The translations under genes were made by a program, and so were the position numbers. Under the pieces are notes generated by a model that was not told the origin of the DNA, did not search any database, and saw only the letters and a program-made list of their open reading frames with translations. A stretch of DNA of 39,439 nt from a virus. The DNA is taken from IMG/VR virus record IMGVR_UViG_3300037882_001111, positions 1 to 39,439 of that record; one strand, 5' to 3'. Numbering within the stretch: the stretch's first letter is position 1; each line of letters starts with the position of its first letter. This document shows, in pieces, positions 1 to 39,439 of this stretch.

Positions 1-80
1 CCTACGCAAAAATGGTTGTGGGAGAATATAGGCGCTCCGCTGTATTATTGCGCTGATTGTCTTTTGGAAGTGAAGGTGAA
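1..80. repeat. Terminal redundancy, identical to 39360-39439
   Basis: The first 80 bases are identical to the last 80 bases of the window. Joining the ends restores one uninterrupted reading frame across the junction (start 39345, stop 261). The sequence is therefore a circular or circularly permuted molecule of 39,359 bp written with an 80-base overlap. The overlap could be an assembler artefact of a closed circle or a true short terminal repeat; the sequence cannot separate these. Confidence 0.95.
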
Positions 81-261
81 AATAGTAGAAGGCGGAGAAC
101 CAATTATTAAACGCCCCTGCAATTGTGAAGCTCAGATTATTGCTCCTCGTAAGGCTGTGTGCATGGGTGAGGGAAACGCAATTCATAAAGTGCCATTTCC
201 TGTAATGCGTGAAATTATTAAACAGCGTGTGATTGCAATGCTGACAGGGCGGTGCGGGTGA
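1..261 (+). CDS. Small zinc-ribbon-like protein (3' part; start lies at 39345)
   Basis: This is the C-terminal part of a gene whose ATG lies at 39345, across the circular junction. The complete product is 91 residues and begins MDKRSPTQKW. Four cysteines in two close pairs, CADC and CNC, could bind one zinc ion; a fifth cysteine follows in AVCMGEG. It sits between a surface-type structural gene (38909) and two paralogous structural genes, and its stop overlaps the next start. I do not recognise a named family. A small virion or assembly protein is a guess from position only. Calling a start at the in-frame TTG at 16 would be an artefact of the linear ends. Confidence 0.75.
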   Translation, partial: PTQKWLWENIGAPLYYCADCLLEVKVKIVEGGEPIIKRPCNCEAQIIAPRKAVCMGEGNAIHKVPFPVMREIIKQRVIAMLTGRCG

Positions 262-1142
262 GTGGGTTTAGAAACATATCTGCGATTGTGGAATCAGACG
301 AGGCTGGAAAGACGTATATTGGCCAGTTTCGTAAGGTTGTTTCGTCTGCGGCTACTATCACCTCATCATGGGTAGATTACAGCTATTTCGCAGGGCTTCC
401 TTTAGCAAACTTTTATGCCTCAACCCCCTTAGAATCAGCGTATCTCGACCCCTCTCGTGGTATTTTTATTCCTGATGTAAATGGCAGTCAGCACCTTAAA
501 AGCTTAATGTTGATGACAGGTTCAGCCGCCGCAGCCACTACCACGAACAGACTACAGCAAGCTGTATTATGTGATTACCTGATGTATTATCCGTTTATTG
601 ATACGGATGCCGTAGGGGAATTACAAGAGATGGTGCAAGCTGTCACGATTCCTCGTTATACAAGCGGCCAAGTCATTCTGATAGCACAGGCTGCCAGTTC
701 TAGAATTGGCCAATTCACTATGAATTATACCAATCAAGATGGGGTTTCTGGTAGGGTTTCGCCTAACGTGTTTACGCAGATTGTAGCGGGTGGTGGCCAA
801 TCATTGCTTGCTAATATATCTGGGGGTGGGTTCAACCCTTATATGCCATTGCAAGCGGGTGATTCTGGCGTAAAGTCAATCGAAAGCGTGACGTTTACCG
901 CTGCTGGTGGTGGATTAATGGCTTTAGTAATCGTAAACCCATTGCAAACACAGATGATGTTTGAGGAGTGCAGAACCAACTCAGGCGCATTTGGTAGCGC
1001 GTCACAGGTTGTTCGACCTATTCACCAAGCTGGATTACCTGAGATTAAAGAGGGTGCAACCTTGAATATATTTGCTAAATGTAACGGAGGCTCGGTTGCT
1101 TCATCGCAATTAGCTGGAATGATAGAAACTATTTGGAGCTAA
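258..1142 (+). CDS. Putative virion surface/decoration protein, paralog A
   Basis: A protein of about 294 residues rich in Gly, Ala, Ser and Thr, with predicted beta-strand character and no membrane segment. Near its C-terminal third it carries NPYMPLQAGDSGVKSIESVT. The next gene has the matching NPFLPLAAGDTGVSDIVNVT, so the two are tandem paralogs. I chose GTG at 258, which overlaps the previous stop (GTGA) and has AGGGCGG five bases upstream; GTG at 252 is the alternative. It lies in the head-gene region between portal and scaffold. A capsid decoration or head-fibre role is inferred from position and composition. No enzymatic motif is visible. Confidence 0.6.
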   Translation: MSGFRNISAIVESDEAGKTYIGQFRKVVSSAATITSSWVDYSYFAGLPLANFYASTPLESAYLDPSRGIFIPDVNGSQHLKSLMLMTGSAAAATTTNRLQQAVLCDYLMYYPFIDTDAVGELQEMVQAVTIPRYTSGQVILIAQAASSRIGQFTMNYTNQDGVSGRVSPNVFTQIVAGGGQSLLANISGGGFNPYMPLQAGDSGVKSIESVTFTAAGGGLMALVIVNPLQTQMMFEECRTNSGAFGSASQVVRPIHQAGLPEIKEGATLNIFAKCNGGSVASSQLAGMIETIWS

Positions 1143-1144
1143 AC

Positions 1145-2041
1145 ATGGGCTGGACTTCACAAGACGATTTAATAAATCAGATTACTACAAACGCAAAAAC
1201 AGGCACGACTATTTATAGTAAGACCCTGCCCGCCGCTGGTGTTGCTGGTGCATGGACTGACCTTGGCAACGCCGCTGGTATTCCCGTTGCCAACACTTGG
1301 GGGGCGGCCGATTTAACCTTTACCTCCACAGATGATACTTGGGCTGAGGGTACTCTTTATAAAGGAGGCGATGTATCTCCTGCAACCAAGCACTTTTTAA
1401 GCGCAGGTGTTTCCGCTGTTGCTGCTGCTGGCGCTCCTTGGTTCATCATGGCTGTTGACCAAGTGGGTTATGTAAAGCTTTCAGGAACAAACGTATCGAC
1501 CATAGGTTCCAAAGTAGTTACCATGACGGCTATTGGTTCCTCTGGTGCAAAGGTTGACCGCTATCCTAATGGTGTGGGTTTGCAGATGTATATGAGTGCA
1601 TCAGGCGCATTGGGCGCTAACGCTCCTACTTGCATCGTGAACTATCTCGACACAGGCGGATTATCTGGTGCAACTACTACATTCACTTCAACGGCATCAG
1701 TGGCAAGCGGAAACATTATTAATAGTGGAGCGGCGGCAAACAAATACAATCCATTCCTCCCATTGGCTGCTGGCGATACTGGCGTTTCTGATATTGTAAA
1801 CGTCACTTGGGCTGGTACGGCTCACGCTTCAGGAACGGTAATCTTGCACTTAGTCAAGCCACTTTGGGCGCTGCCTATCCCTGCTACTGGTGTTTACACA
1901 AAAGCAGATTTTGTGAATGCTATTCCTTCCCTACGCCGCATCCCAGATGGTGCAAATATTCAGTTTATCCTATTCCAAACTGGCGCAACCACTACAGGCG
2001 GCACTGTGTTTGCTGATTTCGACTGGGGTTATGGGGGCTAG
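1145..2041 (+). CDS. Putative virion surface/decoration protein, paralog B
   Basis: A 298-residue Gly/Ala/Thr-rich protein. The start is taken as ATG 1145, because GGAGC lies just upstream; a TTG at 1133 would add four residues. The C-terminal third shares NPFLPLAAGDTGV and a following IVNVTW segment with the preceding gene. The N-terminal third shares a similar W-x-D-x-x-x-x-A-G-[IL]-P pattern. Together these suggest an old tandem duplication followed by divergence. It ends with KPL and a Gly-rich tail. The likely role is as a structural head or decoration component, inferred from its place between portal and scaffold. There are no catalytic motifs. Confidence 0.6.
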   Translation: MGWTSQDDLINQITTNAKTGTTIYSKTLPAAGVAGAWTDLGNAAGIPVANTWGAADLTFTSTDDTWAEGTLYKGGDVSPATKHFLSAGVSAVAAAGAPWFIMAVDQVGYVKLSGTNVSTIGSKVVTMTAIGSSGAKVDRYPNGVGLQMYMSASGALGANAPTCIVNYLDTGGLSGATTTFTSTASVASGNIINSGAAANKYNPFLPLAAGDTGVSDIVNVTWAGTAHASGTVILHLVKPLWALPIPATGVYTKADFVNAIPSLRRIPDGANIQFILFQTGATTTGGTVFADFDWGYGG

Positions 2042-2917
2042 ATGCTAAGGCAGAACGGCAATGGAAATTCTTTAGGCTGCACTAGATTCTTTGGTGCTGG
2101 GACGCTTGGTAACGGCTCTTTCCCCTACATAAATATGGCAAACTCGCATAATAGCGGTTCTCGCTGTAATCTGTTTATGGGTGAGGCAAATATGTCTTAT
2201 ACCGCATCTATCCCTGATGGCACACGGCATCCTGTAGCTTGGCTTATGCCACAAAAAGCAGGGGGCTTACGTACATTTAATAATCTAAATGGCACAGGCA
2301 CTATTTCTGCCTCTATCCTTTCTGTGAAGCTATTAGAAGCCGCTATAGATGGGGAGGGCAACCTTACAGCATTTGGCTCACTTCTGGTGCAAGCCTTAGC
2401 TAATATCACAGGCTCAGGTGGTGTTAGTGATGCAGACCTTCTGGCGTTTCTAGCTATGGTTGCTGCTATTGGTGGCAGTGGTGATGCAGAAGGAACAGCA
2501 ACAGGCCTTGCAGAATTACTCGCAACACTTACAGGCAGTGGCACGCTGGAAGATTCCGTTATTTCAGGTATTGCAGAGCTTATTGCTGATTTAGTGGTGA
2601 CAGGCACAGGACTAACCGCTGGAGATGTTGCGTCTGCTGTATGGTCATCTGTTGCTTCGGCAAATGACATTGCTGGTTCAATGGGTGAAAAGCTTAACGA
2701 TGCAGGAAGCGCAAGCAATCCGTGGACTGAGGTTATAGAATCTGGCTACACCGCCGAGGAAATCCTACGCCTTATTTCTGCTGTATTGCTTGGTAAGGTA
2801 TCAGGTGCAGGCACAGGAGTAGAAACATTTACAGGCATTGATGGTGTGACCGATAGGGTAGTAGGTTCTGTGACATCTGTAGGTAATAGAACGAGCGTGA
2901 TTTTGGATGGTGCTTGA
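2042..2917 (+). CDS. Phage structural protein with helical Gly-Ser-Gly repeats and a conserved phage C-terminal domain
   Basis: A protein of 291 residues in three parts. The N-terminal region (about 1-105) is Gly/Asn-rich. The middle (about 105-205) has loose repeats of the pattern hydrophobic helix followed by TGSG, such as LANITGSGG and LATLTGSGT. The C-terminal domain (about 225-291) contains ESGYTAEEILRLISAVLLGK followed by a VETFTGIDGVTDRVV block. That last domain recurs at the C-terminus of many otherwise unrelated phage proteins near head or tail genes. The ATG lies directly after the upstream TAG. The exact role is unknown; a virion surface protein is most likely. Confidence 0.6.
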   Translation: MLRQNGNGNSLGCTRFFGAGTLGNGSFPYINMANSHNSGSRCNLFMGEANMSYTASIPDGTRHPVAWLMPQKAGGLRTFNNLNGTGTISASILSVKLLEAAIDGEGNLTAFGSLLVQALANITGSGGVSDADLLAFLAMVAAIGGSGDAEGTATGLAELLATLTGSGTLEDSVISGIAELIADLVVTGTGLTAGDVASAVWSSVASANDIAGSMGEKLNDAGSASNPWTEVIESGYTAEEILRLISAVLLGKVSGAGTGVETFTGIDGVTDRVVGSVTSVGNRTSVILDGA

Positions 2918-3258
2918 TGTATTTATCATCACAGTATTTTAGAGCTAAATGCTTCGATTCAAACTATTTTGGTAGCGGTGGCACTCCTATTGAATCTGTG
3001 CCATATACTTTAGGTAGTGGGTTTAGGTATCTAAGAAAAATAGAGCAGCCTACCCAACAAGAAGTTAAGAAAAATCAACAAAAAGCGATATTAAAAGCGG
3101 TAGCAATAAAGAAAAAAAGCCTAAGGCTTACTTATGACTATCCTGAAATAGAGCGGTTAGAAAAAGAAATAAAAGAAGCGCTGACCGTTTACATTAAAAT
3201 TCGCGCTATTAGAAAGTCCATTAAAAGACGTATTTCCTTATTATTATTAATCAACTAG
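2917..3258 (+). CDS. Small basic phage protein with YF-rich N-terminus
   Basis: A 113-residue protein starting at ATG 2917, overlapping the previous stop (TGATG). The N-terminus is aromatic, with SSQYFRAKCFDSNYFGSG. This resembles a class of small phage proteins that begin with repeated x-YF motifs upstream of capsid genes. The C-terminal two thirds is strongly basic and helical (many Lys/Arg, for example KKNQQKAILKAVAIKKK). The function is unknown. The position just before the scaffold gene suggests a minor head protein. Confidence 0.55.
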   Translation: MYLSSQYFRAKCFDSNYFGSGGTPIESVPYTLGSGFRYLRKIEQPTQQEVKKNQQKAILKAVAIKKKSLRLTYDYPEIERLEKEIKEALTVYIKIRAIRKSIKRRISLLLLIN

Positions 3259-3268
3259 GAGTTTTACC

Positions 3269-4123
3269 ATGTCAGAACAACAAGAACAAGTAGTAGAAGT
3301 AATGAGCTTTGCGGCACTTGCTGAAGCAATGAAAGATGATGCGCCAGCAGCAGTTGAACCAGCGGAAGAAGTAGAGCAAGAGGAAGTCGAGGAAGTTGAA
3401 CAGGAAGAGCAAGCAGAAGAAGAGCAAGCCCCTGTTGATGAAGCGCCTAAAAAGAAAACCTCCATGCTTGATGAATTGCGCGAGGAACGTAAAGAAAAGC
3501 GTGAGGAACGCCAATTGCGTCTTGCTGCTGAAGAGCGCGCTAACCGTTTAGAGCAACAAAACCGCGAAATACTGGAAGCTTTGAAAGGTGGAGCTGCTGC
3601 GCAAGAGCCTGAAGATGAGGCAATTGATGCGGAGCATATCAATCCTATTAAGGCTGAGTTACAACAAATGAAAGTAACCAATGCCCTTCGGGAAATTCAC
3701 GATTCAGGCGTGGAAGCGTTTGGTTCTGATTACAATGTGGCGCGTCAGATTCTTTTAGCTGCTGAAATGAAGGCTATTAAAGATGAGATTGAACCAGCGG
3801 GCTTTGGTGCAACGGATACCGAGATTAAAAACCTTGCCAGCCAGCGAGTTCGTCAACGCGAATTAAACCTTTTACAATCTAACAAAAATGTGGCAGAGTA
3901 CACATGGAAACGAGCAAATTCTATTGCTGCACAATTCAAAGTTAATGATAGCCCTAAAAAGCCTAGTGGCAAAGTCGATATGGCTGCAATCACTAAGGCA
4001 AGGCAAGAATCTGAAATTGCCCCTGTGAAGCGTCAAGCGTCTGGTGGTAATCAAGCAGGAAGCATGGCGGATTATGAAGCTATGTTTGCTGCGGAAGATA
4101 AAATGCGCGGCGGGTTATCGTAA
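3269..4123 (+). CDS. Capsid scaffolding protein (predicted)
   Basis: A 284-residue protein directly upstream of the major capsid gene, the usual place of a scaffold. Residues 1-60 are extremely acidic (long Glu/Ala stretches). Residues about 65-110 are a charged coiled coil with ELREERKEKREERQ and LEQQNREILEAL. The C-terminal part is helical and Gln/Lys-rich and ends near a Met/Gly tail. This acidic plus coiled-coil layout is typical of phage scaffolds, which guide coat assembly and then leave the procapsid. A good AGGAG ribosome site precedes ATG 3269. No protease motif is visible. The identification rests on composition and position, not on a sequence signature. Confidence 0.75.
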   Translation: MSEQQEQVVEVMSFAALAEAMKDDAPAAVEPAEEVEQEEVEEVEQEEQAEEEQAPVDEAPKKKTSMLDELREERKEKREERQLRLAAEERANRLEQQNREILEALKGGAAAQEPEDEAIDAEHINPIKAELQQMKVTNALREIHDSGVEAFGSDYNVARQILLAAEMKAIKDEIEPAGFGATDTEIKNLASQRVRQRELNLLQSNKNVAEYTWKRANSIAAQFKVNDSPKKPSGKVDMAAITKARQESEIAPVKRQASGGNQAGSMADYEAMFAAEDKMRGGLS

Positions 4124-4277
4124 GTTCGTTACAGGAACGTAAACCCTGAGAGACTAAAGCGCGTGGCAGTTCGCAAACTGCATGTTGCTTGCCTGACATA
4201 TAGGCATGTTCGCTTGATAGAGCGTTAAACTTATCATTACTTTTTGATTCTTTTAACATTTCACAAGGAGCATTCAC
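4124..4277 (+). promoter_or_regulatory. Structured leader between scaffold and major capsid genes
   Basis: A 154-base gene-free stretch in an otherwise tightly packed operon. It holds three successive small hairpins: GCAGTT/AACTGC around a CGCA loop (4166-4181), TGCC/GGCA (4190-4206) and CGCT/AGCG around TTGATAG (4211-4224). An imperfect direct repeat, GCATGTTGCTTG (4180-4191) versus GCATGTTCGCTTG (4204-4216), is also present. AAGGAG lies just before the capsid ATG. Likely roles are an mRNA stabilising or processing element, or a capsid-specific promoter, to raise capsid expression. I see no convincing -35/-10 pair. Confidence 0.45.
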
Positions 4278-5459
4278 ATGCCTACCGCAATCGGTACACT
4301 TTCACAGGGTAACGCTACCTTCGACTTAACGAAGCAGTCGTCCCGCCTATTCTATGAAGTAAAAACAGATGACCTTATGGCTATTCTGGGTGAAGCTGGT
4401 GTAATTTCACCAGAGCAAAAACTCACTCAAGAATCTGGTACTTCCGTACAGCTTCAAAACATCCTGCGCCGTGATTCTAAAGGCACAACTGGCGATGCTG
4501 ATTTCTACAGCACTGCTACGCCTTATGAGTACGGCACTCGTACACTGACTATCAATAAGCTGACAGATAGCTACAGCTATCCAATGAAAGGCACGTTGAC
4601 CCAACAAATCCACCCTGCTGACCTTCGGGCAGATAAAGGGCGTGCATCTGTTGAGTGGATGAAGTCAATCATTCGTTACTCAGTGCTTAACCAAGCTGGT
4701 GGTAATACTGCAACCTCAATCACTGCCGCATGGAACGCTTCTACAGTATTCACTGGTGGTGACTTGACTAAGGTAACGGGTTATAACTCTGCCATTGCGC
4801 CTTCCGCTACCTTTAAGGGTATTGGTAATTTGGGCACTGGTGGCGTGACCACTGACCAAGGCGTTACATCTTCAAACACGCTGACTTTCCAAGACTTTCA
4901 GCGTGCGCGTGAAGCTTACAGCGTAACCACTACTGGCTTCACTTCATTCAACCGCATCCAAGGCAAGCCTTATGATGTAGTTGCTGTTGTAGGTACGTCA
5001 GGCATGAACCAGCTTCGCAACCAATCTTCTGCTGCGAACACTGCATTTAACTTGCAGCAAATGTTCTATAGCAAAATGGCTGGCGGCTTAAAAGAAATTA
5101 TGTTGTCTAACTTCATTGTTGACCGCATTTTGTTCATTGAAGTTGCTGACGATTACTTGCCACGCGGTGTGAACTCTGGCTCTAACGTTGAAGTAGCTAA
5201 CACTCGCCGCGCTGTTATCATGGGTGCAAACGCCTTAGACCTTGCTTATGGTAAGGGCTATACGCTACCAAATGGTGACATCACGGGTGGTTTCTCTGTG
5301 ATGATTGACGAGCAATACAAAAAAGCAAATGGCATTGGCTACGGCTTTATCCACGCGCTTTATGGATGCAAGAAAACACAGCTTGAAGGCTTCGGCGCAA
5401 ACGCTGGCGTACAGCGTGACCTCGCTACCTATGTAATAACACACTACACAGCACTATAA
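4278..5459 (+). CDS. Major capsid protein (N4 gp56 / DUF4043-like)
   Basis: A 393-residue protein with the length, position and composition of a HK97-fold coat protein. It lies after the scaffold and before the adaptor and nozzle genes. The N-terminal part has LTKQSSRLFYEVKTDDLMA. A central ADLRADKGRASVEWMKSIIR segment fits the spine helix. The C-terminal part has a run reading ALDLAYGKGY, then GGFSVMIDEQYKKANGIGYG, then a Gly-Cys-Lys-Lys segment, which resembles the N4 gp56 family of capsid proteins. The start is ATG with AAGGAG upstream. No protease site is evident. I am confident that it is the coat protein and less sure of the family name. Confidence 0.85.
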   Translation: MPTAIGTLSQGNATFDLTKQSSRLFYEVKTDDLMAILGEAGVISPEQKLTQESGTSVQLQNILRRDSKGTTGDADFYSTATPYEYGTRTLTINKLTDSYSYPMKGTLTQQIHPADLRADKGRASVEWMKSIIRYSVLNQAGGNTATSITAAWNASTVFTGGDLTKVTGYNSAIAPSATFKGIGNLGTGGVTTDQGVTSSNTLTFQDFQRAREAYSVTTTGFTSFNRIQGKPYDVVAVVGTSGMNQLRNQSSAANTAFNLQQMFYSKMAGGLKEIMLSNFIVDRILFIEVADDYLPRGVNSGSNVEVANTRRAVIMGANALDLAYGKGYTLPNGDITGGFSVMIDEQYKKANGIGYGFIHALYGCKKTQLEGFGANAGVQRDLATYVITHYTAL

Positions 5460-5471
5460 GGAGTATTAAAC

Positions 5472-5912
5472 ATGGTTGCATATACTGGAACAATTGATAT
5501 CGCTGGCAAAAATGGTGAAATAGGTTCTCAAAACTTTTGCCGTGGTAAATATGCGCTTGCGGGGGCATTAGCTAACACGGACACCATTACTTGGCCTAAC
5601 CTGTTGCCTTTGGCTGGCGGTAAGATTGTAGGGTTTCGATTCTACAGCTTAGAGCTTGATACCAATGCAACGCCTACCATGACTTTTACCGTTGGTAATA
5701 GTGATGATGCGGATGGTTATTTGGAAACTGTAAACGGTGGATTGCCAGCAACGCTTCCTGCAAATGGAAGCCAGCTTTCATACGCTGGTAATGGTGCTCT
5801 CATTGCGACTACTGTGACTAACCGCAATGTTGTCCTCACTGTAACAGGTGTTGTGGCGACAGGCGTTGCGGCGGGTAACCTCTTTGTTGAGATTATCTTA
5901 GAAGGCGTATAA
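5472..5912 (+). CDS. Small structural protein after the capsid gene
   Basis: A protein of 146 residues, rich in Thr, Val, Gly and Asn with predicted beta strands. It follows the capsid gene by 12 bases, with AAGGAG before ATG 5472. The centre contains GFRFYSLELDTNATPTMTFT, and the end alternates Val/Thr/Gly. Small beta-rich proteins in this position are often capsid-stabilising or decoration proteins. No family signature is recognised, so that role is positional inference. Confidence 0.6.
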   Translation: MVAYTGTIDIAGKNGEIGSQNFCRGKYALAGALANTDTITWPNLLPLAGGKIVGFRFYSLELDTNATPTMTFTVGNSDDADGYLETVNGGLPATLPANGSQLSYAGNGALIATTVTNRNVVLTVTGVVATGVAAGNLFVEIILEGV

Positions 5913-5928
5913 ACGAAGGGGCGGAGCG

Positions 5929-6546
5929 ATGGTTACATTATTGACGATGCGAGAGCAAATTAAGACGGAACTGTTGGTGAACGGTACTGCGCTTGATTCC
6001 TCGGTTGATAATGCGATTCGCTCCGCTCTCCGCATTATGCGGGGAAAAAGGTTTTTCTTTTTAGAATCAACCACGACTATCGCACTCCTTTCGGGTAATA
6101 GCTCGGTAGCTTTGCCTAGTGACTTTGCCGCAGCGGGTACATTCTCCATTGTTAATGGCTCGGCTGTTATGATGGATGGCGCAGGATATGACTATCTCAC
6201 TTATGATGAATTACAGCGCAAGTGGTTATATGTTGCCACGTTGCCTAACGGCCTTCCGCAAGCATGCGCGGTATTAAATGGCACACTTTATAACTCACAC
6301 ACGGCGAATCAGGATTATGCAATCCGATTAAATTATTTCAAAAAAGACGCGACATTACCAACAAGCGATACTGATACTTCAATCTGGTTTGATGATGGTT
6401 ATGACGTTATTCGCTCTCATGCGCGTAAGATATTCAAACAAGAAACCGAAGGCTACACGCCTGATGGCAACGATGATGCGCTGATAGCGATGTATTATGG
6501 CAATCTCTGCCAACAAGGTGCAATGTATAACGAGGGAGCTAGATAA
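5929..6546 (+). CDS. Head-tail adaptor protein (SU10/P22 gp4-like)
   Basis: A 205-residue protein. The N-terminal helix holds MREQIKTELLV followed by a VDNAIRSALRIMRGKRFFFL segment. Then come LLSGNSSVALPSDF and DYLTYDELQRKW, and later RLNYFKKDATLPTSDTDTSIW. The order short helix, then L-P-x-D-F turn, then 'YFKK' and 'W' strands is typical of the adaptor that docks under the portal in podoviruses such as SU10 and in related phages. It lies between capsid and tail nozzle genes, as expected. The start at ATG 5929 follows AAGGGGCGG; ATG 5947 is a possible internal alternative. Confidence 0.7.
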   Translation: MVTLLTMREQIKTELLVNGTALDSSVDNAIRSALRIMRGKRFFFLESTTTIALLSGNSSVALPSDFAAAGTFSIVNGSAVMMDGAGYDYLTYDELQRKWLYVATLPNGLPQACAVLNGTLYNSHTANQDYAIRLNYFKKDATLPTSDTDTSIWFDDGYDVIRSHARKIFKQETEGYTPDGNDDALIAMYYGNLCQQGAMYNEGAR

Positions 6547-7004
6547 TGGCTGTTACCACGAATTTAGGGTTGACCAAACCCACCGTAGGAGGCGATGGCG
6601 ACTTATGGGGCGGGTATCTTAACACTGACCTTGACGCGATTGACGCACAAGCGCCGCGTGCGATTGCTGTGGCCATTTCAGATGAAACAACGGCTATCAC
6701 GACAGGAACGGCAAAGGTAACTTTCCGTATGCCTTACGCCATGACTGTGACGGCGGTTCGGGCATCCCTTACCACAGCCTCAAGCTCAGGCATTCCCACG
6801 TTTGATATTAACGAGGCTGGCGTTTCGATTCTTTCTACGAAATTAACGATTGATGCAAATGAAAAAACTAGCACTACCGCTGCAACTCCTGTTGTGATTT
6901 CTGATACTGCGCTGGCGAATGATGCAGAGATAACGATAGATGTTGATGTTGCGGGTACTGGTGCAGCGGGAGCTAAAATATACATCATAGGGATTCTTGC
7001 ATAG
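6546..7004 (+). CDS. Tail/virion protein with conserved phage beta domain
   Basis: A 152-residue protein that overlaps the previous stop (TAATG). The N-terminus LGLTKPTVGGDGDLWGGYLN is a short motif common at the front of phage tail-fibre-like proteins. The rest forms a beta domain with KVTFRMPYAMTVTAVRASLT, INEAGVSILSTKLTI and DAEITIDVDV. That block recurs in many phage tail-associated proteins. The likely role is a receptor-side or surface component of the virion, possibly an adaptor between tail and fibre. The domain resemblance is from memory of the family, not from a search. Confidence 0.65.
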   Translation: MAVTTNLGLTKPTVGGDGDLWGGYLNTDLDAIDAQAPRAIAVAISDETTAITTGTAKVTFRMPYAMTVTAVRASLTTASSSGIPTFDINEAGVSILSTKLTIDANEKTSTTAATPVVISDTALANDAEITIDVDVAGTGAAGAKIYIIGILA

Positions 7005-7925
7005 ATGTTTCTTATCAACCCCTATTCCTTCGGAGGCGGTAACTTGTTTGCGGCTACTTCATCCGTGGGCAATGGTGGCACTCAAAACATTATCACTGGG
7101 CAAAATCTTGCGGCTGGTGGGTTAGTTTTTGGTAAAAACGTTGGTAGCGGCGGAGATTGGGCTTGCCGTGATACTGTTCGAGGCAATACTAAACGGCTTA
7201 TTCTTAATGCCAGTAATTCTGAGATAACAGATGGTGCTGGCTATTTAACATCGTTTAATAGTAACGGTGTGACGTATGGTGAAAACGCGAATGAAAACAC
7301 TAATGGTGTAGCTTGCTTAACGCTTTCATGGCTAGAGCAAGCTGGCTATATGGATGTGGTGACTTATAGCGGAAACTCAGCTAATCGCACTGTGGCGCAT
7401 AATTTAGGCGCGGCTTTCAAGTTTGGCATATTCAAAAGCCGTTCCGCTTCAGGTAAATGGATTGTTTATCATGATTCAATTGGCGCAACAAAATACCTTA
7501 CGCTAAATGAAACAACTGCGGCTATAACGGATAGCCAGCAATTCCAAGATACTGCACCAACGTCTAGCGTGTTTTCGTTAGGAACAAGTGGAGATGTCAA
7601 CGATGCGGCGGCTACTTACGTCGCCTACCTCTTTGCCCAGAAAGCAGGAAAAAGCAAGTTTGGGAGTTATACGGGGACGGGCGCAAGCAATGCAATTACA
7701 GGGCTAGGCTTCACTCCAAGATTAGTAATGGTTAAGCGCATTGATTCGACAGGCGATTGGTGGATTGCATATAAAGATGGTTCGACTGTTTACATGTTGA
7801 AGGCAAATGATACCGCAGCCAGAAGCGGTGCTTTAATGACATTCGATGCTGATGGCTTTACGCTTGGTGTATCAAGCAATGTAAACGCATCAAGCGCAAC
7901 CTACATCTATTCAGCGTGGGGTTGA
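7005..7925 (+). CDS. Putative tail-fibre/appendage protein with repeated lectin-like beta modules
   Basis: A 306-residue protein. Two repeated modules are visible. Residues about 110-215 carry AHNLGAAFKFGIFKSRSASG then GDVNDAAATYVAYLFAQ. Residues about 220-306 carry GLGFTPRLVMVKRIDSTGDW then SSNVNASSATYIYSAWG. Each runs [NG]LGFxPxLVxxKxxxxxGxW, a lysine/aspartate turn, then a closing N-A-x-x-A-T-Y strand. This pattern is common in phage appendage proteins (DUF7483-like). It is placed between two tail genes and probably decorates the tail or binds glycans. Confidence 0.6.
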   Translation: MFLINPYSFGGGNLFAATSSVGNGGTQNIITGQNLAAGGLVFGKNVGSGGDWACRDTVRGNTKRLILNASNSEITDGAGYLTSFNSNGVTYGENANENTNGVACLTLSWLEQAGYMDVVTYSGNSANRTVAHNLGAAFKFGIFKSRSASGKWIVYHDSIGATKYLTLNETTAAITDSQQFQDTAPTSSVFSLGTSGDVNDAAATYVAYLFAQKAGKSKFGSYTGTGASNAITGLGFTPRLVMVKRIDSTGDWWIAYKDGSTVYMLKANDTAARSGALMTFDADGFTLGVSSNVNASSATYIYSAWG

Positions 7926-7926
7926 T

Positions 7927-9699
7927 ATGCGTGCAGGGAAGCTGATAGACATAAAATACAAGGGCGGTACTGCAAAGTCACCGCAGAACACCAAAATTAC
8001 AAGCATATCCTTCTCTGATACTGACAAAGTGCAGTTTGTAGGTGAAGGACGGCTAGAAACCGTGCAACCTTGGCTTGATGTTACCCCTACATCACCTGCT
8101 TTCTCTGGTATTTGCCGCGCTATTCATGGTGTTGAAATAGGGCGGAGTGGTTTTTATTACTACTTTGGCACTAGCTCCATGCAGTATTTGTTTAAGAATG
8201 GCAGTTTAACCAACATCTCCCCCCTGCAAGTAACCCCAATTGCGATTGCGAATAGCATTGCAACAACCAACACCAGTAAAACCATTGTATTTACGGCTGC
8301 GGCGCACGGCCAAGCGGTAGGTGATAGAGTGAAGATTCTAGGAGCGGCCGCAACTGGCGGCATTCCTGCGCTATCCATCAATAAAGAGCATATTATCACG
8401 GCTATTACGGCGGGTACGTTTAGCGTCCTAACTGATACGGCTGCGACTTCCAACGTGGCAGCAGGCGGTGGTGCAGCAACTACATATCAGAAGCAAATTG
8501 CCGCGGGCAATATCAATCAAGCCAACGCTACTGGCTATGGTTATGGCCTCTATGGTGCGGGTACTTATGGCACGCCTAAAACCTCGCTTAGTGGTTTGCA
8601 ATCATACCCTAGAACGTGGAGTTATGGAGATTTTGGCTCTGATATTGTCATGAACGCGGGGGATTATGACACTGGTGATGGGCAAAAGATTTATATTCAC
8701 GATGGCAGTACTACAGTTGCCCCTACAGTGCTTACCAACGCACCAACGGATTGCAACCATGTTTCTGTGGTGAATAATGCAGTAGTAGCTTTATGTGGCA
8801 CTACCATCAAAATCTCCGACCTTGGCGACGCGACTATATGGACACCCGCCGCAACTAATACGGCTTATAGTCAAGAATTACAGAACATTTCACGCTTAGT
8901 TTGCTGCGTGCCTTTTGGTGATAAGAACGCGCTTATATTCAGTTTTAATGAGGTGTTTTTACTCACCTATGTAGGAGGGGCTGATCGCTGGGATATTAGG
9001 CAGATAAATTCTGCGGAGGGCATCATTGCGCCTCATGCTTGGGCGAAACTGAATAATGTGCTTTACTGGCAAGGGTTTTATAATATCTACCGCTTTACAG
9101 GTGCGGAAGTGGAAACATTACCAAATGTGCAAAATGCTGAGTGGGTTAATGAGAATATGAACCGCACTCAGCACTATAAATGCTTTGCCACGGCAGATAT
9201 TAACAATAATCAAGTATTGTTTCATTTTCCTACTGGTGCGAATAACGAGCCTTCTGATTATTTGACATTTAGCCAAGACACTAACACCTATACGTTAGGG
9301 CTACACGATAGAACAGGCGCAATGCACAAGCCTGTAGGCCAGCGCCATTACTATGCTGCAAGTGGCAAAATATACCGCCATTTTATGAGTGATGATTCCA
9401 TCCAGTTTGCTTGGACTGCTACGACTTCAGAAGCGTATCTTGATAATGGCGAAAATCGCTATGCAGTCACAGAGATATATCCTGATGCAAATATGCAGGG
9501 TAATATGACATTAACCGTAACCATGCGCGAGTTTGCACAAGATACGATGACTTATTCACAGAGTTACACCATTACGCCAACCACGCAATATATAAGCATT
9601 AGAGCGGCTGGGCGCTTGGTTAGTCTTACATTCTCTGGCAACTATCAAACGCAGTTCGGCATACCTAAAATCGGATTACGACAACTGGGGAATCAATAA
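7927..9699 (+). CDS. Tail nozzle / stabilisation protein (beta-propeller type)
   Basis: A protein of 590 residues. The N-terminal part ends in an inserted small beta domain (about 100-190) that reads IVFTAAAHGQAVGDRVKILG and continues to a Gly-rich loop. Next comes the signature YGYGLYGAGTYGTPKTS then PRTWSYGDFGSDIV, followed by propeller-like blades (VVNNAVVALCG, LNNVLYWQGFYNIYRFTG). This Tyr-Gly-rich linker plus 'RTWS..D.G' motif is characteristic of podovirus tail stabilisation or nozzle proteins (functionally like P22 gp10 or T7 gp12). The protein would close the tail tube below the adaptor. The start follows the previous stop by one base. Confidence 0.8.
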   Translation: MRAGKLIDIKYKGGTAKSPQNTKITSISFSDTDKVQFVGEGRLETVQPWLDVTPTSPAFSGICRAIHGVEIGRSGFYYYFGTSSMQYLFKNGSLTNISPLQVTPIAIANSIATTNTSKTIVFTAAAHGQAVGDRVKILGAAATGGIPALSINKEHIITAITAGTFSVLTDTAATSNVAAGGGAATTYQKQIAAGNINQANATGYGYGLYGAGTYGTPKTSLSGLQSYPRTWSYGDFGSDIVMNAGDYDTGDGQKIYIHDGSTTVAPTVLTNAPTDCNHVSVVNNAVVALCGTTIKISDLGDATIWTPAATNTAYSQELQNISRLVCCVPFGDKNALIFSFNEVFLLTYVGGADRWDIRQINSAEGIIAPHAWAKLNNVLYWQGFYNIYRFTGAEVETLPNVQNAEWVNENMNRTQHYKCFATADINNNQVLFHFPTGANNEPSDYLTFSQDTNTYTLGLHDRTGAMHKPVGQRHYYAASGKIYRHFMSDDSIQFAWTATTSEAYLDNGENRYAVTEIYPDANMQGNMTLTVTMREFAQDTMTYSQSYTITPTTQYISIRAAGRLVSLTFSGNYQTQFGIPKIGLRQLGNQ

Positions 9700-9986
9700 T
9701 GCCATTTAAGAATTATCCCGATTTATCTGCGTTAGGCGACAAGCAATCAGTGCGTGAGATTTTTAACGCACGCCGTGATGACCAGATTGTGATTGAGCAA
9801 CTAGAAAAGGGCAAATATCAAGGCCGTTATCGCACAGGGCAACGCGCAGTTCCGACTAGTAATAGTGATGTTGCGGTGACAGATTTTGTAGGAGATGTCT
9901 TAAATGACGCAACATATCGCTATGAGTTATTGGATATTTCTGGTACAAGTAAATGGAATAGAACTGCCTTAAATGTGGCGTGGTAG
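9699..9986 (+). CDS. Small hypothetical virion-region protein
   Basis: A 95-residue protein whose ATG overlaps the nozzle stop (TAATG). It has a helical charged first half (REIFNARRDDQIVIEQLEKG) and a Trp-containing C-terminus. No membrane segment, cysteine pair or catalytic motif is visible. Its size and its place between nozzle and ejection proteins suggest a small tail-completion or chaperone protein. I do not recognise the family. Confidence 0.5.
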   Translation: MPFKNYPDLSALGDKQSVREIFNARRDDQIVIEQLEKGKYQGRYRTGQRAVPTSNSDVAVTDFVGDVLNDATYRYELLDISGTSKWNRTALNVAW

Positions 9987-9995
9987 AGGGGTTTT

Positions 9996-10871
9996 ATGGG
10001 TATAATTGATACAATAGGCAGTTTTTTAGGTGATATATCACTTGATAAAGTAGGTACTGCGCTAGATATTGGTTCAAAAGTAGCGGGTGCTTTTGGTCAA
10101 GCTAAAGGCGGCACAACTTCTACGCCTAGCCAAGTCGCTGGCTATGCTGGGCTTCCGCCAGAGGTTCAAAAGTACCTTATGGATAGCGTATTGCCACAGA
10201 TTCAAGCACAAGCAACTGCCCCGCGTGTAAGTGTTCCTTTCCGCCGCGCTGATGCAACGGATTACGACCCTATCTTTGGAAGTAAGGCGCGAGTGGCATT
10301 ACAGGATTATTATGACCGCAAGGCGGTGGGGGATGAGGCTACAAAAGCAGAAACGGCTAAGGAAGCAGCAAAAGCAGAAAAAGCAATAGCTCCTGCAAAT
10401 AGTAGTGCACAACTTGCAGCTACTATGCAGCGCCTTCGTATGCTTGGTGGTAATCCTGAAACAGATATGTCTGCGGATGCAAAGGCGTATCGTCAAAACC
10501 TTCATGATTTAATGGTTATGAAAGATATGGATGGATATAAGAACGAATATACAGGAGGCGTGTTTGATCTTACTGATTATCTTAACAACATGAACACTGC
10601 ATTGGATGAACGCGCAATGATGGGTAACGGCGGTGGCATTGTTGATTATTCAACCCCTGCATATACCAAAGCTACAAACGCATATAGCCAGCAACGTGAC
10701 AATGCGCTTCGTAGGCCAAAAGAGATGGATTTAATTGCTCCTTTAGTTGCTGCTGCAATTACAGGCGGTGTTGGGTTGTGGGGCGCTCCTGCCGCCGCTA
10801 GTAGCTTGGTGGGCGCGGGTAAGGCAGCAAGCACAGCACTTGGCTTAGGCCAAAGATTGGCAGGTAAGTAA
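9996..10871 (+). CDS. Internal virion (ejection-type) protein 1
   Basis: A 291-residue protein. The N-terminal amphipathic stretch (MGIIDTIGSFLGDISLDK) is typical of phage internal virion proteins. A conserved-looking GYAGLPPEVQKYLMDSVLP follows, then a long Ala/Lys coiled coil (about 105-135). Near the C-terminus an Ala/Gly-rich hydrophobic segment (LVAAAITGGVGLWGAPAAAS) could insert into membrane. It is the first of four consecutive ejection-like genes between nozzle and tail-spike genes. In podoviruses such proteins are released before the DNA and form a channel across the envelope. GAGGGG precedes the start. Confidence 0.65.
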   Translation: MGIIDTIGSFLGDISLDKVGTALDIGSKVAGAFGQAKGGTTSTPSQVAGYAGLPPEVQKYLMDSVLPQIQAQATAPRVSVPFRRADATDYDPIFGSKARVALQDYYDRKAVGDEATKAETAKEAAKAEKAIAPANSSAQLAATMQRLRMLGGNPETDMSADAKAYRQNLHDLMVMKDMDGYKNEYTGGVFDLTDYLNNMNTALDERAMMGNGGGIVDYSTPAYTKATNAYSQQRDNALRRPKEMDLIAPLVAAAITGGVGLWGAPAAASSLVGAGKAASTALGLGQRLAGK

Positions 10872-12034
10872 TGGCCGCAACCTTAAACAATGCACAAGTT
10901 AATCAATTTTTAGCTTCTCAAGGGTTAGCGCAAAATGCAGGAAGTGGCCAAGCTAATGCTGCTATTAGTGGTGCTGGATTAGACGATGCCTTTGCACGTT
11001 TTCAGGTGGCACAAGGTGGAATTACAGACGCGGGAACTATTAACCAAATCAATGCAGTACCGCAGGGCGCAGGCCGTGGTGTAGTTCCCATGACTACTGA
11101 GCCGTTGCATGGCTACGAAAAGACTGGCCTTAATCAACTAGCAAATCAAAACACTGGCAACTTCCAGCAAGTTTTAGCACAATTGCAGGCAATGAATGCC
11201 AACCCACAAGGGACGGCGGCTAATTACACCAATCCTAACGCCACGCGCTTTATGGATGCCGCAGGAAGTGCAACAAGCGCAGGGCTTGCGCCTGTAACCG
11301 CTGAACAAATCCAAGGCCAAGCAAACCCCTATGCGGCTGGTATGAAAACAAACCTTAATGAGGCAGGGCAACGCGCTAGGGCTATGCTCACGGCTAATCA
11401 AGGGGTGAGGGGCGCTAGAAGCTTTGGTGATACTTCCACAGGGCAACAGCTTGGTGCTATTGATGCGGAAACTCTCAAAGGTGGCCGCGAGATTGATTAC
11501 AACACGTTTGAAACAGCGCGTGACCAATTGAACACAGAACGCAATCGCAGCATTCAAGGTGGTGGTCAGTTCGGCCAGCTTGCCACAGGAGCGCAGGGCA
11601 TTACAAGCGATGCCTTGAGAAGTGCGCTGGCTGGCTTAACTGGTAGCGGTGCAGCGGCAAGTGATGCGTTCAATATCTCTCGCACTGCGGCGCAAGATAC
11701 GCTTGGTGCTGGTGGTTATATCCGTAAATATAACCAAGGCATCAACGATAAACTTGAAAGCGATATTTTGGCAGAGGGTAATTACTCTAAGCAGAATCTT
11801 AATGATATTATCGCACAACTTAATGCGGCGTTTGGTGGAGGCACTTCTTATAGTAATACACCGACTGCAAATAATTATCAGATTGGCAGCCAGTTAGCGG
11901 GTACTCTTGCGGAGTTGATAGCAAATAATTCAGCCAATAAAGGAAGTGGCACAACTAGTAATAAAACAGGAAATGCGGCAAATTTCGACTGGAGCGTTTT
12001 TAGCGGGGGCCCTAACTCTCTGAAGGGGAATTAA
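10871..12034 (+). CDS. Internal virion (ejection-type) protein 2
   Basis: A 387-residue protein rich in Ala, Gln, Asn and Gly. It is largely helical, and its start overlaps the previous stop. A recognisable central block reads NPYAAGMKTNLNEAGQRARA, then MLTANQGVRGARSFGDTSTG, then LGAIDAETLKGGREIDYNTF. Similar 'NPY..G..'/'RGARSFGD' blocks occur in phage proteins encoded beside DNA-ejection proteins. There are no cysteines or catalytic motifs. It probably packs inside the capsid with its neighbours and is ejected with the DNA. The function is inferred from position and composition. Confidence 0.6.
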   Translation: MAATLNNAQVNQFLASQGLAQNAGSGQANAAISGAGLDDAFARFQVAQGGITDAGTINQINAVPQGAGRGVVPMTTEPLHGYEKTGLNQLANQNTGNFQQVLAQLQAMNANPQGTAANYTNPNATRFMDAAGSATSAGLAPVTAEQIQGQANPYAAGMKTNLNEAGQRARAMLTANQGVRGARSFGDTSTGQQLGAIDAETLKGGREIDYNTFETARDQLNTERNRSIQGGGQFGQLATGAQGITSDALRSALAGLTGSGAAASDAFNISRTAAQDTLGAGGYIRKYNQGINDKLESDILAEGNYSKQNLNDIIAQLNAAFGGGTSYSNTPTANNYQIGSQLAGTLAELIANNSANKGSGTTSNKTGNAANFDWSVFSGGPNSLKGN

Positions 12035-12036
12035 AT

Positions 12037-13116
12037 ATGCCATATGATTTAGACATGGGATTGGCGAAAGTAGCGGATAGAGCTTATGGCAACCTCCTGC
12101 CACGCTCCGCTATCGAGCAGCTACAAGCAGAACGCAATGCACAAGCACAACAGCAGTCGCTAGAAGCTAACCAGCAGATTCAACAAATGCGTCAAGCGGT
12201 GTTGTCTAAAGTTGATGTTAATAATCCTGATTCTCTTAAGTCTGGCGCGGCACAGCTTTATCAGATAGGTGATAATGCGGGTGGTAAAGAGCTTATTGGC
12301 TTATCTATGCAGATTGCTAAGGAAAGCAGATTGCAGGGTAAAGTCAACGCTATGAACAAAGTTTTAGCGGGAGAAGGTGGCGGATTAGGTAACCCTGAAA
12401 CTATTGCTAGGGCTGCTGCTTTGGGTGATGATAAAAGCCTGATGGGTTATGCAACCTTTTTACAAGGGCAAGACAACCGCGCTACAGACGAAGCTAATAA
12501 ATTGGCGGCTGAGGAGCGAGCGCAGACAAGGCAGATTGCAGAAGAAAACCGCCGCAATAAAGCCGAAACTGATAAGGATTTAAAGAAAATCTCTGTTCCT
12601 GACTATGATATTCAGCCAGATATTATACCCTCCGCCAAGGATGCAGAGGCAGTCAAAAAAGCAAATGCCGCCGCGCAAAAACTTATACGGCTCGGTGAAA
12701 CCCTCAAAGGGCTGACCGATAAAAACGGATTCAAATATACAATGGATGTTCCATTCAGCGATAAAAAGCTAGGCGACCCTATAGCAAAACAGATGGATTC
12801 TATCGTTCAGCAAATGAAGCTGGAACAGAAGACTATTGATGATTTGGGTGCTTTAGTGGGTGCAGATTTCAAATTCTTAAACCAATTCCCTGACCCTACA
12901 TCTATGATTGACGCGCAATCTATGGGTGATGTTGGCACATGGAAAACGCAAATAGATGACTTTTTAGGAAGGTCAAAAATGGCAGTAGACGATATTGCTT
13001 CAGCGCGTGGATATATTCCTAAAAAATCCACTAATGACTTTGGTGATGCAAAGCAAGCGCCTGATGGAAACTTTTATGTAGAGCGGAATGGTAAATTCTT
13101 TAGGGTGGAGCAATAA
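12037..13116 (+). CDS. Internal virion (ejection-type) protein 3, coiled coil
   Basis: A 359-residue, mostly helical protein. Residues about 25-60 are Gln-rich (QLQAERNAQAQQQSLEANQQ), and residues about 150-190 are a charged coiled coil. The C-terminal third holds MDSIVQQMKLEQKTIDDLGA and a short closing strand pattern ending FFRVEQ. The start has AAGGGG upstream, and the stop overlaps the next start. Its place between two other ejection-type genes supports an internal virion role. No enzymatic motif is seen. Confidence 0.6.
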   Translation: MPYDLDMGLAKVADRAYGNLLPRSAIEQLQAERNAQAQQQSLEANQQIQQMRQAVLSKVDVNNPDSLKSGAAQLYQIGDNAGGKELIGLSMQIAKESRLQGKVNAMNKVLAGEGGGLGNPETIARAAALGDDKSLMGYATFLQGQDNRATDEANKLAAEERAQTRQIAEENRRNKAETDKDLKKISVPDYDIQPDIIPSAKDAEAVKKANAAAQKLIRLGETLKGLTDKNGFKYTMDVPFSDKKLGDPIAKQMDSIVQQMKLEQKTIDDLGALVGADFKFLNQFPDPTSMIDAQSMGDVGTWKTQIDDFLGRSKMAVDDIASARGYIPKKSTNDFGDAKQAPDGNFYVERNGKFFRVEQ

Positions 13117-15719
13117 TGGCCAAGCTCGTTCCAGTTAAGGGAAATCCTTTTTCACCTAGCAAGAAATCAGCAGCGCCTATGATTAGCCGTGATACTGAGC
13201 TTGAAACCTTCTTAAAAAGTGGGTTCCAAGGCGCTATGGCAGAGTTTGGTGATGAGGCTATGGCTGCTGCCTTAACCCCCTACACTATGGCAAGTGGGTT
13301 AAGCGATAGGGGTATTGTAGATACCTATAAAAACCTTCGTGATGATGCGCGGGAAGTTCAAAAAGCCAGTGAAGCTAAAAATACAAAATCAGCTATTGCT
13401 GGAAAACTTACAGGCGCGGTAACAAGTGGAATATTAGCCGCTCCATTAACCCCAGTTACAAGTTTAAAGGGCGCAATGGCTGTAGGCGGCGGAATGGGTG
13501 GATTGTACGGCTTAGGTGAAAGCGAAGCAAGCTTAACGGAACAGCCCACAGAAGTCCTACAGGATATAGGAGCTGGCGCGGCGATGGGTGGCGGTGGCGG
13601 TGCAGTAGGATATGGTATAGGGAAAGCCGTTACTAGCCCGAACATGCAAGCATTATTACGCGATGAAAGCGGTGCGGTAGGCCGCAAGGTAGGTAATGCC
13701 TTATCGCCAGCACAACGCACAGTATTTCGCGCATTGGTAGAGGAAAAAGGATTTACTCCACAACAGGCGGCAGAATATATCCGTAATGCAGGGCGCGGTA
13801 ATATACCTCTTACACTACCAGAAGCAACAGAAAGCAAAACACTTCTAGGCTATGAAAAACTATTCAGAGGCGGTGCATCTGGCAAGGCCAGTGAGGTTGA
13901 AGGTGTATTTACAGGTAATCGCAAGGGTTTGGTAGGGCAAGCATTTGAGGGTGATGTAGGCAGCATTGTTGCGCCAGTAGTATCACCTGATGTTGCTGGC
14001 AAAGGTATAAAATCAGCCGCGCAATCGGTATTATCCCGCGCTGAATCAAAACGCTCTAATCTTGCAAAGCCATTTTATGAATTGGCTTATAAACAAACTG
14101 TGCCAGATGAAGCGGCTTATTCTCTTTTAGAAAACCCTCTTATCAGTGATGCTTACTCCAAGGTATCAAAAGACCCTGTATGGCAATCTGAATTATCTAG
14201 GCAAGTGAAGGGTTCTCTCGGCGAGTGGGATGTCACAAAGCGTTATCTTGATAATTTATACAATAAAGCAATAACTACTGGTGCAAAGCCAGAGGCTCGA
14301 ATTATTGATGAAGCAAGAAAACAAATAGCTTCAAAGATGGATGAAGTCAGCCCTGCATATAATCAGGCTCGCACAACCTTTGCTAAAGCTAGTCCTAAAG
14401 TCGAAAAACTCCGCAATAGCATTGTAGGGGTACTGGCCGATTTAGGTGATGGAGATGTAGTAAAAGCAGCGGATAAGCTATTTCAGGCATCGCCAGCACA
14501 AATTAAATACACCCGCCGAATGATTCAAACTGCATCACCTCAAGCGTGGGATGATTTGATTGCCTCCTATATCGGACAAGTAGGGGATAAGGCTAATCAC
14601 TCTCCTGCCAAAATCTTGAATGCGCTTTCTAGCCTTGGGGAATCAGGTTCAGTATTGCGAGATAAAAAACTAGTTGCTGCGCTTGGTGAAGATAAAGCCA
14701 AAGCAATTGGCAAGCTGTTTTCTACCATGAAAAAAACCACTCTTGTTAGGGGTGGAAGTGATACCGCATTTAATCTACAATCTCAGGCGGGATTGAACGC
14801 GGATTTAATGTCTCCACTCGAAATGGCTGCATTGCAAGGGCAGGCAGGCGGAATGGATAAGGCGGCGCTTATCCGCCGCTCTGGTGAGTGGGTACGTAAT
14901 CAGATTATGGCAAAACGCTATGAAGAACTGGCTAAAATCTTTGTAGGTGATGGCTCAGAGGAGTTTGCTAAAAAGATAGAAAAACTACCAGCTAATTCGC
15001 TTGAAACATGGCGATTGGTAAATGATAGGATTTCTAAAATAGGTGCAAGTGGTGCTAGGGGCTTTTCACAACCAGTTATAACACAAGACCGCCCTACAGA
15101 AATAACAATCAATCCATCGGCGAAGGGAACGCAGGGAGTGCCTGACGTAAACTTGCCAAAAGGACTTACGCCAGTAGAAGGCAACCCCTTTGAAACCCAA
15201 CTCCCAGCCATAATCCCAGACACCCCCCTTAAAATGACCATTACCCCCCTATCGCAAAGCCTCCAACAAAGTGAAGGCATGGAAACAGTGGCCTATGACG
15301 ACACAGAAGGCAACCGCACAGTAGGTAACGGCTTTAATCTTGATTCTGGCATTGCTCGTAAGGCATGGAAACAAGCTGGCATTCAAGCGGATTTTGACAA
15401 GGTTTATAATGGTGAGCAAGCAATCACACCATACGATGCGGAGTTGCTGCTTAATCAAGGCATGAATGTAGCTGTAGCAGATGCAGATAAACTCTATCCA
15501 CGCATGCAAGCGTTATCTCCTAGCCAGCAAGAGGCACTCACTGAGCTATCCTATAACCTTGGCCTTCCACGGCTATCAAAATTCACTGAGTTTAACAAGG
15601 CTATCAATAGTGGGGATAAAATTAACGCGGTACGTCATTTGATGAAATCTAAATGGGTAACTCAAGTGGGTAAAAACCGCGCTCGAAAAATTGCTAGTAA
15701 ACTTTTAATGGAGACTTAA
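13116..15719 (+). CDS. Large internal virion protein with C-terminal T4-type lysozyme (GH24) domain
   Basis: An 867-residue protein. The long N-terminal region (1-690) is ejection-protein-like, with a Gly/Ala-rich hydrophobic segment around residues 90-160 and coiled-coil parts. The C-terminal domain (about 710-867) is a GH24 muramidase. The catalytic pattern Glu720-x8-Asp729-x5-Thr735 (SEGMETVAYDD...NRTVG) matches Glu11-Asp20-Thr26 of T4 lysozyme, and the end has RLSKFTEFNKAINSGD and KWVTQVGKNRARKI. It probably cuts peptidoglycan during genome entry. The motif PV-[KE]-GNPF occurs twice, near residue 6 and before the lysozyme domain. A fusion of ejection and muralytic functions is inferred. 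Confidence 0.85.
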   Translation: MAKLVPVKGNPFSPSKKSAAPMISRDTELETFLKSGFQGAMAEFGDEAMAAALTPYTMASGLSDRGIVDTYKNLRDDAREVQKASEAKNTKSAIAGKLTGAVTSGILAAPLTPVTSLKGAMAVGGGMGGLYGLGESEASLTEQPTEVLQDIGAGAAMGGGGGAVGYGIGKAVTSPNMQALLRDESGAVGRKVGNALSPAQRTVFRALVEEKGFTPQQAAEYIRNAGRGNIPLTLPEATESKTLLGYEKLFRGGASGKASEVEGVFTGNRKGLVGQAFEGDVGSIVAPVVSPDVAGKGIKSAAQSVLSRAESKRSNLAKPFYELAYKQTVPDEAAYSLLENPLISDAYSKVSKDPVWQSELSRQVKGSLGEWDVTKRYLDNLYNKAITTGAKPEARIIDEARKQIASKMDEVSPAYNQARTTFAKASPKVEKLRNSIVGVLADLGDGDVVKAADKLFQASPAQIKYTRRMIQTASPQAWDDLIASYIGQVGDKANHSPAKILNALSSLGESGSVLRDKKLVAALGEDKAKAIGKLFSTMKKTTLVRGGSDTAFNLQSQAGLNADLMSPLEMAALQGQAGGMDKAALIRRSGEWVRNQIMAKRYEELAKIFVGDGSEEFAKKIEKLPANSLETWRLVNDRISKIGASGARGFSQPVITQDRPTEITINPSAKGTQGVPDVNLPKGLTPVEGNPFETQLPAIIPDTPLKMTITPLSQSLQQSEGMETVAYDDTEGNRTVGNGFNLDSGIARKAWKQAGIQADFDKVYNGEQAITPYDAELLLNQGMNVAVADADKLYPRMQALSPSQQEALTELSYNLGLPRLSKFTEFNKAINSGDKINAVRHLMKSKWVTQVGKNRARKIASKLLMET

Positions 15720-15721
15720 TC

Positions 15722-16051
15722 ATGAGTACAAATTTTACACAATCTACTCCGCCTAACGCTACCAATGCCATTCTCATTGAGAATCGCACAGGCTTTCAAT
15801 TGACCGCTGACACCAGCGCTACATCACAGCAAACTGCTACTCTTGAAGGCGGAATGTATGATGTTATTTCAGATGCGGCTGCGTTTATTAAAGTAGCACC
15901 TACAGCCACAACTATTGTTACTAGCGGCGCAGGTATTAACTACCCTATAGTTGCTAATACGCCTGTAACAGTTGCGGTTTCTAATGGCAATAAAATTGGT
16001 GCGAAAACAACGACAGGGACGGCAACCGTTAGCATTCATCGGGTGGGATAA
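15722..16051 (+). CDS. Small beta-rich virion protein
   Basis: A 109-residue protein rich in Thr, Ala, Val and Asn, with alternating strand pattern and no Cys. GGAGA precedes ATG 15722, and its stop overlaps the next ATG (TAATG). This suggests co-production with the SGNH tail protein that follows. It may be an anchor or cap for that appendage. I do not recognise a family. Confidence 0.5.
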   Translation: MSTNFTQSTPPNATNAILIENRTGFQLTADTSATSQQTATLEGGMYDVISDAAAFIKVAPTATTIVTSGAGINYPIVANTPVTVAVSNGNKIGAKTTTGTATVSIHRVG

Positions 16052-17298
16052 TGAAAAATTATTCAGGTGGAAGAATTAGAGGTAGGGGGAGAGGTCACTA
16101 TTCATTGAATAATGACCCTAGAGCCGCGCAAGCTTTTCTTGAAGGTGATTCAATTACCTCGCAAAGCACTACAGGCTCTACGGTATTTAATTCTATTGGT
16201 TACATTAACGCTATCAATGCAGTGAGTTATAACCGCTTTCCTTATTTGATAGGGGAAAACTACGGTGTTGGCGGCGGCACACTTGACACCATGAATACCG
16301 ATAAAACCTCACTTGCTGGGGCTACTGGTAAAATCCTATTTTTTATGGGTGGCACAAACGATGTAGGTGTTGCAACTCCCAACCTTGCAACTATGCAATC
16401 TAATTTTACTAGCATTAAAAATTATGTTCTTGGTACGCTTGGTAAGTGGATGGTTGCATTTACTATCTTGCCACGCACTCAGGATTTAGGCGTTCCTCTT
16501 ACTGGCTTGCAATTAACGGCATTGCTTGGCTTTAACACATGGTTAAAAGCACAACATAATCCAAGCGCAGGTTTTTTTGTTGTGGACGGTTATGCTGCAT
16601 TATGCAGTGCATTAGATACGCCTAATCCCGCTTATTTCAAAGATGAAACAGGCAAGCTATTGCACCCTAATCCTGCTGGCGCAATTCAATTAGGCAAAAC
16701 AGCGTGGACGCAATTACAAAGTTTTGGATTTATCTCTGGAAGTCGCCCTAGTAATACGGCTGGCAATATCTTTACGTTTGGTGCAATGACAGGAAGCGGA
16801 GGCACTGCCTCTACCAATGCCAGTGGTACAGTGGCAACAGGCCTAACCGTTTCAGGTTCAGGCGGTACTCAATCGCGTGTTTGCTCAGTTATTGCTACAG
16901 GCCAGCGCGTTGTGTGGAGTCCGATTTCTGGAGATGGCGCTGCGGCTAACGTGCGAGTGGCTGCTACAAGCAATATCACCACAGGGTATTCAATAGGTGA
17001 TACGGTTTATGGCTGGGCAGAAGTGCTGATAAACAATGCTTTGCGTATGGATGGGCCATATATGCAGCTTACGGAAAATGGTACGCCGTCTACTGCTTAT
17101 ATTGGATTTAATAAAGCAGGGGCAACCACTGGATTTATGCCAAGCGATGCAGGTACTTTATTTATGGTTACGCCGCGTTTTGTTATTCCAGCAACCAATA
17201 CAAGCCTGAAACCTGAAGTGATATGCCAAGCGGAATGCGCTGCAAATGCTGGTATCGTAGACTTCACGGTGCTAGGCATGGGAATAGCGAAGGTATAG
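16051..17298 (+). CDS. Tail appendage protein with SGNH/GDSL hydrolase domain
   Basis: A 415-residue protein. A basic Arg/Gly N-terminus (about 1-18) could be the virion anchor. Residues 29-225 are an SGNH hydrolase: block I FLEGDSIT with Ser34, block II around GVGGG (72-76), block III GGTND with Asn103, and block V LLHPN with His205. The usual DxxH spacing is altered. The nearest acidic residues are Asp198-Glu199 in KDETGKLLH, seven and six residues before the His. The C-terminal 190 residues form Thr/Gly/Ser beta structure. Such domains on phage tails commonly deacetylate host surface polysaccharide. The substrate here is unknown. Confidence 0.75.
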   Translation: MKNYSGGRIRGRGRGHYSLNNDPRAAQAFLEGDSITSQSTTGSTVFNSIGYINAINAVSYNRFPYLIGENYGVGGGTLDTMNTDKTSLAGATGKILFFMGGTNDVGVATPNLATMQSNFTSIKNYVLGTLGKWMVAFTILPRTQDLGVPLTGLQLTALLGFNTWLKAQHNPSAGFFVVDGYAALCSALDTPNPAYFKDETGKLLHPNPAGAIQLGKTAWTQLQSFGFISGSRPSNTAGNIFTFGAMTGSGGTASTNASGTVATGLTVSGSGGTQSRVCSVIATGQRVVWSPISGDGAAANVRVAATSNITTGYSIGDTVYGWAEVLINNALRMDGPYMQLTENGTPSTAYIGFNKAGATTGFMPSDAGTLFMVTPRFVIPATNTSLKPEVICQAECAANAGIVDFTVLGMGIAKV

Positions 17299-17299
17299 T

Positions 17300-17539
17300 A
17301 TGGATGATACAGACCGCATATTACAGGCCATTGAGAAAGCTTCGCAAGCCACTAAAGAAGATTTAGGTGCAATATGGAAAGAGCTAAAAAGTCACTCAGA
17401 GGATATAGCAGAACTCAAAACAACCTCAAAGTTGCACGGCTGGAAAATTACAGCCGTTGTGTCAACAATTGCGGCGTTCGGTTATGCGTTTATGAAAGCC
17501 ATATTACCAGAAAAAATAACAAAATTACTGGGGTTGTAA
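17300..17539 (+). CDS. Coiled-coil membrane protein, XhlA/holin-like
   Basis: A 79-residue protein. Residues 1-42 form a charged helix with heptad pattern (IEKASQATKEDLGAIWKELK), and residues about 49-70 form one membrane segment (ITAVVSTIAAFGYAFMKAIL). A soluble coiled coil followed by a C-terminal membrane anchor is the layout of haemolysin XhlA-type phage proteins, which often accompany holins. It opens the lysis cassette after the tail genes. The role in lysis is inferred from context. Confidence 0.6.
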   Translation: MDDTDRILQAIEKASQATKEDLGAIWKELKSHSEDIAELKTTSKLHGWKITAVVSTIAAFGYAFMKAILPEKITKLLGL

Positions 17540-17745
17540 TGTCATATATTTATATTGCTATTACAGCTATAAGCTTGATTTATAACACTTATGTGCATTA
17601 TGTGGCGGATGTTTCGCTCTTTAGTAGATTCTCTCAAGAGATTGCGCTACAATCAATTTTAGATTTGCCGAAGTATAACTACCACCTAAACCGTGCTAGG
17701 GATTTTAGCGAACTCAAAATACTCATGGAAGTGAAAACCTCATGA
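17539..17745 (+). CDS. Small membrane-anchored protein in lysis cassette
   Basis: A 68-residue protein. ATG 17539 overlaps the previous stop (TAATG), and a weak internal continuation upstream is ignored. Residues 2-20 form a membrane segment (SYIYIAITAISLIYNTYVH). The rest is soluble, with a helical Leu/Lys-rich C-terminus. The stop overlaps the next start by ATGA. The function is unknown; an inner-membrane lysis accessory is plausible from position. Confidence 0.5.
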   Translation: MSYIYIAITAISLIYNTYVHYVADVSLFSRFSQEIALQSILDLPKYNYHLNRARDFSELKILMEVKTS

Positions 17746-17924
17746 ATTTTAATCCAGTCGAGCGCAGTTTATTTCTTGATAAGGCAATCACTAACGAATA
17801 CGCAAAAGAGGAGCTTGGCCGTTTGATGCGTCATCGCTCAAAGCTTATGGCTAATAACTGGAGTGTGCCGCTTTCTCTTAACGAAAAAATCCTGAAATAT
17901 AAAACGCAGTTGGGGTTGGTATGA
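17742..17924 (+). CDS. Small hypothetical protein in lysis cassette
   Basis: A 60-residue soluble, helical, charged protein, containing EYAKEELGRLMRHRSKLMAN. It overlaps both neighbours by four bases (ATGA). This tight coupling with membrane and DUF5675 genes supports real translation. There is no membrane segment, cysteine or catalytic motif. The function is unknown. Confidence 0.5.
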   Translation: MNFNPVERSLFLDKAITNEYAKEELGRLMRHRSKLMANNWSVPLSLNEKILKYKTQLGLV

Positions 17925-18325
17925 CAACACTTTACCTCCACAGATTCCGCCAAGATGCACAAGGCACTTTTGGTATTATGACGGTGAACAATCAGCAATT
18001 ATGCGTAACGTGCGAAGATCCTTGGAACGGCAATAAAAACAATATCTCCTGCATACCTGAAGGCGTTTATAAAGTGCTACGCCGTGAGTCGCCTAAGTAT
18101 AAGCACCACTGGCACGTTCAAAATGTTCCTAGTCGCTCCTTAATCCTGATCCACAACGGCAACACCACAAACGATACAGAAGGCTGCATTTTGGTGGGTG
18201 AGTCACTGGCAACCTCACAGCTTGGCAAGCAAGCAATTACCAACTCTCTAAAAACAATGGCGCGGTTACGCAAAACGCTGCCTAATGAATTTACGCTAAT
18301 TATTTCAAACCCTGTGAAAGGATAA
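17921..18325 (+). CDS. DUF5675 family protein, candidate cell-wall enzyme
   Basis: A 134-residue protein without a signal peptide. The family pattern is visible: CIPEGVYKVLRRESPKY (44-60), a tryptophan strand, VPSRSLILIHNGNTTNDTEG (69-88) and Cys89 in GCILVG. His78 and Cys89 in an IH-N-G-N-x(6)-GCI arrangement recall the His...Cys active site of YkuD L,D-transpeptidases. DUF5675 genes often sit beside holins, and this one lies three genes before the spanins. No separate soluble endolysin is present, so this protein may do that job. Family membership is fairly sure; catalytic activity is inference. Confidence 0.7.
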   Translation: MTTLYLHRFRQDAQGTFGIMTVNNQQLCVTCEDPWNGNKNNISCIPEGVYKVLRRESPKYKHHWHVQNVPSRSLILIHNGNTTNDTEGCILVGESLATSQLGKQAITNSLKTMARLRKTLPNEFTLIISNPVKG

Positions 18326-18329
18326 CATT

Positions 18330-18500
18330 ATGAACTGGATTATTGAACGATTAAAAGAGCCTTCAACGTATCGTGGCCTTGCTGGTATTGGTGGCCTTGT
18401 GGGGCTTGCGCTTTCACCAGAGCAGTGGGATGCTATTAGTGCTGCCGTTGTGGCGGTGCTTTCCGCTATTGAGTTGTTCCGCTCTGAAAAGAAAGCGTAG
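18330..18500 (+). CDS. Holin (small two-segment membrane protein)
   Basis: A 56-residue protein starting MNWIIERLKEPSTYRGLAGI. Its hydrophobic segments are at about 17-30 and 34-51, and it has a short charged tail ending RSEKKA. The 'LKEPSTWRG' front followed by 'LSPEQ...I..A..A...IELFR' is a very common phage holin pattern. The holin would permeabilise the inner membrane at lysis. It lies two bases before the i-spanin gene. A ribosome site AAAGGA precedes the start. Confidence 0.8.
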   Translation: MNWIIERLKEPSTYRGLAGIGGLVGLALSPEQWDAISAAVVAVLSAIELFRSEKKA

Positions 18501-18502
18501 TT

Positions 18503-18733
18503 ATGCTAGAATCACTTTTTACGCTTTTTATTTTTGCCACTGTGATTGTCTGGTACATTTCCAACGAATGGGTGAAATCTGAAAAGAAAGAAGCTGTTTT
18601 AGATGATGACTATAACGAACTGATAGAGGCCAGCCGCAATGACAAAAAAGCAAAAGACAATGAGTCGGCTATCCGTAACGATTATGCTACTGGCAAGCCT
18701 CGCAGGATGTCAGGAAAGTATGACATCGACTAA
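18503..18733 (+). CDS. i-spanin (Rz-like inner-membrane spanin)
   Basis: A 76-residue protein with an N-terminal membrane anchor (residues 3-20, ESLFTLFIFATVIVWYIS) and a charged helical periplasmic part. The o-spanin gene starts inside it in the +1 frame at 18639 and continues beyond its stop. This is the classic overlapping Rz/Rz1 arrangement. Together the pair would fuse inner and outer membranes at the last step of lysis in a Gram-negative host. The periplasmic domain is short compared with lambda Rz. Confidence 0.7.
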   Translation: MLESLFTLFIFATVIVWYISNEWVKSEKKEAVLDDDYNELIEASRNDKKAKDNESAIRNDYATGKPRRMSGKYDID

Positions 18734-18839
18734 CTGCGGGTGGGTGAAGCCTATTCCGTTTAGCAAATCATGCCGTGCGGAAGTGCAAGAGGCTATCGAC
18801 GTTCACAATTTTAACTATGATACACTTTGTGGGGAATAA
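18639..18839 (+). CDS. o-spanin (Rz1-like outer-membrane lipoprotein)
   Basis: A 66-residue lipoprotein. It has a basic n-region, a hydrophobic core, and lipobox Leu21-Ala22-Gly23-Cys24. The mature part is 43 residues and carries CGWVKPIPFSKSC near its start and HNFNYDTLC near its end. That Cys-Trp-x-(K/R)-Pro-Ile motif with a closing 'HN......C' is common in small phage o-spanin-like lipoproteins. It begins in a different frame within the i-spanin gene. An internal ATG at 18660 is a possible alternative start. Confidence 0.75.
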   Translation: MTKKQKTMSRLSVTIMLLASLAGCQESMTSTNCGWVKPIPFSKSCRAEVQEAIDVHNFNYDTLCGE

Positions 18840-18842
18840 ATA

Positions 18843-18965
18843 ATGAAAGCACTTTACGTTCCATTTATCGCGCTTGCTATGGCCGCTCTGGTGGCTTGTG
18901 CTATCGTTACTCAAGCTCGCGCCGATGAGCATGGCGATACTGGCGGTGGGTTTAAGGATAAATAG
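18843..18965 (+). CDS. Tiny exported peptide
   Basis: A 40-residue product with a typical signal sequence: MK, then a hydrophobic core (about 3-22), then TQARA just before DEHGD. Predicted cleavage after Ala28 would leave a 12-residue acidic, Gly-rich peptide; retention as a membrane anchor is also possible. GGGGAAT lies seven bases before ATG. It is the last gene of the rightward operon, directly after the o-spanin. The function is unknown. A lysis accessory or superinfection-exclusion peptide is possible, but nothing proves it. Confidence 0.5.
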   Translation: MKALYVPFIALAMAALVACAIVTQARADEHGDTGGGFKDK

Positions 18966-19032
18966 GTTTAATTTTATACCTATTTGAACGTATTATGTAG
19001 TTATCCGCCTATTGCGTGCGGTAGGTTCTAAG

Positions 19033-19061
19033 GTCATCCTTCGGGGTGGCTTCAGCTTTTT
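19033..19061 (+). terminator. Candidate rightward terminator after the lysis operon
   Basis: A 7-bp stem with a TTCG loop (19033-19050, two G-T wobbles) is followed after six bases by TTTTT. It lies 68 bases after the last rightward stop. A second, longer imperfect stem (19064-19111) begins right after it. The gap between stem and T-run makes this only a fair intrinsic terminator. Confidence 0.4.
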
Positions 19062-19063
19062 AC

Positions 19064-19318
19064 GAAGGGAAAGAGGGGGTTAGTTTTGAACACAGATCCC
19101 CTCTCTCCTTCCCCCACTCCGCCCATTAACTAAACTAATGGAGGAATCTATAAGCCATACCATAAATACTGCGTAGCGGGATGAGGGTATGGCACACCTT
19201 GCGGCGTGTGATAAAAGGCTCACCACAGTCGGGTAATCTTATCTAGCTTGCGCTGCCCTAGGGCATATTCGATAAGCAAAAGCCTTAATTCTATGCCCTA
19301 CTCCTATACGTCTATAGG
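19064..19318. ncRNA. Candidate structured noncoding RNA, strand unknown
   Basis: There is no open reading frame, but inverted repeats are dense. An imperfect 14-bp hairpin occupies 19064-19111 (GAAGG...AGAGGGGGT with ATCCCCTCT...CCTTC). GCCATACC (19154-19161) pairs with GGTATGGC (19186-19193), and CACAC (19193-19197) with GTGTG (19206-19210). A nested set is AAGGCT/AGCCTT (19215/19281), CTTATC/GATAAG (19238/19271) and a 12-base palindrome (19254-19265). CCTATA/TATAGG forms a hairpin at 19303-19318. A competing 9-bp pairing, TAGGGCATA (19259-19267) with TATGCCCTA (19292-19300), would break the nested set. I match it to no known RNA class. Confidence 0.4.
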
Positions 19319-19379
19319 CACTCACTGGTCAATTCCAGATTGCAGCATAATCGGGAGAAAAGAGGCTACATGGGCGACT

Positions 19380-19407
19380 TTGTGATTATATAAAACTAAA
19401 GTATAAT
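19380..19407 (+). promoter_or_regulatory. Candidate sigma70-like promoter, rightward
   Basis: TTGTGA (19380-19385) and a perfect TATAAT (19402-19407) are separated by 16 bases. A transcript would start near 19414, immediately before the hairpin at 19418-19444, so its target is unclear. It may be a fortuitous match in AT-rich DNA. Confidence 0.3.
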
Positions 19408-19417
19408 GTAAATAAAA

Positions 19418-19444
19418 AACGCCGTTACCGTGAATAACGGCGTT
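19418..19444 (-). terminator. Second leftward intrinsic terminator
   Basis: A perfect 10-bp stem, AACGCCGTTA (19418-19427) with TAACGGCGTT (19435-19444) and a 7-base loop, is followed in the leftward direction by a T-rich run (A's at 19411-19419 on the + strand). It would catch readthrough from the leftward operon, or end an RNA that starts between the two terminators. Confidence 0.6.
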
Positions 19445-19530
19445 CTTATCAATTTAATTTAGAAAGGAATCGATTGTTAGAAGCAACCGAAAGAAGCATG
19501 AATACTAATTACTTGTTAAGTACATATAAC

Positions 19531-19558
19531 AAAAAAATACCCCCGCGTCAAGCAGGGG
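19531..19558 (-). terminator. Main leftward intrinsic terminator
   Basis: In the leftward direction the stem CCCCTGC/GCGGGGG (one G-T pair, 5-base loop) is followed by TATTTTTTT. It lies 60 bases after the stop of the last leftward gene (19618). This is the expected end of the leftward transcript. Confidence 0.75.
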
Positions 19559-19617
19559 TTAAGTTAGGAGGTTACCAATCAAGGAAACTTACAGCGGTTA
19601 TTCGCTGCCAGTAAAAT

Positions 19618-19860
19618 TTAGCGCTTTTGTTTCTTTTTGTCAATCCTTGTAAATGGCTTCATTCCTCCTGCTGTGCAAATATATAAAATTTTAGTGTTTA
19701 CAATGTTTGGATATTGCATCCAGCATATCGTGCAGGGTTCGTCCGTGTGATAATGAGGGTCTTTCACTTCCGCTGTTTCATCTGAATATCCACAATGAGC
19801 GCATGGTTTTCCTTTGTGATTTAGAAAATAGTTACATCGTTGGCAAAATATCGTCTTCAT
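19618..19860 (-). CDS. Zinc-ribbon miniprotein, last gene of the leftward unit
   Basis: An 80-residue protein with C-x2-C pairs FCQRCN and CAHCG near the start and a further CTICW later, enough for one or two zinc sites. The C-terminus is basic (RIDKKKQKR). I chose ATG 19860, which has GAGAGG seven bases upstream; an upstream in-frame start would lie inside the previous gene. It overlaps that gene (19832-20002) by 29 bases in another frame, so translation is probably coupled. The function is unknown. Confidence 0.6.
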   Translation of the reverse strand: MKTIFCQRCNYFLNHKGKPCAHCGYSDETAEVKDPHYHTDEPCTICWMQYPNIVNTKILYICTAGGMKPFTRIDKKKQKR

Positions 19861-20002
19861 CCTGCATCCTCTCTCTATATTCAGCCTCATCTTGCGCTAT
19901 TTGCACCATGCTGCGCGTGTCAGCTTCAGGAAAAGCACAGTAAGGGCATAGTGGCACGTCCCACATAGATAAACAGGCATCACAGCGGGTGCAACGACTC
20001 AT
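19832..20002 (-). CDS. 56-residue zinc-finger-like miniprotein
   Basis: A short gene starting MSRCTRCDACLSMW. It has cysteines in C-x2-C-x2-C and CPYC arrangements in the first 22 residues, followed by an acidic helix ending DILPTM. Its ATG overlaps the preceding stop (ATGA), and it overlaps the next gene. The cysteine pairs suggest zinc binding and protein or nucleic-acid contact. No family is recognised. Confidence 0.55.
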   Translation of the reverse strand: MSRCTRCDACLSMWDVPLCPYCAFPEADTRSMVQIAQDEAEYRERMQDEDDILPTM

Positions 20003-20118
20003 GATTTATTTTTTCTTATTAAAACAATTCTACCAGCGTTAAAAACGGCAAAAATCCACAGTGCTACGGTTAGTACAGATAAAAGCCAGTCGGGCATTTG
20101 GTTAATTAGTGTCATCAT
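19999..20118 (-). CDS. 39-residue single-pass membrane protein
   Basis: A small gene with a strong GAGGT ribosome site five bases before ATG 20118 (a second ATG follows directly). Residues about 11-33 are one hydrophobic segment (WLLSVLTVALWIFAVF), followed by a basic tail (RKNKS) that should face the cytoplasm. The stop overlaps the next start (ATGA). The function is unknown; it could be a lysis modulator or an exclusion protein. Confidence 0.55.
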   Translation of the reverse strand: MMTLINQMPDWLLSVLTVALWIFAVFNAGRIVLIRKNKS

Positions 20119-20275
20119 TTCTTACCTCACTTGGTTTATCAGGTAGCATGGCGCAAATTTTGCATTTCCTATCGCTACACAGTCTTTCAAGCCAAATATC
20201 GCAATAGTTGCAATAAAATGCGTCATAAAATTCGCTATATGATTTACGTTTTTTACATTCAGGGCAGCGGTTCAT
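20102..20275 (-). CDS. 57-residue zinc-ribbon miniprotein
   Basis: The product begins MNRCPECKKRKSYSEF and has three C-x2-C pairs: Cys4/Cys7, Cys22/Cys25 and Cys38/Cys41. It has an aromatic, charged spacer and an acidic tail. The first two pairs form a classic zinc ribbon. The gene overlaps the acidic protein upstream by four bases (ATGA) and the membrane protein downstream by 17 bases. GAGGA precedes the start. The function is unknown. Confidence 0.6.
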   Translation of the reverse strand: MNRCPECKKRKSYSEFYDAFYCNYCDIWLERLCSDRKCKICAMLPDKPSEVRNDDTN

Positions 20276-20460
20276 GTGGTTATTTCCTCAAATGAATAAC
20301 GTTTTAGCCATATTTGATATTCTGGCAGTGGGTTTCCATTTTCATCTTCCCCTCCTTCATATGATATAACGCATGGTGCTTCCGCCAACCATTCACAAGG
20401 GTCAAAGTGTTCAGAATCTTCATCTTCCATTTCTATTTCTAGTATGTATCGCTTTTTCAT
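20272..20460 (-). CDS. Small acidic protein
   Basis: A 62-residue product, very acidic in the middle (EIEMEDEDSEHFDPCEW), with one CEW and a GGEDENGNP turn. ATGA overlaps join it to both neighbours. Acidic small phage proteins often act as DNA mimics or inhibitors, but no specific evidence supports that here. Confidence 0.55.
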   Translation of the reverse strand: MKKRYILEIEMEDEDSEHFDPCEWLAEAPCVISYEGGEDENGNPLPEYQIWLKRYSFEEITT

Positions 20461-20804
20461 ACTTCACCTTTCCATTTCTTTGCTTCTTCTAGGGCTTTCA
20501 ATCCTTCACGAATACCCCTCCACGCGCACCAAATTTCGTATTTATCTCCTCCACCGTAATGCGACAAGGCATCATCATAACTTGCTGTATCTAATGGGTG
20601 GTCAGTATCAAGTAATAATCCTAAATGGTTTCCCGCAATGCCTATTTTTTCCAAAGCCTCCACCAGTGTATCAATCAGGGCGTTGGCAGCGATACGACCA
20701 TCCTGCAATCGCTGGCCTTCCATCGAAACTGCTGCTTCAGTTGATGTAAAGAAAAACAGCCTTTTCTTTAGCCGTTCATTCTCCTGTTTCAATTCCTCAC
20801 TCAT
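20457..20804 (-). CDS. Helical phage protein of unknown function
   Basis: A 115-residue protein. The N-terminal coiled coil (EELKQENERLKKRLFFF) is followed by a helical core (ALIDTLVEALEKIG) and an Asp/Gly loop. The C-terminal helix is WRGIREGLKALEEAKKWKG. A very good ribosome site, GGAGGTGAT, precedes ATG. No catalytic motif is visible. It is probably a small oligomeric accessory protein. Confidence 0.6.
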   Translation of the reverse strand: MSEELKQENERLKKRLFFFTSTEAAVSMEGQRLQDGRIAANALIDTLVEALEKIGIAGNHLGLLLDTDHPLDTASYDDALSHYGGGDKYEIWCAWRGIREGLKALEEAKKWKGEV

Positions 20805-20814
20805 ATCACCTCCT

Positions 20815-21009
20815 CTATAGTTTCATTACAGTGGCTACGCGGATTGCAGCCAACACTGCTTTAAGGGCTTCCCGCTCTTGCGGGTTGACATTGTATTCCT
20901 CGCAAAAAGATTGGAAGGTGAAACGGGATAGTGGCTCGCCCCCTCTAATTGATGGAACCCCTCTCCCACAACTACCGTCACACGCACAAGCTACGTTGGC
21001 GCATTTCAT
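20815..21009 (-). CDS. Cysteine-rich small protein
   Basis: A 64-residue product from ATG 21009, preceded by TGGAGG. The N-terminus MKCANVACACDGSCGRG has four cysteines in 13 residues, and the C-terminal helix is REALKAVLAAIRVATVM. The ATG overlaps the reconstructed end of the interrupted gene upstream (ATGA). Extending the frame upstream adds 29 residues without a ribosome site. Metal binding is likely; the function is unknown. Confidence 0.55.
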   Translation of the reverse strand: MKCANVACACDGSCGRGVPSIRGGEPLSRFTFQSFCEEYNVNPQEREALKAVLAAIRVATVMKL

Positions 21010-21189
21010 ATCACCTCCAGTATTTTGGTTATGGCTGCAGGGCTTAAATAGATGCCGCCGTTTGAAATAGATTTTTTGCTTGCTCAGAAATACCATATCC
21101 GTGAATAATTATGTGAAGCTCATCTCGATTTTGCAAAAATCCTCAAAATCCTGTAACATCTTATTGTTTGTTATTGATTTCTCAGTCAT
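21006..21189 (-). pseudogene. Small gene broken by two frameshifts
   Basis: Three short frames on the leftward strand join into one sensible protein if one A is added to AAAA (21129-21132) and one to AAAAAA (21072-21077). The pieces are MTEKSITNNKMLQDFEDFCK, then NRDELHIIIHGYGISEQAK, then SNGGIYLSPAAITKILEVI. The repaired gene has 61 residues. It starts with an ATGA overlap on the upstream gene and ends with an ATGA overlap on the downstream gene, exactly as its neighbours do. As written, the first frame stops after 26 residues. It could be true decay, sequencing error, or slippage on the A-run. Confidence 0.6.
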
Positions 21190-21356
21190 AAACAAGTCTT
21201 CTTCGTTTTAATTTCGCCGCATTTCTCACATTGCATTGTATAAAAAGTTCCAACTTCTACTCCGCTCCGCGCTCTTTCCAAAACTTGTTCATAAATAATC
21301 TTCCACTTATGTAAGTGAAAGTTTCCTATAAAAAATTTATACAATAGACTTAACAT
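21186..21356 (-). CDS. Small protein with HxHxW and C-x2-C motifs
   Basis: A 56-residue product. It starts MLSLLYKFFIGNFHLHKWKI, then an amphipathic segment, then FYTMQCEKCGEIKTKKTC. A His-x-His-Lys-Trp followed 25-30 residues later by a C-x2-C pair resembles small phage proteins with one zinc site. AAAGGA precedes ATG. The stop overlaps the next start by ATGA. The function is unknown. Confidence 0.55.
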   Translation of the reverse strand: MLSLLYKFFIGNFHLHKWKIIYEQVLERARSGVEVGTFYTMQCEKCGEIKTKKTCL

Positions 21357-21383
21357 TACTCTGTCCTTTCTTATCGTTTGTCA

Positions 21384-21791
21384 TCACACACCTCGCTCCC
21401 TTGGATAAGCCACATCAAGTAATTGATTAAATATATTGCAATTAGCGCCACCATCAAACTCTTCCAGTTCGATTAAATTGTTGCTTTTGTCAAAGGCCTC
21501 GCAGTCAATATCGTTTGGGTCAATTTGGCAATCCAGCGGAATAATGTGAGATACATCTTTACCCTTTTTCTGCAACCATCCCGCATAAATGCAGTTACTA
21601 AGCATTGCAAGAAAGTAAGGGCAGCCTGTAGTAACTTCAGATTCCTCGCTTTTCGCCCACTCTAGTGCGGCTAGGCGCGATTGCTCAGGCATGTTTTTCA
21701 AAAGTGTTATTTTACGCTTCATCACTCTGTCCTTTCGGTGGGGCATTGTTTTCTGCATTGCAGCGACAACCGCTTGTATTTGTTTATCCAT
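21384..21791 (-). CDS. Hypothetical leftward-unit protein
   Basis: A 135-residue protein. The N-terminal half is helical and basic (KRKITLLKNMPEQSRLAALE), and the second half is acidic (IDPNDIDCEAFDKSNNLIEL). GAGGTAACA precedes ATG. There are four scattered cysteines, no C-x2-C pair and no catalytic signature. It is followed by a 27-base gap before the next gene. The family is not recognised. Confidence 0.55.
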   Translation of the reverse strand: MDKQIQAVVAAMQKTMPHRKDRVMKRKITLLKNMPEQSRLAALEWAKSEESEVTTGCPYFLAMLSNCIYAGWLQKKGKDVSHIIPLDCQIDPNDIDCEAFDKSNNLIELEEFDGGANCNIFNQLLDVAYPRERGV

Positions 21792-21793
21792 TG

Positions 21794-21961
21794 TTACCTC
21801 GACTTATAAACAACTGTGTAATTTACATCATTTCCAGAAAAGCCTGTTGTCAGCACTCTATGAACATCCTCAAGCGTGGGTTGTGACGTGTAGGTTTTTC
21901 CATGGCGGTCGGAAGCTTCCCACATCCCATAATTATACTGTAAATAAATAATCCTATCCAT
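21794..21961 (-). CDS. Small hypothetical protein
   Basis: A 55-residue product from ATG 21961 (MDRIIYLQYNYGMWEASDRH), with GAGGAA upstream. An in-frame upstream start at 21991 lacks a ribosome site and would lie within the preceding gene. The pattern is beta-rich with aromatic residues; it ends VNYTVVYKSR. It overlaps the preceding gene by eight bases. The function is unknown. Confidence 0.5.
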   Translation of the reverse strand: MDRIIYLQYNYGMWEASDRHGKTYTSQPTLEDVHRVLTTGFSGNDVNYTVVYKSR

Positions 21962-22256
21962 TGGTGGGTTCCTCCTCACAAGTGGAGGCAAAGATTTCTG
22001 GCTTGCAGGGATATAGCTCGCCCTTCACGCCCTTGATGATGTAATCGCCTAGCGATGCCTTCATGTTTCCTTCAAGGGTTTTTATTGTGATGTAGGCATC
22101 ATGCAATGTTTTGGTGTTCTTATTCCAAGTCCAAGCACCACAGGCAATTAATCCAAATGGCAGTTTGGTAGTCCCCTCCAGTGCAGCTAGCGCACGTTCT
22201 GGTGTAAACTGCAACGCCTCTATAACTACTGGCTTTTTTCGGTATTTCTGAATCAT
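21954..22256 (-). CDS. Widespread phage protein of the 'GDYIIKGVKGE' type
   Basis: A 100-residue protein. The N-terminus YRKKPVVIEALQFT and the motif LGDYIIKGVKGELYPCKPEI are hallmarks of a small protein found in very many phages and prophages, usually in early or accessory regions. The molecular role of that family is not established. AAGGAG precedes ATG. The Cys near KPEIF and the C-terminal acidic tail are typical. Confidence 0.75.
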   Translation of the reverse strand: MIQKYRKKPVVIEALQFTPERALAALEGTTKLPFGLIACGAWTWNKNTKTLHDAYITIKTLEGNMKASLGDYIIKGVKGELYPCKPEIFASTCEEEPTNG

Positions 22257-22260
22257 CGCC

Positions 22261-22422
22261 CTACTCCTTCTCGTTAGTTTCTCTTGCTTTCATCACGTCA
22301 TCTGCCAGCTTAAAGGCAAGCCTAATCGCCGCTTCAAAATTCCTACTGCCACCCATAGCGTCCTCTAGGCATACAGGCAAAGCAGCCATAGCAAACTCAT
22401 CCCTTAGTGTTTTCTCTTCCAT
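22261..22422 (-). CDS. Small 'RDEFAMAAL' family phage protein
   Basis: A 53-residue product from ATG 22422, preceded by AAAGGAGAG. TLRDEFAMAALPV at the front and AIRLAFKLADDVMKARE at the back match a common small phage and prophage family of unknown role. The upstream in-frame extension to 22485 lies within the neighbouring gene and lacks a ribosome site. Confidence 0.65.
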   Translation of the reverse strand: MEEKTLRDEFAMAALPVCLEDAMGGSRNFEAAIRLAFKLADDVMKARETNEKE

Positions 22423-22423
22423 C

Positions 22424-22612
22424 TCACTCTCCTTTGGTTTGTGTGGCATCTGAAATAGAATTCCACTTAATTTTTGGCGGATCACAGAAATAAGCCATGC
22501 TAAGCCACGGCTTGTAATGCCTTCTCAATGCAGCTTTAACGTCTGACGTTATCTGCCTATCGCAATCTGGCTTGTGGACTGGTGACGCGCAAAATGTTTT
22601 ATCTAGGTTCAC
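22424..22612 (-). CDS. Small hypothetical protein
   Basis: A 62-residue product. The middle contains ALRRHYKPWLSMAYFCDPPK; otherwise it is polar. Two cysteines at the front (FCASPVHKPDC) and one later could bind a metal. It lies one base after the repeat-protein stop. The family is not recognised with confidence. Confidence 0.5.
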   Translation of the reverse strand: MNLDKTFCASPVHKPDCDRQITSDVKAALRRHYKPWLSMAYFCDPPKIKWNSISDATQTKGE

Positions 22613-22613
22613 C

Positions 22614-23585
22614 CTACACCCCCATCGCTTTGCTGATTGCCTGTTTTATAACAAGCTCGCCAAAGGCAATTTCACCACCACGTAGTTCTTCAACAACAAT
22701 TTGTTTTTCGTCATCGGATGGAATTTTCCAGATGCATAAACCCGCAAAGATACGAAGTTTTGAAAAAATAAATTTTCCATGAATGGAAAGGCCTGCTTTG
22801 ATGCCATCGCCTGCTTCGATGCCCCAGCCTGCTTCGATGCCCCAGCCTGCTTCGATGCCATCGCCTGCTTTGATGCCCCAGCCTGCTTTGATGCCCCAGC
22901 CTGCTTTGATGCCATCGCCTGCTTCGATGCCCCTGCCTGCTTTGATGCCACTGCCTGCTTCGATGCCATCGCCTGCTTTGATGCCATCGCCTGCTTCGAT
23001 GCCCCAGCCTGCTTTGATGCCATTGCCTGCTTTGATGCCATCGCCTGCTTTGATGCCCCAGCCTGCTTTGATGCCACTGCCTGCTTCGATGCCATCGCCT
23101 GCTTTGATGCCCCTGCCTGCTTTGATGCCATTGCCTGCTTCGATGCCATTGCCTGCATCGATGCCATTGCCTGCTTCGATGCCCCAGCCTGCTTTGATGC
23201 CATTGCCTGCTTTGATGCCATCGCCTGCTTTGATGCCCCAGCCTGCTTTGATGCCATTGCCTGCTTCGATGCCCCAGCCTGCTTTGATGCCATCGCCTGC
23301 TTCGATGCCCCAGCCTGCTTCGATGCCCCAGCCTGCTTTGATGCCATCGCCTGCTTCGATGCCCCAGCCTGCTTTGATGCCATCGCCTGCTTCGATGCCA
23401 TCGCCTGCTTTGATGCCACTGCCTGCTTTGAATTGAATGTAGAATTTTGCTTTCAGTGATGAGAATTTCACGCAACCAAGGCCTTCTTCTGCCTCAATAG
23501 CCCCATCAAAATTAGACAAATCCACATCGCCAACATACTCATTTTTGTTGTTCAGGTGTTTTTTCGTGATTGTAAAAATGTCCAT
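22614..23585 (-). CDS. Hexapeptide-repeat protein, 36 copies of GI(K/E)AG(D/W/N)
   Basis: A 323-residue protein. Residues 1-51 are a mixed N-terminal domain. Residues 52-267 are 36 consecutive hexads I-[KED]-A-G-[DWNSRL]-G. Residues 268-323 form a C-terminal domain beginning IHGKFIFSKLRIFAGLCIW. The period of six with alternating Gly and a fixed Ile suggests a stacked beta-solenoid or beta-roll, with K/E on one face. Proteins with IEAG/IKAG hexads and a 'RIFAGLC.W' end occur in bacteria and phages, without known function. AAGGAATAG overlaps the ribosome-site region before ATG. An adhesive or structural role is possible but unproven. Confidence 0.75.
   Translation of the reverse strand: MDIFTITKKHLNNKNEYVGDVDLSNFDGAIEAEEGLGCVKFSSLKAKFYIQFKAGSGIKAGDGIEAGDGIKAGWGIEAGDGIKAGWGIEAGWGIEAGDGIKAGWGIEAGNGIKAGWGIKAGDGIKAGNGIKAGWGIEAGNGIDAGNGIEAGNGIKAGRGIKAGDGIEAGSGIKAGWGIKAGDGIKAGNGIKAGWGIEAGDGIKAGDGIEAGSGIKAGRGIEAGDGIKAGWGIKAGWGIKAGDGIEAGWGIEAGWGIEAGDGIKAGLSIHGKFIFSKLRIFAGLCIWKIPSDDEKQIVVEELRGGEIAFGELVIKQAISKAMGV
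22785..23432 (-). repeat. Tandem array of 36 units of 18 bp
   Basis: The coding repeat of the hexapeptide protein is 648 bp in 18-bp units. Units differ mainly at the K/E codon and the D/W/N codon; the third positions also vary, so copies are not freshly identical. Because the unit is a multiple of three and lacks stop triplets, several other frames on both strands stay open across the whole array. Confidence 0.95.
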
Positions 23586-23624
23586 TTTTCTATTCCTTAT
23601 TGGTTAATTCTTCGCTGATTGCTG

Positions 23625-23834
23625 CTAGTGCCGTTTTGTATCCGTATTGCAGTGAGCGTCACAGGCTTGCCAGCCAGCTTCATATACCTCGCACAACATG
23701 TTTTTCATAGCGGGTCCAAGCGCTTCGGCTTCATCCATAAACTCTTGGTCGTATAATCCTCCTGCGTTATTTTCCGCAGTGTAGCGGATAAGCTCTAAAA
23801 GCTCTTTGATGCGAATTACACTCTCACTAGTCAC
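23625..23834 (-). CDS. Helical phage protein, probably frameshifted at its end
   Basis: As written, a 69-residue protein starting at GTG 23834 (TSESVIRIKELLELIRY). It has an acidic helical middle and the segment CEVYEAGWQACDAHC. Adding one A at 23647-23648 replaces the last few residues with CKYGYKTALAAISEELTNKE and moves the stop to 23590. That closes the gap before the repeat-protein ATG at 23585. The repaired length is 81 residues. The start codon has only a weak AAGAA site. The function is unknown. Confidence 0.55.
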   Translation of the reverse strand: MTSESVIRIKELLELIRYTAENNAGGLYDQEFMDEAEALGPAMKNMLCEVYEAGWQACDAHCNTDTKRH

Positions 23835-23852
23835 TTTGTTTTTCTTCTCATT

Positions 23853-24020
23853 TTACTTGTAAAAATTCCACGCCTTAACTGTGTCACTGTTAATATAAGA
23901 AACTCCGTATTTAGAGCGTGTGAAATCATAAAAACCTTGATTCTGCTCCTCAAAAATACGCCGCAAGTCTTTTTCACTCGCCACTTTGTTTTCTTTCTCA
24001 ATTTTCTGTATAATAGTCAT
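23853..24020 (-). CDS. First gene of leftward unit 3, 55 residues
   Basis: A small basic, helical protein starting MTIIQKIEKENKVASEKDLR, with an aromatic C-terminal half (GFYDFTRSKYGVSYINSD). GAGGG lies just before ATG 24020. The leftward promoter at 24050-24078 with its operator lies directly upstream, so this should be the first gene made from that promoter. The function is unknown. Confidence 0.55.
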   Translation of the reverse strand: MTIIQKIEKENKVASEKDLRRIFEEQNQGFYDFTRSKYGVSYINSDTVKAWNFYK

Positions 24021-24036
24021 AATCCCTCTTGCCTTC

Positions 24037-24065
24037 TTGTTATTCTCCCCTTATAAGGGGATAAA
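24037..24065 (+). promoter_or_regulatory. Candidate rightward promoter for the 24097 HTH gene
   Basis: TTGTTA (24037-24042) and GATAAA (24060-24065) are 17 bases apart on the + strand. The operator palindrome (24047-24060) fills most of the spacer, so a bound repressor would block this promoter too. The -10 match is moderate (four of six). Confidence 0.4.
24047..24060. promoter_or_regulatory. Operator palindrome CCCCTTATAAGGGG (switch 2)
   Basis: A perfect 14-bp inverted repeat in the 76-base region between divergent genes 24020 and 24097. It overlaps the leftward -10 box and matches the operator at 26049-26062 at 12 of 14 positions. The two differing positions are symmetric, as expected for a dimeric repressor site. 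Confidence 0.75.
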
Positions 24066-24078
24066 TAGGCAACGTCAA
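24050..24078 (-). promoter_or_regulatory. Leftward promoter for unit 3
   Basis: On the leftward strand TTGACG (24078-24073) is followed after 17 bases by TATAAG (24055-24050). The -10 box lies inside the palindromic operator. The predicted start is near 24043, giving a short leader that contains AGAGGG before ATG 24020. Confidence 0.65.
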
Positions 24079-24096
24079 TAAGAAAAGTGAATAAAA

Positions 24097-24414
24097 ATGA
24101 GAATTAGCAAAAACGAGGAAAACGAGCTTATTGCATTGTATTTAGACGGCTATAGTGTGCTTTATATCGCAAAGCGGCTGGCAATAACGCAAAGCCATGT
24201 GCGATTTTATCTTATGAAGTCGGCAAGCCCTTGGGTGTTAAATATCTTGCTTTTAGAATTACAGGCTAGCTATAAAAAATCCACTACTTTAATCTCAAAA
24301 GAAAAGTGGCGAATAATTTCAGAACATTGCGTTTTTAGGCTTGCCGCTTGCCAACCCAGCCGCAGAAATCGGCCAGCCATTCGTTATAGCTCTTCCACTC
24401 GCCGTTCGGAGTAG
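24097..24414 (+). CDS. Small helix-turn-helix regulator of switch 2, probably read past its true end
   Basis: Residues 1-41 form a clear helix-turn-helix: KNEENELIALYLDGYSVLYI, then AKRLAITQSHVRFYLMKS as second and recognition helices. As written the product has 105 residues. The last 25 (after ISEHCVF) are Arg/Ser-rich and antisense to the leftward gene at 24335, so they look like readthrough. One extra T in TTTTT (24332-24336) would end the protein at residue 80 with TAG, tail to tail with the opposing stop. It is divergent from unit 3 across the operator, the usual place of a repressor or Cro-like gene. Confidence 0.6.
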   Translation: MRISKNEENELIALYLDGYSVLYIAKRLAITQSHVRFYLMKSASPWVLNILLLELQASYKKSTTLISKEKWRIISEHCVFRLAACQPSRRNRPAIRYSSSTRRSE

Positions 24415-24460
24415 CTTTTTCAAACTCCCTAAGCAGCGGTATAGTTTGGCCACAAAACAT
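24335..24460 (-). CDS. Small 'LLREFEKATP..EW' phage protein, start probably lost
   Basis: As written, the frame starts at ATG 24460 and gives 41 residues: MFCGQTIPLLREFEKATPNG, then EWKSYNEWLADFCGWVGKRQA. No good ribosome site precedes this ATG. Adding one A to AAA at 24478-24480 links it to ATG 24483, which overlaps the upstream stop (ATGA) as in neighbouring genes. That gives a 49-residue protein with MKIESHHA at the front. It is the last gene of leftward unit 2. The function is unknown. Confidence 0.5.
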   Translation of the reverse strand: MFCGQTIPLLREFEKATPNGEWKSYNEWLADFCGWVGKRQA

Positions 24461-24479
24461 TGCGTGGTGGCTCTCAATT

Positions 24480-24827
24480 TCATTTTTTAGATTCTAAAAC
24501 CCATTTCATGCAGTCAATAGGGCTTTTGAATTTTCCCCAATACTCGGCCTCACTATTGGCAACTACGGTTAAATAATTCTCCGTATCTTTATAGATAAAT
24601 AGGCCATAGCAAAAGCAATGAGCATTATCTTTGGTTATTTCACTAGGGCTATCAATTACAGTAAATTGAGGAAGGATTCCTTTTTTAGAAACCACAGCGA
24701 TTCTATCCCACCTTGTTTTTGCTCTTGTTTCTAAATCAAACCAGTCCCCACCATCAGTCCAGTGGACAATATCACCAACGCAAATTGATTTTCCTAGCTT
24801 ATCAAACAATCCTGTTTCTATTCTCAT
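24480..24827 (-). CDS. YopX-like phage protein
   Basis: A 115-residue protein. The N-terminal RIETGLFDKLGKSICVGDIV matches the 'TGL.DKNGKEI.EGDIV' motif of YopX-type phage proteins, a small beta-barrel-like family of unknown role. Trp-rich strands follow (HWTDGGDWFDLETR), and the C-terminus is KWVLESKK. GAGGATAG precedes ATG. It overlaps the interrupted gene upstream by ATGA. Confidence 0.65.
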   Translation of the reverse strand: MRIETGLFDKLGKSICVGDIVHWTDGGDWFDLETRAKTRWDRIAVVSKKGILPQFTVIDSPSEITKDNAHCFCYGLFIYKDTENYLTVVANSEAEYWGKFKSPIDCMKWVLESKK

Positions 24828-25006
24828 TTCACTATCCTCATTCCATTTTTATACAGCTTAGCCGCTTCCTGAAAAGTACACCAGTCAGGGCGTTCACCCT
24901 TCCATATCCTGTTATCAGCATAAAAAACTCATCCGTGCTTGCTTAATTTATGGTTAGTTTGCCTAGCCCATCCACCACTTACTAAATCGTTAATTGTTAC
25001 ACGCAT
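24824..25006 (-). pseudogene. Small gene interrupted by an in-frame TGA
   Basis: One frame runs for 61 codons from ATG 25006 to a stop that overlaps the next ATG (ATGA), but codon 26 is TGA (24931-24929). The first part reads MRVTINDLVSGGWARQTNHK, then LSKHG. The second part reads VFYADNRIWKGERPDWCTFQ, then EAAKLYKNGMRIVK. The two halves join without a gap, and Trp (TGG) at the stop would fit the aromatic context. A nonsense mutation or sequencing error is the simplest reading. TGA is used as a normal stop by many neighbouring genes, which argues against a recoded genetic code. Confidence 0.6.
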
Positions 25007-25329
25007 CTATGCAATCCCCTAAAATGATTCCATTTATTTAACTGGTCATTATGCTGTACGGCATTGCCATTATATAATGGATTGTAGCCATAACCCGCCA
25101 CACCAAGTGAGGCTGCTATCATATATCCCTGCTTACGCTTATTATTTTCAATCTTTTCCTCACGCGCTGCTATATTATTGCCTATGGCAATATCTAAATG
25201 TTGCTCTAATACAGCAATTCGCGTTTGAAGAGCCTTATTGCATCGAATCTCTACTTTCAAATCGAAGCTATCTTGTTGCAGCCGCTCATATTCTTTTTTA
25301 GAAATAATCTTAAACACGCTGCTCTCCAT
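24997..25329 (-). CDS. Coiled-coil protein
   Basis: A 110-residue protein with a long helix in the first 70 residues: KKEYERLQQDSFDLKVEIRC, then LQTRIAVLEQHLDIAIGNNI. Next comes a basic stretch (KIENNKRKQGYM) and a Gly/Tyr/Asn-rich tail. It overlaps both neighbours. There is no catalytic motif. It is probably an oligomeric accessory protein. Confidence 0.5.
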   Translation of the reverse strand: MESSVFKIISKKEYERLQQDSFDLKVEIRCNKALQTRIAVLEQHLDIAIGNNIAAREEKIENNKRKQGYMIAASLGVAGYGYNPLYNGNAVQHNDQLNKWNHFRGLHRCV

Positions 25330-25678
25330 AAACTGTAGTTTCCATTGAGTAGTTTGGTACAGGCTTTTGCTTCATTGCATTAGCTTCAATTCTCGCAACT
25401 TTAGAGCGAATATGTGCAACTTTAGTAGCAATTCTATTATAAGGCATATTCATAGCCTCTGATATTTCTTTGATGCTATATGGTATGGCCATGTAACGGA
25501 TTACTTGCGCGGTTTCTTCTGCTTTCCACACATATGGAACATGGCTTTTCCCTGCACGCTCTAAACGCCGCCTAACAGTTACCCGCGACATACCAGTTAC
25601 ACGCTCTATTTCTCTATAGGTTTTCCCCTCGTTACGCATAGCTAGTGCCAGCTTTTCTATTTTATCGTTCCACCGCAT
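25310..25678 (-). CDS. Double helix-turn-helix DNA-binding protein
   Basis: A 122-residue basic protein from ATG 25678, whose A overlaps the upstream stop (TAATG), with AAAGGGGG as ribosome site. The first HTH (residues about 5-42) contains AMRNEGKTYREIERVTGMSR followed by VTVRRRLERAG. A second HTH-like unit (about 53-90) contains AIPYSIKEISEAMNMPYNRI. Similar homeodomain-like HTH proteins regulate phage genes or act in DNA transactions. It is a candidate regulator of this leftward region. Confidence 0.65.
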   Translation of the reverse strand: MRWNDKIEKLALAMRNEGKTYREIERVTGMSRVTVRRRLERAGKSHVPYVWKAEETAQVIRYMAIPYSIKEISEAMNMPYNRIATKVAHIRSKVARIEANAMKQKPVPNYSMETTVYGEQRV

Positions 25679-25911
25679 TATTTCCCCCTTTGTACATCTA
25701 TGCGAAAATTCATCTCTTGTTGCTCCTCGTACCAGTCTTTTTCGCAATCCATGCACCTAAATGTTTCATCTCTGTACTCAAGAGTGTAAACATTGCAGCC
25801 GCGACACTGCACTACATCATCAGGATTGTAAGCAACACCGTCAATGTAAGCAATTTCATAACCATACTCTAAAAACTCACCAAGCTGCTGTGCGTCCATA
25901 GGCTGAGTCAT
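25678..25911 (-). CDS. Acidic zinc-ribbon protein
   Basis: A 77-residue protein. Its N-terminal half is acidic and aromatic. The motif CRGC...CMDC with 14 residues between the pairs forms a zinc ribbon, followed by KDWYEEQQEM. It overlaps the membrane protein upstream (ATGA) and the HTH gene downstream (TAATG). The function is unknown; a regulatory or protein-binding role is likely. Confidence 0.6.
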   Translation of the reverse strand: MTQPMDAQQLGEFLEYGYEIAYIDGVAYNPDDVVQCRGCNVYTLEYRDETFRCMDCEKDWYEEQQEMNFRIDVQRGK

Positions 25912-26030
25912 GCGGCAACTCCCGCAAGCATACCTATTAAAAATATAGCTACATGGCTTAGAATAATCATTGCCATTTCTAAACGTGTTTCGTTTTTTAG
26001 TGATTGAGATTTTATTTTAATAGTTGTCAT
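25908..26030 (-). CDS. 40-residue membrane protein, first gene of leftward unit 2
   Basis: From ATG 26030 (MTTIKIKSQSLKNETRLEMA), preceded by GAGGAG, the product has a basic front and one hydrophobic segment (AMIILSHVAIFLIGMLAGVA) to its end. Longer in-frame versions would run through the operator and promoter, so they are rejected. It is the first product expected from the leftward promoter of switch 1. The function is unknown. Confidence 0.6.
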   Translation of the reverse strand: MTTIKIKSQSLKNETRLEMAMIILSHVAIFLIGMLAGVAA

Positions 26031-26048
26031 GTTGTTTCTCCTCTTTCT

Positions 26049-26062
26049 CCCTTTATAAAGGG
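26049..26062. promoter_or_regulatory. Operator palindrome CCCTTTATAAAGGG (switch 1)
   Basis: A perfect 14-bp inverted repeat in the 79-base region between divergent genes 26030 and 26110. It covers the leftward -10 box. Its core TTATAA and flanking CCC/GGG are shared with the palindrome at 24047-24060. This is the expected binding site of a dimeric phage repressor. Confidence 0.75.
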
Positions 26063-26081
26063 TTGTATGTTCACTTGTCAA
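26053..26081 (-). promoter_or_regulatory. Strong leftward promoter for unit 2
   Basis: A perfect TTGACA (26081-26076) is followed after 17 bases by TTATAA (26058-26053), which lies within the operator. The predicted start is near 26046, giving a short leader with GAGGAG. Repressor binding would occlude the -10 box. Confidence 0.7.
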
Positions 26082-26102
26082 CTCTATCTTTCCCTTTATA
26101 AT
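26075..26102 (+). promoter_or_regulatory. Rightward promoter for the 26110 regulator, leaderless
   Basis: TTGTCA (26075-26080) and a perfect TATAAT (26097-26102) are 16 bases apart. The -35 boxes of this and the leftward promoter overlap on opposite strands. The predicted start falls at about 26108-26110, at the ATG itself. There is no ribosome site, so the mRNA should be leaderless. Confidence 0.65.
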
Positions 26103-26105
26103 AGA
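26092..26105 (+). promoter_or_regulatory. Operator half-site over the rightward -10 box
   Basis: CCCTTTATAATAGA matches the first ten bases of the switch 1 operator and then diverges. It contains the rightward TATAAT, so a repressor bound here would control its own gene. This degenerate site would be expected to bind more weakly than the perfect palindrome. Confidence 0.45.
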
Positions 26106-26109
26106 AAAA

Positions 26110-26307
26110 ATGCACATTACAGAAATCATAGAAGATATCAGAGAATTTATTAAGCAAGAGGGCGTAACACCTTTTCGGCTGTTTAGGCTTGCAGGCATCA
26201 AACACAAAAACTCGCACTTGATTAACAGTGATTCGTGGAATCCCACGGCTGCAACACTGACAAAGCTTCAGGATGCAATCAGAGCGTATAGGTTAGGGCG
26301 TGAGTAA
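26110..26307 (+). CDS. Small HTH-like regulator of switch 1 (Cro/repressor-type)
   Basis: A 65-residue protein. Helices are predicted at IREFIKQEGV, PFRLFRLAG and AATLTKLQDAIRAY, with NSDSWNPTAATL between. The layout, with a first helix, an 'AGI..' turn and a Trp-Asn-Pro-Thr segment before the last helix, resembles small phage HTH proteins related to Cro and XRE regulators. It has no ribosome site. The promoter -10 box ends seven bases before ATG. It is divergent from unit 2 across a palindromic operator. It overlaps the nuclease gene by eight bases, so the two form one short transcript. Confidence 0.6.
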   Translation: MHITEIIEDIREFIKQEGVTPFRLFRLAGIKHKNSHLINSDSWNPTAATLTKLQDAIRAYRLGRE

Positions 26308-26701
26308 GTCACTATCACCCGAAAACCAATTGTCATCTGACTTAAAAACAGCACTTACACGATTAAAAAGTAATGGAGTTTTAGATGCTGTATTTTTTCA
26401 TGTACCAAATGAGTTTAAGCCTACTAAAAACTTTTTTGCAGCTTGGAAAATCAAGGAAGCCATAGGGTGTGTTTCTGGCGCTCCTGATTGGGTTATTACA
26501 TGGCAAGGAGGCACTCTATTAGTAGAGCTTAAAGCCAAAAAAACACTTGCATCAGCCTTAAAAGCAATGCGTGACGGCCAGCGTGATTTTGCTTTAGATT
26601 GCGAAAAAAGCGGCGTTAAATATGAAGTGCATATTTCAGTAAGTGATGTCATCCGCTCCCTCCAAAGGCATGGGGCGTTCACCAAAAATCTTGCCCTTTA
26701 G
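26300..26701 (+). CDS. VRR-NUC domain nuclease
   Basis: A 133-residue protein from GTG 26300, overlapping the regulator gene. VRR-NUC motifs are visible: HVPNE with Glu38, SGAPDWVI with Asp63, and VELKAKK with Glu76 and Lys78 (the E-x-K of the PD-(D/E)xK fold), then a later MRDGQRDF. Such nucleases act on branched DNA, often as a Holliday-junction-resolvase-like activity, and accompany SF2 helicases in phages. Here the helicase is convergent, and the last 66 bases overlap its 3' end. Domain identification is confident; the substrate is inferred. Confidence 0.85.
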   Translation: MSKSLSPENQLSSDLKTALTRLKSNGVLDAVFFHVPNEFKPTKNFFAAWKIKEAIGCVSGAPDWVITWQGGTLLVELKAKKTLASALKAMRDGQRDFALDCEKSGVKYEVHISVSDVIRSLQRHGAFTKNLAL

Positions 26702-28360
26702 TTCCCAAAATTTACCAAACTTTTTAACAATAATCTTTTCTGGTCTTTTATAGGGCAATGCGTTTTCATGATGAAAAAATAACGCATCATCAATGCTTTG
26801 CGGATACATTCCTTTATGTTCTGGCATATGACGGTCATGCCATTCCTTCATTTTGAACATGGCAACCCATTCATAGATATTGCTTGCATAAGTATTATAA
26901 ACCACTTTTAGAATAGGTTTTGCTGACGGTTCACCATCTTTTGTTTTTTTAACGTGTTTTGATAGCGTCCAGTCAATTACTGTCAGTGTTTCTGGCTCAA
27001 TATCCGCCGTCAGCAATGCGCTTTTTTTATCCGCGCTTTCCGATAATGTCACTACATCCGCAATCAATTGGAATCCGCAAGGAATACAATACTTAGCACT
27101 CATTGCGTTAGGCTCGGCGCAAGCGGGGCATATCCGCGCTTGTTCTTTCTTTTCATCTTTTGGCTTTGGTTCAAAATCAGATTGCCGCTTGGTGACTTTA
27201 ATGTCGTCAATACAGCCTAGTGCGTCAATCACACCGCCAAAATCTAACACCATGCAATCAGCTTTACCACTGGCAGTAATAGCTGCAAGCCGCTGCTCTT
27301 TGGTATCTTGCGGCATTCCAGCGGCATATACTGGCCTAATGCCTCGCCCGATACATTGCACATAAAGCACTGGCGAACGAGTGGGGCGCATAAATGCAAG
27401 CAAGTCAATTTCTGGCACGTTAAAGCCAGTGGTAAGCATTGCCACGTTAACAAGGCACTGAATATCACCATTACGAAACGCTAATACAGCCGCTTTGTTA
27501 TCCGCTGCACTTTTTTTGCTATGAATGCCTTGGCATTTTACACCATGCCTCTGAATTTCTGCCGTAACGTGTTCGCAATGATCAGTTCCTGCTGTAAATA
27601 TAAGCCAGCGTTTTCTGTCTTGCCCATGTTCAATAATTTCTTTTACGCAAGCTTCGGTCACGTCTTGCTTATCAATAGCCGCCTGCAACTGGCTTTCTAT
27701 ATAATCACCGTTGCGAGTTTTTACGCCGCTAGTGTCCATAATAGTAGTGGTTTTTGGCACTGTAGGCTTTACAAGAAAACCCTCCTCTATCATCCATGCA
27801 ATCGGAATCTCATAAGCTACGCTTTCAAACAACGCGCCCTTACCCTCGCATAAATGGCCTGAATCGCTGCGGTAAGGAGTACCAGTTAAACCAATGACGC
27901 GCATTTTAGGATTTAACGCCTCGCAATCTGTTATAAACTTGCGATAACGTGTTTCATCGTTGTGTGGTATAGTATGGCATTCATCTACTATGATAATGTT
28001 AGGGCGGCGCGTTTCATCAAGCAGCATCGCTTTGTCATGAATGCTTTGAATGCTGGCAAATGTAATATCATTAGTTAATTTTTTTTGATTAAGCCCTGAA
28101 CAGTAAAAACCATAATTAGCTTCAGGATATTGAGCGCGTAACTCCTCAGAATTTTGCACTAGCAACTCTTTATCATGAGCTAAAATAATAATTCTAGTGC
28201 GGCTGTATTTTTCCTGCACTTGACGGATAAACTCCGCCATAATTAAAGACTTTCCCGCCCCTACAGGCGCAACAATCAGCGGATAACCTTGTGCATTATA
28301 AATATGATGCCAAATTGCTTTGATTGCCGCTTCTTGGTATTTTCTTAATTGTTTTGGCAT
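26636..28360 (-). CDS. SF2 DEAD/DEAH-type DNA helicase with zinc ribbon
   Basis: From ATG 28360, 574 residues; a GTG at 28396 would add 12. Helicase motifs follow in order: Q-like front RKYQEAAI, Walker A APVGAGKS (Lys37), motif Ia ILAHDKEL, motif II DECH (126-129), motif III GLTGTP, motif IV WLIFTAGT, motif V TTGFNVPEIDL and motif VI QCIGRGIR. A zinc ribbon (CPAC at 411-414, then CIPC) follows, then a roughly 150-residue C-terminal domain. This is the phage DEAD/Res-type helicase used in replication or recombination. The 3' end overlaps the opposing nuclease gene by 66 bases. Confidence 0.9.
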   Translation of the reverse strand: MPKQLRKYQEAAIKAIWHHIYNAQGYPLIVAPVGAGKSLIMAEFIRQVQEKYSRTRIIILAHDKELLVQNSEELRAQYPEANYGFYCSGLNQKKLTNDITFASIQSIHDKAMLLDETRRPNIIIVDECHTIPHNDETRYRKFITDCEALNPKMRVIGLTGTPYRSDSGHLCEGKGALFESVAYEIPIAWMIEEGFLVKPTVPKTTTIMDTSGVKTRNGDYIESQLQAAIDKQDVTEACVKEIIEHGQDRKRWLIFTAGTDHCEHVTAEIQRHGVKCQGIHSKKSAADNKAAVLAFRNGDIQCLVNVAMLTTGFNVPEIDLLAFMRPTRSPVLYVQCIGRGIRPVYAAGMPQDTKEQRLAAITASGKADCMVLDFGGVIDALGCIDDIKVTKRQSDFEPKPKDEKKEQARICPACAEPNAMSAKYCIPCGFQLIADVVTLSESADKKSALLTADIEPETLTVIDWTLSKHVKKTKDGEPSAKPILKVVYNTYASNIYEWVAMFKMKEWHDRHMPEHKGMYPQSIDDALFFHHENALPYKRPEKIIVKKFGKFWELKGKIFGERPMPLEGADDITY

Positions 28361-28450
28361 GGTTTCCGTTGTTATTGTAGTGTTGTGCGGGGTCACTAAA
28401 CGAGAAGGAGGTTAAAAAACCAAAATCTAGCCCCCGCTGCCAGTGTTACA

Positions 28451-28467
28451 AAGCCACTTGCTGGCTT
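28451..28467. other. Hairpin in the gap between exonuclease and helicase genes
   Basis: The 116 bases between the helicase start and the exonuclease stop contain AAGCCA/TGGCTT around a CTTGC loop. No T-run follows in the leftward direction, so it is a poor terminator. It may be an mRNA processing or pausing site. No promoter is evident nearby. Confidence 0.35.
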
Positions 28468-28476
28468 GGCTTTAAC

Positions 28477-29142
28477 CTATTTCTTAAATGTCATCCGTTT
28501 ATAAACTGCGCGGGTTTTTCTCACGTCATCCGCACAATAAGCGCGTATTTTAGTTTCCTCACCTTCCGCCCATGCCTTGTAAACATCTTTACCGCTAAAA
28601 TCGCCCTTACCTTCAATGCCTAAAGCGCGGCAAAGTTTATCAAGCCCAATGAGGTTTTTAGCATCCCAGCGCAACATGGTATCGTAAATCTTATCGCCCC
28701 ATTTATCTTCATTCTGACGCATAATAACAGGCGGCGGATTAACCCCTAAAATAATGCCACGATGACGGATTAACTTCATGTCAAACTGCGCGGCATTGTG
28801 GCCAATAAACTGGTGAGCATAATCGCCTAGCGCGTGAATATGCTTGTAAAATGCAATTAACATAGATTTTTCATCACCATGTTTTGTAGCATAAAACGTC
28901 ACAGGCTCGTCATCATCCACTTGCACGCCAATACAAATAATATGGCACATTGCACCGTCAAATGACGTTTTAGCCAGTGCGTGTTGCACTGCATTAGCGT
29001 GTTCTGATTCATACCACTTAGCTAAAGTTTCAGGCTTGCTCATAGTAGCTGGCGGCTTAACGTCCGCTGCCACATACTCATATACCCATCCTTCTTGCGA
29101 AGGAATTGTTTCGATGTCTATTGTGATTTCTCTTGCGGTCAT
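28477..29142 (-). CDS. 3'-5' exonuclease (DnaQ-like, PolB exonuclease type)
   Basis: A 221-residue protein from ATG 29142, eight bases after GGAGG; earlier in-frame ATGs lie too close to or before that site. Exonuclease motifs: Exo I TIDIETIP (Asp9, Glu11), Exo II FIGHNAAQFD (Asn116, Asp121) and Exo III YCADD (Tyr202, Asp206, Y-x3-D). This is the stand-alone proofreading-type exonuclease seen in many phages without their own polymerase. It would trim 3' ends for recombination or assist host polymerase. It lies between helicase and SSB-like genes. Confidence 0.85.
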   Translation of the reverse strand: MTAREITIDIETIPSQEGWVYEYVAADVKPPATMSKPETLAKWYESEHANAVQHALAKTSFDGAMCHIICIGVQVDDDEPVTFYATKHGDEKSMLIAFYKHIHALGDYAHQFIGHNAAQFDMKLIRHRGIILGVNPPPVIMRQNEDKWGDKIYDTMLRWDAKNLIGLDKLCRALGIEGKGDFSGKDVYKAWAEGEETKIRAYCADDVRKTRAVYKRMTFKK

Positions 29143-29156
29143 GTTCATATCCTCCA

Positions 29157-29828
29157 TTACCATGGTATTTCATCATCAACCAACGGCATAGCTGCTGCTG
29201 GTGGCGGTGCGTAAGTTACTGGTGCGGCAATTGGTGCTACTACTGCTACAGGCGCTTGTAGCTGCGCTGGTGCAACTGGTGCGCCAACGGCAGCAACTAG
29301 CTTCGCAGAATCAATGCGAGCAAACTTCTTGCCCTTTTTGGCAACCTCTGAGCGGTCAGGATAATGCTGCTCATTGCCTTGCTCATCTAATTTCGCAACC
29401 TTATTTCCAATATCGTCAATTTCCTCGATCACTTCACCTTTGCGAATTTCGTGGTTAACCAAAAGCAGCTTGCCGTTAAGTAAATCTGAGTTCGCAACAT
29501 ACGAATCAAATCCAGCCCCAACGCATAACGCCACAAAGTTTTGAGCGGCAAGCTTACTGCGCGGCGCTGATTTACCACCACCAAAATCAACAACGGAATC
29601 ATCCCACAAATCAAATTCAATTGTATTTTCTGCGCCTTTATATTCACCGTCTGCAACGGCGTAATGTACTTTTAGCACTTCAGGTTTTACATTTTCAGCC
29701 GTGGCAAAGCGAGACACTGCTTTTTCACTGCTAACAATCTGGCATTTTACAAGGCCTGAGCCGCAATAGAAAATCTGGCTTTTCGGCGCAAGTTCTTCCT
29801 CTGTGTATTTTATATTAATGGCAACCAT
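29157..29828 (-). CDS. SSB-like protein (DUF669-type)
   Basis: A 223-residue protein. The N-terminal two thirds is beta-rich and mixed. The last 55 residues are Ala/Pro/Val-rich and flexible and end in acidic DDEIPW. That tip closely resembles the C-terminal DDDIPF of bacterial single-strand binding proteins, which recruits partner proteins. DUF669-type phage proteins have this layout and sit next to Sak4 ATPases, as here. It likely coats single-stranded DNA and recruits the neighbouring recombination proteins. GGAG precedes ATG. Confidence 0.75.
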   Translation of the reverse strand: MVAINIKYTEEELAPKSQIFYCGSGLVKCQIVSSEKAVSRFATAENVKPEVLKVHYAVADGEYKGAENTIEFDLWDDSVVDFGGGKSAPRSKLAAQNFVALCVGAGFDSYVANSDLLNGKLLLVNHEIRKGEVIEEIDDIGNKVAKLDEQGNEQHYPDRSEVAKKGKKFARIDSAKLVAAVGAPVAPAQLQAPVAVVAPIAAPVTYAPPPAAAMPLVDDEIPW

Positions 29829-29829
29829 G

Positions 29830-30510
29830 TTATTTTACTCCGTTAAGTTTGTTAAATAAATAAGTTAAGTTTGGACGCTCAAAATCATCACAATGATTAA
29901 AGCGGCATCGTGCAAAAATTTCAGGCGTTTCACGGCATTGTAACGAGTATTTTGCTCCTTTTTCTGGCAAGTCGTGCATTCCTAAATGCCAAACCCCATC
30001 AAATAAGTGACGCAATTTTATATTTATCTCATTACCGTCAAAAAATGGCTTATGCTGCGGTTCTTTATCATTAAGTTGCGCCAACATAATCACATTTTTA
30101 TCAGGCATTGAGTAAACTTTGTTCATTAATTTAAGTACCCGCTTCGCCATGTCACCATAGGCAGCTTGACCGTTTATTTTTGCGCCTGATGCACTAGTTT
30201 TGCTTAATTCGTCTTGCAATACTAACGCGGCAAAATGACTCGCAGAATCAAAATAAAGTGTGTCAAACTTTTTTGCTTCCGCAGATTCATCTAGCCATTT
30301 CATCACAGCATAAAACTCTGGCAAGGAATGCGCTGCAACCGCTGGTACGTCAGTACCCTGCAAACTCACCTGCCCTTGCTCAATAGCAATATAAAGTGGA
30401 TTAGGCGCAGTTGTAACTAGCGGCGTTTTACCACAACCAGCTGCTCCGTATATAATAGCTTTAATGCCACTATGCCGCGCAAGCTCGCCTGTTGTTGTCA
30501 CGTTAACCAT
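29830..30510 (-). CDS. Sak4-like RecA-family ATPase (single-strand annealing)
   Basis: A 226-residue protein from ATG 30510, preceded by GAGGG. Walker A is YGAAGCGKT (22-29), and Walker B is TLYFDSAS (Asp88). A later QLNDKEPQHKPFFDG strand and the ending FNKLNG fit the phage AAA/RAD51-like Sak4 group. These proteins anneal single-stranded DNA together with an SSB-like partner encoded beside them. The gene overlaps the RHH gene upstream by eight bases and lies one base before the SSB-like gene. Confidence 0.8.
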   Translation of the reverse strand: MVNVTTTGELARHSGIKAIIYGAAGCGKTPLVTTAPNPLYIAIEQGQVSLQGTDVPAVAAHSLPEFYAVMKWLDESAEAKKFDTLYFDSASHFAALVLQDELSKTSASGAKINGQAAYGDMAKRVLKLMNKVYSMPDKNVIMLAQLNDKEPQHKPFFDGNEINIKLRHLFDGVWHLGMHDLPEKGAKYSLQCRETPEIFARCRFNHCDDFERPNLTYLFNKLNGVK

Positions 30511-30667
30511 TGCCGCCCTCTTGTAAATCGGGGCGGCCAATTAACAGGCGGCGAACTTGTGCAGCCCGCGTGCGATCACCAATCTTTGCTTGCTCATCAA
30601 TCTTTTTAATTAAATCGCTAGGCAACTTAATTGTAATAGCTTTTTCTTTTTTTGTTTCTGTTGTCAT
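30503..30667 (-). CDS. Ribbon-helix-helix DNA-binding protein
   Basis: A 54-residue protein from ATG 30667, preceded by AAAGGA. After a basic start, AITIKLPSDLIKKIDEQA is a typical RHH strand plus first helix, and DRTRAAQVRRLL is the second helix. CopG/Arc-type dimers of this kind bind operators. It could autoregulate the replication operon. It is coupled to the Sak4 gene by overlap. Confidence 0.75.
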   Translation of the reverse strand: MTTETKKEKAITIKLPSDLIKKIDEQAKIGDRTRAAQVRRLLIGRPDLQEGGNG

Positions 30668-30712
30668 TGTTTTGTATCCTTTCATATAATTATAAATAGC
30701 AAGTTTAGAAAA

Positions 30713-33034
30713 TTAGTCAATAGCAAAAAAGTATTTTTTTGGTTGTCCTCTTCCAGTGGGTGCGCGAGAGGCTTCGGCCATTAATCCGCCTTCTATAAGC
30801 TCGTGCATCACTTCCTTAAAATCACGAGGGCGAAGTGTACTAAACGGTTTTATCTTCTTCATATCGCGCTGGTCTATTCCTTCTCCGCCTTTTTTGCGAA
30901 TAGCCTCCAAGCAATCAAGCTTCCACTTCTCAAACTCACTACCAGCCACATTGCGGCGTATCTTATTAAGCGTAGCAAGTGAGGTATAGCGCATAATCTG
31001 CACACCTTCCTCAACTGATTGCGCCGTGATTGTAGTAGCATTCGGATTGCGACTTAATTCGATAATCAGCGACAAGCGTAAAGCCATTTCAGCACACCGC
31101 ACAAAAAGAGAATCTAATCCTAGTTTTCCCCATTCATTATTGATGCCGTCTACAATCTCACAATCATAAGCCTTATAAATATCAATTGCGTCATGTTCAA
31201 AGGCCAGCGTTACAAGCTTTGGTTCTTCGTCTGCACTTTCCACTTGATCACCTATTCGTGCATTGATTGCTTCAATCCATTTTAAAATTGATTCTGGCAC
31301 GTCATGAAATCCTACATCCCGCGCATATTGCATCGGCTTATCACTCCACCACATAATATGGCGGCTAATAAATCCGTCTGTAATCATCTTTTGATTCATA
31401 ACCTCTAAAACGGCATGGGTGGTGCTACCTAACATAGTAATAGCAGGATTTTTAACCTGCCTATTAAGCTCGTCTACCATGTCTTTTTTAAGGCCACGAG
31501 TGCTGTAATTATTTGGCCGTTGCGTTCCATCAAGCTTAGTGGCTGCCTCCAACAATTCACCTTTAATTTGAAGCTTGTTTGCATCTACATTTTTGCCACT
31601 AAATCCCTCAAGAAAAATACCCCACTCATTCGGCATTACAATATGGCGCGGTCTTTCCAGCAATTTACTAAATACCCCTGAGCCGCTAGTATAGCCCTTA
31701 CCCTGTATTAAATGGCCAAGGTTTGCTTTGCTTAAAATAGCGGTAATAACGCGGTCGCTTGTTTCTTTGCCTGTCCCCGCGCCTGATACTGTCACTTGAT
31801 AGAGCGAAGTGCGATTGCGTTTATCGGTTGAAAAGTTACGCGCCAGCACCACACTGCAAAACGACAAAGCACAAGGCACAGCAAGCAACTCATTATTTCT
31901 AACGTCATTCAATCGATAAAAATTGATAACCTCCCGCAATACGCCATCAAACTCAGGCAATGCACCAAGTTCCTCATCTTTCCTTTTATAAATTTCATAT
32001 TTACGGTTTAACTGCCGCGCTACTTCCTCTAATCCCGCGCTGCAATGTAAATCATTCCAATCAGTAAATTTCTGACCTGCTTCAAATTCAGGGAATCTAG
32101 CAATAATACTTAGTGCGTGTGCTACTTCTTGTGCTTTTGTACGGCCTGTATTGGTTTTTCCATGTGTATCATCATCAGCAGCAATTACCACTTGGCTATC
32201 AGGATGAGCTTTCACTACATAGCTTGCCACTTCGTAAAGGTTGCCAGCATTAAACGCCACATAAACGGTTGCACCTGTAGCCATGTGAACGCTCGCCCCT
32301 GTGGCGTAACCCTCCACAATATACACTCGCTCCACAGTGCCAGCTATTTGAAACCAGCAACCTTTAACCTTCCCACCCTTTTTATACGGCTTAAATCCAT
32401 CAGGTTGGATAAATTGCAAGCTTGCCATTGTGCCAGTATAAACAACTTCACCGCCGCCAGTACCATTAGGTATTACCGTTTGCACCGCCTCCACCATAGG
32501 GATAACAAGCCTGTCCTGAATTTGCTTAATTGCCCCCACTGGCTTAATTTGCTTTCTTACAAGATACGGATGCAACAAATTGGCGTTTTCCGCTTTCTCA
32601 TACATTCCCCAGCACTCAATCGCCGTTTCAGCATGAACTCGCTTCTCTTCTTCATCGCGCTGCTTTCGCATTTCTTCACGGCGCAACTGTAAATCTAATC
32701 GCTGATCTTTTGTAAGGTACTCAGCGCGACGGCTTGACCATGTTACCTTTTCGCCGTCCTTCCAGTTACCATACGCCCCCACGCCAATCATAAAACCATC
32801 GTTTGAGCTGTCCTCAATTTCATCAAACCAACACCAGCCTGATTTGCCTTTGGCTTTATCGTCAGGGGCAGAAATTCGGATAATTTTGTTGCTCATAAGC
32901 TGCCTAGGCAATCCATAACCAGCCTTAGAAAGCTCCTCTAAAAACTCGCCAGCAGGATCTCCGCTGGGTTGTTTTGAACGGTATTCAGTTACCGCATCAT
33001 CAATCTTTTTCTTCAAATCTGATATATCAACCAT
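30713..33034 (-). CDS. Toprim primase fused to P-loop helicase-like domain
   Basis: From ATG 33034, 773 residues, with AAGGGAG upstream. The N-terminal region (1-230) has Trp-rich strands and a charged helix. The Toprim domain (about 235-320) has YIVEGYATG with Glu241 and VVIAADDDT with Asp287-289. The C-terminal half carries the P-loop SGAGTGKE with Lys423 and a hexameric-helicase-like region, ending with a winged-helix-like domain (LRPRDFKEVMHELIEGGLM). It probably primes and unwinds phage DNA. No zinc finger is visible at the front. It is the first gene of leftward unit 1. Confidence 0.85.
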   Translation of the reverse strand: MVDISDLKKKIDDAVTEYRSKQPSGDPAGEFLEELSKAGYGLPRQLMSNKIIRISAPDDKAKGKSGWCWFDEIEDSSNDGFMIGVGAYGNWKDGEKVTWSSRRAEYLTKDQRLDLQLRREEMRKQRDEEEKRVHAETAIECWGMYEKAENANLLHPYLVRKQIKPVGAIKQIQDRLVIPMVEAVQTVIPNGTGGGEVVYTGTMASLQFIQPDGFKPYKKGGKVKGCWFQIAGTVERVYIVEGYATGASVHMATGATVYVAFNAGNLYEVASYVVKAHPDSQVVIAADDDTHGKTNTGRTKAQEVAHALSIIARFPEFEAGQKFTDWNDLHCSAGLEEVARQLNRKYEIYKRKDEELGALPEFDGVLREVINFYRLNDVRNNELLAVPCALSFCSVVLARNFSTDKRNRTSLYQVTVSGAGTGKETSDRVITAILSKANLGHLIQGKGYTSGSGVFSKLLERPRHIVMPNEWGIFLEGFSGKNVDANKLQIKGELLEAATKLDGTQRPNNYSTRGLKKDMVDELNRQVKNPAITMLGSTTHAVLEVMNQKMITDGFISRHIMWWSDKPMQYARDVGFHDVPESILKWIEAINARIGDQVESADEEPKLVTLAFEHDAIDIYKAYDCEIVDGINNEWGKLGLDSLFVRCAEMALRLSLIIELSRNPNATTITAQSVEEGVQIMRYTSLATLNKIRRNVAGSEFEKWKLDCLEAIRKKGGEGIDQRDMKKIKPFSTLRPRDFKEVMHELIEGGLMAEASRAPTGRGQPKKYFFAID

Positions 33035-33296
33035 ATTAAAATCTCCCTTTCGAATAAAATAATACTTTTTCAATTTCTAATTATTTTTATATTTAGATGC
33101 AAGGTAATTCGTAAATTATAAAAACTCGTTTCAAAACATAAAAAGGAATAAGATTAAAAAATGAAAAGTAAAAAAAAAGTTATAGGCTAGTGCTGGAGCG
33201 GCTTAGAGTAATAAATAATATATATATATATCTATTATATATTATGTGTTTTATACTTACTTTGCCTTCTCTACCCCCCTCTAGGAGGGTATAAAC

Positions 33297-33356
33297 ATGA
33301 CATACACGCGCGAGGGATTTTTATTTAATTCGGCAATGGTGGTTTTAAGGGGGTAA
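33297..33356 (+). CDS. Possible 19-residue leader peptide
   Basis: ATG 33297 lies eight bases after AGGAGGG, the strongest ribosome site in this region. The frame encodes MTYTREGFLFNSAMVVLRG and ends in GGGGGTAA context. It lies in the hub upstream of the first rightward gene. It is too short to judge by composition. The ribosome site is the main evidence, and part of it belongs to an inverted repeat. Confidence 0.3.
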   Translation: MTYTREGFLFNSAMVVLRG

Positions 33357-33397
33357 TTATTTTATTTTTGATGTTTTGAATAATAATAAATCAGATT

Positions 33398-33426
33398 TTG
33401 CATAGAAATAAAAAATTTTATAAAAT
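33398..33426 (+). promoter_or_regulatory. Candidate rightward promoter of the late arm
   Basis: TTGCAT (33398-33403) and TAAAAT (33421-33426) are 17 bases apart, about 75 bases before ATG 33502. The AT-rich context lowers certainty. An inverted repeat ATTGCAT/ATGCAAT (33425-33465) lies over the predicted start and could be an operator. Confidence 0.4.
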
Positions 33427-33501
33427 TGCATTTTTTTGCCTTACAACATTATTCACATATGCAATAAAGAGGGCAAGAGAAACAACCACGGAGAATTTAA
33501 G

Positions 33502-33657
33502 ATGAAACGCATTAGCAAAAAAACATACGAAGCAATCAGCAAGGACTATCGCGGCACATGGGAAGGCAAGCGCACTGTGTTTGCAGGATGCCTTGGCTTT
33601 TCTGGCCTTGGTACTCGCCTCGCGGTTGAAGGTATAGACTTTGAAGTGATTGGATAA
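33502..33657 (+). CDS. Small phage protein, first gene of the rightward arm
   Basis: A 51-residue product from ATG 33502, with GGAG upstream; the longer in-frame version starting at 33436 lacks a site. The front is basic (MKRISKKTYEAISKDYRGTW), followed by KRTVFAGCLGFSGLGTRLAV and GIDFEVIG. The 'YRG.W.G..T.F..CL....GT.L..EG..F' pattern recurs in small phage proteins of unknown role. Confidence 0.6.
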   Translation: MKRISKKTYEAISKDYRGTWEGKRTVFAGCLGFSGLGTRLAVEGIDFEVIG

Positions 33658-33661
33658 TGCA

Positions 33662-33943
33662 ATGAAATATCCTGACGTAAACATGCGAAAAGCTCAGGCC
33701 ATTGAGTATTACCTTCACCTTGCCGATGCGATGGAACACATGGCAAAGGCTATGCGTACCACTGTTGAGGAGTCAGACCCGCTATTACGCAGCTATTTGG
33801 TTCAACGCAGCCGCACTATTGCGAACTGCATAGATAAAATGGGTGGAGCGGCGAAGTGGTACATGGACGGAATCGAGAAGCAAGAGCGCATCATTGCTAT
33901 GAAATCTGAACTGGAAGGATTGCAAAATGAGAAAATACGGTAA
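33662..33943 (+). CDS. Helical hypothetical protein
   Basis: A 93-residue helical protein with AIEYYLHLADAMEHMAKAMR, then RSRTIANCIDKMGGAAKWYM, ending in a charged coiled coil (KSELEGLQNEKIR). Ribosome-site evidence is weak (TTGGAT). The gene overlaps the next by 17 bases. It lies upstream of the terminase genes. The function is unknown. Confidence 0.5.
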   Translation: MKYPDVNMRKAQAIEYYLHLADAMEHMAKAMRTTVEESDPLLRSYLVQRSRTIANCIDKMGGAAKWYMDGIEKQERIIAMKSELEGLQNEKIR

Positions 33944-34058
33944 AATTGAGGAAGAAATGGACAAGCGCAGCGAGATAGTTGACCGCTATTATGCCATAGG
34001 TCAAAAGCTTTTTGCAGAGCCTACATGCCAAGAATTGAAAATTACTTTTGACAAATGA
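33927..34058 (+). CDS. 43-residue helical protein
   Basis: GGAAGGA precedes ATG 33927, seven bases away. The product starts MRKYGKIEEEMDKRSEIVDR and ends with an amphipathic helix and TFDK. It overlaps the preceding gene, so translation is probably coupled. No family is recognised. Confidence 0.45.
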   Translation: MRKYGKIEEEMDKRSEIVDRYYAIGQKLFAEPTCQELKITFDK

Positions 34059-34098
34059 AGTTGAGCGGCTTAAACTAAATAGAAATCAGGAGTAAATT

Positions 34099-34401
34099 AT
34101 GGGTCGCCCATTAGGTTCAATAAACAAACAAAACTCAGACACAGTTGATGTAGAGGCGGTTATTTCAGCACCCGCAATCATTTCTCATACTGGCACACAT
34201 CCAGTTATCCGCCGCGCTCAAGACGAATTGCGCGTAACCGCAGAACAAGACTCAGAGAATCCACTTAGCTTTACTATTCGCCAGCTTGCTACTCAAGCTG
34301 CTGTATTTGTTAACCTAGATAACTGCAGAGATATGGCCACTGGTGAGATTACCTATGATGCGTTGCGTAGTAAGTTGCGTCAGTTTGGCTTTGTTGTTTA
34401 A
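34099..34401 (+). CDS. Small protein with AT-hook-like N-terminus
   Basis: A 100-residue protein with AGGAG before ATG 34099. The front MGRPLGSINKQNSD contains GRP-x-G, resembling an AT-hook core (GRPKGS type). The second half is helical (LSFTIRQLATQAAVFVNLDN, then YDALRSKLRQFGF). It is located three genes before the terminase small subunit. DNA binding is a guess from the short motif. Confidence 0.5.
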   Translation: MGRPLGSINKQNSDTVDVEAVISAPAIISHTGTHPVIRRAQDELRVTAEQDSENPLSFTIRQLATQAAVFVNLDNCRDMATGEITYDALRSKLRQFGFVV

Positions 34402-34403
34402 TT

Positions 34404-34590
34404 ATGCTTGCAGTCGTATATGGTGACTTAAACAAAATACAGCCTCTGCGCCAGTTGCAGGATAATGAGTTGTTTAAGGTAGCGCCACGTTGATGAGAAG
34501 CGCTTTAGTAAAGCATTTGTAAATCGTTCTGAATATGATATTGTAGGGCTAGCAAAGAGCTTGGTAAAGAAGTATGGCGCTAACACCTAA
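34404..34590 (+). pseudogene. Small gene broken by one extra base
   Basis: The frame from ATG 34404 gives MLAVVYGDLNKIQPLRQLQD then NELFKVAPR and stops at 34491-34493. Removing one T at 34490-34491 lets it continue as DEKRFSKAFVNRSEYDIVGL, then AKSLVKKYGANT. It then ends at 34590 inside the terminase start region, a 17-base overlap. The repaired product has 61 residues and is evenly charged and helical. No ribosome site is strong. It is decay or sequencing error; the function is unknown. Confidence 0.5.
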
Positions 34591-35032
34591 ACAGCAGAGA
34601 TTCATAGAAGAATATCTCATAGACTTAAATGCTACTCAGGCTGCCATTAGAGCAGGATATAGTCAAGACACTGCAAATGTAATTGGTTGCGAAAACTTAA
34701 CAAAACCTTACATTGCCGAAGCAATTGCAAAAGCACAGGCGGAACGCTCCCAAAAGACAAAGATAGATGCTGAATGGGTGCTACGCAAAGCCACTGAAGT
34801 AGTCGAGCACTGCATGAGCGAGAAGGATTATAATGCCGCTGCTGCTATCTCGGCGCTTAACCTTGTTGGTAAACACATCAACGTACAGGCATTTAGCGAA
34901 AACCTTAGCTTAACTGGCAAAAATGGCGGTGCTATCATTACTGCCAATATGCAGCTATCAGAAGCAGAAAAGGCAGTAATTGCCAAAGGGGTTTATGAAC
35001 GCTACAGAGATTTACCAAAATCACCTGATTAA
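34574..35032 (+). CDS. terS: Terminase small subunit
   Basis: A 152-residue protein of the Terminase_2 type. LTPKQQRFIEEYLIDLNATQ and AAIRAGYSQDTANVIGCENL are the classic N-terminal helix-turn-helix motif, and PYIAEAIAKAQAERSQKT follows. The C-terminal part is helical and mediates oligomerisation in known relatives. It recognises the packaging site and recruits the large subunit, whose gene overlaps its end by 38 bases. The pac site is often within or near this gene; I cannot locate it by eye. Confidence 0.9.
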   Translation: MALTPKQQRFIEEYLIDLNATQAAIRAGYSQDTANVIGCENLTKPYIAEAIAKAQAERSQKTKIDAEWVLRKATEVVEHCMSEKDYNAAAAISALNLVGKHINVQAFSENLSLTGKNGGAIITANMQLSEAEKAVIAKGVYERYRDLPKSPD

Positions 35033-36422
35033 AACTAACTGCGAGATAGATTTTCTTTTTTTCATTCGGTATGTGTTTGAGAACTATTATGGCGTTAAGT
35101 GGATTCACAACTGGCATCATGATGAAATCATCAAGCTGATATATGCTATAGAACGCCGCGAAATTGCCAACGCTGTAATCAATATCCCTCCTCGTTATGG
35201 GAAGACAGAGCTTATTGTCATACTTTGGATATGCTGGACGATGATACGAAATCCACGCGCTAACTTCCTTCATGCTTCATATAGTGTTGACCTTGCGTTA
35301 AAGAATAGCTCAATGATTCGTGACATCTTAAAGTCGCCAGCTATTCAAAAACACTGGGCTGTTAAAATGCGGGATAGTAGCGACAGTAAGGGGTTGTGGC
35401 TCACTGAAGAGGGTGGAGGGATGCGCTCTGATGCTGCTGCTGGTTCGATGACGGGCTTTGGTGCTGGAATGACATCATGGGAAGAAGGCGACCCCTTCGA
35501 TGGTGCAATAATACTTGATGACCCATTAAAGCCAAAAGATTCTAACTCCGAAGCTGTCAGAGACTCGGTGAATAGTCGACTTTCTGGTACAATCCATAGC
35601 CGCAAGAATCATAGCAAAGTTCCTATCATTATAGTGATGCAACGATTACATGAAGATGACCCTTCTGCTGTGGCACTGAGAGGCGGGGTGATGGGTGAGG
35701 AGTTCTTCAACCTTAAGCTTCCTGCACTTTTACCTAATGGTAAAGCTTTATGGCCATGGAAGTATAATGTTGCTGCGTTGCAGCGTATGAATGCAGCCAG
35801 CCCTATGGATTTTGCTGGGCAATACCAGCAAGAACCAGCCCCTTTAGATGGTGATGTGTTTAAGCGTGATTGGTTTTTACGTTATAACTCCCTGCCATTA
35901 CCACCGCAACGAACACGCATAGTTCATTCATGGGACACGGCTTACAAGGCAGACCAACACAACGACCCAACGGCTGGCACTGTGTGGTATAGTACCAAGT
36001 CACAGCATTACCTTGCTGAGTGTGTTAACAAGCGTATGGAATATCCTGATATTAGAAAAACAATTCTAGCTATGGCAGAACGTGATAATCCTGATGCGAT
36101 ACTGATTGAGGATAAGGCTTCGGGGCAATCCCTTATTCAAGAGTTAAGGAATAACACTAGCCTACCTATTATAGCAATCAAACCTGATGGCGACAAAGTG
36201 ACACGCGCCCGAACCATTACTCCGATGTTTGAAGGCCAGCGAGTTGTGTTACCGCAAGATGCGCCTTGGCTACCAGACTACGAAAGACAAATGTTGCTCT
36301 TTCCAAACGGTAAAAATGATGATATGGTGGATAGCACAAGCCAGTTTTTACGCTGGGCTAGGGACAATGACAGTAACACCGCTGAGGAATACGGCGCGTT
36401 TTTGCAGGAGATTTATAGTTGA
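34995..36422 (+). CDS. terL: Terminase large subunit
   Basis: A 475-residue protein from ATG 34995 (an upstream in-frame TTG at 34980 is less likely). The packaging ATPase has Walker A PPRYGKT (65-71), Walker B GAIILDDP (Asp175-Asp176) and a coupling motif near ASYSVDL. The nuclease domain starts with HSWDTAYKAD (Asp314), followed by ILIEDKASGQ and a C-terminal NGKNDDMVDS. These are the RNaseH-fold acidic residues that cut concatemers. It overlaps the small-subunit gene. Together with a circular map this fits headful-type packaging, but the mode is not proven. Confidence 0.92.
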   Translation: MNATEIYQNHLIKTNCEIDFLFFIRYVFENYYGVKWIHNWHHDEIIKLIYAIERREIANAVINIPPRYGKTELIVILWICWTMIRNPRANFLHASYSVDLALKNSSMIRDILKSPAIQKHWAVKMRDSSDSKGLWLTEEGGGMRSDAAAGSMTGFGAGMTSWEEGDPFDGAIILDDPLKPKDSNSEAVRDSVNSRLSGTIHSRKNHSKVPIIIVMQRLHEDDPSAVALRGGVMGEEFFNLKLPALLPNGKALWPWKYNVAALQRMNAASPMDFAGQYQQEPAPLDGDVFKRDWFLRYNSLPLPPQRTRIVHSWDTAYKADQHNDPTAGTVWYSTKSQHYLAECVNKRMEYPDIRKTILAMAERDNPDAILIEDKASGQSLIQELRNNTSLPIIAIKPDGDKVTRARTITPMFEGQRVVLPQDAPWLPDYERQMLLFPNGKNDDMVDSTSQFLRWARDNDSNTAEEYGAFLQEIYS

Positions 36423-36601
36423 ATCGAGTAGATAAGTCATATTCTGCTGAAGGCGTTATTGTAAGCGGTAAAGCCATTAATGAAATGGTCAAGCGTATTG
36501 CTTCCAGCCCTAGAGAAGTCGGTATGCTCGGCGGATTACCTCCTTATGCAGATGAAACTAAGATGTACACTGTACGCAATGGTAAGCGAGTAGAGCTATG
36601 A
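36419..36601 (+). CDS. Small hypothetical protein between terminase and portal
   Basis: A 60-residue product from TTG 36419, which overlaps the terminase stop (TTGA) and has AGGAG eight bases upstream. That ribosome site decides for this rare start over the internal ATG. It carries SGKAINEMVKRIASSPREVG, a Gly-Gly-Leu-Pro-Pro turn and a closing TVRNGKRVEL. It overlaps the portal start by ATGA. The function is unknown. Confidence 0.55.
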   Translation: MNRVDKSYSAEGVIVSGKAINEMVKRIASSPREVGMLGGLPPYADETKMYTVRNGKRVEL

Positions 36602-38904
36602 AATCCGATAACGAGATACTAGCGGATTACTCAAAAAATCTGAGCAAGTTTCAGTCAACCTATAATCTTCAGCGCATGGAAATAAGCAACTGCTACGAGA
36701 TGAAAGCAGGACATCAATTCACTGGTGAGGAAACCGCAGACCGCAAGCATTTAGACAAGCCAGTCGTTACAGTAAACGTGGCAGCTTCATACATTGATGC
36801 GATTGCTGGTAGTGATGTGGTTAATGGTAAGCGTGCTGAGTATGTTCCTGCACATGGTGGATATGATAAAGAAGCCGACTTAATGAATGATGCGGCAAAG
36901 TATATCGAATACACTTCTGGGCTAGAATCAGAACGCCTAATGTCCATGAAAGACACACTTACTTGTGGCATTGGCTCATATGTCAATCACCAAGATTACA
37001 CCAAGAAACACGCAATTGCTGGTGAGCCTAAAGTAACCCGTATATATCCTGCGTTTACGTTCTTTGATACATCTGTGCGTGGCAGTAGAATCAACGCAGA
37101 TGCTAAATTTATGGGTTATGTTGACCCTGTAGATTGCGATTCTCTTACTCAATACATTGAGGAAAAGAAGGGCAAGGATTATGCATCGGATGGCTACGCC
37201 TATGGCGGTGGCGCTGATACGCTTTGGTTTATGTCATACCTCCGCGCTGATAACATTCAGAACCTAGAGTTTCTCTCTTACTACTTCTGGTGGGATTTTG
37301 AGCCGCTATATGATGTGAAGAATCCATTTACTGAAGGCACGACTATGTTCCGTGTTATTCAAGAGAATGAAGATGCAGCTAATCTGTTGGGTGAGTTATT
37401 AGTTGAGTTACGCATTGACCAAATGCAGCCTTATTACTCATTTAATGGCGACCAGTATAAGCGCTTCAAGGAGTTTATGGAGGCGTTAGAGCTTCTCACT
37501 GGTGTACAGGTTGAGAAGTTGGAATACTCCAAACGCCAAGGCCGTTGCTATTACAAAGCAGAAATTGCGCGTGGTATGGTGTTGACTAAATCGAAATGCT
37601 TTACACAAGATGGATTCCCGCAAGTGTTTATCGTGGGTAACTATGACGAAGTGTTGGGGATTTACTACGGCTTAATGCGTCCATTGTTTGACCTTCAGCG
37701 TGCGCTTAACTTCTCATACTCTGACTTGTTGGGGTATGTTTCAGACGTTGCCACTGGTGGCGGGGCATATGTCAAGGGTTCGATTGATAACATCAAGAAG
37801 CTGCAAGAGTCTAAGGCCAACGCTAAAAAGCTGACCTATATCACGCAGGATATGGATATTATTGCCAAGGCTAAGGCTGATACACTTTCAAGCCTGACCA
37901 CATTCATTCAGATTACCCTTGACCTATTTCCTAAAGTATTAGGCACACCGCCTGAGTTTATGGGTACGCTATCCACTAAGGATATGGGAAGCGGGTTGTA
38001 TGCACAGGTGATGAAACAGGCAACGCTTGCGCTATCATCGTTTGCTAATAATAGTGCAGGAGCTATCAAGCGACAGGCAGAGATTAACGTGGATTTTGCC
38101 AAGCTTCTCGCACGTCAGATTGATGGCTATCCTATTCAGATTCTCTCGCCTAATAAAGAGCAGAAAGATTTTGAGTATCTTACTAAAGATAGACTGGCAG
38201 ACCAGTATAAAATCATCGTAGTAGAACGCCCAATGAACGCGGATGAACGCCGCGAAATTTGGCAACAGTTTAACGAGCTTGCGCCTATTGCGCTTCAATC
38301 TGGCGCGAATATGGGTAAATTCATGACGGCTGCGGTAGAGTATGCGCCGATTGACCTTGATGCGCGGAATCAAATTATTGATTCCTTTACACCGCCTCCG
38401 CCTCCGCCGCCTGATCCACTCAATCAAGCATTGGTGGAATCACAGGTTGCTATGCAGCAAGCACAAGCTGCTGACCTCGGGGCGAAGGCCAAGAAGGCGT
38501 CCGCCGAAGCTGATAAGATTGCAGCATCTATTGGGACTGAAGACGACCAAGCCAAACTTCAGCTAATAAAGACTATTAGCGAGATTGAACTAAATCAAGC
38601 CAAGGCAGAGCAAACAATGGCTTCTATAGGGGATAAAATTATGTCTCGCATGGACGCTATGGAAAGCAAGATGCACGAGCGCAAGGAGTCACAGCCGATA
38701 TTAGTCAATAACGATATGAGTGCGATTGCTAAAATCATGGAGCAAAGCGGCGGTCAAAGCGATAGGTTTGTGGATATAATGACGCAGAATAATACAGATA
38801 TTGCACAAATGCTATCAGGGGTTATTAATACCGCAATGATGGCGGAGCGCGAAATAGTAACAGATGAAAACGGTAACCCTATAGCCACTAGAATCAAAGG
38901 ATAG
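36598..38904 (+). CDS. Portal protein (P22-like, large)
   Basis: A 768-residue protein directly after the terminase genes. The front carries DRKHLDKPVVTVNVAASYID, a typical portal start region. The crown/stem region includes LEFLSYYFWWDF, PQVFIVGNYDEVLGIYYGLM, and the long helix LFDLQRALNFSYSDLLGYVS. The C-terminus has a proline run (seven Pro) followed by a long coiled coil (ALVESQVAMQQAQAADLGAK) that could form a barrel into the capsid. The dodecameric portal is the DNA gate and the base for the adaptor. Size and tail match P22-type portals. Confidence 0.85.
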   Translation: MKSDNEILADYSKNLSKFQSTYNLQRMEISNCYEMKAGHQFTGEETADRKHLDKPVVTVNVAASYIDAIAGSDVVNGKRAEYVPAHGGYDKEADLMNDAAKYIEYTSGLESERLMSMKDTLTCGIGSYVNHQDYTKKHAIAGEPKVTRIYPAFTFFDTSVRGSRINADAKFMGYVDPVDCDSLTQYIEEKKGKDYASDGYAYGGGADTLWFMSYLRADNIQNLEFLSYYFWWDFEPLYDVKNPFTEGTTMFRVIQENEDAANLLGELLVELRIDQMQPYYSFNGDQYKRFKEFMEALELLTGVQVEKLEYSKRQGRCYYKAEIARGMVLTKSKCFTQDGFPQVFIVGNYDEVLGIYYGLMRPLFDLQRALNFSYSDLLGYVSDVATGGGAYVKGSIDNIKKLQESKANAKKLTYITQDMDIIAKAKADTLSSLTTFIQITLDLFPKVLGTPPEFMGTLSTKDMGSGLYAQVMKQATLALSSFANNSAGAIKRQAEINVDFAKLLARQIDGYPIQILSPNKEQKDFEYLTKDRLADQYKIIVVERPMNADERREIWQQFNELAPIALQSGANMGKFMTAAVEYAPIDLDARNQIIDSFTPPPPPPPDPLNQALVESQVAMQQAQAADLGAKAKKASAEADKIAASIGTEDDQAKLQLIKTISEIELNQAKAEQTMASIGDKIMSRMDAMESKMHERKESQPILVNNDMSAIAKIMEQSGGQSDRFVDIMTQNNTDIAQMLSGVINTAMMAEREIVTDENGNPIATRIKG

Positions 38905-38908
38905 TCTT

Positions 38909-39343
38909 ATGCCTAAATCAACGCCAACCTGCAATTCAATTGTAAACCTACTCTATCGCGCAACCGCTTTCGCCAACGTGGCGGATAATGCCTCGGCATC
39001 CCCCCTTACAAACACTTATGTATCCCTACATACTGCTGATTTAACCGCAGGAACCAACACGCAGACGCAAAACGAAACGGCGTACACAAACTATGCACGT
39101 CAGACCGTCGCACGCTCAACTGGCTGGGATGCTGCCTCTGGTGGCGCAACTGCGAATACTACGGCAATTTCTTTTCCTCAGTGTGGTGTTACTGGTGCAA
39201 CTATTACCCATGTTGCGACTGGTACAGCAACGAGTGGCGCGGGAACTGTGTGGCATTATGGGGCATTGAATAGCTCGATTGCAGTTTCTAACGGCATTAC
39301 CCCTCAGTTTGCTGCTGGAGCATTGACTGTTACGGAGGCATAA
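38909..39343 (+). CDS. Common phage structural protein, 'YTNYARQ' type
   Basis: A 144-residue beta-rich protein. Motifs: VNLLYRATAFANVADNASAS, TYVSLHTADLTAGTNTQTQN, ETAYTNYARQTVARSTGWDA, and a C-terminal NGITPQFAAGALTVTEA. This run ('LH.AD.....QT..E..Y..YAR....R') is found in many phage virion proteins near capsid or tail genes, often annotated as tail fibre or decoration. Its position between portal and the zinc-ribbon gene supports a structural role. Confidence 0.7.
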   Translation: MPKSTPTCNSIVNLLYRATAFANVADNASASPLTNTYVSLHTADLTAGTNTQTQNETAYTNYARQTVARSTGWDAASGGATANTTAISFPQCGVTGATITHVATGTATSGAGTVWHYGALNSSIAVSNGITPQFAAGALTVTEA

Positions 39344-39344
39344 T

Positions 39345-39439
39345 ATGGATAAGCGCTCACCTACGCAAAAATGGTTGTGGGAGAATATAGGCGCTCCGCT
39401 GTATTATTGCGCTGATTGTCTTTTGGAAGTGAAGGTGAA
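39345..39439 (+). CDS. 5' part of the zinc-ribbon gene that continues at position 1
   Basis: ATG 39345, with GGAGG upstream, begins MDKRSPTQKWLWENIG. From 39360 on the sequence equals positions 1-80, so this is the start of the gene ending at 261. The full product is 91 residues. The ribosome site decides the start. Confidence 0.85.
   Translation, partial: MDKRSPTQKWLWENIGAPLYYCADCLLEVKV
39360..39439. repeat. Second copy of the 80-base terminal redundancy
   Basis: Identical to positions 1-80, see there. Counting this copy only once gives a unit length of 39,359 bp. Confidence 0.95.

Follow-up and report, generated by a model that had tools for sequence, protein, structure and literature searches.

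What is encoded in the gap where the two gene arms of a tailed phage run towards each other? The DNA analysed here (the window) is a 39,439-base IMG/VR virus record, with terminase, portal and head genes on the plus strand and replication genes on the minus strand. The late genes include one whose protein matches the phage lipase family phrog_6102 (16051-17298, E 5.6e-23), and a spanin-like lysis gene lies at 18639-18839. The two convergent arms meet in the gap studied, and the composition skew flips sign there. An earlier note had described 19064-19318 as a gene-free region and a candidate noncoding RNA that matched no nameable class. This description stands: no ORF of at least 60 aa is found between 18839 and 19618, and no Rfam family reached its gathering threshold anywhere in the window. 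The top Rfam match on 18800-19650 at E 10, RefA9, scored 35.3 bits against a cut-off of 49, fell on the early-gene terminator and was discarded. A DNA similarity search of the region against the phages collection matched nothing. Homologue searches with the protein at 16051-17298 gave no relatives, and those with the protein at 17921-18325 gave a single distant contig, without a match to the DNA of the region. The useful relative came from a search with the portal protein, namely contig G003 (L010), whose portal is 66% identical.

All the stems named in the earlier note are present in the sequence. AAGGCT / AGCCTT lies at 19215-19220 / 19281-19286, CTTATC / GATAAG at 19238-19243 / 19271-19276 and the 12-base palindrome TGCCCTAGGGCA at 19254-19265; the proposed competing pairing, TAGGGCATA/TATGCCCTA (19259-19267/19292-19300), is an exact 9-bp inverted repeat. 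A 20-nt inverted repeat of 75% spans 19068-19108, and the inverted repeat GCCATACC/GGTATGGC spans 19154-19193. Folding of the 255-nt stretch gave z -2.71 on the plus strand (2/200 dinucleotide shuffles as good) and z -3.39 on the minus strand (0/200); judged from these shuffle scores, the stretch as a whole is structured beyond chance, somewhat more strongly on the minus strand. On the plus strand, z was -4.14 for 18960-19460 and -0.90 for 19140-19330 (33/200 shuffles as good, which is not unusual), so the nested set is unremarkable by energy alone. Outside the conserved RNA described below, the late arm has a terminator-like UUCG hairpin on the plus strand (19031-19052), beside which lies a strong inverted repeat of the GGAGAG type (19068-19108).

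The relative keeps two blocks of the window, 19182-19214 at 91% identity and 19296-19341 at 87%; the 44-column block common to window and relative scores 61 against a shuffle maximum of 29. The two conserved blocks are separated by 81 bases in the window and by just a few in the relative. This insert (19215..19295, read on the minus strand) carries the nested stems and the palindrome, which are thus not a conserved element. The earlier note had named homologous regions without conserved pairing as a refutation; by this test the nested stems fail, and the helices that flank them pass and covary. The RNA candidate itself holds, with other limits than those first given: the conserved RNA lies on the minus strand, starts near 19378, outside 19064-19318, and is common to other phages.

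On the minus strand, window and relative present the same order of elements: the terminator of the leftward arm, a promoter-like site, the core, a CACAC element and a terminator-like hairpin. The intrinsic terminator of the leftward gene arm (19415..19447, minus strand, a 15-pair stem followed by a T tail) lies just upstream of a sigma-70-like promoter, TTTACA-16-TATAAT (19385..19412, minus strand), which agrees with the consensus at 11/12 positions, a consensus match and not proof; promoter-like sites in the region number 2 against a shuffle mean of 1.2. The relative has a promoter-like site at the same place (TTGCAA-16-TATGAT). From promoter to terminator-like hairpin, the putative small RNA would cover 19150..19378 on the minus strand, with approximate ends (19146-19382 was folded).

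Four minus-strand helices form its core. P1 (19295..19375) pairs GCCC (19375-19372) with GGGC (19298-19295), and it covaries among members of the family described below. P2 (19342..19369) pairs GUAGC (19369-19365) with GCUGC (19346-19342) across an 18-base loop, GUAGC-CUCUUUUCUCCCGAUUAU-GCUGC, with a pair probability of 0.96-0.98. P3 is CUGG-AAUUGA-CCAG (19325..19338, 0.97-1.0) and P4 is CCUAUA-GACG-UAUAGG (19303..19318, 0.95-1.0). In the relative, P3 becomes UCUG/CAGA, three pairs being altered on both sides. On the far side of the insert, the CACACGCCGCAAGGUGUG hairpin element (19193..19210, minus strand) belongs to a 33-base block at 91% identity and is kept in the relative; its CACAC/GUGUG pairing is disfavoured in the window fold (0.00-0.01). 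The terminator-like hairpin GCCAUACC/GGUAUGGC (19154..19193, minus strand, 0.71-1.0) changes in the relative from GCCATACC/GGTATGGC to GCCGCACC/GGTGCGGC by two compensatory changes. A T-rich tail then follows in the relative, whereas the tail in the window is T-poor and weaker, and terminator scans listed neither hairpin.

P1 has a pair probability of 0.98-1.0 in the nascent core, and its first GGGC has one of 0.0 in the full-length RNA. There, the 9-bp helix takes this GGGC (0.86-1.0) and the 5' GCCC is drawn with a second GGGC copy (19258-19255, minus strand), a possible P1 partner. The competing 9-bp pairing therefore does compete, its rival being P1, although in the full-length fold the second GGGC can replace the partner that P1 loses. 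No gene lies downstream on the minus strand for a switch to control. From promoter, helices and hairpin, we infer that the convergent gap may encode, on its minus strand, a small RNA that stands alone; taken jointly with the rest of our best explanation, this is held at somewhat less than an even chance.

The core is also found among the tRNA genes of other phages. An exact scan with the 18-base P4 string matched G003 and contig L013, where it lies in the 119 bases that separate a tRNA-Asp from a tRNA-Arg gene, on the strand of the tRNAs. Window and L013 share a 44-column P3-P4 block that scores 66; the highest score among 1000 shuffles was 28. A scan with the P3 string TCTGGAATTNACCAGTGA returned 25 viral contigs, 13 of them noncoding (no frame of 100 aa across the motif) and 12 coding. 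Eleven of the 13 noncoding contigs, including L013, carry the string in tRNA arrays on the tRNA strand, as does none of the 12 coding ones; these 11 contain near-identical copies (L022/L024/L032, likewise L036/L040). In genome_contigs, the string occurs at 29 places, 0/29 in tRNA arrays and 27/29 within frames of at least 100 aa. It is present, unannotated, just after tRNA-Asn and tRNA-Gln in Agrobacterium phage OLIVR1. P4 of L030 combines an identical GACG loop with another stem (ACCAAA/UUUGGU). Judged from sequence, the family core is P1[P2][P3 CUGGAAUUNACCAG]UGA[P4]P1', and most members lie between the tRNA genes of phage arrays, on the tRNA strand. The window has the P3-P4 core sequence and the order of this family, and with zero tRNA genes it lies outside any array.

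Two noncoding stretches of phage DNA in whose vicinity no tRNA was found also hold the P3 string (L033 7214-7231 and L035 5611-5628); they are either divergent members or chance matches and were left out of the member count. Several other matches were rejected. That in Bacillus phage phiBsKO1-1 is without the CUGG arm, that in E. coli clone EC22.5-2 is outside the sRNA listed there and resembles the end of a coding region, those in T4-type and FelixO1-type phages fall in tail genes annotated as coding, and L011 has 18 bases in common and not the remainder.

We then compared pairing across the family with a covariance model (R1) built from four of the 13 or more array members. Eight array members aligned to R1 have 98.6% of their cells paired, and 6/19 pairs are changed on both sides (a count as high in 1/500 shuffles). 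None of 500 shuffles reached their covariation score, and with slid partners the paired share is 20-34% of cells. MAFFT misaligned P4 of divergent members, and P4 and the window were therefore compared by hand. This comparison, which added the window, its relative and OLIVR1 where readable and whose counts depend on the analyst's reading, gave paired cells of 40/40 for P1, 27/27 for inner P2, 23/24 for outer P2, 44/44 for P3 and 50/50 for P4, and as many as three types of pair at one position. The window scored 17.4 bits with R1, inside the range of coding loci that merely hold the P3 string (up to 22.7 for L057) and not above background; its membership is therefore argued from the 44-column block and from the helix order, not from the model score. 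The conserved phage RNA is real, lies on the strand opposite to the first reading and belongs to a family absent from Rfam.

At P2, the array relatives resemble a known RNA. Rfam at a loose threshold placed abiF RNA on P2 of L027 (16.2 bits), and the abiF model RF03085 matched 8/14 phage records, at P2 only, with 14-21 bits and E 0.001-0.1, below its 37-bit cut-off. P2 of the array relatives and abiF RNA both have an outer stem, an A, an inner 3-bp stem, a CUCUC...GA loop and a 3' bulge of about five bases, which reads CAACA in the phage array relatives and CAAAU in bacteria. At the corresponding hairpin, bacterial L105 has CGC-CUCUCAACGAU-GCG and phage L028 has CGC-CUCUCAACGAA-GCG. The P2 of the window occupies the position of this hairpin. 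With RF03085 at E 10, no match was found in the window, G003, L013, OLIVR1, L033 or L035.

A second model (R2) was built from six phage P2 hairpins only; their ends were set after the abiF resemblance had been noticed, while the sequences were found without it. The bacterial abiF set came from the family of a Prevotellaceae genome, in which 28/247 genomes match, 24 over the cut-off. On 25 bacterial abiF loci, the top 22 rows of R2 (21 loci) are abiF sites, ahead of any off-target match; L107 was found lower down, and L109, L110 and L115 were missed. The P2 of the window was not recognised by R2, whose best score at the locus was -0.4 bits, away from P2, and the P2 of L013 is likewise unrecognised as abiF. 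For 23 chosen phage and bacterial hairpins (a set that left out phage L013, L027, L037, L130, L136, L138, L145 and L146 and 17/25 bacterial loci), the covariation score was reached in 0/500 shuffles, and the count of double-changed pairs showed no excess (268/500 shuffles as high).

The pattern GCCTCTCN{2,12}GAAGCGCAACA gave 31 matches in viral contigs, of which 14 fall in noncoding DNA of tRNA-rich loci. The long form accounts for six of these, and the other eight stand alone (L072, L127, L128, L130, L133, L136, L138, L140). Not covered by the pattern, the outer stems show complementarity over 7-8 bp in L072, L121, L127, L128, L133, L137 and L140 and are short or absent in L130, L136 and L138. 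Hairpins resembling abiF also occur outside arrays (L121, L137, L144-L146), with RF03085 scores below the cut-off for L145 (28.6) and L137 (26.9). In Rhizobium phage RHEph21, an abiF-like hairpin beside tRNA-Asn reaches 38.0 bits, above the RF03085 cut-off, and in DSS3_MAL1 (L143, 1499-2972) such a hairpin shares one tRNA array with a tmRNA and a GOLLD RNA (160.5 bits).

The rnaC and rnaD of T4, which have no known function, are likewise stable RNAs other than tRNAs that sit next to the tRNA genes in a phage cluster. They were set aside as relatives: read by eye, their sequences present no similarity, neither P3/P4 nor an abiF hairpin was seen, and the T4 stretch is unmatched by R1 (E 10) and R2 (E 1).

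The gene for the AbiF toxin does not accompany the phage hairpins in the records searched. Abi_2 (PF07751) had no match in the window record and was found in 0/32 phage or viral records (14, 13 and 5 searched), which include fragments, near-copies and a few non-members such as L125, and for which absence from a record is not absence from the virus. It was present in 4/5 bacterial abiF genomes, with the RNA adjoining it in G055, in G238 and twice in G148. The phage relatives differ from abiF RNA in having no Abi_2 gene in the records searched, in lying in tRNA arrays or alone and, for the long form, in being set within a P1-P3-P4 scaffold; the P2 of the window differs further in that it does not score.

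According to PMC12373285, the abiF-motif RNA RCd22 binds and neutralises the HEPN toxin AbiF both in cis and in trans, and the integrity of its stem is required. The discussion of that article, citing others, adds that an AbiF homodimer with two RNA copies has been solved and that CRISPR-Cas13 descends from AbiF. Phage RNAs that resemble a host defence RNA have precedents. The pseudo-ToxI of phage PhiTE resembles a defence antitoxin whose toxin is absent, and its expanded forms are described as suppressing ToxIN-mediated abortive infection (PMC3475682). In that system, the antitoxin for ToxN is ToxI, a 36-nt pseudoknot present as repeats; here the model is abiF with HEPN toxins, and the function is predicted. 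RNA anti-CRISPRs (Racrs) are likewise solitary phage copies of an RNA element from a host immune system, described in their report as mimicking CRISPR repeats and not an antitoxin (PMC10651486). The lytic, tRNA-rich cyanophage S-CREM1 has an annotated abiF sRNA (51.6 bits), given in the account of that annotation as a database match with no mechanism proposed, and three phage entries in Rfam are mentioned there (PMC9964418). In a search that left most subscription literature outside its reach, we found no publication that deals with the P1-P4 core or with hairpins like abiF inside the tRNA arrays of phages. Two papers in which phage tRNAs are treated as a means of counter-defence (PMC13096335, PMC11555353) were checked for the terms abiF or rnaC/rnaD, which they lack.

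Our best explanation, tentative and a little short of an even chance, is that an orphan abiF-like hairpin, acting as an antidote, forms the basis of this phage RNA family, which probably serves counter-defence, and that the window carries a member with a diverged P2. The computed basis of this explanation comprises structure and covariation, the link to the family, the probable abiF identity of the relatives' P2 and the fact that no Abi_2 was found. From this basis we infer transcription, toxin binding and counter-defence. The RNA would be made during infection and would stand in for the antitoxin by binding a HEPN toxin, either AbiF-type or related, and abortive infection would be blocked once the toxin is bound; P1, P3 and P4 would stabilise the hairpin or contribute contacts. 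By analogy, the surrogate antitoxin would be the simplest role for orphan phage abiF hairpins, since RCd22 neutralises AbiF in trans and PhiTE mimics a type III antitoxin. The case is weaker for the window, which keeps P1, P3 and P4 with a P2 unrecognised as abiF. Because its P2 has diverged, the target, if the mechanism holds, would be a different toxin variant or an unknown one.

The array members are flanked by tRNAs that run in their own direction, and the spacer is about 50-120 bases long in some cases, as would be expected of a housekeeping structured RNA of tRNA arrays (a processing signal, an RNase decoy or a protein-binding spacer) that stands alone in the window's phage and resembles abiF through a common protein-binding fold. 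Such a core may have a role of its own, since the window and L013 retain P1, P3 and P4 without the abiF loop. Nevertheless, we find this improbable: the window is without a tRNA, its RNA has promoter-like and terminator-like elements of its own, and abiF-like hairpins occur outside arrays too. Those same elements, together with the strong multi-helix core and a P2 in which abiF is unrecognisable, would suit a trans-acting regulatory RNA of the phage that acts on another target (a host mRNA or a host protein) and has no relation to a toxin. This is equally improbable in our judgement, as it leaves the abiF motif of the array relatives unexplained. Quite improbable is an ordinary structure of convergent gaps, in which back-to-back terminators or hairpins end or protect both transcripts and no trans-acting RNA is made. 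Terminator-like hairpins do exist for both arms and the position is convergent, but the core, with its paired changes, is common to tRNA-array RNAs of other phages, and a promoter-like site lies inside the gap in both window and relative. The first reading, in which a regulatory RNA of the plus strand alternates between two states, nested stems in one and the 9-bp pairing in the other, was dropped as highly improbable: its alternative pairings exist and the 9-bp helix competes with P1, but its stems lie within the insert missing from a relative that keeps the core, no plus-strand gene follows before the opposing arm, and the conserved promoter-like site and core are on the other strand.

If the surrogate-antitoxin explanation is true, phages would carry ready-made RNA antidotes to AbiF in their tRNA arrays, in the shape of orphan abiF hairpins, and the arrays would gain a second role in counter-defence. 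A broader version, which we regard as somewhat unlikely, is that these arrays also store solitary abiF-type antitoxins against HEPN toxins, beside tRNAs that possibly replace those cut by toxins, and that the window carries the scaffold outside an array, with its own promoter and a P2 loop altered for a different toxin. Covariance models such as those used here could serve to find RNA counter-defence elements that are invisible to protein-based searches.

Further contigs carry other RNAs along with abiF-like hairpins. In two fragments of gut phage clones (L144, MT835849, and L145, MT836731), abiF-like hairpins, of which L145 has two, are followed by a DUF3800-VIII RNA (72-77 bits). Neither an Abi_2 nor a DUF3800 protein was found in these two records, and they possibly hold two orphan RNA antidotes side by side. 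Contig L072, which has a 23-tRNA array with an abiF-like hairpin, also contains a type-P5 twister ribozyme at 9961-10028 (54.8 bits).

Follow-up and report, generated by a model that had tools for sequence, protein, structure and literature searches.

Results

Organization of the locus

The window, that is the whole stretch of DNA analysed here, is the 39.4-kb virus record IMGVR_UViG_3300037882_001111 (39,439 nucleotides) of a podovirus-like phage, whose plus strand encodes a P22-like portal, a terminase, a capsid and a lysozyme-bearing virion protein. Our study concerns a gene of the minus strand, for which the initial annotation had given no strand, encoding a long run of hexapeptides (hereafter hexads). 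The features of the locus, with the evidence used to delimit them, are as follows.

22614..23585, minus strand: hexad protein gene (predicted solenoid), 323 aa, ATG start (ORF list, homologues in 172 viral stretches, AlphaFold2 model)
23593..23598, minus strand: AAGGAA ribosome-binding-like site, 7 nt upstream of the ATG (upstream sequence)
23433..23585, minus strand: N-terminal cap, residues 1-51 (MDIFTITKKHLNNKNEYVGDVDLSNFDGAIEAEEGLGCVKFSSLKAKFYIQ) (family alignments, pLDDT)
22785..23432, minus strand: 36 hexads of 18 bp, residues 52-267 (unit table, Tandem Repeats Finder)
22617..22784, minus strand: C-terminal cap, residues 268-323 (IHGKFIFSKLRIFAGLCIWKIPSDDEKQIVVEELRGGEIAFGELV...) (alignment A3, pLDDT)
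26636..33073, minus strand: replication module, upstream of the hexad gene and co-directional with it (PHROGs matches, Pfam)

The replication module comprises a DNA helicase, a DnaQ-like exonuclease, a 223-aa ORF with no PHROG match, a Sak4-like annealing protein and a primase. Since these genes lie upstream on the same strand as the hexad gene, and the virion genes are on the plus strand, the earlier description of the locus as a phage early region is fair. Promoter and terminator scans gave background levels.

Several other genes of the window deserve mention. A 100-aa protein (21954-22256, minus strand) belongs to phrog_419, a phage family without known function (E=2.7e-30), and contains IIKGVKGELYPCKPEIF, while a 148-aa protein (25310-25756, minus strand) with a sigma-70 region 4-like helix-turn-helix (PF08281, E=2.3e-9) is a possible early regulator. 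Near the end of the run of minus-strand genes lie two small ORFs (19832-20002 and 20102-20275, minus strand) that are rich in Cys and whose CxxC pairs give them a zinc-ribbon-like look. A 133-aa ORF on the plus strand (26300-26701) is found among the minus-strand genes and overlaps the end of the helicase gene; it has no Pfam match and looks nuclease-like by eye. In the virion region, an 867-aa protein (13116-15719, plus strand) carries a C-terminal phage lysozyme domain (PF00959, E=5e-10).

The hexad array and its caps

Residues 52-267 form, as first described, an unbroken run of 36 hexads, all exactly in phase: units 2-35 (34 units) are perfect copies of I-[KED]-A-G-x-G, and the two end units, FKAGSG (first) and IKAGLS (last), are degenerate. 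The variation originally reported at position 5 (D, W, N, S, R) and at position 2 (K, E, D) holds over the 36 hexads, with counts of D12, W12, N6, S3, R2 and L1 at the former and K21, E14 and D1 at the latter. End units aside, the array varies only at codon 2 (AAA, GAA or GAT) and codon 5 (GAT, TGG, AAT, AGT or AGG). The six-residue, 18-bp period is strict; Tandem Repeats Finder independently placed an 18-bp array at 22791-23431 (35.6 copies, score 792) and also returned a 54-bp, three-unit period (score 890).

The N-terminal cap contains the conserved motif FxGxIEIExxLGxVxF (family alignments A1 and A4), and the C-terminal cap the family motif LRIFAGLCxWRxPxxEE..GxVxxG (alignment A3). The existence of relatives, many with the same caps, and the ribosome-binding-like site before the ATG establish the hexad ORF as a genuine gene, not an open frame that arose by chance. 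The repeat also casts frame-shadows, seen as long ORFs that overlap the gene in the other frames. The charges of the repeat nearly cancel (23 K/R against 27 D/E), for which reason DNA mimicry was not retained as an explanation.

An unannotated family in phages and prokaryotic assemblies

Relatives, many of them sharing both caps, are encoded by 172 IMG/VR stretches and by 48 stretches in bacterial and archaeal assemblies from many phyla; several of the latter loci have a phage- or prophage-like appearance. The architectures are of two main kinds, which have in common the hexads and the C-terminal 'FAGL' motif: the first, that of the window protein, starts with the FxGxIEIExxLGxVxF cap, and the second with an N-terminal 'GAC..G...F...FPxGxEYQ.VLD'. 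From the phage contigs and the bacterial and archaeal assemblies together we compiled 149 independent arrays, with lengths from 7 to 39 units (median 17); one short relative, L080, has 12 units. Four loci with relatives (L086, L093, L095 and L123) come from genomes of isolates. K and E are close to parity at position 2 (1075:1162), and W is present in 140 of the 149 arrays; in the first set of arrays it makes up about a third of the units (median).

The repeat class was thought to be without known function, and our searches agree. No Pfam family matched the window protein at E<=10, and no Pfam domain was consistent across 43 relatives. PHROGs returned a weak match to phrog_32669, a family without known function (E=0.014 for the window protein, 7.8e-4 for the relative L002), which may be compositional, since the repetitive part alone of this 1054-position profile was aligned. 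Among annotated phage records there were three tblastn matches, each a 'hypothetical protein', and no description of the repeat itself came up in the literature searched. Sequence matches in the PDB to 9e5c (a LIM protein) and 5vj4 (Borrelia BTA121) were rejected as compositional EA/EAG repeats, and tblastn matches to plasmids were of low identity and probably compositional.

Genes near the relatives encode helicases, anti-repressors, regulators, exonucleases, DNA methyltransferases and integrases, a neighbourhood of host-directed and regulatory accessory phage genes. In locus L004, the gene next to the hexad gene (L004:4196-5131) has its own repeat, 'SVGASVWASV...', and relatives of it occur in five hexad loci.

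Silent sites are frozen within arrays and arrays are rebuilt between phages

In the window, the 36 units reduce to 11 distinct 18-mers, and every difference between these replaces an amino acid, with zero synonymous changes. Ala is always GCA (36/36), the two Gly codons are GGC in 36/36 and 35/36 units, and Ile is ATC in 35/36. These codons are not the dominant ones of the phage, in which ATC accounts for 15-21% of Ile and GCA for 31% of Ala, and the probability of such uniformity arising from codon usage alone is about 1e-90. The initial annotation had observed that the units differ in DNA, which is correct, and had read this as evidence against a recent expansion, which does not follow: all the differences are non-synonymous and the array is homogenised.

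The same regime is seen across the 149 arrays. Silent differences between units of one array have a median of 0 and a mean of 0.034, and 97 of the 149 arrays have none at all, whereas units taken from different arrays differ silently at 0.485 of comparable codons. Heterozygosity by base is 0.44/0.03/0.03 at codon 2, where change is almost only A/G at the first base, and 0.45/0.52/0.18 at codon 5; elsewhere it is about 0.06 or less, with about 0.03-0.05 at the third positions of the other codons. Selection or targeted change is thus confined to codons 2 and 5, and we consider selection for diversity at these two positions probable. Where silent variants are present they track the unit type (L005, L015, L045), and units are therefore copied whole. 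Repeated three-unit blocks are in excess in 23 of 91 arrays.

Comparison of copy number between related phages, which the initial annotation had proposed, revealed differences in three pairs, and units were not all identical, so that growth by identical units only is not what is seen. L018 and L074, with flanks at least 99.9% identical over 6 kb and 3.4 kb, have 23 and 13 units, a 10-unit block being absent from the latter. L011 and L017 have identical flanks (6 kb on each side) and 34 and 29 units. Short-read assembly collapse may contribute to the length differences in these two pairs. It does not explain the third, L067 and L089, whose adjoining flanks are 96.2% and 98.7% identical and whose arrays, of 17 and 26 units, are wholly different in make-up.

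Opposite charges are paired three units apart

The first set of arrays showed position-2 K/E identity below chance between units three apart (z=-2.9). The signal recurred in 78 independent arrays outside that set, where the lag-3 charge product was -0.089 against an expected 0.041 (z=-4.0) and lags 1, 2, 4, 5 and 6 stayed within 1.1 SD, and in the 33 arrays fetched last, taken alone (z=-2.4). Over all 149 arrays, position-2 charge is anti-correlated at lag 3 only (z=-4.8). Opposite charges are thus favoured across turns. This accounts for some of the mixing of K and E, and to that extent the diversity at position 2 is structural and does not reflect recognition.

This signal is independent of any structure prediction. 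With three hexads per turn, the side chains at position 2 would stack between units i and i+3, and the lag-3 pairing fits an 18-residue triangular turn in which K is stacked on E. The same geometry does not bear out the separate charged and variable faces envisaged at first, as three hexads per turn would put a K/E row and an x row on every side.

At position 5 the window alone has a lag-3 excess (p=0.0045), which vanishes across arrays, where W has no three-unit periodicity (z=0.4); a Trp ladder on one face was accordingly rejected. Across arrays the order of position-5 residues is close to random, and the order signal is weak.

Predicted fold and handedness

The AlphaFold2 model of the window protein (43-sequence alignment) has a pLDDT of 87.3 and a pTM of 0.74, with one β-strand per hexad. 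In 10-residue blocks, pLDDT is 96-97 over the first 50 residues and 88-95 in the C-terminal cap, its last ~13 residues excepted. The prediction thus returned an ordered β-solenoid and not disorder, and together with the lag-3 charge signature it supports the regular solenoid expected from the repeat pattern; we regard an array folded with three hexads per turn as highly likely.

Foldseek found no significant match in the PDB for the full window model, and its best viral matches were uncharacterised phage proteins. Compared with left-handed hexapeptide helices using a DALI-like aligner, the window model reached Z scores of up to 25.4 with an rmsd of 11-12 Å throughout. Aligners of this kind compare internal distances, and a mirror image can score high yet superpose badly. 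The combination of high Z and large rmsd therefore points, indirectly, to a right-handed triangular helix in the predicted structure, and the superpositions of a relative's model given below favour the MinC_C/bactofilin class.

The AlphaFold2 model of the relative L050 is confident at both ends, with a poorly predicted hexad region (mean pLDDT 68). Its C-terminal part superimposed on right-handed helices, namely MinC 4v02 (Z 8.6, 4.0 Å over 88 residues), bactofilin 6rib (Z 7.6, 2.5 Å over 76) and MinC 6riq (Z 7.0, 2.9 Å over 77), and bactofilin and MinC were its top two Foldseek matches, at insignificant E-values. The 'RIFAGLC..P..EE' cap is reminiscent of the end of MinC. Profile-profile comparison (hhalign) with 10 MinC_C sequences gave probabilities of at most 3.1%. 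Given these values and the Foldseek E-values, membership of the MinC family was dropped and a fold analogy alone retained; since Z is modest and no MinC_C sequence homology was found, the likeness in the models would be a shared fold class at most.

Discussion

The hexad family can be set against several known repeat proteins. Bactofilin (PF04519), the MinC C-terminal domain (PF03775) and the FapA solenoid (PF03961) are, like the predicted hexad fold, glycine-rich short-strand solenoids, from which the hexad family differs by its 7-39 near-identical hexads and their fast turnover. The window protein matches none of the three profiles at E<=10, and one relative in 43 (L077) matches FapA at E=3.3e-6, below the family cut-off. 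The left-handed β-helix hexapeptide proteins (LpxA, GlmU, YdcK) share the six-residue unit and the three units per 18-residue turn. They have a small residue where position i+4 of the hexads is W/E/D/S/N/R, and the 11-12 Å superposition suggests the opposite hand; there is no Pfam match to Hexapep (PF00132), and position 5 of the window array (one L, otherwise D, W, N, S or R) departs from the [LIV]-[GAED]-x-x-[STAV]-x pattern. The period of six residues also separates the family from the five-residue pentapeptide repeats of the Qnr/MfpA type.

Frozen silent sites next to hypervariable exposed codons usually mark a pressure to keep changing what is bound. Such a regime is known from the fungal NLR repeats of HET-E and HET-D, whose units evolve in concert and are polymorphic in number, with positive selection on surface residues diversifying a binding surface (PMC4986451). 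The hexads resemble them in concerted evolution, in repeat-number polymorphism and in variation at few positions, the exposure of which we infer from the predicted fold. The fungal repeats are WD, ANK or TPR units on an NTPase receptor, whereas the hexad protein would be a six-residue solenoid; no Pfam domain, and hence no NOD/NTPase domain, was found in the window protein or consistently in the 43 relatives. Amino acid identity among the window hexads is about 77%, against a threshold of 85% for the fungal repeats (PMC4986451). Near-identical repeats, each with two variable residues, are also found in TAL effectors (PMC4522561); this is an analogy only, as those repeats are helical DNA-binding units of 33-35 aa and the hexads are predicted strands of 6 aa.

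The fold class and the evolutionary regime, the latter from fungal receptors, are therefore already known. A phage family combining a six-residue unit, two variable residues and such freezing of silent sites did not turn up in Pfam, PHROGs or the literature searched. Our work thus describes a large unannotated phage protein family with an extreme mode of repeat evolution, in which silent sites are frozen and arrays are rebuilt between near-identical phages.

We tentatively favour the view that concerted evolution, together with selection that favours varied residues at two exposed sites, produces a quickly changing recognition surface. The protein would be a capped β-solenoid built of triangular turns, each of three hexads, so that 36 hexads give about 12 turns. 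Ile and Ala would face the interior and Gly would occupy the corners; the residues at position 2 (K or E) and at position 5 (W, D, N, S or R) would be exposed, forming rows on all sides of the triangle. Whole 18-bp units would be duplicated and deleted in blocks as the array evolves. This concerted evolution would wipe out silent variation, and selection would maintain both the diversity of positions 2 and 5 and the pairing of K with E from turn to turn. Probably expressed early, the protein could use this reshufflable surface to bind a variable target of the host or of a rival phage, in counter-defence or host takeover. We favour this reading because the regime is that of the fungal NLR repeats and because the relatives lie among accessory genes. 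A specific recognition role is, taken by itself, a little more doubtful. Against it, composition is fairly conserved (W in 140 of 149 arrays, K:E about 1:1) and order mostly random, features that a bulk surface would fit equally. If recognition is confirmed, the family points to a host or rival-phage target and to a new modular binding scaffold.

The main rival to a recognition surface is a bulk role, in which the protein would be a rigid rod or filament, bactofilin-like and perhaps self-associating, for which a W-containing, charge-balanced surface suffices. The order of units would then be neutral, and the mixing of K/E and x would just prevent like-charge rows, register slip and aggregation. 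The balance of K and E, the near-universal W, the lag-3 K/E pairing, the weak order signal at position 5, the free array length (7 to 39 units) and the resemblance of the C-terminal half of the L050 model to bactofilin and MinC filament subunits all agree with it. It does not explain the wholesale change of non-W position-5 residues between the near-identical phages L067 and L089, nor the early, variable-gene location, and single-residue mixing would not require such rapid turnover. We judge it rather unlikely, though it would be of interest in its own right as an unusual charge-registered solenoid designed by natural selection.

A stronger form of the recognition hypothesis, which seems improbable to us, treats the units as two-residue modules (K/E plus W/E/S/D/L...) that recombination reassorts, with their order setting what is bound. 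If true, this combinatorial surface would be the phage analogue of TAL-effector or variable-receptor repeats, deployed against rival phages or the defences of the host. As the units are modular and only six residues long, the roles of unit order and of composition can be directly tested.

Under neutral slippage, a low-complexity, expandable array would simply be tolerated, and the variety at positions 2 and 5 would reflect nothing more than the readiness of exposed sites to accept change; this reading is already disfavoured, and we consider it improbable. Block deletions and duplications between repeats are indeed visible, as is the excess of repeated three-unit blocks in 23 of 91 arrays. Tolerated sites would, however, be expected to vary no more than silent sites, and heterozygosity at codons 2 and 5 reaches 0.44-0.52 against about 0.03-0.05; neutral homogenisation would also have erased the variety of K/E and x, and lag-3 charge pairing would not be expected.

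It is very improbable that the array acts as a nucleic acid, as a DNA or RNA code with an incidental protein. The DNA is near-constant apart from set positions, which recalls the phage VIPR RNAs, with their constant GGY and variable NN (PMC13142463). These vrRNAs are defined by five-nucleotide YNNGG tandem repeats (PMC13142463), whereas the hexad array has an in-frame period of 18 nt, codon 2 changes almost only between A and G at one base, silent codons differ freely between phages (0.485), the protein caps are conserved and confidently folded in prediction, and the charge pairing acts on the encoded residues. The least credible explanation, a diversity-generating retroelement or similar targeted mutagenesis, would suit the focus of variation on two codons in nearly every array, but adenine-specific randomisation should also strike the second and third bases of AAA, where heterozygosity is about 0.03 (against 0.44 at the first), silent variants that track unit type point to whole-unit copying, and inspection by eye of the ORFs listed for the window revealed no reverse transcriptase.

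Two further relatives are of note. One, in a Nitrosopumilaceae (archaeal) assembly (L126:5575-6378), combines a Cys-rich region (CPHCG...CTLCKG) and a few hexads with a helical-looking C-terminal region. In the other, from Pigmentiphaga humi (L103:5557-6726), the repeats have drifted apart (IRAGTAIVAGADIETGG...), which is possibly how an array looks once it is no longer homogenised.
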